A program made the position numbers and the translations under genes. Below, one piece after another: positions 1-64,000 of a stretch of DNA of 64,000 nt (the first letter of the stretch is position 1; every line of letters starts with the position of its first letter). This DNA comes from Ulva prolifera (Eukaryota > Chlorophyta > Ulvophyceae > Ulvales > Ulvaceae), in NCBI GenBank assembly GCA_023078555.1, contig CM041198.1, positions 8,913,836 to 8,977,835 of the forward strand. Reading direction: 5' to 3'. The notes under the pieces were generated by a model. It searched no databases. It saw only the letters and a program-made list of their open reading frames with translations, and was not told where the DNA came from.

Positions 1-1190
1 TACGTTTTGGCTTCGACGCACCGGAGCACAACGACCTGTGCCGCAGTTGCGTTAGCTGGTAATTTCTGGGATCAGCATACTTCCTTCACTGTGCATGATC
101 AAGCTGAAGCTCGAGGATCAAGGACCATAGCTGTGTCGTTGAACCTGCAGTCGCGGTGCGCGCCCCGGGTATGCCTTGCTGAGGCGAGCCAGCTTCTTGA
201 AGGTGCTGATGGCCGCCGTAGTGATATCATCATGTGAAATACTGTTATATTGATATGTACAGCGATTCATGGACTCAGGTGTTGGGGGTTTTCCATACTC
301 CTGTGTGCCGGGGTCGAGGTGGTGGGTGCACCTCGCTCGCTCCTTGAATACCAAATGTTACAGCATGCTATAAGTTACATAAGGATGGCTCAATTTTGGG
401 TGGATTCACGATATCTGCATGTTCTGACCTCGCCAAGGGGAGGCAAACTTCGCTTAGGGCAAGCCGGCACAGTCCAATTGGTCTTGGAGAGTTGAAGACA
501 TCGTAAATTGCCGCTTGTTACTGCGTATGAGACTGTCAGGGGCCCTGGTGCTGTGTCGGCCGAACTCGTAGTGACATACCAGTCGGCTTTTCGAATGCAA
601 TGGCAAGCCTGAATTTCACGCTGATGTAGACGCCAATGTGTATCAGCAATGATAACATGCGGTGGCCGGCCATGCGTTATCGGCTACGCAGTTTTCACGG
701 CCAGTCCAGCCGGATTGCGAACATCCACACCGCAGCCCGGAGCCTGCCTGTCTCTAGCTATCTGGCTAGCATTTCACCCTTTACATCTTTCAACTTCATT
801 GATCTTGCACGTTGCGGTCGATTTCCAGCGATGTTACATGCTGTCTGGCATATGAGAGCCTCGTTGCGACACGCCGGTGCCGGATCTCGGGCGACTGTTC
901 GTTTGCCCGGAGACGCAACAAAGATCCATGATGTTGGTGTCAGGAAGACTCGGATGGTTTTGCACCACGCATCTGTTCCAAGATTCCCGTGACAGGCGTT
1001 GCAATCTATGAGTCAACGTGCCCTTGGCAGCTTCGCTCCGGCAAGCGCATACTGGGTGATGACTGCGGCTGATTGCAGCCCATTCTGGACCACGGCCTGC
1101 GATGATGTGCTCTGATGTGTAAATGTCTGGGCATGCAGGAGCGCGAGAGATGTTGTCACACCTCGACAAGTAAGACTTTTCATAGCACAC
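1..1190. other. 5' flank, no gene supported
   Basis: I see no recognisable coding exon here. Short open frames exist on both strands, but none has family-like sequence or a convincing donor/acceptor pair. It may hold the end of a gene lying left of the window or the promoter and 5' UTR of the gene starting at 1191. Confidence 0.4.
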
Positions 1191-4100
1191 ATGTCTACAA
1201 CCTCTACTGACCCAGCCCCTGCAGTGCCGGAGCAGGAAAATGCTGGAACTCCCCCAGCCCTACAGCTGGCGGTAATGCCACCAAGCACCGTGACTGCTCA
1301 AGGCATTCCGCCTGAGCTTGCCCGAATGCAGCCACCTGGTGGAGCTGCAGCGCCCGCACCGTCACCTCCTCGTTCAGAGCTCGGCAGCCAAGGCCCTCAA
1401 CCCATCTCGCTGCCGTCTGGAATGATGCACTCTGCCTTCCCCGACGCAGGCTTTCAATTCCCCATTCTCGCACCTAGTGACGACCGCTCCCCCGGCCCTA
1501 GCTCCGGCGGCGGCCGCAAGCGCCGGCGCTCCGGTCCCAAGGGCCGTCGCCGCTCCGGCAGCGAAGACTGGACGCCCTCTGGCGCTGAGGGCAACGCGAG
1601 TGTGGAGGTCGCCGGAGGCGGCGGTGGCGGAGGCACAACTGCTGGCGGTTCCTCCTCCCCCGACCACTCCAACGATGGCGCGTCCATCCCTGGCCTCGCC
1701 GGTGGAGGCAGCAGCTTCCAGCGGGGCTGCGGCAACCCGGTCGTGCAGGTGTCGCGTGAGCTCAAGCAGAACTTCGACTCGCACGTGTCAGAGCAGCTGC
1801 GTCAGTGCACCATCAGCGTCACCGAGGGTGGCCCGGAGCACGTGCCGGTGCTGGGCCGCGTGCTGCAGCTCGCCTGCCATGCATTGCGTGACATGCTTGA
1901 CAAGAAAGTCGTCACCGCGACCCACATCCGTTCCCAGTTCGGGGAGTTCCAGGCGGTGCGCCTTCTCTGACATCGTTGATCTCTTGCATTTTCTCTGCTA
2001 TGAAATGTGTATATTATGCGGCGGGTGGGGGTGTGGACACGAAGGCACGTGCGCATTGGCTGCCGCGTGGAGGCTGCTTCGATGCTTCTGCTTCTACCTC
2101 GTTCGAAGAGTGAGTCTTCGATCGCTGTAGAGGTGGTGTTCTGGGGTGGAGGGTGATGGGCGGGAGTGTGCAGGAGCACCGTGCGCGGCAGAGCTCCGCA
2201 GCCGGCAAACAGGCCAAGGGCCGCATCGGCGTGCGCATGCCAACAGACGTGCTACCGCTGATTATCAGCACCCTCGGCCTCGAGTCCGCGGCGCGCCTCT
2301 GGGGCGTCAATCGCATGCTCATCGAGTTCATGTTCCTCTCATGCATGGGCCGCATCCCCGGCGTGCCGATGCTGGTGACGCCTGACATCGTCGTGTCGGC
2401 GACGACAAGCGGCCCCCCGAACGCCGCGGCGGCGTCTGGCGCAGAGTCGAGCATCAGCAACGTGCGCGGGCAGCCGGGCCGCACGCCGCCGGGGCGCAGC
2501 GCGCCGCGACCGCACAGCGGCCGGCCGTCGGCATCCACAGAAGGCCACCCTGCCGCGGCGCCACTGATCATGGCGGCTGCGTCGGGCCACACGCCACGCA
2601 GCAACGCAAAGCAGGATCTCGACAACACGCGAATTGCGTCGGCCGCGGCGCACGCGGTGGCCACGGCCACGGCGCACGCGACCGCGGCCCCTGGCGGAGC
2701 CCCCGCCGACCACTCCTCCCTCCCCCTCAGCCATGGCGCTGGCGGCGCATCAGACGCGTCGCTGGCGCCCCGTATATTTCACGGCCCAGACTTCATGGCA
2801 ACCGGCGGCAGGGTTGGCGGGCTCGGGCGCCCAGCCGTCCCCCCCGCCCGTATGGCGCCCCAGCAGCCCCGGCGAGCCGTCGGCAACCAGCCTGCCCAAG
2901 ATGCCCCAAGCATCAACCAGATATTTCAAGGGCTCGACTGGCAGTTTCGCCCCGGCGCCGGCAACGCCTCTGGCAGCCAGTGCGCCTCCGGCATGGAGCA
3001 GCCCCCCTCCTCCTACAAGCGCCACTGCAGCACCAGCGGCTCCCCTCACTTTCCGGGCAGCCCTGGCGGCGCATTTGGCCCGGCTCCGAGCGGTGGCCCA
3101 GGAGGGCCCCCAGGACAGCACCCTCTCACCCCGGGCGAGGGAGCTGCTGGACGTCTTTGCGACAATGCGGCCTTCGGACAGCACCCCGGAGGACGTATTC
3201 GAAGTGTTGCGAGTGCAGGCCCTCCGCTACGTTCGGGACCTGCTGCAGCTGCCGCCTCAGGCGCCCTGATGTCGACGACCTCCGCCCCCGCGGCGGCCGC
3301 TGCGGCCGCCGCCGCGGCCGCCTCCGCCCCGCCCCAGTCCACCGTCTCCCTGCACAGCGATGCCCCGTCCCTCGAGGCCATCTACGGAGACGCCGGCCCT
3401 GCGCCCTCCGTCATGTCAGACCCCTACCCCAACTCCGCCCCTGGGCCGGTCCAACCCTACACGCCGCCACCCCCCCTCGCCACGCACGTCTCCCGTGTCT
3501 CCAGCGGTCCCCAGCCCAAGACCGACATCACCAACGGCCTGGAGCGCCGCATCTCCATCTCGAGCTCCGTCGCGGCGCGCTCGCCAAACCACGCGGCGAT
3601 GTGCCGGCACGCATACCTGCAGGGCCTCGACACGCTCGCGTCCGCCGCATCCGCGGCCGCCTCGGCGGGCGCGTCTGACGTGATGGTCAGCCAGCTTGCG
3701 CCAGCGGCCCCCCTCACCACGCGCCGCAGCGTCATGGCAGAGTACTCCGCGCCGAACCCTCTCGCCGCGGCCTCCTCCTGCAGCTCTGGCCTCGCCGCTG
3801 TGCTTGCGAACACCGCGGTGATGAGTGCGCAGGCAAAGGCGCAGTTCCCGGCGGCGGCGGTGGCGGAGGTGCAGCAGGAGCCGCGCATGCAGGGCGACGG
3901 CGGCGCACAGCCGGAGCTCGCGGGGCAGCTTGGCGAGCCGGAGAACTCGATGGAGCAGTCGCTGCGGCAGCTGATGGAGCAGCCGTCGCTGCCGCGCCGC
4001 AGCGGGCCGCCGCCGCCGCTGTTCACCACGTCCGCGCCTTCCGCGCCCGCACGCTCTGGCGGCTCAAACCGCACCGACCACATGCAGGCCTCCGTCACGC

Positions 4101-5133
4101 TCAGCGTGGCGGCCCACGACTCAGCGCGGGACAGCGTCAGCGCCGGTGCAAACGTCCGTGGTGACCTGCGCTCATTCATGGAGCCCATGCGTGTGGGCGA
4201 GGTGAAGGCGGATGCGGCCGGGCTCCTTGACAACTGGGACCCACTGATGCACCCGATGCTCGAGTCGACCCACGAGGGCTCTGGGGAGCACCCGGACCCC
4301 GGAATCGCTCCCCACATGCGCCTGCCCCCACGGCAGCCGGCGCCGCAGCAGAAGCACCAGCTGCCGCCGCAGCAGCACATGCTGCGTGGCGCGCCTCTGC
4401 AGGCGTTCGACCCCGGCACCGGCCACCAGCAGTGCGGCCAGCAGAAGTCGCAGGCCGAGGAGTCGGCGCTGTCGGCGGAGGAGACGCGCACGGCGCCTGC
4501 CGCGAGCGGTGTCGGCGCGTCCTCCGTCTGCCAGGACGCCCCCTCAGACATGTACCGCCGCTCATTCGAGGTGCGGCCTGATGTGCACAAATGCCTCGCC
4601 TGTGCTGGCGCGAGCGTGTCTGTGAGCGGCAGCACGCATGTATGCTTTTGTCACCAAATGATTTTGTCACCGGAGCTGATGGTAATTATGACCATCGGGA
4701 GGTTGTTGTGTGTCACACGGTGGTCTTACCGAGGCAGGCGGTGCAGGACAAGTCGCGGGCGTGGAACAGCGAGAACTCTCGGCAGCACAGCCCTGACAGC
4801 CCGACGGACTCGCAGAGCATGGCAGACATGTTTGCAAAGCTGTCGTCGCAGTCCAACGCGTTCTGCGACACCTCCGGCGCGGCGCTGTCGAGCAAGGCGG
4901 GCGATGCTGCGCCCGCCGGCCTGGGGGACGCCTCCGCAGAGCTGCCCACGCTCGCAAACGGCATCGCGAGCTTCTCGATCCCGGACATCCTTGAGCGCAG
5001 TGGTGACTATGCTGGGCGGATGCTCGTCACGAACGTCAGCAGCGGTCCTGAGGCTGAGCTTGAAATGCCCGAAGTCGACAAGGGCTCATTGCCACGTCTG
5101 GGCACCGTGCTGATGGCTGCTGAGGACCAGTGA
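1191..5133 (+). CDS. Unrecognised Ser/Pro/Ala-rich basic protein, multi-exon
   Basis: I do not recognise the family. Exon 1 (1191-1955) ends before a gtgcgc donor. It encodes a low-complexity N-terminus, a basic nuclear-localisation-like stretch (GRKRRRSGPKGRRRSG, about residues 108-123), a Gly run, and a helical segment containing HALRDMLDKKVVTATHIRSQ. The next exon opens at 2174 after gtgtgcag, phase 0, with GRIGVRMPTDVLPLIISTLG. A later junction joins 4570 (TTCGAG|gtgcgg) to 4747 (gtgcag|GACAAG), phase 0, and the last exon ends at TGA 5131-5133. Between 2174 and 4570 the +2 frame is open throughout, but GC3 and protein character switch to another frame at about 2812-3266. Phase-consistent candidate introns are 2772-2811 and 3231-3337. 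A nuclear or regulatory role is only a guess from the basic stretch and disorder. The gene is real by codon bias; the internal structure is unsure. Confidence 0.55.
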
Positions 5134-5625
5134 GCTGTCGCAACGCGGCGCATGGTCTCTGTGACATGGCTCTGCTGCCTGTCTCCCCGCTCCGGCTTGT
5201 TGTGTCGTCGCGTGAGGGTTTGGCAGCGTGTCGGTTGGTCAAGAGTGTACATCCTTGTGTGATACCTGTTGGGGCTGAGGTGCTACTGCATCCTTCAAGG
5301 AACAATGGAAGCAGTCGATGATACCAGGTGTACGCGGTGAGGCTGGTCTCGTTTTCGTTGCCTATGATATCTGCAACGCTCTTGTCCGGAGCCGTATGGG
5401 CCAGAATCATAGGACAGTGATCTTGCATGAATGCTGGCGGTGAATGCAAGTGGCGGTCTCGGCGCGAGGATGCACGGCTGCATTTGCCGCTGTAGGAGGT
5501 GCCAGCAGCTGTACATTACATCGACTGTGTAACAGCGATTTGAATTCTGGTTCATCCCATTGCTGCGAAAGGGCTCCGCATCTGGCGAGTTGAGGCCGAC
5601 GGTTTGTACAGCCAACTCTCTGACT

Positions 5626-6352
5626 ATGTCTTCTGGCGCATGCAAGATATGCGTCCTCGGTCCGCCCTCGACTGGCAAAACTATGCTTTGTAAGATTGTC
5701 GCCAATCAAGCTCTGTTTCCAAGCGCCAGATATGATCCAACAGAAGCCTCGTTCGTCAGGTATACCGCTTCCAGCACGGGCAGCCTAAGGCAGTAAGAAT
5801 GTCAGTGAATCATATGAGATGCTCTGGAGGCTGTGTACAGAGTCCAGCGTTACCAGACTGCAGCAGCTTCGGGTCAAACGACCACTGTGCATCTTTGGGA
5901 CTGTTCTGGGTCACCGTCGGCGCTACAGCATTCGACGGCTCTCTCAGAGGTCCGTACGATGGCGTCTCATATTCATGGCACGCAAGGGAGTTGTACTTAC
6001 TCCACATATCGTGCAGGGGGCAGACGGTGTTGTGCTTGTTTACAACCCCAGCAAAGAGTCACATGAGCAAGAGCTTGAGCGCGTATACAAAGAATTTGTA
6101 CAACCACTAGGACTGTCGAAGCAACAGTGCTTACTATTGTCAGTCAGCTTCACAGCTGGCCATAGTATCCGCAGTGCTTTGTCGGGAAGGCTGGGAGAAC
6201 TGCAGCAGCAGCACATTGACATTCATCCGGAGGACCCTCCGAGGTCTCGGCCACAACTGGCTCGAGCGCTGGACAGTCTCGTATCCGCCTGTGTTGCAAG
6301 ACAAAAGCAGCAGGCAGAAGACGATGTGATTGAAGCAACTCAAGCATTTTGA
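5626..6352 (+). CDS. IFT22: Intraflagellar transport protein IFT22 (RABL5-like small GTPase)
   Basis: This is a Rab-like small GTPase of the IFT-B complex, which moves cargo along flagella. There are three exons: 5626-5759 (phase 2 end), 5841-5949 and 6017-6352, giving 192 residues (human IFT22 has 185). The P-loop is GPPSTGKT at residues 12-19. WDCSG follows in the G3 position, and about 13 residues on comes GADGVVLVYNPSKESH, aligning with the family's HGVVIVFN block. The C-terminal half carries the family's long helices (QPLGLSKQQCLLLSVSF, then an acidic/Gln-rich end). Donors are CAG|gtatac and GAG|gtccgt; acceptors are tacag and gtgcag. The 5626 ATG gives the usual short N-terminus before beta-1. 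The second intron is only 67 bases. Its presence implies the organism builds cilia or retains the IFT machinery. Confidence 0.9.
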
Positions 6353-6819
6353 GCTGGAGCAGATGGTTTGCATATGTTAGGCAACGTGCAACATGGACAC
6401 ACGGCACTACCCCATACATAGGACCTTCTCGGATATGCTTCTGTCTTGCTACCCAAAGCACAGGAGATCCAGAGCACACTGCAGCCACGGCTCCCATTCT
6501 TCCTTGGAACAGTCTGTAGATTAATATGGTCATCGATGTCGCGCATATGCTTCCCCATGGGTCTTTGGGAGGTCGCGGGTAGGCATTCCACAGGATGTTT
6601 TGTGCCAGGACCTGATGACAGTGTGTATAGGTATGTATGCTAACTTTCATGGTGGACTGGGGAGGCATGTCACGCCGTTCGGTGATAATATGGTATGTAT
6701 GCACTTTTACCTGGGAACTGGACTGGACAAGGGAAAGACGATCGAACTGCAAAACATCACCATCATGTCTGCAGCGTACGCACTCAGACCAGCACACCCC
6801 CAACACCACTGAACGACTG

Positions 6820-9800
6820 TCAGCCGCTCTTGGCTGCAGCTCCCTTCTTCTCTCCCTCAGGCTTCTGCACATCTACCACACCATCGTCTACCGCCCATAC
6901 CTCTGGACACAACGCTGACGTGAACTCAGAGTTGTGACTAATCAGTAGGACACCCCCTTGGAAGTCACGGATTGCCCCAGCTAGTGCCCCCAGCGAATCC
7001 CTATCTAAGTAGTTGGTGGGTTCATCCATGATGAGGAAATGTGGATGGTTCCACATCGCAGCTGCTAGGACCAGTTTGACCTTTTGCCCACCCGACAGCC
7101 CCTTAATGTGCGAATGGCTGGCCAGCTCTGAGTCTAGTCCAAAGTCAGACAGGTACTCTTCGACATTGGCCCGGGATAGGACCTTCTTGTCGCCAGCTGC
7201 AGACGCAAGCTTCCCGTCAAACTCAGCGATCATCTTTTTAAATCCCCTCGAAACAAGCTCCTGCATACAGTGGCACGTGTCAATCAAAAAGCCAGACTGG
7301 TGCTTCACTGCTGCATCATTCATTGGTTGCTCACTGCTCACTACATGAAAACGTAGAGCGATTGACCTGAGTGTGGCACGAGTGCTGAACAGACGCTATT
7401 CAGAGTTCTTGGTATGTGGAATTAGAAAGTTGTGCATCAACAACTACGGAGACACTGATACACGACCACAAGCCAGGCAAGGGTCTGGGGGCAGACCTCG
7501 CGAGTGAACCACTTGTTGTACTTGATAGAAGGCAAGCCTTTCCACGAGATTTCGTACTGAAAGTCGCCCTTCTTTTTGCGACGTGACTTGATTTCATCTA
7601 CAGTCCGCATCATCCCATCAATTTCAAACGTCTGTACCTTCTTCTTCTCTTCATCCGTCATTTTCCTGAACACCTGCAAGGGCAAAACTAGTTAATGTAC
7701 GTGCATGCCATGAAAGAAAACAGCGCTGTGGAGCAACTGCGGCCAGCGGCCCCCTGAATTCGTGCCAGCACACCCGCCACAGAAAAGCAGCAGCAGTGAG
7801 TCACCGCCAACCAAGTGCACTGAGCAGTGCAGGCTGTTTGCATGTAACACACACAACACTTCAGTCCAGCGGTGATAAGGACTCTCCATCCCATCAGATG
7901 TGCAAGCCTTAGACGCAGGCTTGTCACAGTGGTCAAGGAGAGCACAGGCAGGGCGTCGCTCACCTTTTCCGCCTCCTCCTCATCCTCCCCATGCTCGTAC
8001 CGCCGGATGATGTACTGCACCGGCGTGGCCATGAGGTGCGACTCCAGGTGGTGGAACGCGTGCTGTGCGATGTACGCAATCCGCAGGTTCGGATGGCGCT
8101 CGATCTCCCCGGCGGTGGGCTTGATCTCCCCTACACACATGCGCACACTGCACACCATGCTTCCAGCCGTAAACAAGAGAAGCAACGGACGTACCGCAAT
8201 CAGAACGAGACCAGGCTGCAGAGCCACACGCAACTCCTCTGCCGAATCTACTGCCAGCAGATGCGCCTGGCCGCTGGCAGGTTTCGCAGCCTCGCAGGGC
8301 AAGAAGGAGAGCTGCAAGCACGGGTGGCGGCCAGGGGGGGGTGCGCACCGGTGATGACCTTGATGAGGGTCGACTTGCCGGCGCCGTTGGGCCCGAGGAC
8401 GCCGACGCGGGCGGCCATGTTGGCCTTCAGCGTCACGTTCGTCAGCTGCGGCTTTGGTGCGCCCTCGTACTGGAACGTCATCTTCTTGCACTTTATTACG
8501 GGCTTCTCGCGCGACCTGCGTTCTCGCGGCCGTAAAAATATGACGCAGCAGGCCTCAGCGCTGCAGGCCGGGCTGCATCGAGACAGACCATGCATGGAGG
8601 AGGAGGGGGGGGCGCACTTCACGCCGTCGAGGGGCCCCGGGATGGGGAACTTGAACTTCACGTACTCGTCAGTGAGCTCGTAGTAGGCCTTCGCCTCGGG
8701 CTTCTGCTCCACGAACGCCGAGAGGTTGCCGCGGTACTTCGCGAGCTTCTTGTTCTCGTAGTGGATGATGCCGGTGCACACCGTGTCGAGGAAGCCGCTG
8801 TCGTGGCTGACGGTGATGAGCGTCGTGCCGCAGGAGAGCAGGTACTGCTGCAGCCAGTGCACGTTCGCCGTGTCCATGTGGTTCGTCGGCTCGTCGAGCA
8901 GCAGGAGGCCAGCCTCGAGCAGCATCGCGCGTGCCAGCGCCAGCTTCATCTTCCAGCCACCTGCACGCCGCGCGGCGCGCGTTTGAGCAAGTGTCGCCAC
9001 TGGCTCATACCGAACACACATCGGACGAACATCTCTCGGTCAAGCATACACACGGCCATCTCAGCGACGAAAATCAGGCGATGAGCGCACATGTGTTGGC
9101 GACATGACCGTGCGACTGTGCACATGTGAGCACCGGCGAGCGTTCGGCGAGTAGGCGGTACATTCACGCACCAAGTGCACCACCAGGGCAGAGCGGAGCA
9201 GGAAATGGGGCGCGAGGGGAGGTCGCACCGGACAGGGTCGAGATGTTGAGGGACAGGCGGCTGTCATCAAAGCCGATGTCCTCGAGGGCCTTCTGGCAGG
9301 CCGTGCGGTCGAGGCCCTTGCCCTTGATCTGCGCGTCGTCGGCGAGGTAGTCCAGCACGAGGGGGTCGTCCGCCTGGCCCTGGATGTCGTGCGCGACATA
9401 CACCGTGAGCACCTCGCCGGGCGGCGGGAAGCCGTCCACCTGCACCGCGAGCTCCCACGTCAGGGGCTACGCAGCCGCATCTGCTGAAGGTGCCAGCGGC
9501 TGCCGACTACCCGTCTCGACATGAACAAGAACGCCGCCACACCCAGGCTGCCGTCTGCATGTCATGGTGTCCTGAGCCGGGGCGGCTGCGTGCCTCGAGG
9601 GGCACCGCACCTGGCCGTTGGCGATGGCGCGCATGAGGGTGGTCTTGCCACAGCCATTCGGCCCGCAGAGGCCGTAGCGGCCGCCGCGCTTGAGGCGCAG
9701 GCGCGCGCCGGACAGCAGGATGCGGCCGCCGTACGCGAGCGAGAAGTCGCAGTCGCAGAGATCCTCGCCCTCCTCCGCGTCGCTGTCCTCGCCCTCGAGC

Positions 9801-12208
9801 ACCCGCACGTCGTGCTGGCACCGCCGCATCACCGCCCTGCACCCCGACGCCACCCGTCACCGCATGCGCCCGGCACCGGCTGAGCATGCATGTGCCAGGT
9901 GCAGTCAATTGAGGGCCCGAGCTAGACACACTGCGGGCCGGCGACTGCATCGCCGCTGGAGTTGCAGCTGACAAGCACTGTCGCGGGGAACTCCGCACTG
10001 AGTTGGGGGCAGGTCACTGATGGCCTGGCAAGCATGCTGTGCAACGTCGTTCACCGTCGAGTGGTGGGCCAGAGGCCAGGGGTCGTCAGTGGGGGGGAGT
10101 GAGGGGGGGGGGCGCACTCGCAGGCCTTCTTGGCGCTGTCGCCGACAAAGGGGCCGAGGAAGGGGGTGAAGCAGGTTCCCCACTCGCGGGTGTCGAAGCA
10201 GTGGCGGTCCATGAGAGTGGTGCACATGGTGGCGACGTACTCCACGGCCTCGTGGAAGAGCGTGCTGCTCTTGCCCGCCTCCCGCATCTCCACGAGCTCC
10301 TCCTTCATGTGCTCCGCCACCATCTGCACACCCACGCCTCCCGTCACACTCAGCAGTCCACACACATTGCCACCCTCACCTCAGTGCCCCGTACTGGTGC
10401 TGAAGCTTACCCTAGGCCTGCGGGCGGCGAATCATTGCACTCGTGGCTACATCATCATGGCATGCCACCAGCGAGGGTGGTACGGATCAAGCGTGCTCAG
10501 CTACTGAACACCGCACCAGCAAATGATCGGAACGCTTCGAGTCGATTCAACGTCCTACCGAGGGGGGCGCATGCAGGCACACACGCACGCATGGACGCAT
10601 GCAGGCACACACGCACGCATGGACGCACGCATGGACGCATGCAGGCACACACGCACGCATGGACGCATGCAGGCACACATGCACGCATGGACGCACGCAT
10701 GGACGCATGCAGGCACACACGCACGCATGGACGCATGCAGGCACACACGCTTCGAGCCAATATGAGTTCCCACAGAGGGCGTGGGGGCAGACCTCCGGCG
10801 CGGCGCGCTTCGCGAGCTCCGCCTCGAGGGCCTCCCGGCCATCCTCCGAGCCCGCGGCCTTGACGAGCAGCGCGTGCGTGTTGACCGCGACAGCGCGCGC
10901 GTTCGGGTCCGAGATCTCCTTGCCGACCTTGTCCACCTCCGGCAGCAGCACGGGCATGAAGGACGCGAGCGCCGCGGGGCGCTCCACGAGGCGCACCATG
11001 TTGGTGATGATCACCGCCGTCTGCCGGCGGATCGCGTTGTTGCGCTCGCGCAGGCCCCGCACGAGCAGCGGCACCATCACAGACAGCATCTTGCTCTCCA
11101 CCGGCTGCGCGAACGTCGTCGCTGCGAGCTTCACGATCGTGTCCGGGACGTTCGCGGGCTTGAGGATGCACGAGATGACGTCCTGCTGCAGCGGCTCAAA
11201 GTCGCGGTTGTTGACGAGCGTCAGCGCGATCTGCATCGCCGCGAGCGCGGCCTCCTTGACCTCGTCGCGCGCGTCCGTCATGAGGTCGCGCAGCGGCGGG
11301 AAGAACGTCGGCAGGCCGTCGGCGCACGACTCGGGCGCGCGCGCGAGCAGGTCCCGCAGCTGGACGCACGCCGCGTACTTCTGCTGCCAGCGCAGGCCGG
11401 GCGCCATCGCGGCCGTGATGTGCGGCAGCACGAAGCGCGCACCGTACGGGCACATGACGTTGATGAGCGCGCGGCCGGCGTTCACGGCGGCCGTGTGCAC
11501 GTCGCCGACCTTGTCGGCGGCCGCGTGCAGGATCTGCGGCACGTACGGCACGAGGTAGGGCTCCGTGGAGGAGCGGCAGATGTCGCAGAGGGCAGAGACG
11601 AGGAGGAGCGCGCCGCTGCGGGTCACGGGCGTCTTGGACGTGAAGCCGGTCTCGAGGGAGGAGAGGATGTGCGCGGATCGCAGCAGCATGATGTCTGCAC
11701 GGCTGGCGCGGCGTGAGGCTGGTCAGTGGGTCCGTGTGGCCTCTGAGGCCGCGGCATTACAGGGGTGCAGGGGGCTAAGCCGGGTGCAGGAACAGCAGAT
11801 GAGCGTGGATGCCGAGCCAGGCGGAGTGGGTTGCTGTGTGGTGAGGGGTGGTGGTGTGCGCACATGCATGCAGGGAGCTGCAAGAAGTCAGACGAATGTG
11901 CATGATGGAGCCCAGAGCCTGTGAAGCACAGCATGCGCGCGGCATCGGAAATGGCCGATTCCAAACTGAACATGTGCAAGCCAACTGTGACCACAAGTAG
12001 AACTGGTCATTGATGGGGCGAATTCGACCGACACGGGCCTCCCAGGCAGTGCAGCTGTGGCCGACCTCTGACCGTGACCCGGTTGTTTTGGCGGCGCATG
12101 GTGTGCACATCTTGGTGGAAGTGCACACTGTGAGGCGGACGAAACAGGGCTTCAGACGGCCTGGTGCTCTGACTCAACCACAGGGGGGCCAAAGGGGACC
12201 CTCGTGTA

Positions 12209-12280
<72 letters not shown>

Positions 12281-12833
12281 CGTGTCTGATCGCAATGACA
12301 AGGCCAGGTTCACATGGACGCTAACAGCTCTAGCGCATGGCACTTATTTGTGGATCTGAAGCACACGACAATGCAAAGTGCATGAAATAGGGGATAGCAA
12401 CGAGGCGAGCAGACAGGCAATTCGCACGGTAGCCACGTTGTAGGTGTTGGTTGTGTGGACAAGGGCACAGAGGTCAGATATCGGCAATGCGAGCTTGGAG
12501 ACGAACAACAGGAGACGCCTGCCATGATGACAATGAGGGCAGCTGTCGAGACCAAGCCACACCTTCGTTGACAGCGTGTCCCACTTTTCCAGCAGCCTCG
12601 CGGCGCTGCTGGGTGCTGGAGCCTTCCTTCAGGATGCTATCAACATGTCCAGCAACCTCCTCATCTTTGGGAGACATTGCTAAATTCATAGCAGATAAGC
12701 TCTTTGGAGTTGATGCACCGGGCGGTGGCTTCGGTTTTATCCGTGGATTCCTGTCCGCTGCTGCAGTGGAGTCGCTGGGATGGCTGGGCTGAAATTCCTC
12801 GGCTGCTGCGTCGGGCTCCATCTGCACGTGCAC
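6820..12833 (-). CDS. Translation elongation factor 3 (eEF3)
   Basis: This ribosome-associated ABC ATPase promotes E-site tRNA release. I place ten phase-consistent exons, high to low: 12563-12833, 10793-11694, 10118-10323, 9611-9836, 9229-9439, 8618-8960, 8349-8515, 7964-8130, 7497-7673, 6820-7260. The product is 1,036 residues (yeast eEF3: 1,044). Residues 90-390 are HEAT repeats (ending near [19 protein letters not shown]), followed by a four-helix segment. ABC1 has Walker [10 protein letters not shown], signature LSGGW split by an intron, and Walker [12 protein letters not shown]2 has GPNGAGKST, an inserted chromodomain-like segment (about 832-890, [20 protein letters not shown]), LSGGQ and DEPTNYLD. 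The short tail ends KKGAAAKSG and lacks the long Lys-rich tail of the fungal protein. Start choice: first ATG of exon 1, residues [15 protein letters not shown] matching the family N-terminus. Most donors are gtgcgc. Confidence 0.95.
10573..10752. repeat. 28-bp minisatellite inside an eEF3 intron
   Basis: The tandem unit CAGGCACACACGCACGCATG plus GACGCATG recurs about six times; two units carry an extra 12-base ACGCACGCATGG block. It lies in the intron between eEF3 exons 2 (ends 10793) and 3 (starts 10323). It reads open in several frames (Cys/Val/His-rich), which is a repeat artefact. Confidence 0.9.
12212..12275. repeat. (AT)n microsatellite
   Basis: About 64 bases of nearly pure alternating AT, in the long first intron of the eEF3 gene (11695-12562). 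Confidence 0.97.
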
Positions 12834-14940
12834 TCACGCTCGTCGTCCTGAAGTCAGAGACAAAACGCAGTTCAAGTTTGAAGAACAGTGGAGGGAATCC
12901 GCAGTCAATCCAGGTGCGTAGAAAGCATGGGGCCGTCGCAGACTGACAAGTCGAGAACAGCATGGACAGTTGTGCAGGTGTCAGAGCCGCCTTGCAGTCC
13001 TGCGCTAGGACGCAGGCGCACGCAAAATGCTAAACCTTCCAGAGTATGCGTAAACAGCGTCATAGCCGCAGCGTATCGCCTACCGCTGGATCATTGCGGC
13101 TCATCCGGCTATCATCAGCGTTGCGAGGTGAACGAACTCATGGCAACCCGTAAATGGCCCATTCCTGACTATGACCCAAAAGCTACAAAATGTATGTTTA
13201 TCATTACATAATTGAAGCTTCCAGAGCTACAGCCAAACTACATGCGCAGTTGGAGTGAATGTAAGCACTGCGAGCATAAGAATATGCTGCAATGTACGCG
13301 AGCGCGCCTTTGTCAATCAAAATTTCTTGCTGAACTTCCGACTTATCTTTGGTGGTGTTTACACGTACGCTCTGACGCACTCTTTACAACACAAAGGAAA
13401 TAGCACAGTAGCTGTTCTATCGCTCGAGAGGATAGCTGGGGCGGATTGCTTTTGCTGCAGCCTGGCTCACCACGTCAATATGATAAACTGCTGCACTTGC
13501 TGACTGTGAAACATCACAGCGTAGTCGCGATCAAGGCGATGTCAGCGCCTGGTGGTGCGAATGCCCGGCAAGGAGGCGCCTCCAGGATACATCTTTGTGC
13601 CCTGCTCGTCACCTGGGCGAGTGCGTCCAGTACGGCCTTCGCGAGAGCTCTCCGCCTCAGGAACCTCGAGTCAAGAGTCTGACTCAAGACACGCATGAAT
13701 TTACTGCACTCAGGCTCTCTGATGATACACGCTCAGCCTTCGTGAGACAGCTGCAGGCGTACATACCTGTGAGTACACGCACCTCAGTGCTGACTTCGAG
13801 GTGCATATGTATGATGGAAATTCGAAGACAAGCGCTGTATAGATAAACTTGAACTACGATAAATTTTGCGGCAGTCGCTGCTTCACCGTGGAGGCGCGTG
13901 CGGTGCGGGTGACTGGCTCGCGAATGTCACTTTCAGCAGTATGTTTCATACTGTATGAATGATCCATTCACGTCCCCATGGTGGTCATGTCGGTCAGGCC
14001 ATGCGGCAGATGGCAGCTGCTGTGGCAACTGCTGTGACCAGGCTGGAGTACGCTACAGCAGCATGGCTTTGTTTTCTGGCTGTCGTGGTCCAGTCTCTCG
14101 CAGCCGGAACTTCAGGCTGCGGGAGCAGTTGCCTGCCTGTTACAATGCATCTGCATGCAGAATCATAGCAGGATTGGCTATGACAGAGGCAGTATGGCAG
14201 ATTACAGTAACTTCGGGAAGAGCCACCACATGCAAAAGCAGGCCACCGACATCCAGCCTGATCACACAATGTGGCACAAAGACACGGTCGGCGAGGCAGG
14301 AAGCACCGCTGGCACAGCAACAGAACACAACTGCATCACAGGAAGCTATGCACAGCGATGCCCAGCTGCCGTGGCGTCTCAGATCACAACACGGAATGCC
14401 TTCACGCACCGCAGGCGTAGCCACAAATTATCGCACAACGTGTGCGTACACTGCTCCCTCTGACCGCCAGTAGCTCAAGCCTGTGCCACCCAATGTCAGA
14501 GAATGGTCTTGCGCCGTCTCATGGACACGTCAAATGCGCCCGCCACCTCCACGGTCAACGCCAAGAGTCAGCCTTACGTCCTTTTTAACGCAGCCAAGGC
14601 TGCACGATTCCGCACCAGCCCTGCGTGTTCAAGGCGGTGCAGCAGCCATGCCACCTGATCCCATGCACGGACCAGGCAACGCCTCCAGACATGTCGCATG
14701 TGATCGCTGCGACAGGCCATCGCCATGCTTACAGTGGGCCCAGGCCAAGGCATCTGCACTGCACTGTTGAGCAGCAAGCGCGGCTAGGAGCGGCACTCCT
14801 GCACTGCAGCTATCTCAAGGGGTACCCAAATCCGCGACTGCGCCAGAGTTGCATAATTCACGGGGGACCGTGAGTACCACGGGAGGCTGTCACATTGCAC
14901 ACACAGCAACAACCAGAACCGACATGGCCGCCATGACCGC
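12834..14940. other. Intergenic region upstream of eEF3
   Basis: No recognisable gene. A weak exon candidate runs from about 13595 to 13768 on the + strand: a frame ending in DTRSAFVRQLQAYIP is followed directly by a consensus gtgagtac donor, but I found no partner exon. One degenerate copy of the dispersed 50-bp repeat lies at 14271-14323. Confidence 0.4.
14271..14323 (+). repeat. Dispersed 50-bp repeat, degenerate copy a
   Basis: CACAAAGACACGGTCGGCGA, then GGCAGGAAGCACCGCTGGCA. It shares the order AC-AA-GAC, an interval, then GAGGC-GG-AGCACCGC with copies at 14963, 62031 and 62990 (minus). Confidence 0.5.
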
Positions 14941-14962
14941 CATGCCATCTTGATCCAGGCTG

Positions 14963-15470
14963 TATGTTACAAGGACAAAGCTGGAGGCGCAGGAAGCACC
15001 GCCAGGTCAAAGAGGAAGCAGACGAACCCAAAGCGCGCGCGTCAGGAGAGCGACAGCCACCTCGAATCCGCCCGAACACAGGGCCAAGTCACAGCAAGCA
15101 CCCGCACACAGCACCCCGCCTCAGCCCGAATGAACACGCACCCACACACCCCCACACCACACCCACACACCCGTCCCCGGTCAAGCCCCCTACACACGCA
15201 CCCCCGCGCCCGCACGCAACACGACCCCGGCGCCCTCGCGCCCGCGGCGGCCCAAGCTGGCAGCCCGGCCGGAGCCGGCCCAATGCGCAAGCCGCCCGGG
15301 GGGGCCCGCCCCCCCAGACCCCAACCCTATCCCCCAACCACAGCCGCCCCCTGCTGCAATCCTGTACCCAAACAGAGCAGCCCAGGCTGTGTGAGGGCCC
15401 AGCAGCGACATCACCGAACGCCACAGGCCACCCCCACAGGGCCGCCGACCAGCAACGGCAGGGCTTCATG
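14963..15470 (+). repeat. Dispersed repeat copy b with C/A-rich body
   Basis: Starts with TGTTACAAGGACAAAGCTGG (14965) and GGCGCAGGAAGCACCGCCAG, followed by a GC-rich body of CACCC/CCCACAC runs. At about 15243-15280 it carries CGGCCCAAGCTGGCAGCCCG, closely matched at 63130-63170. The body is open in several frames (Pro/Thr/His-rich), which I attribute to composition, not coding. Confidence 0.55.
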
Positions 15471-17123
15471 AATGAACAGGTACATGGTTAACATGTGCAG
15501 CATTGTCCGATACGCTTGTGCCAACATCCCGCAGCCAGTTGGCACTTGACACCACAATGTGTCTGGCGGTACCTGCGTAGCCATGCCGGCTCTCAGAGGC
15601 CGTGCCCCGGAACGCACCTCCAGCGCTACTTCCGCCAGGGAAGTGGCCGCACTTCGAGCAGGGTCAGGCACTGCTGGGGGGAACATGCCCCTGCTGTGGT
15701 CGTCGGTCGCAAGCAGGGTGCGCTGCTGCACAATGGCGCAGCATGAGCTGCCCTCCTCCCGAGCTCCGTCCTCTCGACACACCGCGGAGCGGGTGCACCG
15801 GCGCAGAGCTGCTGCTGTCGTTCGCGTGCTGCAACTAGCACTGTCATTGTGTATGCATGGCTGCACACGCTTGGCCATGTCCACTTGGGTGTTGACGACT
15901 CGAGACCAAATTGGGGGGTTACCAGGTTGGCTGGTTGCCTGACTGATTGCTGTGACTGTGCACAAGTCCGACACTTGATCCGCAATTTGGCCTGCCACAC
16001 GAAGTGTGTGGAGCAGTGCAACTAAACAGAGTGTTGCCACTGTTTGATCACACTGATGTGGCGCTAATGAGATGGCATCATCTGCCGGTGATTTCCCTCT
16101 TATGCAACAGGCCTGCAAACAGAACCCCCCCAGGCATCATGCCAAACCCACAACAATAGTGGCCTCAGCACCCCGGCCGGAAGAGGACACTGCAGAGATG
16201 TGGTTGGGAATTATGGATTCTCTAGTTAATGTCCGTGTTGTGTCACATGTTCCTGCTGAAAGGATGGAGTCCTTGCAGTGCATTTGCAGTTCTTCTGCTG
16301 AGCGGCATGGCTGACGTAAGCTTGGCCTGGTCACCGTTGTCAGAGTGTGGAAGTCATGGCTGTCAGCGATTTCACCGCAGGGTCAAGCTCGGGCCTCGTC
16401 AGGCGGCGTGCTGCGGCGCCAGAGTGTGGCTGTCGGCACAGCAGCACCTTGCTGCCATGAACGCATCGTCCGCAACATGCGACAACGCCCCGTCGGGGCA
16501 GACTTGGGAGCAAGATAAACCGTTGATTTGTGAGTTACGCCATTCTTTCAAGTGGGCACTGTCGCGGCGGAGGTCCTTAAATGGGGGTGACAATGCTGCT
16601 CAATTCACGCCCGTCACTCACGCAGTCAACCAATTCAAGTCACAGGCGTTGCTCTCGGAGTGGACAGATACACGTACGCAAAAACAAGGGTAAAGGAGAG
16701 CGACCATTCCGTCTTGTCGCCATGGCTCAGGCATGTGACGACGGTAGAACGATTGGACAGGTGCGACCTCGTATACCCACAGTCACTTGTCACCAGGCCA
16801 ACCTGGGTGCGCTAAGCCGACAAAATGCATCGGGAATTCCACTTGGAATGCAGCCCGGTGTTTATTCGGCTACAACAGCTGTGTCACGCATTGCGATCTG
16901 AAGTATCCGTGATCGACGTGTCGAAAGCGTCGCGACTCCGCACAAAGCCCGAGCCTGGGATTTTGTTCAAATCTGCAGGAACACGCAGAGCCACCACCCC
17001 AAATGACTGAAAGTTGAGATTCCAAGCCGCTGGGTAGAAGCATTTGCGCGCATTCGTGGTCGTGGAGCTGTGATGTGTTCGCTCGCTCATGGGCGACAAT
17101 GAGGAGGCGTGCCATGCGACCAG
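15471..17123. other. Gene-poor stretch upstream of the sucrose phosphorylase gene
   Basis: No certain gene. Possible upstream exons of the next gene: an 80-codon open frame at 16072-16314, and a short segment from ATG 16722 reading MAQACDDGRTIGQ before a CAG|gtgcga donor. Neither could be joined to 17124 with confidence. The rest shows nothing recognisable. Confidence 0.35.
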
Positions 17124-20100
17124 ATGTGCCATGTGCAGGGCGAAAAGGACACTTCGGAGCTGGATCTTGACTTGGGTGTGGAGAGATCTGTGCGAATTGA
17201 CCGGGATCCAACTCCAGCAGAGCGTCTTGCCCACCTGATGCCTGGTAAATGCACGGTCACCGAGCGTGTGAACTGGGGTGTAGACACTAGCCTGTCCAAC
17301 CAGGTCCAGCTATCTGTGTACCCCGACTGCATCGGGCCAGAAGGCAAGCGGGACATCACTGCTGTTGCGGAATTCGTCAGCAAATGCATCGGGGAAGTGG
17401 CTGGTGGTGTGCACGTTCTGCCGTTCTACCCCAGCTCAGCGGATCGCGGCTTCGCCCCACTGACCCACAAAGAAGTGAATGAGGATCTTGGCTCTTGGGA
17501 CGATCTCCAGAGTATCGCCTCCAAGCGGGACTTGTGTGTGGACTACATGGTCAACCACATCTCTGCACAGAGCAAGGAATTCAAGGACTTCGTCAGCAAG
17601 GGCGATAAAGTGTGCTCCCAACACCGGCAATAGCAAGCATCCTCACCGCTGCTTGGACACAAATGTGCTTGGCATGGCCAAATCAGCTCCAGCCTGCTCT
17701 TATCCTCTCACATCAGGCCTCAACCCATGCCTTGCAAGCACAGGCTGCCTTTCCTTCAGGAACAGTGGTGCTTCATCCACATGTCGCCAATACACGATGC
17801 CTCACCCACTCTACCTGTGGAAGCTCCACAGAGGTAGAGTCGACGGACGAGCGCCTCGTCTCGTGTGCCAGGTCTGGTATCACATCTGCGACGACCCATT
17901 GAACATCACACCTGTAGCAATTTCCCCTCTGTACACTGGTCAAGCTTCATAGTGGCAGCTCAGTGTTCCACATTACACGGCAGACGGGCCAATGGCTTGC
18001 AGCATGCGCAGCATCGCGGGGTGACCATACAGCCTGTCAGCTCTTATAGCGCGTAAACGAGCTGTCAATTTGCAATGCCACCTCAGCCACCTCGGCCACG
18101 GCCAGACCCACTGCAAGCGTGCTTGCAGTCGGAGTATGCGCCGCTCTTCATACGGTACAATGACATCTTTGAAGATGGTGATGAGGAGGCTGTGAAGAAA
18201 GTGTACACCCGTGCCCCCACCCCTCCCTTCCTTGAGATAACACATGACGATGGCACGAGCCAGAAAGTATGGAGCTCGTTCTCAGAGGAGCAGATCGACA
18301 TCAACACGTTCAGCAACGAAGGCCGGGACTTCATCTCAGACCAGGTCACATCGCTATGCGCCACGTGCGCCCCTCCTCCCAACGCCTAGCAGAATGCTGC
18401 GACACCTGCACGTAGCAGACACCTCCTGGTTGCGTCTCAATCGCTGATCAGACCGGTGCGGCAGTGACACGGCCCATGCACCGTGTCACGACCGAGTTCA
18501 TGACCCTGCTGCGCCGCGCGCTCATCGGCGTGTTGTGGCAACATGCAGGGCAAACCTGGTGCGGCTCGACGCGTTTGGCTACACCACGAAGCGCAAGGGC
18601 ACCAACTGCTTCTTCGTGCAGCCCGACGTCTGGGAGCTGCTGCACTACGTCCAGGACCAGCTCCAGTGCAAGGGCACGGAGCTGCTGTGCGAGGTGCACG
18701 ACCACTACGTCATGCAGAAGGCGCTCGCGGAGCACAGCATCTGGGCCTACGACTTCTGCCTGCCCTTCCTCGTCCTGCAGGTGCTCCCCTCCTCTGCTAC
18801 GGCCTCTCCTGCAGCCCCCACACCTGTGGCCACTCCTTCATTAGGATTTTCAATCTCACGCGGATCGCTCGAGTCCGCGATGATCTGTGCCCTAAAAAGT
18901 ACAGTAATGTATTTCTGAAGTTGCTTAACCATTCTCTTGCCAGGCATTGGCAATCCCAGACATCCGTGGCCCGCTGCGATCGTTGGGCAGGCTGTTGCGT
19001 TGACGCGGCGCTGCCGTGGCCGTGTGTGATGACGCCCCGTGGCTGAGGTGGTGGCCGTGTGTGCAGACGCTGTATGACGCGGACGCAGACAACCTCAAGG
19101 CGTGGTGGCTGAAGTGCCCCCGCAAGCAGGTGACGACGCTCGACACGCATGACGGCATCCCCGTCGTCGACCTCAGCGATGTGCTGACGACCGACCAGGT
19201 CACCCGCACTCAGGAGCGCATCCTCGCCAACGGCGCCAACGTCAACGACCGCTACAACCCCAAGGCTCAAGACAACGAAGTGTACCAGGCATGCTGCTGT
19301 CTGCCTTCCTCCGCATGCACTTGTCGCCGCGGCCTGTCTCCAACAGTGGGCTAGTTCTGGCTGATAAACACATGCCGGCAGTCATGCACCGCTCGCACAC
19401 TCTGCACTGGGGCGCGAGCCGTACCCTCGTTGATGCCTCCTAAGCTCGTTGACTTGCCGTGCACAGGGCAACCCCATGCCCAGCGCTGCACGCCCGGGCC
19501 GATTCTCCCCCAGCACACATGCATGCAGCGCATTCACGGCGCAGATGTCGTCCGCGAGTCGCGCTCCGACAGCCCCCCCCCCCCCCCCCCCCCCCCTGGC
19601 ATGGAGCACGAGGCCCCAATGACACACGGCTGTGCAGCTGAACATCACGTACTTCTCGGCGGTGGAGGAGGACGAGACGTGGTACCTGCTGGCGCGCGCG
19701 CTGCAGTTCTTCACGCCGGGGGTGCCGCTCGTCTACTACGTCGGCCTCCTCGCCGGCGCGAACGACGCGGCCCTCGTGGAGGAGACCGGCACCGGCCGCG
19801 ACATCAACCGCCACCCCTACACCGTGCCGGAGGCGGAGAAGGAGATGAAGCGGCCGGTGGTGAAGGTGCGGCCGGCGCGGCCTCCTGCCGTGTGTGCACT
19901 GGTGGCCGCTCGCTTCGATTCGAGGGTCCGCGATGCAGGCCCGGGTCCCTGGGGTTGTCGATTCAACTTGCTCGGAGCCAATCGATCGTATACACCTCGA
20001 CGCTACGATACAACTGTTGAATAATGGTGTCGAGGCACGGGGCCCTCCTGATCTGCATATCTGTCAGGAGCGTGAGGAATCGGCGCCTCATGCCAGGCAG

Positions 20101-21178
20101 GCGTGTATGCACCGGGTGTTCTAGTCCGGCGCTGCTTGGTGTCTGCCTGTCACATTGATCGGTGGCCGCAATCCACACCAGCCCCCCGCTGCCCCGTGCT
20201 GCGGCACACATGAAGTACACAGCCCTGGAGAATCAATCCCTGAGGAAGGGGCGATCACTGGGTGCCGACGCGCTAGGCCGGTGCAGGCGCTGATGGACAT
20301 GTGCAAGCTGCGCAACACGCACCCGGCCTTCAACGGCTCCTTTGAGGTCCTCGACGCCGTCGTCGACATCCAGCAGTACAGCGAGCAGCTGCACGCCCTG
20401 GAGCCCGGTAGCAGCAGCGCCTTCCTCACCGAGCGGCTCGGCATGCCCGCGGACGTCGCGGTCTCGCTGGACGGCAGAGGCTGGTGCGTGCCCCCCCCCC
20501 CCCCCCCTGGCACCAGCTGGCCCCACGAGCCTACATGTGCAGGACTACTGCGGTGTGACGGGGCGTGTCGGTACGTCTGTGGTGCGCAAGCGTGCGGACT
20601 TTCGGGGGTTGTCCCGTGACAGGCAGGCACTACGATCTGTGCTCAACCAAACACATATACTGTGTGATCTCGCCGAAGCACCACACAGCAAGCAGGCGGC
20701 CTTGCATGGCAGCCGGTGAGGCCGCCTATGCTGACCGGTCTGTGTCTGATGCTGCAGGTTCATCGATAAGCTGCTCAAGGGTGCCACCGACGAGCCCAAG
20801 CTGTCCACCAACGGCGCCCTCCAGTCCGCCGATATGCCGAGCGGCGACATCTCGGAGGGCGAGCGCCTCTACCACCCGTGCTCTGCGGCGCTGGAGAACG
20901 TCAAGAATGGCCTCATGTCCCCTGTGGACACGGCGCACGGCCGGCAGTTCTCGGTGCCGGAGCGCTCCGCGCTGCGGCGCCGCGCCCTGCAGCGCGACGT
21001 CTCCCTGCACGTGCCCCGCAACGTCGCCATCTGCCGCTGGAGCGCCGCGGACGCCTGGGCCGTGCTCGAGGTGGACCTGTGCCGGAAGGCCGGGCGGATC
21101 GTGTTCTCGGAGGAGGGTGGCGTAGGGGTGTTTGACATCGGGTCGGTCCTGAGCAAGTACCACGAGGCAGAGGAGTGA
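17124..21178 (+). CDS. Sucrose phosphorylase-like glycoside hydrolase family 13 (GH13_18) enzyme
   Basis: Family members reversibly phosphorolyse sucrose (or a related glucoside) to glucose-1-phosphate. Seven exons: 17124-17609, 18129-18364, 18549-18780, 19067-19288, 19638-19865, 20287-20483, 20758-21178; about 673 residues against about 490-560 in bacteria. GH13 motifs are in order: region I DYMVNHIS, region II RLDAFGY (nucleophile Asp), region III CEVHDHY (acid/base Glu), region IV LDTHDG (stabiliser Asp). The family hallmark YYVGLLAGAND...GTGRDINRHPYT is complete. After RNTHPAF the C-terminal domain holds an extra ~130 residues, then a typical ending strand (AVLEVDLCRKAGRIVF). The intron after 19288 uses a GC donor (CAG|gcatgc). 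The start is uncertain: ATG 17124 opens the frame, but a tgcag acceptor lies just after it, so an upstream exon is possible. I saw no clear transit peptide. Substrate is not decidable from sequence. Confidence 0.9.
19573..19596. repeat. Poly-C tract (24) in a sucrose phosphorylase intron
   Basis: An uninterrupted run of C lies about 40 bases before the gtgcag acceptor of the exon starting at 19638. Another 17-base C run (20491-20507) begins 8 bases after the gtgcgt donor at 20484. Confidence 0.95.
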
Positions 21179-23794
21179 GGCGTGCTGAGGGGCTGGCGCG
21201 GCTGCGTGGCAGGAGGACTGGGGAGCGACTGGCTCGGCTGAACACGGCCGGTGGCTGTACTGGTAGCTGCTGGTGGCTGAGGCGTGGCAGCGGCATGTGT
21301 GACATGCGCCGCAGTCGCAGCGAGGCTGGGTGCGGAGGTCCCGAAGCCACAGGCGATCTTGTACATGTGACACTGTGATGAGACAGGGCTGCGGTTAGAA
21401 GGGAGTCAAATGGTTTTTTGGTCAGGATGGGTTTTTCGGGCGCACGCCAGCGTCAGATTGCGCCTCGCTGTCAGCGTATGTGAAGCCCCCATTCTGAGTA
21501 GGGCTGGTGATCACTCGAGGTGCAGTGAAAATACATTTTGCAGGGATGAGGCCGTCGTAAATGAGCTGCAATTCAAGACTCTGGACTCGGCTCGATGCCG
21601 CTCCCCCATGTGCACCTGACCATTGTGACGCTTTTCGGGAGCAGTGGCTACACTTTGTACCCTCCATGATGGTGGTGTATGTGAGATGTGGGCGATTTCA
21701 TGCCTTGGGCACAGGCCATTGCAATGTGTCCAGTGCTGCCAAGCATCTGCAACATCAGGATCGGAGCACCTGCACCTCAAATGCAGGCTCTCACACTACC
21801 AGCCAATCTAAGGTCACTGCTTCAGGACATCCTACATCCCTCCCGACCTTTCACACAGCCGCACCTGCTGATGACAGGTGTCGGCGGGGCAGTCACCTAG
21901 AGCAACAATCCAGGCCCTCAGCTGGTTTCTCGTGAAGTGACGTGCTTGATTGAAAAGGTCTCGACAAGGTCCGACAGCAGGTTGGCACAATCATGCCCTC
22001 CGACTGATTGACCGAGCAGCTGTCGACTCGGCATTGCAGGGTGTGGACGCTTACTGACGGAGGCCATCTACGGCATTGCTGGAAGGTTGGGGCCCAGAGG
22101 CTGAGTCGTGGTGATTACATGGTATTTGCCTGAGGCGGCATATTTTGCATGCAGGTGACATGCACTAGACGATTACCGATCTCGGCTTCATTGAGCTGTA
22201 GCTGGCTTGTTACAGTGATAGAGCGCTAGTTCGTTGAGTCCCTGGTGTGCATGCAGCGCTATTCAACCACCTCGTGACGCCTAGTCCTCACCAGCCTCCC
22301 ATCAATGATCTCAACACAGACTCTGCGGGCATGTGCATGCCGATGGTGCCAGTTTGCTGACAGTGCTGAATGGCATGGCCTCTGTCATTGTGCCCATCAG
22401 AACATTACAATCAGCGGGGCTGGAGAGCATTTACATGAATTCAGTGTGCCTTGGAATACGCATGCTTTCGATGATGCAAAAGCCTAGCCTGTGACAGCAA
22501 TCCTAACAATATCAATCTTCTATCAAATGCATTACATCAATGCTTTCTACAGTAAATCCACGTTTTCAGTACGTGGTGTAACTGCAATTGCGCCAACTCG
22601 GTATCAGAGCACTGTGAACACAAGCCCCAGTTGTGACCCACAAGTTCACGGCATGATGGACAGCACGTGCCCTGACATATCATATCAACGAGACACAAGT
22701 TGCCTGACATCTAGCACACTTTGATGTGCATGCTTGAACGACTTGGAAGACAGCACGGACCCAAACAGCACCGTTCTGTCTGAATGCATCGAGATAAACC
22801 GAGAGACGTGCCGATGCCCTGCTGCACAAGAGAGGCATGATGGAGTCAATGGAGCTGTAGTCACACGTGTTGGCATCACCCCGCTGGGAAGGTCACGAGT
22901 CAAGTGTATCTGTGTGCTGACCAGGCCCACAGCTTCCTTGTTTCATGCAAGTAACCGATGACTCAGTGCAGTGGTCACCGCACACGCACACATCCGTCAG
23001 CACATGCAAAGTAAAGTAACTCAGTAACTCAGTAAGTTACTGCGCCGTATCCTATTGGACATTGACAACTCCGAGTTAACGGGGCCACATATGCCGCAAG
23101 GGTAAACCACCTGGAAACCCCCCTCACACCCTCCTCAGCACATGTCACACGGTCACTACTTCCTCAAGGCCGGTCAGTATGACTGGCAGAGGCACTGCAC
23201 CCATCGACAGCATGCCGCAGAGTCTGCGGGTGCAGCATCCTCCGCACAGACTCACCACCCGCCCGTCGAGGCGTCAAGCCGCTGATGAAATAAAACTCAC
23301 ATGGACGTCGTCAACCACACCGCATTCGGCGTGATCAAAAGTCGGCACACAGCAGCAGGGCGTGGCAAAGACTGCCACCCTCGCGAGCTGTGCACCTGGA
23401 CAACAACCGCGGGTGGTGCCACAAAACGTGCACTCTTTCACTCAGTGTGCACTGTCCACTCCTACCTCGCGCCAAACGCTGGGCGCGTGCAGCCCAGCGC
23501 GCTGCCGCGCACTGTCGATTGCCTACCCACAATTTCAATACAGGATTGCGGATTGTATGAGCCGCAAATCGACCCTATCCCGCGCCACGAATGAATGCAC
23601 ACTCCACACCCGGCGCAGGTACCCTGGCCAGGGCGTGCCTAGCATCTAGCCCGACCCTACACGCTCCCCCATATCATCACCAGCTCAGCGCCTCTGACCG
23701 CAATCCCTGCAGTCGTGGTGAATCAACCCCCCCGGCCCAATGCTAACCGCACGCGCCACATCACGCGCCGCACGTCAGCCGCGCGGCGCGCGCG
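21179..23794. other. Intergenic region between two convergent genes
   Basis: No coding exon recognised; open frames are short and on both strands. Composition falls to a more neutral GC than the flanking genes. It contains the SINE-like repeat at 23005-23127. Confidence 0.5.
23005..23127 (-). repeat. SINE-like dispersed repeat, copy 1 (3' part)
   Basis: Positions 23044-23127 match 40172-40252 almost base for base (shared core GCCGTATCCTATTGGACATT, then GACAACTCCGAGTTAACGGG and CCACCTGGAAACCCCCCTCA). On the minus strand the element ends in a short tandem of TTACTGAG units (23007-23041), a tail typical of SINEs. No tRNA-like head is visible in this copy, so it is probably 5'-truncated. Confidence 0.7.
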
Positions 23795-25029
23795 TCACGG
23801 CGCCGCCTCCCCGTCTTGCATGTCCGCCAGCACGGCGTGGATCATCTGCGTCCCGCTCATCCCCTCCAGGCCCGGGATGACGGACGAAACACTCTCGGTG
23901 CCTGCGGCCGCGATCTGCCCCGTCGGCACGCGGGTCATCTCGTCCATCAGCTGCCCGTTGGCCTCCTCCGCGACCTTCTGCAGGTGCGGGTGTGTGTGCT
24001 GCGCGCTGTGCGGGAAGCTGAATGTCTTGAAGTCGACGCGGCGGACGCCCTCTTCGTCGCGGCTCGCGACCTCGGCGGCGCCGCCACTGCTCTCAGCCGG
24101 CACGCGGGCGACGTTGCCGGCGAAGGAGAGCTCACTCAGGGTGGAGCCCATGCGCCGGGACGTGTCCTTTCCGGCGTCCGCCTGCAATCCGCATTCCTCG
24201 CCCTCAGCCAACACAGCTCAGCGTACAGGGCCGCAGCGGCGGCGCATGCGTGCTGCGACAGCACAGCTCACTTGACCAGCCACCATCGCAATTCGTGGCA
24301 TATCAGCAGCACCCTTTGAACGGGTAAACAAAACAAGGAACCGGAGGTGCTAGCAATGCAGCGCTCGCTTTGCGGGCGGGCAGTGAAGGGGCAAGCAACA
24401 ACAGGGTGCACCCTCACCCCGGGCTGCAACGCGGGTCCTCAGGGGGCACGCATGTGTGAAAGGTGGGAGCGGGCAAACCGGCGCAAGGACGTCCACCTCC
24501 ACGTGCTCTGCCGTCACGACAGCGTCCGACTTGGCCTCCCGGCCAAGCTCCTTCTGCTCCGCCGCCAGTCGCTCTTTCTCGACCCTCACCCTGTCTTCCT
24601 CTATCACGGCAACCTTGCCCTCAAACTCTGCCATCACCGCCGTCTCCTCCGCCTCCGCCGCTTCCTCCTGCACGTCCGTGTCGGCCGCGGCCATGTCGGA
24701 GCCGACCGCGCCGACCGCATGCATGCCGCTCGTGCCTGTGGAGCGCTTCGGGTCCGACATCGCGTCCCACACGACCGCGGCCAAGTCGGAGCCGTCGCCG
24801 CGGCTCCCCGGCGTGCCGGAGCGGCTGTGCGGACGGCTCGTCGGCAGAGTGCCGGAGGTGGCGTGCTCCGGGGAAACGCAGTGAGGCAGGAAGCCGATGC
24901 CGGCAGCGGCAGGGGTGTTCCGAGACGACGTCGCGAGGACACTTGACTTGGCGGTCGACATGCCCGCATGGAGGCTCTGCAGCAGCAGCGCGTGCGGTGA
25001 GGGATGTGTGTGCAAGGGGGCAAGGTAGA

Positions 25030-25061
<32 letters not shown>

Positions 25062-28000
25062 CGTGCCTGGAAGTGTATGCGGTCGTAGTGCGCCAGGATC
25101 TGGACGACCGCCATGTCGACTGCGTCAAACATGCGCGGCATCATCTTCTCGATGCGGTGGAAGTTCATCGCCGAGCCCTGCATCTGCTTCAGGAACAGCT
25201 GGATGAGCTCAAGCTGTGCCTTGCTCAGCGCCCGCAGCTTCTCAAAGACCTGCAGCCGGTTGCACAGTGTCGGAGGGGCGAACGGCCGTCAACGGGGCAG
25301 CCGCAGTGGCGTAGGTGTGCCAGCATGACAGGGCGGTGCATGCGGTCCTCATGGTCGCCGTGCACGCTCAATCAAGAGGACCAGCGACTGTGACTGCTGC
25401 TCGGACAGAGAAGGCAGGCGGTGCGTTGCGGTGACAGACATCGCAAGGGCAGCGGGACAATGAACAGGCTGTCAGTGTGGCCGTGGCGCGGACCGTGGGT
25501 TTCTTGAGGCCACCCGAGGCGGCGGGGCCTCGGCTCGAGGCCACCCCACCGCAAGGTGACCTCAGAGTGAAATGTGACATGCTGAGGCCGCCATGGCCGC
25601 CATGGCCATGGCTGACGTGACCTTGTGCAGGAAAGCACATTTGGATGGACTGGCTAGGTGCTGTGCCGGGCTGGGCCGTGAGGCGGCGGGGGCGCACCGT
25701 CTTCTTGACGCCGAGGAGGAGCCGCTCCTCGAGGTTGGCTACCATCGGCTTCAGGCTGTTCACGTCCGAAATTTTCAGCTTCCAAATCCTGCACCGACCG
25801 CCCGGGGGAGTCACCAGGCAGGACAACGTGCTGAGCCCATGAGCGTCACACCCATGACACACTCCGCACACGTCGACACGACCAACGCAACCGGTGCAAG
25901 AACACGCGCAAACAGCACACGCATGCAGGTGCAACCGCGCTCGCAGAACAATCGATTGCAGCATGCATGCGGCACAGGGGCGGGGGGGGCCCACCGGTTC
26001 GAGCACGGGCCTTTGCCTTGCGGGGCGCCACGGTGCACTTCAAGAGCATTGGCAACGGCAATCACTCGACCTGCTCACCCCCAAGACACAAAAGCCACAG
26101 AACGGAGCAGCAGAGGGAGGGGAGCGCACATGCTGGTGACGGTGGTGCGGTAGCCGGACAGCCGCTTCTGCGCGGCGTCGAGGGTGTCTCGCAGGAGGGA
26201 GGCCTCGCCAAAGACGGCGGGCGCGACAATGGTGGTGACGCGCTGTGTGAGGTGCATCACGTCGACCTCCCCCCGCTGCAGGAAGAACACCGCGTCCGCG
26301 TCCTCACCCTGGCTGCACACGACCGTCCCCCGGCTCGTCGACATCGGCCGCATCTTGCCCGCCAGAGCCTGCACGACCGCGCCGCTGCTTGCTGCCGCCG
26401 GCACGCGTGAACGGCGAGGGATGGTCGGGGCCGAAGCGCAGAGCGTCGGTTGCTGCACGGCCGCCGTGAGCCCGCGCGCCGACGACTTCCGTTACCAGAG
26501 CACTAGCCCAACGGCCGGTGGAGTCTCGCGTTGGCGCATACAGGCGCGGCGGCGTGTGCTGGCAGCCGCACAGCACGCAGCAGGCGGAGGCGCACCTGCA
26601 TCGCGTGGCTCGCTGACACTCGGCTGTCCGTGCCCTGCTCCCGCAGCGGCGTGAAGAGGGGCAGGGAGCGGAAGTCTGTGGCTACAAGGTCCCAGACAGC
26701 GCGGGCCGCAACGTCCGCGGGCAGCTCCTCGAGGATCGCCGCCTGCTCGTCGTTCACAAGCTTCCAGTCCTCCGCGAAGTAGCGCAGAACCTCGCGCCGC
26801 GTGCCGACCGTCAGCGAGCGGTCCTCCATCCACTGCTGCACGTCGGTGAGCTTGGAGCGCACGGCGGCGGCCTGCCGGGCGCGGCGGCTGCCCGTCGCGA
26901 CGATGTCCGCAATGCTACACCGCGGCGGCTGTCAGGGGCTGGGGGGAGGCGGGGGTGCGCCCGGCTCAGGGGCTGTGGGGTGACGCGGTGAGGGTGTGGG
27001 TGTGAGTGTAGATGGTGGCTTGACGCCAACACGGAGCAACACCAAGGGAGGCATACGAGCTCTGACCAACTGCCATGACGGCCTCCGCCCCAGCAGAGCA
27101 GAAGAGCAGCCAGGCTGAGGGCGCTTCTTGCGACCAAGGGGGCGACGTTGGTCGTGGATGGCGTGCAAGGCAGGGTGTTGCGGCAGGGGGGCACAGGTAT
27201 CAACACATGCGTGGGTCAGGTCAGGCAGTGCATGCATAAAGCACAGTGGGCGCGAGGCCTGCATGCACAGCGGAGAGGGGGGGGGGGGGGGGGGGGGGGG
27301 GCGCACTTGCCGAGGATGCTGGCAAAGAGGGCGAGGCCGAAAATCATGATGATCATGCTGACCCAGATCTCCAACATCGATGCCGGCGTGATGTCTCCGT
27401 AACCCACCCTGCACCCTGGCCCTTCGGTTTCGTCTCACCAGCACGACAGCGCGGCTGCCTGCGCCTGTGCCCTACAGGCCGCGCACGCCCACTGCGTGTG
27501 CATGCTCTCAATGCACTGTGAACGCGTCGTCTGCCCCTCAGCGCACCGCCAGCATGCATGCGGATCCGCCACATGCATGCCCGCCCCACAAGGACTGAGG
27601 ACAGTGCGGCGACCAGCGAGCAGATGAGGCGGCAGCAGCCACGTTGAGCAGGCGGGGGCAAAGGGACAGGGACGCGGCCGTGGTGGCATGCATGTGACGA
27701 ATGCACATGCGAGAGGGTGCGCACGTGGTGAGGGTGACGACGACGTAGTACACCGAGATACTCCACAGTCTGACGTCGCCGCCCTCTGCGAAGAAGAGCG
27801 AGGCGCAGTCGAGGCGCTCCGCGACGTCGGCCTTGCCGTCCGCCTCCAGGTCGGCGAGGTACGCGTCACACCGCTCCTGGTCCACGAGCCCGTTGAACTC
27901 TGCGCGGCGCCGCGACGTCGGCTTGATGAATAGAATCGTGCCCTAGGACAGGGTTGCTGCGCCGCTGTGCTGGCGTGCATGCGTGCGGAGGCCGCGGTGC

Positions 28001-30407
28001 AAGCAGAAATTTGCGGCGTGCGCCAATGGAAGGCGGGGGTAACGGCATGTACACAGGGAAGGGTGACGGCATGGCACAACACCACAGGAGCACAAACACG
28101 GCACAAGCAGCCCCATCGATACCGTGTTGAGCTAGGATTCGCCACCCCCGGAGGGTTGATGGTCAACTCATGAGGATGGGATGCACATGTCGTGCTGCAG
28201 ACGACACTGTTTCGCAGCACTCCCCCTCAAGTAGTGGACTGCAGCTGTTAGCTACAGGGGTTCCGCAGCGACCTGGCAGGAATCGAACTTGCAACCCTCT
28301 GAGTTCATGGGTGCAGCTCTATCCGCTCATCGATTCCAGGTGCTACACACGAAGCTGCGTGCCGTGGCGACATGTCGAGGGGGAAGGGGGGAGGTGGCGC
28401 GCACTGTACTCCTGATTGAGCCAGCCGTCTCCGTCTGTGTCGAAGCTATTGCGGCCGATGAAGTACCAGAGGCACGCCGAGAAGTTGACCATGACGATGA
28501 TGGTGTACAGCGTTGACAGCGCCTGGCCGATCACCATGCGCCAGCCGCTCGCGCCGTTCACACTCATTACCTGCGCCCCGTGCGACCGCTCAGGCGGCGC
28601 GTCATCCATTAAAAAAGCCACAACCACGACTCCACGACACGCATGCGGGGGACCACGCACAGCGCGGCACAGCACGAGGTATGTGTGGCCGGCAGCTGGA
28701 GCGGTGTGCCGTGATGTGTCGGCCCATGGGGGATGCCAACGGCCGCGCGCATGCAGAGATACCCTCGTGGCCTCAGGGGGCGGCGTGAGGCTCGGCGTTC
28801 GGCTGCCATGGCGCGCTTGGCTGGAGGTCTGCTGAGAGCATGCATTGGCATGTGGCGTTGGCATGCGGGCGGCAAGCTCTCGTGGCCGGTGCGACACGGC
28901 TCCACAGCGTCATACGCATCTCATCTGCTACCACACCACACATAAATGCATAGACGCATTGTGGCTGGATGAAGGGCGGGGGGGGGGGGGCGTGCCTGGA
29001 CGTTACTGATCATGCTGATGATGCGCTGCACCCGCAGCAGGCGCAGGATACGGATCACGAGCACGAAGATCACGACCCGCTCCGCGCTGTTCACCACCGG
29101 CAGGATGACCAGCGGCACCGCGGCAAGGAAGTCGACGAGGAAAGAGCCGTACAAGATGTAGAAGCGCGCGACGACCGAGCCGTGGTTGAGCGTGGTGCCG
29201 AGGAAGGAGGCCGTCAGGCGGATCGGCATGTGGAAGCGCATCAGGATGTCCGCGAGGAAGATGAGGCCCATCGTGAAGTCGAGGCCGCCGGTGGGGGAGG
29301 TGACGAAGTGCGCGGACTCGAAGGCTGCGCTGACGGGGACCCACAGGGAGGTGTAGGTCGCGTCGATGATGATGATGAAGATGCTCCAGTACATGTAGGT
29401 GCGGCTTTCATCGGAGAACATCGGCAGGCCAAAGATGCTGCGGCAGTTGTCCGGGTAGCCCTTCTCGATGTCCATGTGCTTGCTGGAGATTGCCTTGTGC
29501 TGCGCATGGCGCTTGCGGTTGGCGCTGAGGCGGGCCGCCTGGGCGGGGTGCTCGCGTCTCCAGAACTTGGTGAGGACCTCCTCCGACACCTCGCGCTTGA
29601 CGAGGAGCACGCTGAGCATGGCGTTGGGGCTCGCCTGGGAGGTTTCTGCACGGTTGGGCCGTGGTGACGGGGTGTCATTCTGCTGCCACGGCGGGGAGGG
29701 GCGTGGTGAAGGGGTCTGTCTGACATGGCACCGGTGACAGCCGGGCCTCTGGTGCACGCACAGCGAGGACATAAGCTAGACAGAGATCACCACATGGGCG
29801 ATAGAGATTCAATAAGCTGGGAGAGGGGGCGCCGATGACCTGGCGAACACCGTTTTGTTTCACATTGTTTTGCAGTGGTCCACCTGGCACCAGGCGGGAA
29901 ACGGTATCGTGGATCCGCACGACCGGTGCCATGAAGGCACGCGCAAGCGCGTCCAGAACGCGAAAAAGATTGCTACTGGCTTTTTCTGCCCTCAACGTCT
30001 TTTGCGCATGTCAAATACAGGCTGGTTACAGCCAGGGCGTGTGTGACTTAGTCGGCAGCGTCATGGCTGACCGGCAGCCTGTCTGAACTCAAAATGCCCC
30101 TCTACCGAAGCAAAAACCTTGAATGTTTGATTTCTTTTTACTCTCAGCTGTGATTTTGCCACTTTGGCTCCCCCGCCTGTTACTACTTCAAAGCTGTGCA
30201 CGACACCGGTGATGCGCGTCATAGCGCACCTCGTGTGTCTTGCGACGTCAGGTTGTCCAGAAGTTGATCACCATACTCTCCAAGAACGAGCTCTCGTGAT
30301 TTTGTCGTGCTTTTCACGTCATCATCATCACCCCGGCCACGACTGACGTTTCGCGCCAACCGGAGTGATCGCGACCAGTTGGACGATGCGCGAGACTTCT
30401 TGTCCAT
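23795..30407 (-). CDS. Voltage-gated K+ channel with cyclic-nucleotide-binding domain
   Basis: A six-transmembrane plasma-membrane channel of the EAG/HCN/plant Shaker superfamily. Twelve phase-consistent exons, high to low: 30230-30407, 29840-29985, 29002-29679, 28405-28570, 27725-27899, 27307-27408, 26596-26914, 26130-26368, 25698-25788, 25067-25249, 24479-24976, 23795-24181; about 1,053 residues. S1-S3 lie at about 200-303. S4 is Arg-rich (VIRILRLLRVQRI). S5 contains FSACLWYFIGRNS. The filter TTVGYGDITP (about 447) indicates K+ selectivity, and S6 is IMIFGLALFASILG. A C-linker follows, then a CNBD with FFLQRGEVDVMH and VFGEASLLRD. The C-terminus is long, acidic and helical, with no recognised domain. 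The exon after the CNBD ends at a GC donor (CAG|gcacgc). The first two exons join cleanly by phase but are not conserved sequence. The 24479 donor has alternatives. Confidence 0.88.
25031..25061. repeat. Poly-G/poly-C tract (31) in a channel-gene intron
   Basis: In the transcript sense this is a 31-base C run starting a few bases after the GC donor at 25066. Comparable runs at 27277-27301 (25) and 28978-28990 (13) sit at the 5' ends of two other introns of the same gene. Confidence 0.95.
28100..28345 (-). repeat. tRNA-derived (SINE-like) element or tRNA pseudogene
   Basis: On the minus strand about 28338-28268 looks like a decayed tRNA: paired ends (ACCTGG near 28338 and CCAGGT near 28270), an A-box-like GATGAGCGGATAGAGC, and a B-box-like AAGTTCGATTCC (28280-28289). 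The anticodon stem does not pair and the T stem has a mismatch, so I do not call a working tRNA. About 150 bases of unrelated body follow downstream. It sits inside the channel intron between exons 28405-28570 and 27725-27899. Confidence 0.45.
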
Positions 30408-32968
30408 CGCAAAGATGCTGAGGACTTAATGATACAACTTTCGTCAGGTGTACCAGTTCAACGCATGTCGGGAAATCGGCGGGTTGTTGCCTCCGGGACC
30501 CACGCTCGGGTACAATACCGCTATCTCTACCCGCTATCAAGCCGTTCAGGACCTCACATTTATGATGTGTCTACCTACTCTTCCATCTTGAAAAGCTGTG
30601 TCTGACACGATTGCGTTGCGCCTGTGATCGCCCGGCAGCGAGTCATGCATGGCCCTCCCGTGCCGCGGGAATACAGTTGCACTTTTGTTGACGCATAGTT
30701 TCAGTGACTTTTTAAGGACGACTGACTCCAGGCAGCTGCAGCCGAATCAATATCCCGTTCAGGTTCACGAGCGTGCTCTATGCCCTTTGCAAGGCAGCTG
30801 TTTGCCAGTTGGCGTGGCGTCGGGCCGGTGCGCGCTCTACGCTGCCCCGCCGTCTCTCTCCAACCGGTCGGTATCTCTGAGACAGTGTCGATCGTACCCA
30901 TCGTTCGTTGCTGCCGTCGCTACGCGTCGCTTGCTCGGGTCTCCAGTGCACGTGGCCTTGCTCTGCTCGGTAGGCCTGTGCTGGAAGCGCAGCCACAGCT
31001 GACTGGTGGCGCACAGCCGTGACGGCATCTGCACGAGATGACACCGACACAGGCAGTGCTCGGCTGGCACAGTCTCCCCCAGACAGAGCCTACCCAAAAC
31101 AGCTCACTCCACGTCTGAACCCGCTGCTTTTCTCTGTAGTGGTGTCGTCCACGACTCCCGGGGCCGTCGGAGTCGGCAGTTGCTCCTCGCGTGACTGCCA
31201 GGCTGCATGCAAGCGGCTGGCCAGACCTCAACGTCGAGGTACCACCCCCCCAACATCTCAGAGCTCCCCCCCAGACGCACCCCCTCCCCACCCCGGCTTC
31301 CATGGCACAATTGCAGCCAACATGATTGGGTGACACTGCTGCTTACACGCGGTCCAGCAACGCAAGCGCTATGCCCGCAGAGTGCTGGGTAGCTGCAAGG
31401 CCTACAAGAGCCTTGTAGTACATGCCAATCCACAAGGTCTCGCGCCATTGTGCGGCAGAGCAACTGCTCAGATCGACCAACGTACAGCAGCGAGGGGCAG
31501 CCACGCGAGGAGCAAATGCCGACTCTCACTCCAGCTGTGTAGTACATGCATGTAGCCGTTGTGCCCGGACCGGCGCTGCCCCGGCAAGGCGCAGGGCAGG
31601 CTGTGGATGGAGAGTGCTCTGCAGCTGTGCCCTGCTGTATTGCAGATGGCTCAAGGGGGGGTGTTGATGTTTTGGGAGTCTGCGGCCCCCTGCAGTGAGG
31701 AGGCTTGATCGGGCGGTCTCGTGTTTGGCCGCATCAGGTGCGGCTGTGGTGCGTGTGTTGCTGTTTGGGTGTCTCGCAAAAGGTAAGGAGGTAGGCAGCA
31801 CCGCAGAAACAGCGGGCAGCTGAAGAACAGGGTCATCAGCTCATGCAACACACCCAAGCCACAGCCGGCAATTCCGGCAGAACTAGCAATCGCCCCGCAC
31901 TGGCACCAAGTAAAGCATTCCCGCAACGCACAAGAGCGAGCTCGTGCGTGGGTGCATGGGTTCTGGCTTGTGGAGGGCGCGTGTTGGTCAGCATGGGGGT
32001 CAAGTAGCGCGTTGACGTGGGTTGCTTTGCATGCAATACTGGTTGTCGCATGGCTCCTGTGCGGGTGCTGCATGCTGTTCCTGCGGTGCTTTCTGCCACC
32101 TTGTTCTTGTGCCTGGCGAAGGCTGTGCCTGGGCCCAGCAGGTGACGCATCTGTCCCCCCACGCAGGATATGGCCTGCGACGGCATGCCTGGTAATTACA
32201 GATTTGACCGGAAGACGTCACCCCATCTTGGGATCGTGCACAGTAGCACCTCTGGACACCGCACATGTGCGATAGGCTGCGCCATCCCCCAGCGCATAAG
32301 GGCTTGCCATGATTCCCCGCCTGGTTATTGCCTCTCCGGCGTCTGGCGTGATCCAGCAGCGCTAGTATCATTCAGTGAGGGCACGTGACACTAGGCAATG
32401 GCCTGAACCTCACCACCGCAACTCTCTGATCCACAGCCGCAGTGAGAGCAGCACTGGCATGGGCACAGGAAGGGTGCAGCTTAGCAAGGCCAGGTGAAGC
32501 AGGCCTCAGCGAGGCGATGCTGTCAGATTGTGACATTTCAGTGATGTGGTACATGCCCTGTGGAGCAGTGCCGAAGCGGTGTGCCGGGTCAGAAAGGACA
32601 GCATTCGGGGATCTTACCGGCTCTTCGAGCAGCGGCCTTGCACCCTAGGGTCTCTGTTCAAGACGCACAACTGCGTAGCAGCCTTGCAGACATCTGGTGC
32701 GGTTACCATCACGCTGGCTACCGGGTCGGACCACATTGAGCACATGCTCTTTATAAAAACTGACGAAATCACTCAAACCCTGTCAGAGTCTCCAGGCGCG
32801 CACATGCGACCACCGGAGCACTCAATATGACAGCAGTCGACACCTCACACATCACGGCCGAGCTACCGTGACGAGGTGACTATTGCACCAGAGAGTAGAT
32901 GCTGTCAAGTCTGCACCACCACTCCATGGACGACAGCTGTCAAACTCTAATATACAGCGCTACCAAGC
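30408..32968. other. Intergenic, repeat-bearing region
   Basis: No gene supported. The region between 31772 and 32125 is bounded by an inverted pair of the dispersed 50-bp repeat. The remaining open frames (for example 30649-31002 on +) show no family resemblance or splice context. Confidence 0.45.
31772..32125. repeat. Inverted pair of the dispersed repeat (copies c and d)
   Basis: Copy c (+, 31772-31815) contains GGTAGGCAGCACCGCAGAAA. Copy d (-, 32125-32072) reads CACAAGAACAAGGTGGCAGA then AAGCACCGCAGGAACAGC. They face each other about 350 bases apart, like terminal inverted repeats of a small foldback or MITE-type element. Both copies are diverged. Confidence 0.45.
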
Positions 32969-33982
32969 TTATATGACCCCGTCCTTGAAGGCATAATATA
33001 TGCCTCGCCACGCTGTCATGAGGATCAACAGCGCAACCTGGAGCTCTAGGGCTGGGCTGACACGCGCCCCCTCAGCCACCTGCATCACCGGGTCCGCATC
33101 CAGCACCCCGTTCGAGACGAGCACAGCATATGCCAGCAGAATAGCCGGTGTTGCGAACAACCACGTGTGGCAGGCGTAGAGGATGCCCGTGTAAGTGGAC
33201 CAGCCGTGGATCCATGAACTCTCGGACTCAGGAGCTGTGGAGTAGTCCCCTCTAATGAGCGATGCAGAGCACCAGATAGTCAGCGCTGTGGCAGTGTACG
33301 GGGGAATGTCACTGGCACTGAGCAGGCCGCTGGTTGCAAAGGCTGTGGCTGCCATCCACATGTCTCCGAAGATGAGGGCGCCGTCTGTCCGTGCTGCCAG
33401 GGCTGCAATGGGATGTGGAGTCACACGGGTGGTCTCGGTGTTTGGCCTTGGGGGCTCTGGCCTTGCAGACTCGGGCTCGTGCCTATCATCTGCTTCTGTT
33501 GTAGCGCTGGTGACGCTTGCGTTTGTGCGCGTTTTTGTCGACGTTGTGCTCCCGCTTGACTTTATGGAGACTGTCTTGTTGCCAGCCTTACCTGCAGACT
33601 TGAGCATGTACGCTCAGGTATGCAGCATGGTGCCGGCCACAGATGGCAAGGTGAAAACCTGATATTTTGACTGCGGGCAGCGCGAATGGCGCATCTGACG
33701 ACTGCATTCGTCTATCACTTACCCCGTGCTCATGGCCATGGGATTTCGAGTGGTCGCACCTGGCGCAACGGGGCTAGGGCTTCTTCCCGCACGATCACGA
33801 TTCGAAGCTTGAAGAGGTAAAAGGCCTCTACGCGCACTGCTGTTCTGTCGATGCAGGGCGGGCCCCATTCTTGGAATGACTTGGCTCACGACATGTCGTT
33901 GCGTCTGCATTTGTGGCGCTGAAGCCATTTCGACAGCAACGCCACGATCGGGTGTTGTAGAGTACGGGTGTGAGTCGCTCAA
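32969..33982 (-). CDS. Small membrane protein, DUF3054-like, probable plastid protein
   Basis: The main open frame (33607 down to the stop at 32969) encodes hydrophobic helices: GDMWMAATAFATSGLL, TGILYACHTWLFATPAILLA, and ALELQVALLILMTAWRGIYY. The order GD-helix, then W-x-ATP-helix, then a final helix with GWR/AWRG resembles DUF3054, a family of bacterial and plant-plastid membrane proteins of unknown function. Upstream, 33721-33982 reads like a transit peptide (basic, Ser/Arg/Pro-rich, LLPLQASNRDRAG) and ends at a strong GG|gtaagt donor. Exact joining is unresolved: the phase-2 donor fits weak acceptors such as gatgatag near 33494. Within the main frame a GCAG|gtaagg...cattgcag|CC pair (about 33591-33411) could also be an intron. 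Confidence 0.5.
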
Positions 33983-34907
33983 GCTTCAACAACCGATTGC
34001 TTCTCTTCCAAACAAACAGCTATCCAGCGGTCTCGTCGCAAGCAAGCAATGACTTGGTTTCGGAATCAGAGGCTCCGACGCATTCACGACATGAATGAAT
34101 AACGACCTTGATCAACAGATAATCAATGTTTCGGGACTCAAACAGCTTCGGCACAGCGCAGACTCGTGACTCGTCAGTGTCGTGGCCAGCGGTGACTTCG
34201 CGGTCTCCACTCAGGTGAGCTCAGCAGTCAGAAGAGCGCGTGGACGAGACTGCAACAAGACCAGTTATGAAGCATAGCATGTCTTGCATAGTCTTGCAGT
34301 GACTGGACGGACTGAGTCTATCTTCCGATTCTGGGAGCGCGCCAATTGAGGCTGGGTGCTTGAATACTGCCATCTTCAACTGATCCTGCTTTACAGTATA
34401 TTTTTCTCTGAATCCGTCATACTAGTTTACATCTCTGTTGGGAAAGCCTCCGGCCGACTTCATCATGTTGCGCTTGCTGTAGATCGCTTCCGTGCGACAA
34501 GCCAGAGCGCGTGGAGCAGCCGCAGGCAAGCTCTCGTCGAGTTCCACTGCGCATCCAAGTGAAATTAGAGCAGGCTAATTAAGCTATGCGATGCGTCACG
34601 CGACAACTGGGCTGGGCGTGTACCCTCCCTTGCAGAGGTCGGGCGCACGCCAGGCCTCACGTTCAACGCAAAATATGTAGCCGGGCCAAATATGCAGAAG
34701 GCATGATCGCTTCTTCTTATGTACGCCTGAACAGTCTGCATTCGCTGGCTGTATCCTTGTTGCCGTGAAGTACTGCTGCCACGGGAGTCCTTGCAATGCC
34801 CCAGTCTCGCGGTCAGGGTCGCGCTGCATGTCCCGCTGCTCAGCATGCTTGACCTTGTACAAATTTGATACTAATGCTTTTGATTTCGCGTAGACCATCG
34901 GACTTTC
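33983..34907. other. Intergenic region between divergent genes
   Basis: Separates the minus-strand membrane-protein gene from the plus-strand gene starting at 34908; presumably carries both promoters. No motif stands out and no coding exon is supported. Confidence 0.45.
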
Positions 34908-36944
34908 ATGAGCGAGGTTGCGCTCTTGAACAGAACTGACAGCGTACCTCTACTGATGAAGGTAAGCGACATCTGCGCCTAGCCTGTGCTGCATGAACTC
35001 GAGCGTAACGGCATCACGCATCAGCACCTGGATGTTGAAGTCTTTTGAGTGCACACAACAATGGACGTGTGTTCTATGACTGCAGACTCTAGAAGCGCAA
35101 GGCTATGGCGCCATCCCAGCGTACCGGAACATGGGATTGCACCCCTATGCCATTGCACTTGCTGAGGGATCGTTCGATGTATGGGGTGAGGAAGTTGAGG
35201 GTGTGCTATGTCTGTTGCGGTGGCCAGAACCAAAAGAAGTGGTCAACATGGAGATGCCGATTGCGGTCATGGGTCGGGGCAAGCGCAACATGCAGCTTGT
35301 CGCCCGATCGCCCACCGAGTACACCAAGCGTGTGCTAGTCGAAGAAGATCGCGCTGCTGGTACGGACCCAGTCTTCGTCGCACATGCTGGAGATTCGTAT
35401 CAGTGGTATCATATGGCATAAGCAACCTCCTTGAAGCACAGCACCACCCCTGATCAATCCTGTACTGAGCCTGCCTGGCTTCAGTGACCTACACCGACCA
35501 CCGTTCCACTGATACATCCAGCATTGGGAGGTATATCGTACCCTGGCTCGGTCCCTGTAGACCGCCTGCACCTACGAAAGCAGGGCGACAACGCATAGTA
35601 GATGTGAATACATAGACTTTTTTAGTCGCTGACATGCGACGCTCATGTATGTGCCGGGCCCGCTGTATTGCAGAGGTGTGGTGGGACATGCAGGAGAGGG
35701 AGGCTCTCGCCCAGTGGCTTCTGCCCTGGGCGAGCAGGCAGACAACCTGTATGCCACAGGCAACATCCGCAACTTCATGTACTCTAAGCCGGAAGCATTC
35801 TTCGTCAAGCAGGTCGGCCATTTCACAGATATTTCAGAGAGTTTGATGAGGTCACACCTCGAGAAGGGTGACGAGGTGTGCACTGCAACGTATGGGCAGC
35901 CGCGGCATTGGTGACCTGCGGGGCCCGCCATGTTCAGATCGTGTTGCTGTGTATGCCTGTGGCCGCGCTGTGTCCGTCAGGGGCTGTGTTGTGTCCGATG
36001 AATGCTTCGTCTGGGTGACGTCAGGCCGCGTGAGGTGCGGAGGGCATGCAGACGGCAGCAATGATCACAGCCGAGTGGACCATGAGGAACTCCTTCTTCA
36101 GCCGCTGGGGCTTCCCCTTTGAGCTAGCAGCGGGGCTATATGATCAGCTGGGGCGCAAGGAAGAGGCACGGGACACTGCGCGCCTTGCCTTGAAGCAGCC
36201 CTGGTGGACTGTTGAGGATCTCAAGAAGTGCGCAAGCTCAATTTGTAGATCAACAGTTGCCATGCCAGGGACACATTCTCGACTGGTTGGCACCAGTACA
36301 CCTGCTGCATGTGGCTACCCTTTGCATCTCACTGCACCGATGCTGTTTCAAACAGAGGGCAGGTTTAAGACATGTGCTACCTCAGAATTTCAGATGGAGT
36401 CTTGCAAGTTGCCATGATTTGCTGTTGTAGTAATGGCTCAGACAGCCCAGGCGAAGCATGAATTATGGACACCCTCCGCATCAACTGCTGCAATGCTTGT
36501 GAGTGAATTCAACGCCCAAGCAATCCTTGTGGTGGGTGGTGGCGTGATTTGATATCTAGAACTGCCAATGTCCTATCAGGGCGCTTTGGCGTTGTTGCAT
36601 TGAAAGGTCAGACACAATCCACGTGCATCTGTGAGTTTGGCCATGACCCATCTGGCACTGCATGTAGGATGCAGAAGCTGGCTAACATGACAGGGACAGT
36701 AGACGAAACAGCGGAGCTATTCGAGCAGGAATCGCAAGGCAGTGCCCAGTTTGGGGGGCCTGTGGAGCAGCCAACTCCGCAGGAAACAGCTATGAAAGAT
36801 GCCAAAAAGCTGATGGACAAGGTATCGGCTGGGGAGATCAAGTCCTGGGATGAGATTAGGCCCCAGCTTGTCAAGTGCCTGCAGGCAGCTGGGCACGCGG
36901 ACTGTGCGACGTTCGTGCAGGAGAGCACGACACTAAGCGGCTGA
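34908..36944 (+). CDS. Conserved green-lineage (plastid-type) TPR-like protein
   Basis: Five exons: 34908-34961, 35086-35359, 35676-35875, 36052-36227, 36668-36944; 326 residues, every junction in phase. Blocks in order: HPYAIALAEGSFDVWGEEVE, GVLCLLRWPEP, QLVARSPTEYTKRVLVEED, LGEQADNLYATGNIRNF, a helix pair with WGFPFELAAGLYDQLGRKEE and DTARLALKQPWWTVEDLKK, then an amphipathic C-terminal pair (QETAMKDAKKLMDKVSAG). I remember the same block order (VEGVLCLIRWPEP, LVARSVDEY, ALKSPWWTL) in angiosperm chloroplast proteins, but cannot name a function with certainty. The alternating helices with a Leu/Ala pattern suggest a TPR-like scaffold. No obvious transit peptide precedes ATG 34908, so a 5' exon may be missing. 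The gene ends 79 bases before the stop of the convergent gene. Confidence 0.72.
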
Positions 36945-37022
36945 GGCCGGACAAGTGTACAGCCCACAAGCATGGACTGCGTTACTAGTAATCGTAAGTC
37001 AGACATGTCACACTGCCGTACA

Positions 37023-40000
37023 TCATGGCAGCATTCGTGCAATCGCGTGTTCACAGTCTGTCCTTGTTTTGTGCGAGATCCTAGGTGGCTTGGTCTTGGC
37101 CAGAGCCAGGACGCCTTGCAGCGCCTCCCGCGTGCCACTGCCTTGCATCATGCTGCGGTTCTCCGCGTCCTCAGCCAGCACATACAGCGCGTTCGCGCTC
37201 GCCTGGATGCACCCCTCGTCCGGCTGCCGCAGCATGGCGATCAGCGGTGCCAGGGCACCCGCCCTCTGCACGTCAATCTTGGGGTTGATGTCACGCGCTT
37301 CAGGTGGCGGCCTCGATGCCTGACCCGCCTGAGCCGACGAGCTCTGCGGTGGGGCTGCAGCAGCCAAGCTTCGGCAGGCTGCCAGGTTCGTGAGGCCCTC
37401 TGCAGCGGCACGCTTGGCCTGTGATGAGCCTGCACCGGCACAGCACTCCATCCCTGCCCGTGTTATCTTCTGTGCTTGTGCTTTGTGCCCAGCTGCCTCA
37501 GACGCCGGTGTTCATAGCCACAACCACCACTGTACATGCATATCCACCCATACGGCGGACGCACACAAAGTGAGCAGCCAGACTAGCAGTCGCAGCAGCT
37601 GCCTCGGGCTGAGCCACTGACAGAACTGCAGTCCCCTGCAGCCAAGCATACCTGTAGAGCACAGCGCGACCAGGGCTGGGATGATCTGCATGCCGTGCAG
37701 CAGCACTCGGCCGCTCTGGTGCGCGAGCGTGTGCTGCAGCACCTGCGCGCAGGCCAGCCGCTTGGCGGGAGTGCCAGACTTGAGGGCCTTGACGAGGCTC
37801 TGGCACGCCACCCTCTGGCACTCCTCGGGCTCTCCGAACGTCATGTTGACCACGGCTTTGACCGCCATGCGCTGGCTGACGGCGAGCCGGTCGCCGCCTG
37901 GCAGAGCAGCGGCGTCCTCCGGACTCTGCGTCTGAGCAGCGGCCTCCTGTGCACAGCTTGCCTTTGTTGGCACCACGCATCTACATGTAGCCCTCTGGAA
38001 CATTGCACACCATACATCCCAAGCTTACAGTACTCGCACCAAAGGCCTCAGCTTGGCGTCTGTGTTAGAATGTGGATGAAACGGCTGTGCTGTTAACACT
38101 GTAAATTTACGTACAGCTTTGAATATGGTCGTGCAGACTGAACCTCCGTGTCCCTGGTGCGCTTGCGCCCCTGTGCTCCACAGAACGCACACGCCCACAG
38201 GAACACACCAAGGTCCGGCTGGTGGCATGCACATGAGAGCCACACCTGCAGCACAGCCTTGGGGACAGACGCCCTCCTGCCGCCTACCTTCCCGACAGCA
38301 CCACCACCCGCCAGCCCCCCACCGCCACTGCTGTCCCGGGCTCCGTCCCGTTGCTGCAGCGCCGCCGTCGCGTCCAGAAGCGCCTCCATCATTGGCTCTA
38401 GGGCGCCCTGCTGATACAGCAGCCGCCGCAGCGGCTCCTGCCGCCGCACCTCCCGTTTCCGCGGCGCGATGTCCTCCTGCGCCAGCCCCTCCGAGTCCCC
38501 TTCGTACATCCGCTGCAGCTCAGCAGAACTCAGCTGCGTCCCCGTGCCGGGGATGTCCACCTCCTCCACCTACAGGAGGAGCCCTGTGGGCTCTTTGCTG
38601 CCACTTGAGAGGAAGATTCTGTGGAAACCCCATGTGGCCATAATCCTGGCTACTGGCGTGTTTTAAAGGCTAGGGATGTCCGTTGACAGCTCGGTCAACG
38701 CCAGCCAAAGCACATCAATGTCCTGCGATAGCTACTCGAACTTCTTACACACACCTGCTTTGTTGCAGGTGTTCATGCTCAATCAAATGTGAAACGGCTG
38801 TGGACACCGCACCTTGGCCTCTTCCATGAGGGCAACCTGCCCCAGCACCGAGCACGCACACGCACGGGCCGCCTCGGAGCAGTTGTGCCCGAGCAACTGC
38901 TGCAGGACCTCGACGCCGGTCGCGTCCAGCTCAGCGGGGGCGCCCGTGGCGCTGGGGATGACGACGCGACACCGCATCGCCCGTACCGCGGCGACCGCGG
39001 GCGGGTGCTCCTGGCACAGGCGCATCACGAGGAACAGCAGCTCTGCCTGCATGGCAGGGCCACAGCCGGTCGCGGAGGTGATGAAGCGCTGCACTCCTCC
39101 GAGCTGCACTCCCGCGAGCTGCTTCAACTCTGCACACAGCACAGCATCGCTGAAACAGACCCTGATCTGCATTAGCCTCCTCAACATCCAGGCACGGCCG
39201 TTGCTTAACTCTCTTGAGCGTGTTTATAGTTGTACACTTCCGCCAGTGAAGGCCAATGCAGCAGCCCGTCAATTGTCCATGGCTGATGCGGTCGACACAT
39301 GATGCCGCTAAGTAGGTCTCAAAACCAGCATTGCCACTGTAACGACTCGGCTTCGGTGCACACACCTGCAAGGATGTAGTGGTCATGTCATACCTGAGCT
39401 GATGCAGGCAGTGGGGGCTGCGTGTGGTGGTAAGAGGCAGCCGTGCAAAGCTGTAGCCACCGCAGTCGCCTCGCCCTCCGTCTCACAGCTACAGACCGCA
39501 CTCACCAGCTTCTCCAGCACCTGCCGCTGCATCGACGGCAGGCCGTGCACGATCGCGCGCAGCGCCGCAGCCGCCGCCTGGTGCTGCTCGGTGTCCCGCG
39601 GCTGCGCCGCCAGCGCCACCAGCCGCGCCAGCAGCTCCGGCTGCCCCTCGGGGGCCATGGCATCCCGCTTGACCACACGCTGCAGCAGCGTCGGGCTGCT
39701 GTGGGAGCAGAACGCCCCCACAAACACGACTGCTGCTGTCCGAACAGCAGCGGACACATGTGTCACAGCTGCTGAGACGGCGAGGTCGATGCCGTCCGAC
39801 AGGGATGTACACAGCGCCGCTGCGGCCTCATCTTGGCTCCGTGGCTGCGTATTGAGCAACACGGATAGCCGCCTCATCGCGCCTGCATGTATCAGCTATT
39901 CCATGATTGCACGTGGGCATCAAGCAAGCACTAGAGGGGCTGCATTGCACTGCTCTTCACAACCAATCTGATTATATGCCTCAATTGCTGACATGCATGA

Positions 40001-43000
40001 GCACTGCAGCAAGAGTGATCCTTGCAAGCACGTTCAACTTGTGACAGAGGTGAGCCATATGAACTGTTGCTGCATGTAGCAATCGAAGGCGGCACTCAGA
40101 CGAGATCTGAGCAAGCCCATTGTGATGGAATGAGGCCACATGTAGAAGTAAAGTAAATCTAAACTTACTGAGCCGTATCCTATTGGACATTGACAACTCC
40201 GAGTTAACGGGACCACATATGCCGAAGGGGTAACCACCTGGAAACCCCCCTCAGACGACCGTACGCAACTCACAGGGCCTCCTCCTGTGCTAAGCGAGGT
40301 GGTCACGTACGGCCGTTTCGATTCCCCAAAGCGCACGCAGAATCGAACCCACGACCTCCTGAAATGGAGCGGGTAGCTTTTAGTCCGTCCTCAACACATG
40401 TAGAACAAGTGAGTGCGCATAGATACCATATGTGTGCTCACCCTCAACATAGGCATGTTCAGGCTCCATGAACGGCCTGAACCTAGGCCCAAAAGCAGTC
40501 ATCGCGTCCCGGTCAAGACACAACTTCTCGATGATCTGGAACGCTGTGTCTGAGCACTTCCCACTGAGGTCCACGGCCAGCCTAGTCAAGACCGAGAAAG
40601 GTCTCAGTGGGTCCGCTTCCTGCTCCATTTCCGCATTGATACTGCATGCACGTAGCCTCGATCAGCATCGCACCCTTCAGGCTGGCCCTGTCATGCACAT
40701 ATTCAACAAGCTGTTTCACGTGCAACTATGCTCACAGAGGATCCCAGATTCAGGCGACACAGCTACAGACGTGTGCAGCACGCTGCAAGCAAGCAAAACG
40801 ACTGCAGCACAAGGGACAGCTTGTCTAGACTCGCCCTCATCACCTTGCACGCGCTGACCCCCACAGCCCTGGAACGATGGGGTGGTAATGCAGCACTGGG
40901 CAGGCCTCCCACACGGCGTGCACACAGTGTCAAAGACGATGCAGATGCGCCTCCAGGCAGGACTTCTCATTGTGTGGCACATACACGCAGGCATAATGGA
41001 ACTATTGCATGGCATCATCCCGACAGCGCACTCAAGCACCGCCTGGCGCTGGTCGGATCCGTCCACAGCTGTCAGCAGCGCATGCAGCGTGGCCTCCAGC
41101 TCAACGGCCGACGATGCGACGTCCTGCATCGCCACAATCTGCAGCATCGGGAAGAGGCTGCTCTGCGGGATGCCGCCTCCAGGCCGGAAGCGGCGGGCCG
41201 CGATGAGATCAGGTGCAGCTGCACCGCCACCGCCGGCGGCATCCGGGAAGGGCGGGGCGGAGCTGGCCTGCCCAGCAGATGCTGCCGCTCTCGCGCCGAG
41301 GCCGGGCAAGGCCGTGGTGGAGGAGGCGGCGCCGTGCAGCACGGCCGAGAGTGCCCGGCCCGCAGCAGCGCGCTCCTCCGGGTGCTCCGATGCGGAGATC
41401 TCCGCGAGGGTATCACACACCCCAGCCTCGATCGCCTGCACAGTGCTGTCAGGTCGATACCATGCACCTCGTCCAGCCTTAGCAGCTGGCCAGGCAATGA
41501 GAGCTGCCACTGACTAGGGGCCTAAATCGCCGTATCATTGGCCTCAGACATAATCCTGCCGTGTACGTATGGGGCGTTCGTCACCGCTTGTACCGTATGA
41601 TTTGCCATTCGGCCGTATGACACGAATGGCCCTCAGTGACATGCCAATGCGTTGCATGAATTGCCTGTGAGGTTGTGGAAGCCGTCAGCACTGTCATGTG
41701 TAGCACAGAAGCAAGCACATGTCTATCTCACCACTGCACACAACATTGAAATAACTAATCTTCAAGCCGGGTGGATGCAGAATGACGGTGAGAGTGCTCA
41801 GGCGTGGCCGCCACAGACTGTGCTACACATGAGGGGTTCATCGAATGGCATCGCACCACTTGGAGGCATCCCGGATCTCGTGACGCGAGCAAAAACACGA
41901 CCATGGCACACGCTGTGTTGATCTCAGGTGAGAGGTCCCACTCGAGTGCTTTCACGGCTGCATGCAGGCCACCCTGGGCGACCACGACAGCTCCATGGCG
42001 CTGCTCTGCGGCCAGCACCTCAAGGGTCTCGGCTGCGGTGGCCATGAGCCTGAGGGCAATCCCAGCACCGGGGGTACCGCTCTGGAGGTGGTCCAGCTCC
42101 TCGTCTGACAGCTCCCGAACACGCACAGCAGCGGCCCGCGGTCGTGGCTTGAAGGGATTGACCTGTGAGTCAACCTCCACAGGGGCTGCTGCTTCGTTGA
42201 TGGCCACCTATACTGCAAAGTGTTTTTGCGTTCCTTTGCACTGCTCATACTCCAATCGTTTAAACAATTGCCAAGCATCACTGTGCGCATGTGCAGGAAC
42301 TGCAGCGACTGCAGGGACTGGCAAGCAGGACAGGTCGCGGTGTTGCGGCTGACAAGCCCTGCGTTGTCTGTTGTACGCAGCCGCAAGCAGCGTGCGTGAT
42401 ACTAGCTGGTTTCAGAATCCGGTTCTGCACGACTCCATTCCAGGGCGGGCAGCCTACCTTTGCGAGGGCTTGCACCACTGTACTCAGAGCGCCTCGAATG
42501 CCTGGCTCCGCCTCAGCGGCTTCGCTAGATGTGCTCTGCAGGGACTGCTGGCTTGCACGGATCATCTCTGTCAGCCGCGAGGCCCGGCCTGTGCGCCGTG
42601 TCGCCTGCGCCGGCGCCTGCGTCTCGGCCTTCTTCTTTCGTTCTGTATGAGTGAGTCCATGTGTCAGGCAGCTTTCCCAGCAGTGTGCCTCAGCGCGCGT
42701 GTGCCTGCGTGCCAAGTGAATGCATGCTGTGATGGAAAGAGGCGCACGAGCTGGGGGCGCTGCGAGTGCGGCTCTGGCTCGTTCAGAGGCCTTACACATC
42801 GCCTTCAGCAGCAGAGCAGCTCGAAGTCGCGGTGTGAAGGTGTCTATTCCACTTGTTCCGGTCCCAGACTTGAGTGCTATGGACTTAGGCTTTGTCTCAG
42901 AGTCAGGATGCAGCAGTGCTTGAATGCATAATGCCACTCCTTCATGGTCGACGACCTCATTTGCCACCGTGGGCTGGACTCGAACCATCCTTTCCAGTAA

Positions 43001-45244
43001 CTCTGCAGACTGACACACAAATATGTTCCAAGGCTCAACACAATTGCAGAGTCCAGAGTCAGGCCAAGGTCCCGTCCACAGATCAGTGTGTGGCCGTTGT
43101 TCTCATGCCCCTAGATCGCCACGTGGCCATGCAGATGGCACAAACGTATGGTTACAACAACTGCCTGTCCTGATACCCGCGATAAGTAGCTTCTGCTTCA
43201 GTTCTCAGTGACCAGGCAGCTACTGCTGAGTAGCTGTTCGCACAAGCTCCTGCCGGCCCAGGACTGCAGGACATCCAAGTCGTACCTGCGCTATGCAGGC
43301 GTGCCTCTGGAAGGTTTTTAACGTGTAAGCAGGCGACCAGGGGCTCTGCTGCGCCCGCTGCGGATAGCTCAGCGACGATGTCCGCCTGTGGGAGCGGCAG
43401 CTCATGCTCTGGCATCTCAGCAGAGACCGCCAGCAGCTCCTCCAGGCATGAAAGCATCTGGGCACGGCGTTCGCTCTCGAGCTGCTCCATCTCTTTTGGG
43501 CTTCGGCGAGGCGCCAAGGTCGTGGCTTCTGTGTCATGATTCTCAGATGGCCTGGTGATGCTCGGCTTCACCAGGGACACCTGAAACCACCAAGCGACAC
43601 ATCTGCATTCGGTACATCGCCTTCACAGAGCAAGCAAAGCGGTATCCCTCAGATGGTGTGAACAAGACCAGCAACGAACTAACATATGCGCAAATCGATT
43701 TCAAGCAACAATTTTCTCAGGAACAAGGTACCGCCATGGAGCTCACGATGATGACTGTGAAGGAGTGTATACTGCGGGTGCAGGACCTGCAAGAGCACAC
43801 GTGTTCAGGCGGGACGAATCTGGCACATGGCACAGAATGGCGAGCGCTGACCGTCACCATGTACTGAAACGCTGGTCTTACTGCTTGTGTCGAGAAAGGC
43901 TCGTTGCTCTTGGCTAGAGATATCAGCCATACACGCACAGATCTGTCGGAGCAAATGGAACACAGTCTCACGGACATGCTACAGTTTGTATGCTGAGTGC
44001 TTGCAATGCAATGCACACCTTTAGTGCCTCAACAAGCTGGCTCAGCACAGCCACCAGCTCCTCCTCAGGGGCGACATCTGGGACTTCCTGCGCCTCGACC
44101 GCACGCACGATCACAGTCGCACGCAGGTCAGCCCCAGCGGGCTCAACATCGTCTGGAAGCAGCTCTCGCACAGCATCCAGCAGAGAGTCACAGAAGAAGG
44201 CCTCCACGTGATTTCGGGCTGCCACGGCAGTGGCATGCATCTGGCGAAGCATCTCCCTATCCAACACAAGTTGCCTGACTTCACCCCTACAGCGTGATGC
44301 CAATGTCAGAAGGAATTTGCCAAAAATGCTCGGTATATCCCACTTGCGTATGACCCCAGAAGCTGACACAATTGCATGGACTGGGCATTGGAACTGGCAA
44401 GGCCCAGTCCTTTTTTCACACACATGATTTGACAAAAGCAACAGAAGCGATCACTGCATTGCAGGAACACAACACACGACTGTGCATGATGTCGAATTCC
44501 TCGGGTCACGGCCACGCTGCACGTGTGATTGCAGAGAGAGACACACCCATCAAGAACACCGTGCACTGTGTCTCGAAGCTGGTACGCTGCTGAGTGTGGA
44601 TCTGCGGAGGCACTCACAGTATCCTTTTGAACACGCATCGCCTCTGAGAGCTTGCGCAGCTGTATCAGTGTGCGCTGCTGCTCCTCTGGGAACGGCGCTT
44701 GGACCTTCCGCAGCTGCTCCAGTGTGATGCTGGCTTGCCTCACCGTGATCTCATCACAGCCCAGAGCGGCGAGATCCAGAGGCTCCAAGGCATGCTGCAA
44801 CTCTTGAGCAACATTTGCAAAAGAAGCAGCGACCTGGTTGGCCGTCATGAGTGCCTCCAGGCGGCCAAGGTCGAGGCAGCGCTGTATCACCCGTAGACCG
44901 CACTCCAAGGCATTCGCCACCTGTACAAGCGTGCATTATTGAAACAGGGGTGGAAGGCCTCATTTGCGAAGATTCACACTGTTCAGGACGGTTTGATTGG
45001 TCTCTGGGCGCACCTTGGTGATGTCCGCAGCAGCCTTGGCTTCAGCAGCTGGATCGCTGTAAATATTATCAGACAAGTCTTCCAACGGGATGAGAAGGCT
45101 TTTCGCAAACTTGACCAGCTGCTTGCATTGATCTTTGTACTGAATTCCAGGTGTCGATGCCAGCTTCACCAGCTCCTTGCAGGAGTTCACGCATGCGCCT
45201 GCAACATCGGCGACACTCGCCTGCTTCTTTGCAAGGCGATTCAT
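37023..45244 (-). CDS. Large armadillo-repeat protein with N-terminal UND/MLKL-like helical bundle
   Basis: Fourteen exons, high to low: 45014-45244, 44618-44920, about 44019-44286, 43286-43580, 42748-43002, 42458-42642, 41860-42207, 41032-41435, 40442-40641, 39394-39882, 38813-39129, 38246-38569, 37652-37946, 37023-37453; about 1,450 residues. The N-terminus (SCKELVKLAS..., then ANALECGLRVIQRCLDLGRLEALM and LAALGCDEITVRQASITLEQLRKV) resembles the helical bundle before plant U-box/ARM and ARO proteins. The rest is armadillo/HEAT-like helices, clearest in the last exon (AGALAPLIAMLRQPDEGCIQASANALYVLAEDAENR). I see no U-box. It probably acts as a scaffold; partners unknown. All junctions keep phase except between 44618 and 44286, where the donor is phase 0 and the best acceptor wants phase 2, so an exon or splice site there is wrong. 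One intron (39883-40441) carries a SINE-like insertion. Confidence 0.75.
40147..40395 (-). repeat. SINE-like dispersed repeat, copy 2 with tRNA-like head
   Basis: The minus-strand head (about 40395-40325) has a GGTTCGATTC B box (40340-40349) preceded by CTCC/GGAG pairing as in an anticodon stem. The 3' body 40252-40172 matches the 23.0-kb copy almost exactly, and the tail is (T)TTACTT-rich. It lies in sense orientation in an intron of the armadillo gene. The head supports an RNA-polymerase-III, tRNA-derived origin. Confidence 0.65.
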
Positions 45245-45896
45245 TGGAACGCTTGTGAACTGCTCACTAGTCCTGCTCCGCCGATAACCGTCTAGCAAGA
45301 CGACAGGGGCCACACGACTGCGAGTGCCTATTCCACCTGCCCGCCAGAAACGACGAGCCGCTGCGACACGAATCGAAATGATGAAACCATCAACCTTATG
45401 TGCAGTATATCTGTCTACGTGGCAGAGGTTGTGGATCCAAACACTTCGTCTGGATTGATGACAGTACCCACGCTAGGCAGTGAGTCACGCAAAACGCGCA
45501 CAGGGTGGCATCATTATTCCCCTCCAGACCTGTCGAGATGCACACGCACGCTACACCTCACGTGCTACGCCTGCGTCCGCGTGCTCGTGTTAATCTTTGG
45601 GCTCCGTCTGGATGCGCCCACAGAGAGATGCATCAGTGCACAGTGTGGCTTCATGGGCGATGTTAACTCCTGTGCACGCTCGCATTCGTAGGAACGTGTG
45701 TTGCAGATATGTCGTAAGCCGGCGGAGTTGTGATCCAGCGACGTCCATAGATCTTCTCGATTAGATGCCTTGCGCGCGCGCGAGCTCTCTGCGAGGTCGC
45801 TGCCATCTTCGCTCACTGTCTTGTCCCAGCCGTTGCATCACGCTGCACATGCCAGTTAGGATCTAGACTATCGCGAAAAATCTGCACAGTCTAGCT
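45245..45896. promoter_or_regulatory. Divergent intergenic region between the ARM gene and ATAD5
   Basis: Some 650 bases separate two genes transcribed away from each other, so both promoters and 5' UTRs should lie here. I could not identify a TATA box or a shared motif. Confidence 0.4.
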
Positions 45897-48800
45897 ATGC
45901 ATAAGGCAGAGGCTAAAGTGCAGGCCGCTCTTGCCTTCGGAGGGCCACTGAAGCCGCTGGACCGCCAGGATCTGAAGAAGAATAAGGCTGATGAAAATGT
46001 GAAGCATGAAGGTATGCAAGCTGTTTCTCTCGTGGTAATGGCTGCTCTGATTGCCGACAGTCGAACCCTTTCCGCTGGCAGTACCTCGTCCTCGTCACGA
46101 GAGCAATGGCACGAACATTCCGAGGTTACCAGTAGGACACAGAGACGGAAAGGGCAAGGATGAACACGCCAAGTATGACTTTATACCGAAAGGCGCGAAG
46201 CTGAAACGTAAGGCAAACGGACTGCATGCCGAAGGCGCTGGCAGGACATCGCCACAGAAGAAGCGGAGTATTGCCGGAGTCCAGCCACAACAGGCCAATA
46301 AGGATGTTTGCAAGCCTCAGCTGAATAAAAAAGCGGTGGCCTGCGCACAGGTATTCTCGCACTCCTGAGTGTGACTCTCGAATGCATCACTTGTACATAT
46401 GCACTCACGTTGCACGATGGCGTGAAGGTCGGCAAATCGTCATTCAATCCAGTATTTGCTCGTTCCAAGCAGAAGGTTTGCCTGGTAGTGGACGCCATTG
46501 ACCTTGCAACCCCGGGCAAACAGGCAAGTGTGCCTGTCAGCGCCTGCAAGCCTAAGTGTGCGATCACCTCAGCTCTGCCACCAGTCCATATCTTACAAAA
46601 AGAAGATAGCTACATCGACGCACTGTCTCGCGAAACTAAATGTGCTCGCAAGATCAGTCATCAATGGGGGGACACAAATCAACGGCCACATTTCGACTCC
46701 ACAGCATCTGAACTTCTCGGGTCTTTCCTTCAGCGAGAGGACCACTCGTTACTGACCGTCATGAAGGAGCAGGAGGTGGTAGAGGCCGGGATCTCAGCTA
46801 AACTTTGCGAAATACTCAGCCATCACGGCCCAGAGAAGCCACGCCATGTGCCACATGATGTGCACATTCAAGGGCAAGGGCCTAGAGACCAAGGGTGTAC
46901 ACGTCAGATCGTGTACATGAATGATGTCATGCAGTCATTGCAGCATGAGGGTCAGTTTGAACAACGGCAGTCAGATAATCGATGGGCTGATGATTTGAGG
47001 GATCTACAAGACAGAGCCCACAGGGCAGTGCATAAGCTACCTTGGGTACACAAATATGCTCCTGCAATAGCTGACCAAGTCGTCGCGAATGCAGCTGCGT
47101 CCAAAGAGTTGCTGACATGGTTGAAGCAGGTGGAGCCTATCGAGGCAGCACTCACATCAATGCGCTCAGGCCAGCTGTACGTCCCAAAATTGTTATGTCA
47201 CAGGTGGTGTTGCATATTACGTATCGCTGTGTTGACTGCAGCCGATCGTCATGAGTACCACATCACTGAATGCCCATGCAGAACAGACTCAAATGCCATG
47301 AGCAGCTGGAAGGCAGACTCAGATGATAGCGATTTTGATCAAGGAAAGAACACTCAGCAAGTTCCTGGTGTCGGTGGCATGATCATTTCCGGACCACATG
47401 GCTCCGGCAAGAGCGCGGCGGTGTACGCATGTGCGCAGGTACGTTGTTGCAATTTCACATCGCAGGTGGCTGTGATGCGTAGGCTGCAATCAGGTGCAAG
47501 GCATGTTGGGCTCTCGTCTGTCAGCCTTCGGGTGTGCAACACCTGGCTGTTCAAGCACGGAGGGATCATAATACAGGGGCCCAGGGCTGTAGCGTTACAC
47601 CCTGCTGATGCCAGGCGGCTTGAATTTTGCACAGCTGCCATAGCAGCAGGGGCGCAGGGAAGTCTGAGAACAATCATCTGGGTTCGGGGCCTGGTGACAG
47701 GGAACATACGATGTGATGTGGCTGCCTGCTATGCGCTTTGTTGGACTTTCATTGTGAACTCTGGGTGTGCCGTAGTTTGTGAATTTTGTGGAGCTATCTG
47801 CCGCACTGCCTGTACACTCCAAACAGATCAGGTCCCTATGGTGTGAGGTGGACAGGTGAAGATGCTACAGGGTCACGCTTTTGTCATGGCTCTGGGGGAG
47901 TGTCACTTCTTATGCGAAAAGTGACATGCAGCGTCTTGCAGGAACTTGGCATACAAGTGTTGGAAATCAATCCGGGCATGGACCGGACAGGGGCAATGCT
48001 GCTGCGGCTCATTGGGGAGGCAACCCAGTCACATCGTGTGCAGTGGGGCTCAGGAGGTACACCATGACTTCCTGGACAAAGCAGCAGTGGCAGCATGAAA
48101 CAAGCAATTGCACATGCTTTGTTTGTATTGACCCTGCTCCACGTGCTCCTAGCTTCCAAAAATGCAACCACATGCAGGGCAAACTGATGAAGCTGGAACA
48201 GGAGGCAGAAAGAGGTGCAAAAGCTCTTCGAAGCACGCATCCAAGCAGAAGCCTGCGCCCAAAGGTCGCAAGCGAGCTGCCAATGGATCTGCCTGGCCGT
48301 CTGCTGATCAGCCTGTTCTACCAGGTGCTGTTGCTATGCCACACATACCTCCGGAAGATCCGCAAGCTGCAGGTCAATTGGCTCAACGCAGCCTGCTTCT
48401 GTTTGAGGATTTTGACCAGCTATTGGATCGTGATGAAGGCTTCTTGGCATCCGTCGCCGCTCTTCTCAACAAGTCCAAGGTACTGCCATGCCCTTTCATT
48501 GGCCACAGCTGAGTGGGCGCTGAGAATCTGCAGTCTGCACGATCTGGTATCTATGTTCTGTTGTACATCAGCTGTTTCACTATTCCATTTTGTATTTCTA
48601 CTGACCAACGAGGTGTGCAGATCGCAGTCGTACTGCTGTCTGAGAGACCAGATGCAGAGGTGGTGCTTCGAGGTACAGCAACTTGCGCCAGCATCAAGTC
48701 AGTCCACATGAAAGCTCCTTCACACGCCTCTATCATAGAGTACCTAGGGCTTGTCTGTGCCTGTGAAGAGCACTATGTGCATCCAGCTATGCTTCAGCGG

Positions 48801-51125
48801 CTTGCATTTTCCTGCGATGGAGACCTCCGCAGTGCCCTGCAACAGCTCCAGTTCATCGCTTGCCAGAAGATGCCCGATGGGATTGGCGAAGAGCTTTGGC
48901 AGCAGACGGCATTGGCGGCAATGCCAAGGCACTTGGCGTGGATACATGCACCGGCCGCAGGCGAGCTGGCCTTGCAATCCACCTACATGGCCGAGGACAT
49001 CATGCTGGCGATGCGAGATTGTGACTGGGCATGTGCGAGCCTCCAGCATGCCAGCCCATCTGCATTGCCGTCAAAAAGTTGTGCCTTTGACCTGAAAGTC
49101 AGAGACACTATGCGGATGGGCTCTGCTGCGGCCGCACAGGCCGGGTTGCCAGCCCTGTCACAGCTGCAAGCGGGGGATCAGTCACCCGCTGGTGATGTTG
49201 TTTTTGCGGAGGCACGTTCAGACGGCGTCGCTCAGTATGAGCAAGCGATCCCAGATGTGAAGGCTGCTGTAGTCGAGCCATCACACAATGATAGCGATTT
49301 TGCTGCTCATGGCCCGGCCATCCCCGCGTGCCCTGGGTGGCTGTCAGCCTTGCGAGTCCGGCAGGACCTCGCAGCGGCAGATGTGCTGGATGCATGGGCT
49401 ACATCCCTCCAGCAGCGGCAGCAGGCGCTCTTTCGGAAACGGTCAAAGCGGCGCAGCCCTCCGTCAGCAGCCTCTTCCTTGCCTAGTGAAAGCCGGTCCG
49501 GCGTAGCCGATACTTCTGCAGGCGCTCAGTGTCAGCGGGTGCCTGCGGCGAGCGCCTTGCCGGACCTGGAACAGGCGAAGGACAGGGCAGGCCTGGAGGA
49601 TGACATGTCGCCTTCTGCAGATCAGGTGGCTGATGACAGAACTTGTGCAACACCTGAGGTCGATCCAGCAGTGCGCCTTGCCGGCTGCCAGTCTGCGCCC
49701 TCATTTGGGAGCGGTTCCACCCGGGAGGTGCGGGCAAGGCTATGTCGCCCAGTGCTAGATGATTCAGACGAGGATGACGGCGGGGGTGGTAAATATGGAG
49801 CCCCATCGGACCTCTCACATGGCCATAGTCCGCAAGTGGAGAGCGGTGATGAGGGAGCAGTCACTGCAGCAGTTGTTGCCGAGATGGTGGCGAGATGTGA
49901 AGATAGCGAGGCTGTCTGTGGTAGTACAGGTGACCTCAAAATGCAGGAGCGCAGCTCTGATGGTGCAGCTGAGGCCCACAGCGAGCCTGCTGTAGGGCCG
50001 CCGGGGGGCAGTCAAGGTGATGCACAAGCTGGAGCTTGTGAAAATGTTCCGGGTGTGCTGAGTAGCGCAGGAGCGGCTGCTGCTTTCGGGAGCATCGCTG
50101 TGGCGGCAGCTGTGGCCGGCTTGCGCGCTGCAGCCGCGGCGCATGGGCACGTGTGTGCTGGCGTTTCCGGCGACGTGGTGCCTCCTCGTCTGGCTGCAGA
50201 CGTTGCAGAGCTGCCCCCGCCTGCATCTGCCGTTCCACCAGCAGGTCAGCCCAAGTGTAGCAGCAAATACAAGCAGAAGAGCTCTGATGGTGCAAGCGGC
50301 GCTCCAAAGCGCAGAGGTAGACCACCCAAAGATACTACTAAGGTGTCCACTGCACATGCAGCATCTCGAGCAGCTGTTGTCTTGCAGCAGGGTCGAGAGG
50401 CAATGAGCCGGCATATTGAGCATGTGCAACGTCAGGCAGCGGAGCTGCGCTCTGCTTGTGCGCCTGAGGCGCCAATGTGCCATGGAGTGCCCTTGAGAGC
50501 TGGGGTGAGCAGGACAGGCATGAGTGAGTCAGATGCGAGGCTGGCCGAGGACACGGAGCTCCAGTGGGCTTCTGCTGTTGCGGAAATGGTGTCTGCATCT
50601 GATGTGTATGCGTGTCATGTGGCGGAGAGTTGTAGCTCGGGCAGGTCCGGGATGCCCGGGGAATGGCTGTGGACGGGAGATGACGGATGTGATGAGATGG
50701 TCTCCGTAAGTGATGCAAAGCTTGCGTCTGAGTCGTGTTTACGATCTGATGCCAGCTTTGCCCTTGAACAGGCGGAGCAGGCTATCAGCGGAGTTTGTGA
50801 GGCGCTGTGGACGTGCTGTGAGACAGCGGTGCCCAAAGATAGGGTTACGATGTCAAGGCCAGAACGCAGCGTGGCGCGGCGTATGGAGACAGTTGACCGT
50901 GTGCGGTTTGGCACGCGAGACTGTAGCAGGCACTCGCTGTTTGGTAGCTGGCATGCACTTGGCTGCATGGCACATGATGAGAGCGCAGCGGCTGCTGCCC
51001 AATTGCTTGAAGGGACTGCACCAAGGCGTAGCAGGCGAACGAGAGGTCATTGTGCTGAGTCTGTGTTTGTTTGGGATATGGATATAGCAGAGATCAATGC
51101 AGCCGCATTAGTGTGGCGACCATGA
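45897..51125 (+). CDS. ATAD5/ELG1-like RFC-type AAA+ ATPase (PCNA unloader)
   Basis: The large subunit of the Elg1-RFC-like complex, which removes PCNA from DNA in the nucleus. Exons: 45897-46011, 46061-46350, about 46428-47438, 47942-48035, 48178-48479, 48621-51125; about 1,438 residues. The N-terminus is basic and disordered. LPWVHKYAPAIADQVVANAA is the RFC-box-like entry. Walker A is ISGPHGSGKSAAVYACA; then ELGIQVLEINPGMDRTGA, GEATQSHR, and Walker B-like SLLLFEDFDQLLDRDEGF (FEDFD, as in ATAD5, not DEAD). Next come sensor-1-like IAVVLLSE and sensor-2-like CDGDLRSALQQLQF. The last exon, 835 codons, is long, acidic and low-complexity, with an AT-hook-like KRRGRPPK near 50307-50330. The start of exon 3 is uncertain (several in-phase AG). 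A piece at 47181-47235 may be intronic. The gene is divergent from the ARM gene. Confidence 0.85.
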
Positions 51126-51641
51126 CATGAAGTGGACCTCATGGTCTATTCATTCATTGACATTGCTTGTAATTGTGATGGCTGCGCTGCTTCATGCATC
51201 TGTTGGTCTGACTCGTGCTCACACGTTAGCACTGATGGTTGATGAAGAAACATGTGACGAACGACAGCAACCAGTTTCATGTGGGGAGTTTGCAAGGACA
51301 TTGATCAGTGTCTGATGGTCCAGAACACGGAACAGCAAATCTGGATGCAAAACGTGGCGGAGTGTGCATCTTATTTCACCTACGCCACTGCCGTTGATTC
51401 AGCAATCGTGTCTCCAACTTCATGAATACATGGCGGATACTCTGTGCAGCTTCTGGCAGAGAAGCGTGCATATCGTATCTGGATCGCTGTCCGGCCGGAT
51501 CATTGTGATGTGGCCCGTGTGTTCGCTTCCGTAGCGCTGTATTCTCCTCAACCTATGTGTGCCCGTTCACATACACGACGCTGCCATGCCTCTTCACACA
51601 CGCTAACGCGCAAGTAATCTCGCCAAGGGCAGTATTCACCT
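51126..51641. other. Short intergenic region
   Basis: Between tandem plus-strand genes; no supported feature, presumably terminator and promoter sequence. Confidence 0.45.
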
Positions 51642-52868
51642 ATGGCGACGCGATCAGCTGCTGCGAATCGCAGTGATCCAAGACAGGTGACAGGCCGTGT
51701 CCATGTATGGAAGCGCGTGTTGGTGCCTGTCAGTGAAGCGACCAACAATCTTGCCAGCTTCACATGGGTGCAAACAGGTACCGCTTTATGCTGTTACACG
51801 CTATGTCTGTGTCCTAGAGCTTGGATTTAATCATCACATGCTGGGAGATGCAGGTCAGATCGCTCCCACTTCCAGTGAACGATCAGCCAAGCGGGCCAAG
51901 CTGCTGCCAATCAAGGATGAAGAGGTAAAGCCAATACCTGTGAGAGCACGCTCAGTGTATGCTTTAGACTCGCACATGCAGGATGTCAGGATTGCGGAGC
52001 CATCATCTGCGCCCGCGGCATCAGCTCCATCCATGGTGTGTCTCGCACAAGTAGCACTGCAGAAACCGCCCTTCAAGCTTTGTGCTTCAACGATAGCAAC
52101 TCCTCTGCGCCTGCAGCCCATCACAAAGGCAGCTTCTCAAGCATCCGGTGGCACTGTCACCGATACGCCCGCCATATCTGGCCCCAAGTCGACAGGCGCT
52201 CCAGCAGACGTCAAGCCAACAGTCACAGGTGCTTCCTTCATCAGTGATGGATATGCTGGTTTCCTCTGCCCAGTGGTGACAGCACCAATGCATGGCCGGG
52301 CCCTTTTCACTGGGAAGAGCACTTCGGAGTAGCGTTCAGAGCATCGTTGCACTGTTGTCTTCATATCAGGCATTACATCCCCAGGCATACTCGAAGGGCT
52401 GCACCAATGGTGTGGGTATGATGCATTGCAGGCTCATTGATGCCACCTGTAGCAGCTGCGGCGTCAGGTCCTGCACCCACCACCGACATCTCCCCGGGAT
52501 CAGGCCCCCAGGCCACATCAGACAAAGGAGGCTTGTCCACTGGGCCTCTATCCCCGCCCTCGCAGTCCACCACCTCACCAGCCAGTGCTCAAAACAAAGG
52601 CGGCAAAGCCGCTCCCACCATCGCGCCGGCGAGACCCGCGGCCGCTCCTGCAGCGTTCTCATTCGGCGCGGCCTCACCGAGCAGACCACCTGCAGCCACC
52701 GGCGACAGCACTGCTGCCGCAGAATCTGCTGCCGCCGTGGCTCCAAAGTTCTCCTTCGGTGCCAAGCCTGCGGCACCGCCAGGCGCTGCGCCGACGTTTT
52801 CGTTTGGAGCAAAACCAGCAACGGGACCCAATGCGGACAAAAAGTTCTCGTTCGGCGGGGGCCCATGA
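51642..52868 (+). CDS. Small nuclear protein with BCL7-like N-terminus and FG-rich tail
   Basis: Three exons: 51642-51777, 51854-52228, 52432-52868, all phase 1, 315 residues. The N-terminus reads VHVWKRVLVPVSEATNNLASFTWVQTG; the W-K/R-x-V-x-V...F-x-W-V spacing resembles the BCL7 domain (W-KKWVTV...I-KWVPV) of SWI/SNF accessory subunits, but similarity is short. The middle is basic then disordered (SERSAKRAKLLPIKDEEVKP). The C-terminus is Pro/Ala/Ser-rich with three FSFGA/FSFGG repeats and one KFSFG start, like FG-type nucleoporins. The donor ACAG|gtgctt and acceptor ttgcag give the only phase-compatible joining of the FG exon; without that splice the second exon stops at 52330-52332. Function is therefore a choice between a chromatin-remodeller accessory protein and a pore-associated FG protein. 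Confidence 0.55.
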
Positions 52869-54669
52869 GAGGTTCGGTCAACCTTTGCATGCTGACCCTT
52901 GTGTCAAACCGCACCACATGCTTGGGGCACGCTGTGTGTTCTTGGCCACTGCGTCAGCCAGGACTGCACAACGGATACAAAGGGGATAGCCTGCAGATAC
53001 AATCAAGCACGCAGGGGTGTCGCCCGGGGTGGTCTCCAGTTGAAACAGGAGCGTCTGCCCAGATTTCAGTAATGACTATCTCAGTATGATCTTTCATGTT
53101 AGACATGAGGGAGGCAGACACTGTGACCGTGTGCAGGCATGATACCAGGCACTCGCATATTCCTGTAACTCAGCATTGTGACAGCAAACAAGCAGTGACA
53201 ATGTCGATTGGAACACGGCCAACCCACAAAGAATGGCTCAGCCCGCCATGATGTGCATTTTGGCAGTCAGAGCTGGCCAGCGATATCGCGTGATGGTTGC
53301 AGATCTGGCATTCATCTGCCATGCTCGGGGCAAACCATACACGCCCCTCCGTGCGCCATTCTGCCTCCCACAGCAACTCAGCCCAAAACGGATTTTCGAT
53401 CAGCTGCCGACCAGAATCGAGGCGTACACTCCTTGAATACGCAGAGTCCACGGCTGCGAGTCTCATTGCAACCTGCGTCAACATTTGGAGAATCGAGGCT
53501 CTGTCTGCGTGCTGTCTCCAGGCCAAGCTAGACCCCTCGCTGCCACTCTGCACACGATGTCTGCTCGCGGCGTTGGCCCCTGCGGCCGCTGTGGCTGGCT
53601 GCCATGTACCCACAAGGAAGCCTATCCGCGCAGCACAGCATACTCGCAAGCGCATCATGCATCAGACATCAGGAGACGTACAGCAGTACATATGTGCCGG
53701 CCGCACCGCCGCCTTGTAATGCCTTTTGACGGCAGCGGTAGCGCACAAACTTGGAGCGCTGGTGCAGTTAATGCCTTTGCCTGCTTTGGCGGGACGGGGG
53801 GGGGGGGGGTGAAAGGGAGTCCCCCCCCCCCCCCCATCCTCCCCTGGCCCATCATTGCGCCGTGCCCTCTAGAGACAGGCGTTCGCAATACACGGGGCGG
53901 ACACATGGCATGCAGTTCCACTTGTTCGGAGTTGTCAATGTCTTCTTAAGAACATGGCTAAGAAATTCCAGTTTAACTTCGCTTTACTTCACAGACCACG
54001 AACACAGTCACCACTGCCTAGGGCACACCCGGCAGCATCATCATCTGGACGCTAGGAGTTGACCGCATTCGACGCTCCACTAGCAGCTCGACAAACCTCT
54101 CAGTGGCAATGCTAGAGGCGGTACACGGCTTTATCATAGCCAGAGATCTCGTGAGAGAGTCCATGAAGTGTTGGCATCAAAGGTATCAGCATTGGATAGC
54201 CAGAGCATGGTGCTGAGCTCCTCGCCCTGTTTTACCAGTCAGCTTGGCGATGTAGATGTCCAAATCTCATCTGGAAGCTGAAACTCACCGGGATCCGATC
54301 CGCAACGATGACACAAGCTACTAGGCCAAAGATGGCCTGTGTTGCTTGCTGGTGCTTGCGCCGGTGTGTTTGTGCCCTGCAGTGCTACCTGCCCCTCTGG
54401 CCGTCCTTTAGGCCAAGGTATGGCTACAGGCGGCCATCTTATCATGACTGACTGCGACTGGCCATGCATAACCGGATAGAGCTTGCGCGCGTCATACCGT
54501 CTGTAGAACACCGCTGCAGACCGTGCGCGAGCAGTGCCGAGCTTGACCCAGATCGCGAGCTTGTTACAATTACCAAATAGGAAAATGCTGACAAAGCGTT
54601 CGAATTGTCCAAGTCTTGTGAAACGAAGCAAGAAATCGGGCCATCCCATTCCGAGTGCTGCAGAATCAG
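52869..54669. other. Intergenic region with a G/C-run inverted repeat
   Basis: No gene supported. A 162-codon minus-strand frame (53170-53658) and overlapping plus-strand frames show no family resemblance. The notable element is the G14/C15 palindrome at 53796-53835. Confidence 0.45.
53796..53835. repeat. G14...C15 inverted repeat (potential hairpin)
   Basis: Fourteen G (53796-53809), an 11-base spacer TGAAAGGGAGT, then fifteen C (53821-53835). The arms can pair almost perfectly, and the G arm could form a quadruplex. A collapsed or mis-assembled homopolymer cannot be excluded. Confidence 0.9.
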
Positions 54670-55300
54670 ATGTCGTCAGAAGGGAGCGTTCGACGAAAGT
54701 CATCAGGTATTAAATTTTGTGCGGTTTGTTCAAAGTATCACAGCTGCATGCGTGCGCGCGCTGGGTGTGGATGGGCAAACACGGCACGTGACCGGCACCT
54801 TGGTGCGTGTTCATGCAGTCCGATTCAGCCTCGATATAGAGAGAACAGATACGTCTGAAAATCCATTCGGAATCAATTCCGCTACGTCAGAAGACGCGTC
54901 CGCTTGTGCGCCGGCTAGTGAGCCACAAGAAGGCTCGCTCTCGATCGACTTGGGATTCTTACAACCGGAAGCTCGGTACCGGGCGGTCATCTGCCCAGTC
55001 ACTCAGGGGACCCGTCTAAAGGGATTTGAGTGTGATAATGAAGACATCAGGGCGTGCTTGAGCACAGATCCGGCTGCTGCAGATGGGCCCGTTGCAGCTT
55101 GTGAAGTTAGAACCCCGCTGGACGGTACAGTTCGATCCCGACTATCGCTGGACCTCATCAACGAAGACCAATCAGTTCAACATCGAGATTACGAGATCAT
55201 CTACCAGGTTATGCCACCAGCCAAAGGGCACCCGTCCATCAAAGCATTCGTGCATTGCCTTGACAAAAACGGAGCAGTGTCACGGGCAGGCAGCACATAG
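54670..55300 (+). CDS. C20orf27/ADISSP-family (UPF0687) protein
   Basis: Two exons, 54670-54706 and 54819-55300, phase 1, 172 residues (human C20orf27/ADISSP about 174). After a short basic start (MSSEGSVRRKSS) comes VRFSLDIERTD, then LSIDLGFLQPEARYRAVICPV matching the family's VGFL...RYEI...LP block. CEVRTPLDGTVRSRLSLDL and YEIIYQVMPPAKGHPSIKAFVHC match the final strands (...GTPMLLDGV-C). The beta-rich single-domain fold is conserved from protists to animals; the molecular role is poorly defined. The intron was chosen because CATCAG|gtatta...ttcatgcag|TC restores the family N-terminus. A frame that ignores the intron would add unrelated residues. It ends 132 bases before the stop of convergent GET3. 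Confidence 0.75.
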
Positions 55301-55432
55301 CAAATAACGATGCCTCAAAAGATGCCATGAACAACGAATCCATGAATGTTCATGGCTGTATGCAGGAGTGTTGCCGGGTACAGGGTCCTCATGTGTAAGA
55401 TCGTTGGACGTTATGCGTTCTGCATTTACAGC

Positions 55433-57091
55433 TCATGATTTGGATGCTGCCAGCTGTTGCTGCAGCTCTGCGACCTGTGCCTCCAGCTCTTGTATTCTAG
55501 CCCGGGGATCATCTGTGGAGACTTCAGGTGGTGGATACGGGTGCAACAAGTATTTGCTGAACCCATCAAGCTGCTTCAACCCTCTGACTTCGGATTCTAG
55601 CAATGGCATCTTCACGAGGCACATGTCCTCCCCGTAAAGTTCGTCGTATTGCTCTAGGTACTTGTTTTGCATCTGCAACGAAGGTGGTCATGATCAGAAA
55701 ACGATGAGGCATACAGGACCAATCGCATGTGCACGGCAGCGTTTGACCCATGAAAGTCATGCTGAGACAGCAAAGACTCACCCGAATGCGGGCATCTAAC
55801 AGTGCAGAGAAGTCTTGTGGACCTTTGAATATGACTTGGTTGACGACGATGTTGTGTACATCTATGTCCTGTTTTGTCAGCTCTTGCACCAAGCGCTCCG
55901 TCTCATACAAGCTCAAAAACTCGGGAATGCAAACGCACACGAAGGTCGTGAGCGACGCATCTTGGAACTGTCTCTTCACCTCCGTCACAGTTTTCTGCAA
56001 GTGTGCTGCATAAGCCGCTCGCAATGGTAGCTGCAGTGTTGAGTAACCATGATACACAGCCAACTGAAGTGAAAGACATTGTGGACCAAGACTTTGCCAA
56101 GTACAGCCTCGACCCAGGGTCGAATGCAGCCTTTATTATGCAAGGCAGTAGCTTGACATCTGTTGGGCTCGGTCGGTCTGCCAGGAGCGCCTGACAGACA
56201 AAACAGTATGGCACTGGCCAGAGTCTCTTCATCAACATTGAGGAAAATTCCCGAAGATCGCAAATGCTGGACCTTGATGCATTTACTTCATGTGATCGCA
56301 CCTGAAGCTCCGAGATCTGGCCAAACAATCCGCTTGTGTCAGCACCACCGCCCAGCAGTGGCCCCATGGCTGACATCATGGGCCCAAGCGACCCCTGCAG
56401 CTGTTGCAGCTTCCCCAATCCCTTTTGTAACGTATCCGGGAACTGAAGCAATCTGAGAGTGTGTCCAGTCGGGGCTGTGTCAAACACAACTGTGTCGTAC
56501 TCTAAGGACTGCACTAGCTTCATAACCTCTGCAAACGACATCGCCTCATCAATTCCAGGGATAGAGCCCATGAGATCCTGTAAGAACCCGCCATCCGTGT
56601 CGCTGAGACCTTCCATCTCTAGCTTTTGAGGCTTGGGGTCGACTTCCTGCACATTAACTATACATTACACGACAGCAGCACAGATTGCAGTGGTGTACAA
56701 TGGCAAGCACACTCACGATACTCAAAAAAACTATCTGCCTGGACCTGTCCCTGTTCTAGACAGACGTCTCAGTCATGCATGTCCTTCAAAATTGGAGCTG
56801 TTCATGTCAATGACAGCATCAGTGCATGAGCATGAGGCACACCATGGCAAACAGATTATCAGTCCCGCTGATAGGGCTGGGAGAGCTGGTGATCTTTTGT
56901 TGGAAGGCGTCACTCAGGTTGTGGGCCGGGTCAGTGGAGATGATCAACACATTCTTCCGCTGCTTCGCCAACTGAATCGCAACGCTGCATGATGTCGTAG
57001 TTTTTCCAACCCCGCCCTTCCCACCGACAAAGATCCATTTCAATGAGCTGTCCACGAGGGACTGCAAGGTGGGCTCTATGTTATCGGCCAT
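55433..57091 (-). CDS. GET3: GET3/TRC40 ATPase, plant GET3a type
   Basis: A cytosolic ATPase that carries tail-anchored membrane proteins to the ER. Four phase-0 exons: 56843-57091, 56302-56646, 55782-55994, 55433-55672; 348 residues. The deviant P-loop is [10 protein letters not shown] at 23-32, followed by [15 protein letters not shown] (switch I) and [16 protein letters not shown] (switch II). [20 protein letters not shown] is the family block, and [11 protein letters not shown] precedes the end. The region holding CxxC in yeast and animals reads [16 protein letters not shown], so the zinc cysteines are absent, as in land-plant GET3a. Like GET3a it ends in a short coiled coil ([16 protein letters not shown]). 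A tttgcag acceptor just upstream of the ATG suggests a 5' UTR intron. Confidence 0.93.
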
Positions 57092-57539
57092 TTCTTGGCT
57101 CTGCAAACGAGCACTTCCCTGCTAAACGTCACCCGCACAGAAGAACAAAAGGCCTGCACATGAATCTTCAACAAACACCGTGTCCGAGCATCTGCTCTCT
57201 GATGTAGCTCCGTACATGTTCTTTGTTGCGCGCTTCCGTACTGCAGTTCCGAAGCACTGACGACGTGCATGACTGAGAAGTGCCACACGCCACCTCTGTG
57301 CACGATGCAAAATTCCCAGATACCGCGCTTCTCTTACATTGGCCGAGACTCAGCCGCATCACAGTTTCAGATTGCGAAGATGCGCTGTTCAGCAATCATC
57401 TGTTGCTGACTTTCCTGTGCGATCGCCGCTACGGAAGACAGCCGCACCAGCATCTCGTCAGATTGGAAAAATTCGTTTTTCTCAGTGCTCGTCGTACAGG
57501 AATAGGCACTAAATCCAGCATCTGAATTGTTTGCTGATC
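57092..57539. promoter_or_regulatory. Divergent promoter region of GET3 and DENR
   Basis: About 450 bases between the start codons of two genes read in opposite directions, part of it probably 5' UTR and a 5' UTR intron of GET3. No specific element recognised. Confidence 0.4.
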
Positions 57540-58228
57540 ATGGTTGATGATGGTGCGGGCGGGGCACTGCCTGAACCCCAGCAAGTAGCCTATCATCCAG
57601 TTACAGGAGTGCCAGAGGAGTTCCATGAATACCTGCACAAAGACAGTGAAGAGTACAAGAAACTAAAAGCGTTTAAGGGGTCAGAGGCCGATGTATCGGA
57701 CACCGCTGACAAAGTAGCATCTACTTCACTGGAGGTGCGAATGTGCTGTGAACGTGTCACATTCCGGGAAGCATAATCTCTGAGACGACTCCCTACAACA
57801 CGCACATCATGACACCCATCATACAAAACTCAAATTTTTATCACATTGCCGACGGAAAGTTGAGTTTGTAGGCAAGCAAGGTGGTCATAGACAAGCCTAC
57901 TAAGGGGAAACCAAAGAAGAAGCGTGAAAAAGAGATTGTCATTAGTCTGGCTACCAGACAACGCAAGAAAGCCATTACTTCTGTGGAAGGGTTGGATCTT
58001 TTCGGGGTGAAATTGTCCGATGCAGCCAAGGTATTTGGCAAGAAATTTGCATGTGGGTCGTCTGCTGTCACAAATCCGAGCCTCAGAGAACAAATCGACA
58101 TCCAAGGAGACGTTCAAGATCCCTTGCCAGAGCTCATCCTCAAGAACTATGGCGCGTCCCATGGCATAGATAAGAGTAGTATCGTGTTGATTGTTGACAA
58201 GCAAAGGATCAATTACGAGGACTACTGA
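57540..58228 (+). CDS. DENR: DENR-like translation re-initiation factor, zinc cysteines lost
   Basis: DENR pairs with MCTS1 on the 40S subunit to recycle and re-initiate. Two exons, 57540-57734 and 57872-58228, phase 0, 183 residues (human 198). The C-terminal SUI1/eIF1-like domain is clear: EIVISLATRQRKKAITSVEG, then FGVKLSDAAKVFGKKFACGSS, IDIQGDVQDPLPELI and a final VLIVDKQRINYED. The N-terminal motif that is YCPVC..PPEYCEY...C in the family reads YHPVTGVPEEFHEYLH here: all four metal-binding Cys are replaced (H, T, H and Y). The linker KGKPKKKREK is basic as usual. The SUI1 core is intact, so it is probably functional; whether it still binds zinc (two His) or pairs with MCTS1 as usual cannot be told. 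Confidence 0.85.
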
Positions 58229-58663
58229 ATTGAGTTTCTGAACAAGTCCATGTAGTGACCGGTCCTGGGGCGGTGCCTTACCAGGACACTATCTGGGTTT
58301 TTCGGTAGTGCGAGTTTTGTATCACGTCACATCCAACAAACTTGTGCTAACGCTCGATGAATGGCAGGGGCTCTGCTCGACCGATCACAACCCCAGGTGG
58401 TGGTGGGAATGACAGATGTTGCAGTTATGGCCTGGTATGATCCTGCGGGATCCAATGGCCACATATTTCAGTACCGTGAACGCATGGTTTGCAACGGGAT
58501 CCCTCATGACCACCCCAGCAAATGTCCAGCTACTTCACAATGTGCCACAGGAGCGGCCTCCTTCTGTGCCTTAGACATCACGCAGCAAGTCCCGAGTTAC
58601 CTATTCTGCGTGTGTGGGATGCAATGCTCAGTCACATCGCTTGCCATGTCCACAACCATGCTA

Positions 58664-61188
58664 TCAGTCCAGAAGATCTTGATGATCTGGCATCACCGCA
58701 TTCCCAAGCTTTGGCGGCAGCATGGCCTGCTGAATGATTCCCACGCGATGCTGCACTTCCTCGATCTGGTCAGCCATCAAGTCCCCCTGCTGTGCCGTGG
58801 CAGTGCACCTGCCCTCCAATTCCTTCATCGTAGTAATCGTGTTCTGCAGCACCTTGTCGCTCTGCAACCAGATCAAGTCCATAAAGTTCGAAAGCTGCCG
58901 TTTCATGTGGGCAAGGTGTTGGCGGACGATGTTTCAAAAGGGGCTTCCAAAGGCTACCGCCGTAATGAATCCTCTATGTAGTGGTACCGAAGGCAAAATG
59001 TGCAGAGCGAAGCGTGCCAAGCGCCGACACTTCAGGACTACTGCGTATGCATCTAGATACTTTGTCCACAGCACCATATCATGCTTTCAGATATGCAATG
59101 TCTTGGACCGAACACCAAGCATCACAACCTGCGCCGGTGATTGGTATACTCAATGCAGGACACAGAGAGCAGCGGTGATTGCCGCAGGTATGATGGTCTA
59201 AGCAGGGGCGGGCCTTCTCATGGTTTGAGTGAGACACGACCAACGCTCTCTCAATGATCTCGAGGTCTGATTCACGAGTCTTCTTGGTCTCAGCCACCGC
59301 ATCCTCGACCGTGAGAAGGCGCTCCAGAAGGTTCGAGCGAACTTTCTCCAGGTTTGCAGCTGCTTTGCCGACAGCAGCCTGCACTATCAGCGTCCAGAAA
59401 TGTCAAATCGCAGCAGATCTGATTGGCAGCACTTATGCAGCCATCAGATGAAGTGATACAACACCATAAGTGAGATGAGATGGATGTGTTCCATTGGGGC
59501 AGCACATAAAGCAACAGGACGTGGATGGAGACCCTGTCACACGTAAAATGTGTGAATGACAAATTCACAAGATTGTGACGACAGTTGAGACGTTGTGACG
59601 ACATAGGAAGCTCGGGGACCATTTCACGGCACCATGAATCTACACTTCGATCACCAGCATTATTATAAATATGTTATGATTATTGTTCATTTTGTCTGTA
59701 ACGTTCCATCAGTAGTGAAAGCATGGCAATATGAGCACCAAGGTCAGGCTCGCACTCCTATGTCTTGTTGCAGGGACTCTTGAATATCTTCAGCCCTTTT
59801 GCAGGCTTCACTAGCACATTCATCAAGCAACTTCTGGATCCGAGCGTGCTGTGATGAACATTTTTCCTCAAACGCTTTTGCTGCATCCTCTTTTTGCTGC
59901 AATCGCTCCTCCAGCTGCTGAGCACGCATGTCGGACGTTTGCTGCTGCGTAATCAGCTGCTGCTTCATGTTTGTTATTGATGTATGGAGCTCATCCACGC
60001 TGGTCCTACAGTCACACCTGTAATGTCAAGTGGCAAGCATGGCCGACAGCAAGGTGATGTTGCTCCCGCCATCCACCCCTGCCATAATATGAATGCACGA
60101 TGACAGCATCACAAGGCCGTCACACAAGGAAGAGGATACGCGGCAATGCTTCCTGATAGCGACAACATGCAGCAAGAGGGAGCATGTACACAACGATGCA
60201 TTGCAGGTGACGACCTGAGTCCTTAGTGTGACACTACAGGTGACTTGCATGGAGGCAATGCATACCTAGATGACACATTGCTTGCTTGGATGCTACGCTT
60301 CAGCTGCAGCTGAAGCTGTTGCACATCTTCCACCAACTGATCTTGCTGCTTTTGGTGTTCCTTCTGGATTTGCTTAATTTGTTTTGCTTCTTCTTGAGTG
60401 CTCCCGCGCAGAGCCTCATACGAATCTGTCAGCTGCGCAATGTCTCGCACTAGTGAAGCCAGCTGCTTCACCAACATGGCGTTGCCTTGCCTGTAGCTCT
60501 CTTTCAGGGATGCATGCTCGCTCGAGAGCTCGCCTGCTTCATTCTCTGCATCAGCCCGTGCATTTCTGCATGTTCAACCCAATTTGCCACCAGAGGATGT
60601 TGAGCATGCAGCTGCTCCGCCAGACGCTAGGTTTGTAAGTGCCTAGCGTGCAAAGTATTGTACAGCGTACTCCAGCAGTCTTTTGGTATCGTCTGCCATA
60701 TCAGCCATCTTGGCCGCTGTTGCATTGCTCAGGCTGCTAATTTCCGAGTAGATGTCCTCCTGGAAGCGTTGTAGTGCATCCTTATGCGCATTTCCCACCC
60801 CAGACACATGAGCTTTTGTTTCTCTGATACCGTCTGCTAATGCAGCTTCCATCTCTTCCTTCGCTTGCCTCAACTGACAGTCCGTGGCTTGGGTGGTGCA
60901 TAATTGCCTCTCACAAACATGGCGGATTCGTTCCTCTAGCTCACATATCCGCGTCCCTTGATTGGTACCTTCTTTGATAAACGCATCGGAAAGGGATGCT
61001 ACGCTATCGGATATCATGTGTACTTGGCTGTTCAGCTTTGCGATAGCATCGTACACCTCCGCGTCCTGCTGCAGCTTGCGCTCTGATTCTTCGCGAAGGA
61101 CACGGACTACCCTTCTGATCTCTTGAATTTCAGGTGTATCTGACAATGCCGATTTCAGCTTCAGAAAGCGGCCGTTCACAGGCGCCAT
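58664..61188 (-). CDS. Long coiled-coil protein, family not recognised
   Basis: Five phase-consistent exons: 60671-61188, 60266-60565, 59756-60005, 59241-59378, 58664-58894; 478 residues. Almost the whole chain is predicted heptad coiled coil, rich in Glu, Gln, Lys and Leu (for example EEAKQIKQIQKEHQKQQDQLVEDVQQLQLQL, given here only by its character; Gln-rich near 60300-60400). The N-terminus MAPVNGRFLKLKSALSD is non-coiled. It resembles structural filament proteins such as SF-assemblin-type or ciliary/centriolar coiled coils in general pattern only, not by motif. The last two exon junctions were picked by phase (cggcag|CTTTCG acceptor); the ATG is the first in frame. The gene is convergent with DENR. 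Confidence 0.6.
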
Positions 61189-62030
61189 ACTGACACAGTA
61201 CACGATTTGCTCTGGTAACGGCACCGCGCACAGCAGCCGAGCCTATCTAGATGATAGCCTAAACATGATACGTCAGCTGCCGCAGAAGGGTTTCATCTGG
61301 ATCTCATTGGCGAACATGCAACAGCGCGCTGTGCTGCAACAGTGACGATTGCAGAGATGGATAGATGGCGACCGGTGACCGCACTGTCAACGACAGCGCA
61401 CCCGGTCAGGCCATTCACATCTTCACAGCCACTTCAGGACACCCCGTTCGAGCCTGAAGCAAGAATGGCATGCAGTGGATGCAGGTCCATCTCCTGCAGG
61501 CCACAAAACTGCAGCGTAGCATACCGGCCTGGCAGCGGGGGACCCTAGACCATGTATGAAAGACACTGTGCCCGGGTCCGGCGCAAAAATTCTCCAGGCA
61601 CAACGGATCACAAGTTCAGACACGTGAGTGGAAACTTATGCAGCTGCACTCTGTCTCACTGTGCATGATCCTTACACGGGAGGTTGCAAGAGTGCATGGA
61701 GGCAGCAGCATCTATAAATCTGACAGAGCATGCAACAAGTCTGCCTACAACTCACAGAAACTGTGACAGTGATGGCACATGGAAGGCATGAATATTGCAC
61801 CAGGATGGGTGAGTCACATCTCATACACTGGGGGCGCGTTGCGGCTTGGCAAGTATGCCTCGGCCCACTGCAGCACGCCATCTCTCAGGCATGCAAGACT
61901 ACTTGTAAAACACACCGGTTGCGATGGAAACCAATTCAGTGACGTTGACCACACTAGATTAACATGGGCAGCTTCGTGGGCATGTTCACGGGCTAGGAAC
62001 CATGCTTCGTGCACATGGTCTCTTCTGCTG
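61189..62030. other. Intergenic, no feature seen
   Basis: Moderate GC, short overlapping frames only, no splice context or repeat recognised. It probably includes the promoter of the coiled-coil gene. Confidence 0.4.
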
Positions 62031-63440
62031 ATGTGTTACAAAGACGCAGTCGGAGAGGCCGGTAGCATTGCCAGGGCAACGAACAACCACGCCAACGCCA
62101 CCAGTGCATGCATGTGACAGCAGACGCCAGCCCACAACGAACCCGACCACGGCGCCCTAGCACAGCACAGCATAGCAGGCGCCCACGTTCACACACATGC
62201 ACAACTGAACCGGCTTGCCGACCTTGCTGCAGGTTCGGGCGCCGCCTCCCGGCGGCTGTTCTTGGAGAAGGCGATGCGCGACCTGTCCACGACGCAGTGC
62301 CGCGCGGTGGCTCGGCAGGTTCACGCCGCTGCCCCACTGATGGCTCGTCATGCGGGCAAGGCAGTTTTGACGGGGCTGGCAGTCCCGTCCGATGACCTCA
62401 CGCCGCTCACAGGCCACCCGGCCTGAGCGGCCCTGCGCACCCGCCCGGGCTGCGTGGTAGGCCGTCGCCGCTGCCAGTGCGCTCGTGGCCTCGTCCGCTT
62501 TGTTGTGGTGGCGGCTCAGGCGTGCTGCGTTTCGCTGGTGTCTTCCCTGTGCGCCTGTGTGTGGCCCGCCGTTGGGGCGCAGCCGGGTAGTTTGGGCGGG
62601 CTGGGCTGGACTTTGGGGGTTCTGGGTGTGGGTTTGCGGGCGGGCGGGGTGGTGGGCGAGGGCTGGGCTTGGGGGGTTGTGCTGGGGGGGGAGGGGGGGG
62701 GGGGGGCCTCCCCGGGCTGGGGGTTGTTGTTGCGGTCTCGCTGTTTGTTTGCTGGGCGGCCTTAGCTGCTTGTGTTTCCGGGGCTCGTGCGCCTGGCTGG
62801 TGGGCGGGGTTCGGGTGGGGGTGGGCGTGAGGGCGTGGGCGTGTGTGTGGCTGTGTGGCTGTGTCCGGCGCAGGTGCTGCCGTTGCGTGGGTGTTTTGGT
62901 GTGCGCTTTGTGTGGCTTGCTGCGTGGTGTGCGGTACCCCTGGTTCTTGCTTGCGGTGCTACCTGCCTCGCTTGCTTTGTCCTTGTAACACACACACATG
63001 CACACCCACTCAGCCCCACACCCACACTCTCGCAACCCCCCCCCCCCCCCCCTCCCCCAACCCACAAGCCCCACACACACGCAGCACCGGGCCCTCATCC
63101 AGAATGGCACCGCCGCCCGCACGGGCGCGGCGGCCCCAAGCTTGCAGCCCGGCCGCCACTGGCCCACCAACCAAGTCGCCGGGCCCTCCCCCCCCCCCCC
63201 CCCCCCCCCCCCCCACAGCCCTCGGAACCCCAAACCCCCCTCTCGCAGCCCCCTCCCACAATCAGGGCAGCCCCAGTGCGGCGCAGCAACCCCGGAGCGC
63301 CGTCACCGTTCAGGACGCCTGGGCCGGAGCACACCCAAGCCGCAGAACCCGCGCCGGCGCACCCAGGCCGCGCCCGGGTGTCCCACCAAGCCGCGGTAAT
63401 GGCAGCAAGTCGTCCGACAAGCGGCGGCCGGCAGAGTAGC
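62031..63440. repeat. GC-rich repeat region bounded by inverted copies e and f
   Basis: Copy e (+, 62031-62080): GTGTTACAAAGACGCAGTCG then GAGAGGCCGGTAGCATTGCC. Copy f (-, 62990-62941): TGTTACAAGGACAAAGCAAG then CGAGGCAGGTAGCACCGCAA. They face each other about 960 bases apart. Between and beyond lie G/T- and C/A-skewed runs with poly-G (62693-62706) and poly-C (63036-63052, 63188-63214). The segment 63128-63175 matches 15240-15285. The long open frames here (up to 358 codons) are compositional. Confidence 0.5.
62233..62426 (+). pseudogene. Exon-like open frame inside the repeat region
   Basis: A cttgctgcag acceptor at 62223-62232 is followed by 64 codons with high GC3 and ordinary protein character (LFLEKAMRDLSTTQCRAVAR, then QVHAAAPLMARHAGKAVL) to a TGA at 62424-62426. 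I could not find an upstream exon or a family. It may be the last exon of an unseen gene, a gene fragment captured by the repeat, or chance. Confidence 0.25.
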
Positions 63441-64000
63441 CGAACGTCGGGTCTAATCTTCTGCTGATGTGACCACATGGGACTTGTAGCTGAGGCTACA
63501 GGACGAAGCCGGGTTTCCTTCAGCGCTGTCCACCTGGCGGCGACCAGGTGGTCTCTACTGCGCCTGATTCCCCATCTGGGGAGCTGCATCAATGTTCAGG
63601 TCGTGCGCGGGTGCAGCGTGGCTTTGTGTGTGGGTTGAATGGGTGGGTGGCACCCACTGGGTGCTGCGGGCGGCGGGAGCTGCCGTGCATGGCACAGTGA
63701 GCACATGCTTACCACTGTGGACGCCTGTGCATGCGTGGCTGCTAGGCTACCGGCCAAGAGGGCCTTCTCTTCTGTAGCGCACGTGTTGCAACGACGGCGT
63801 CAGAGCGGCACGTAGCACTGCAAGCAATGATACAGCATGTGGATGTGGCGCATGTGGAGGTTGAGGCCCACCCACTGAGTGCGCGCGGAAGGTTCGATCA
63901 AGACAGAGCCCCCACAACAGCATCGCACCGGGGCTGTGTGCATGCGTGTGCATACATGCGTGTGCATACATGGGGCTGTGTGCATACATGTGCATACCAG
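63441..64000. other. Window end with short CATACATG/GTGTGCAT tandem repeat
   Basis: No gene supported. From about 63936 to the end the sequence is a degenerate tandem of TGTGTGCATACATGCG-like units, which makes minus-strand frames His/Met/Ala-rich. The repeat probably continues past the window. Confidence 0.6.

Follow-up and report, generated by a model that had tools for sequence, protein, structure and literature searches.

Phosphorylases of subfamily GH13_18 are known mainly from bacteria. An earlier note on this DNA had said so, and the statement stands, though green-algal annotations of sucrose phosphorylase (SP) are already in print. According to the available portions of these reports, three transcripts of Dunaliella tertiolecta carry the annotation (PMC3061936), the enzyme is likewise annotated in Klebsormidium dissectum (PMC6691101), and for Cymbomonas a pathway bearing its name is predicted (PMC5741210). 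The accessible text of PMC7178133 states that Arg135 of BaSP supports phosphate affinity, and provides the fingerprints used here for glucosylglycerol phosphorylase (GGoP) and glucosylglycerate phosphorylase (GGaP). Here, we describe SP1, a gene in a 64,000-nucleotide stretch of Ulva prolifera contig CM041198.1 (the window, meaning the whole stretch analysed), and its paralogue SP2. Our results support SP1 as a nuclear, spliced GH13_18 gene of the sucrose-phosphorylase branch in a photosynthetic eukaryote; the duplicated sucrose-phosphorylase pair and the one-sided divergence of its acceptor site are new.

Gene structure of SP1

The seven exons of SP1, split by introns as the earlier note had proposed, join on the forward strand into 2022 nt encoding 673 amino acids with no internal stop (Table 1), and a probable extra upstream exon amends this model. 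The ATG at 17124 overlaps a TGCAG acceptor (TGCCATGTGCAG/GGCGAA), and exon 1 is possibly coding only from 17139. A scan for in-phase upstream ATG exons gave six candidates with the acceptor at 17138, three of which use the donor at 16760; ATG 16722 was preferred among them because of its GCCATGG context, and an extra 5' coding exon starting there is likely. The same kind of scan for SP2 gave 10 first-exon candidates. The probable first exon, SP2, the altered acceptor loops and the domain C insert had all been overlooked by the earlier note. For exon 2, a donor at 18344 was rejected as it breaks the reading frame, and the donor at 18364 was used instead.

All six acceptors of SP1 read TGCAG. 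GTGCG is found at three of the six donors, the others being GTGTG, GTGCT and, directly after exon 4, the GCATG of a GC-AG intron. In the neighbouring EF3 gene, TGCAG precedes two domain-bearing frames and CAG/GTGCGG follows one (candidate splice sites). The earlier statement that SP1 has the same GTGCG signal as its neighbours is roughly true, since half of the donors differ.

Table 1. Positions of SP1 features in the 64,000-nt window
Feature	Position	Strand	Content
Candidate first coding exon, MAQACDDGRTIGQ	16722..16760	+	Predicted; donor CAG/GTGCGA, 378-nt intron to 17138
Exon 1	17124..17609	+	N-terminal extension, barrel start, VNHIS
Exon 2	18129..18364	+	Loop B YTRAPT, 18204-18221
Exon 3	18549..18780	+	Nucleophile D248, 18568-18570; acid/base E289, 18691-18693
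Exon 4	19067..19288	+	Transition-state Asp D347, 19151-19153; loop A QDNEVYQ, 19268-19288
Exon 5	19638..19865	+	TGRDINRH, 19791-19814
Exon 6	20287..20483	+	Barrel end, domain C strand 1, insert start
Exon 7	20758..21178	+	Remaining insert, remaining domain C, stop TGA
Domain C insert	20356..21034	+	SP1 residues about 492-626, intron 6 inside; absent from the bacterial tails used

Family assignment and catalytic core

Against the NCBIfam sucrose phosphorylase model TIGR03852 (curated cut-off 334.4), scored for SP1 only, SP1 reached 516.6 bits (E = 5.2e-155). GH13_18 phosphorylases make up 14 of the 28 PDB sequences listed for SP1, with E values between 2.2e-129 and 5.8e-57, and the remaining listed matches (amylosucrases and others) have E values of 1.3e-12 or weaker; assignment of SP1 to another GH13 subfamily was rejected on these two results. 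The eight catalytic and glucose-site (-1) residues checked (BaSP D50, H88, R190, D192, E232, H289, D290 and R399) are all kept in both SP1 and SP2. These data, together with the grouping in trees, confirm the GH13_18 membership and catalytic regions read from SP1 in the earlier note. A domain C profile built from 49 of 80 bacterial C-tails matched SP1 at residues 477-491 (18.4 bits) and weakly at 627-654 (6.7 bits), and the long domain C insert is present in both copies.

The paralogue SP2 and the acceptor-site loops

Searching the U. prolifera genome with SP1 yielded 15 matches, of which seven are the SP1 exons (88-100% identity) and eight belong to a single paralogue, SP2, with no third copy among them. 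SP2 lies 46 kb from SP1 on the same 12.4-Mb contig. All six introns are common to the two copies in the same column and phase, and the copies group together at 100 in trees; SP1 and SP2 probably stem from one intron-bearing ancestor. Over 430 codons, dN is 0.33 versus a dS of 0.73, and the end branch is 0.95-0.99 for SP1 versus 0.21-0.22 for SP2.

Loop A reads NLDIYQ in SP2, the canonical sucrose-phosphorylase form, versus DN-EVYQ in SP1, so that SP2 matches the motif N(L/V)D(I/L/V)YQ and SP1 does not. We compared both copies with 80 bacterial relatives, those of 584 that most resemble SP1. SP2 has the prevailing bacterial residue at five positions where SP1 departs: 135 (Lys in 80/80 bacteria; Ala in SP1), 137 (Arg in 78/80; Thr), 338 (Tyr in 80/80; Gln), 341 (Leu in 79/80; deleted) and 342 (Asp in 80/80; Glu). 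Y132, R134, Y196, H234, Y344 and Q345 are still present in SP1. Among 151 near-invariant columns, SP1 alone departs at 19, five of them among the 11 loop columns, and SP2 alone at four, with none in the loops. The loop enrichment in SP1 (hypergeometric 0.005) can only be suggestive, because it was sought post hoc, after the loop difference had been noticed, ignores kinship among the 80 bacteria, and uses bacteria picked by likeness to SP1.

As for other specificities, the GGoP loop A VGAIYQ is absent from SP1 and SP2, and the GGaP fingerprint, (T/S)ETN at strand 5 plus a loop A Glu, is absent as well, SP1 having CEVHDH and Gln345. The sucrose 6F-phosphate phosphorylase loop A, GFDVHQ or KXXYYQ, is not present in SP1. 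Since the catalytic core is kept and the acceptor-binding loops are changed, the reaction of SP1 may differ from that of a plain sucrose phosphorylase.

Phylogenetic position

The earlier note had proposed a GH13_18 tree; in such trees, built from GH13_18-like rows only (for other GH13 subfamilies, the comparison was one of scores), the algal pair falls within the sucrose-phosphorylase branch. The first tree placed SP1 and SP2 inside an open fork (91) of this branch, with a long-branch warning that included Spirochaeta L029 along with the algal pair. Before the second tree, 33 rows, most of them close relatives and one of them truncated, were dropped, together with L126, the same gene as L051; before the third, 14 further rows including SP1 were dropped and six Spirochaetota rows were added. 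In the first and second trees, the algal pair is separate from BaSP-type SP, GGoP, TtSPP and GGaP, and in the second it is sister to one Spirochaeta row (99/91). Support for this sister relation went down to 89/13 in the third tree, which has SP2 only and more Spirochaetota, and TtSPP shares one unresolved fork with the algal row there; the separateness from TtSPP therefore rests on the first two trees and the loop motif.

Genomic context and sucrose metabolism

The host genome comprises 88.9 Mb, and its 38 chlorophyll-binding matches mark a photosynthetic host. SP1 is nuclear, has a fully spliced gene model and is flanked by eukaryotic genes, and its earlier description as an algal gene holds. 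Pfam scans of the flanks, covering both strands at 7-17 kb and 21-31 kb (E 0.001), revealed no sugar transporter or sucrose gene. Elsewhere, sucrose-phosphate synthase (SPS) was found on contig C4 as eight ordered TIGR02468 matches (best E = 3.2e-39, none above the family cut-off), S6PP on C8 (176.6 bits), a weaker S6PP candidate on C5 (58.6 bits) that also resembles general HAD hydrolases, and GH32 matches on C9 and C1. No sucrose synthase was seen in this genome, where the TIGR02470 matches were confined to the SPS gene and a single weak place, and no GH100 was seen either; the lack of a PF00862 match is an unreliable negative, since TIGR02468 finds SPS in the same genome. In 14 named bacterial and archaeal control genomes, TIGR02468 matched 12, TIGR02470 all 14 and PF05116 11 (10 above cut-off). 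Because the controls match so widely, the SPS call rests on the eight ordered matches and the S6PP call on the C8 match.

Discussion

We think it probable that SP1 is a working nuclear gene, one of a pair probably of bacterial origin, for a retaining alpha-glucoside phosphorylase of GH13_18, with SP2 cleaving sucrose and SP1 altered in its acceptor or phosphate use. By homology, D248 would attack the glucosyl donor with E289 as the acid; D347 and the residues of the glucose site would stabilise the beta-glucosyl enzyme thus formed, which phosphate would resolve to alpha-glucose 1-phosphate. SP2, with its sucrose-phosphorylase acceptor site kept, would most likely convert sucrose to glucose 1-phosphate and fructose, and its sucrose would most likely come from the cell's own sucrose-phosphate synthase/phosphatase. 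With loop A shortened and altered, the basic residue at loop B 135 lost and the core kept, SP1 would still take a glucosyl group, most likely from sucrose, and differ in phosphate or acceptor use. The activity and substrate of both copies and the direction of transfer are what we infer from sequence, and the predicted first exon, which has no evident transit peptide, would suggest a cytosolic location.

The loop changes of SP1 could also be drift in a redundant copy. SP1 would then be a second plain sucrose phosphorylase set apart from SP2 only by its regulation or location, a serious possibility, if somewhat short of probable; it agrees with the six retained acceptor positions, the conservative D342E and dN below dS, and is opposed by the five SP1-only changes in 11 loop columns versus none in SP2 and by the one-residue deletion in a specificity-marking loop. 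Loss of phosphorolysis, leaving a sucrose hydrolase or transglucosidase owing to the missing basic residue 135, appears unlikely: the role reported for Arg135 in BaSP and the Lys found in all 80 relatives and SP2 speak for it, but R134 is retained and may suffice, and so is Tyr344, also tied to phosphate affinity. The earlier suggestion of an osmolyte, glucosylglycerol or glucosylglycerate, as the substrate that SP1 phosphorolyses was abandoned as very improbable. SP1 is 45.3-45.5% identical to two GGoPs versus 45.8% to SP structure 7qqj, and its loop A is no longer canonical; however, both fingerprints given in the accessible text of PMC7178133 are missing (VGAIYQ; (T/S)ETN with Glu replacing Gln345), the trees set SP1 apart from GGoP and GGaP, and SP2 reads as a canonical SP.

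Concerning origin, no cyanobacterial locus is among the best 80 of 584, Synechococcus elongatus, the cyanobacterium checked, has no TIGR03852 match, and 71 pattern matches in viral contigs included no relatives. Transfer is the simplest reading because of the distribution, and a bacterial origin of the algal gene by transfer is likely. To this extent the old transfer first suggested is supported, but an AU test did not reject the algal gene lying outside its bacterial clade (p = 0.459). The AU result would also suit vertical eukaryotic inheritance, or arrival with the plastid, as would the annotations reported, in the available text, for one chlorophyte and one streptophyte alga and the pathway predicted in a prasinophyte, because of which sucrose phosphorylase may go far back in the green lineage; given the cyanobacterial negatives, we rate this as rather improbable. 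The chance of contamination or an assembly artefact is negligible: GC3 is lower in exons 1-2 of SP1 (0.66-0.69) than in exons 3-7 (0.89-1.00), but the introns, the same-intron paralogue on a 12.4-Mb contig and the eukaryotic neighbours argue against it.

With a sucrose phosphorylase, a photosynthetic eukaryote would be able to connect sucrose and glucose 1-phosphate reversibly while saving ATP, in addition to having SPS/SPP and invertase and perhaps in the absence of sucrose synthase. SP1 and SP2 form a natural experiment, with a common family and catalytic core and an acceptor site conserved in one and changed in the other. A bolder proposal, which we consider doubtful, is that after domestication and intron gain the gene duplicated in an alga and one copy evolved a new acceptor specificity, with a glucosyl-transferring or phosphorolytic reaction not known in GH13_18; the domain C insert common to both copies would have a regulatory or docking role specific to eukaryotes.

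Comparison with known systems

The Dunaliella, Klebsormidium and Cymbomonas reports, in their available text, use the same enzyme name at the annotation level and contain no analysis of gene structure, loops or paralogues, and the comparison with them is by name, not sequence. Marinobacter glucosylglycerol phosphorylase (7XDQ/7XDR; 45.3% identity) is alike in R134 and the FGYTTKR stretch, but its VGAIYQ is missing from both algal copies and its His132 is Tyr in the alga. Thermoanaerobacterium sucrose 6F-phosphate phosphorylase (6S9V) is alike in Arg134, but its GFDVHQ loop A is absent from the algal copies, which have Tyr, not His, at 344. Bifidobacterium adolescentis SP (1R7A) has all eight catalytic and -1 residues in common with the algal copies, and presumably the retaining mechanism too; it differs in identity (39.4%), in its separate branch and in its own loop B P134/R135. 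The clostridial and lactic-acid-bacterial sucrose phosphorylases (TIGR03852; PDB 7qqj, 7qqi; Lactobacillus gtfA) share the catalytic residues and loop B Y132/R134 with the algal copies, and SP2 is like them in NLDIYQ and in up to 60.7% identity. Unlike these enzymes, the algal copies are nuclear and intron-rich, with an N-terminal extension and a long domain C insert, and SP1 further stands apart by DN-EVYQ and K135A.

A seven-exon sucrose-phosphorylase gene

The earlier note had read the window gene SP1 as a GH13_18 sucrose phosphorylase, and this family assignment is confirmed by a match of its protein to NCBIfam TIGR03852 (sucrose phosphorylase) of 516.6 bits, against a cut-off of 334.4. 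Its nearest solved structures are GH13_18 phosphorylases (7qqj, 7qqi, 7xdr/7xdq, 9j1u, 6s9v, 7znp and 1r7a), and 8/8 of the catalytic and glucose-binding positions compared with the Bifidobacterium adolescentis enzyme (BaSP, 1R7A) are kept. Spliced together, the exons proposed in that note also read through 673 codons without a break. SP1 is a genuine gene; its family is known, its kind partly new.

All six introns end in TGCAG, three begin with GTGCG and intron 4 is GC-AG. The ATG at 17124 overlaps a TGCAG acceptor, and six in-phase ATG/donor candidates lie upstream, three of them sharing the donor CAG/GTGCGA at 16760. Judged from the sequence, the real start is probably in the candidate exon beginning at ATG 16722 (context GCCATGG). 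GC3 is 0.66-0.69 in exons 1-2 versus 0.89-1.00 in exons 3-7, with the break at intron 2, and is uniform (0.87-0.95) in the paralogue SP2; this break could stem from gene conversion or from a recent alteration at the 5' end. Two window neighbours are listed in the table. Candidate splice signals of the elongation factor 3-type gene resemble those of SP1 (TGCAG ahead of two domain-bearing frames, CAG/GTGCGG behind one), and the other locus is probably a cyclic-nucleotide-gated channel, going by the order of its domain matches.

Coordinates of features in the window and elsewhere in the Ulva prolifera assembly (G000)
Feature	Position	Strand	Basis
SP1	17124-21178	+	joined exons
SP1 candidate first exon	16722 (ATG), 16760 (donor)	+	start context, donor
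SP1 intron 2	18365-18548	+	GC3 break
Poly-C tract, SP1 intron 4	19573-19596
Poly-C tract, SP1 intron 6	20491-20507
Elongation factor 3-type gene	about 6823-11694	-	HEAT_EF3 + ABC domain matches
Ion_trans and cyclic-nucleotide-binding matches, in order	29394-29005, 26335-26183	-	each below its Pfam cut-off
SP2	C3:8879415-8885000	opposite to SP1	match to SP1 protein
Weak TIGR02470 match	G000:C10:1216276-1216443		23.4 bits
Second S6PP locus (L111)	G000:C5:1174001-1184000		AMPK1_CBM and S6PP matches

Duplication and unequal divergence

SP2, 46 kb from SP1, is the sole other gene in the genome matching the SP1 protein. All six SP1 introns recur in SP2 at identical alignment column and phase, so they were gained before the duplication; SP2 has one intron more. 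The catalytic domains are 61.8% identical, with dN 0.33 and dS 0.73 (Nei-Gojobori, 430 codons), the latter probably depressed by GC3 bias. Identity to the best bacterial relative is 60.7% for SP2 and 51.4% for SP1, and SP1 is the fast copy, since its end branch measures 0.95-0.99 versus 0.21-0.22 for SP2.

A domain C profile built from 49 of 80 bacterial C-terminal tails matched two stretches of each protein: in SP1, residues 477-491 (18.4 bits) and, with a weak score, 627-654 (6.7 bits); in SP2, residues 486-501 (14.4 bits) together with 741-773 (22.3 bits). The domain is thus interrupted at one place, by about 135 residues in SP1 and about 240 in SP2, and these inserts resemble each other over their final ~60 residues.

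Origin of the pair

Two trees, one with 95 rows and one with 65, make SP1 and SP2 sisters (support 100) within the clostridial/desulfobacterial sucrose-phosphorylase branch, apart from BaSP-type enzymes and from glucosylglycerol, glucosylglycerate and Thermoanaerobacterium sucrose 6F-phosphate phosphorylases (GGoP, GGaP and TtSPP). The 95-row tree carries a warning that long branches meet, which counts against clean nesting. The 65-row tree makes the pair sister to one Spirochaeta row (99/91), but this support drops to 89/13 when SP1 is removed and more Spirochaetota are added, and TtSPP then enters the algal copy's unresolved fork. A clade of 45 bacterial rows excluding the algal copy was not rejected by the AU test on the tree without SP1 (p 0.459). 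Close bacterial relatives are scattered sporadically: TIGR03852 exceeds its cut-off in 3 of 198 genomes in the phylum of bacterial locus L051 (any match in 51) and in 7 of 296 in that of the Spirochaeta locus L029 (any match in 130). The best 80 of the 584 loci include none from cyanobacteria. Bacterial transfer is the simplest reading of the origin of SP1 and SP2.

Sucrose metabolism of the host

The window lies at C3:8913836-8977835 of an 88.9 Mb assembly in 44 contigs; the host is a photosynthetic eukaryote, with 38 chlorophyll a/b-binding matches. Plant-type sucrose-phosphate synthase (SPS) gives eight matches in order on C4, none over the whole-family cut-off as the exons match one by one; below its cut-off this model also responds in 12 of the 14 genomes used as controls. 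For the S6PP phosphatase, C8 carries a match of 176.6 bits and C5 one of 58.6 bits; GH32 invertase matches occur on C9 and C1. Searches of this genome turned up neither a sucrose synthase nor a GH100 gene, a caveat on this negative being that PF00862 overlooked the SPS gene too. The weak TIGR02470 match on C10 is separate from the SPS gene and may come from an unrelated glycosyltransferase. On the strand of the second S6PP gene, two AMPK1_CBM (glycogen-recognition) matches lie about 0.8-1.4 kb upstream of it and may belong to one gene with it.

Comparison with known phosphorylases

By annotation, sucrose phosphorylase has been named in Dunaliella tertiolecta (3 transcripts; PMC3061936) and in Klebsormidium dissectum (PMC6691101); for Cymbomonas, a sucrose-phosphorylase pathway is predicted (PMC5741210). 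The literature searched, which covered few subscription journals, gave no account of how the gene of an algal GH13_18 enzyme is built, of its duplication or of changes in the enzyme's loops.

Loop A of the acceptor site is described as a specificity fingerprint of GH13_18 phosphorylases: sucrose phosphorylase has N(L/V)D(I/L/V)YQ, sucrose-phosphate phosphorylase GFDVHQ or KXXYYQ, glucosylglycerol phosphorylase VGAIYQ, and glucosylglycerate phosphorylase a Glu with (T/S)ETN (PMC7178133). SP2 has NLDIYQ; SP1 has DN-EVYQ, shorter by one residue and with D342E. In loop B, position 135 is Arg in BaSP, where it is tied to phosphate affinity (PMC7178133), and Lys in SP2 and in all of the 80 bacterial relatives (best 80 of 584), and SP1 has Ala there; at position 137, SP2 and 78 of the same 80 have Arg and SP1 has Thr. 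Constancy of 95% or more among these bacteria marks 151 alignment columns, 11 of them within loops A and B. Departures private to SP1 number 19 (5 in the loops), those private to SP2 4 (0 in the loops); the enrichment (P 0.005) is indicative only, being post hoc and treating bacteria as independent. By sequence, SP1 and SP2 are a domesticated, duplicated sucrose-phosphorylase pair, with SP2 canonical and SP1, which may have a new activity, altered in its acceptor site.
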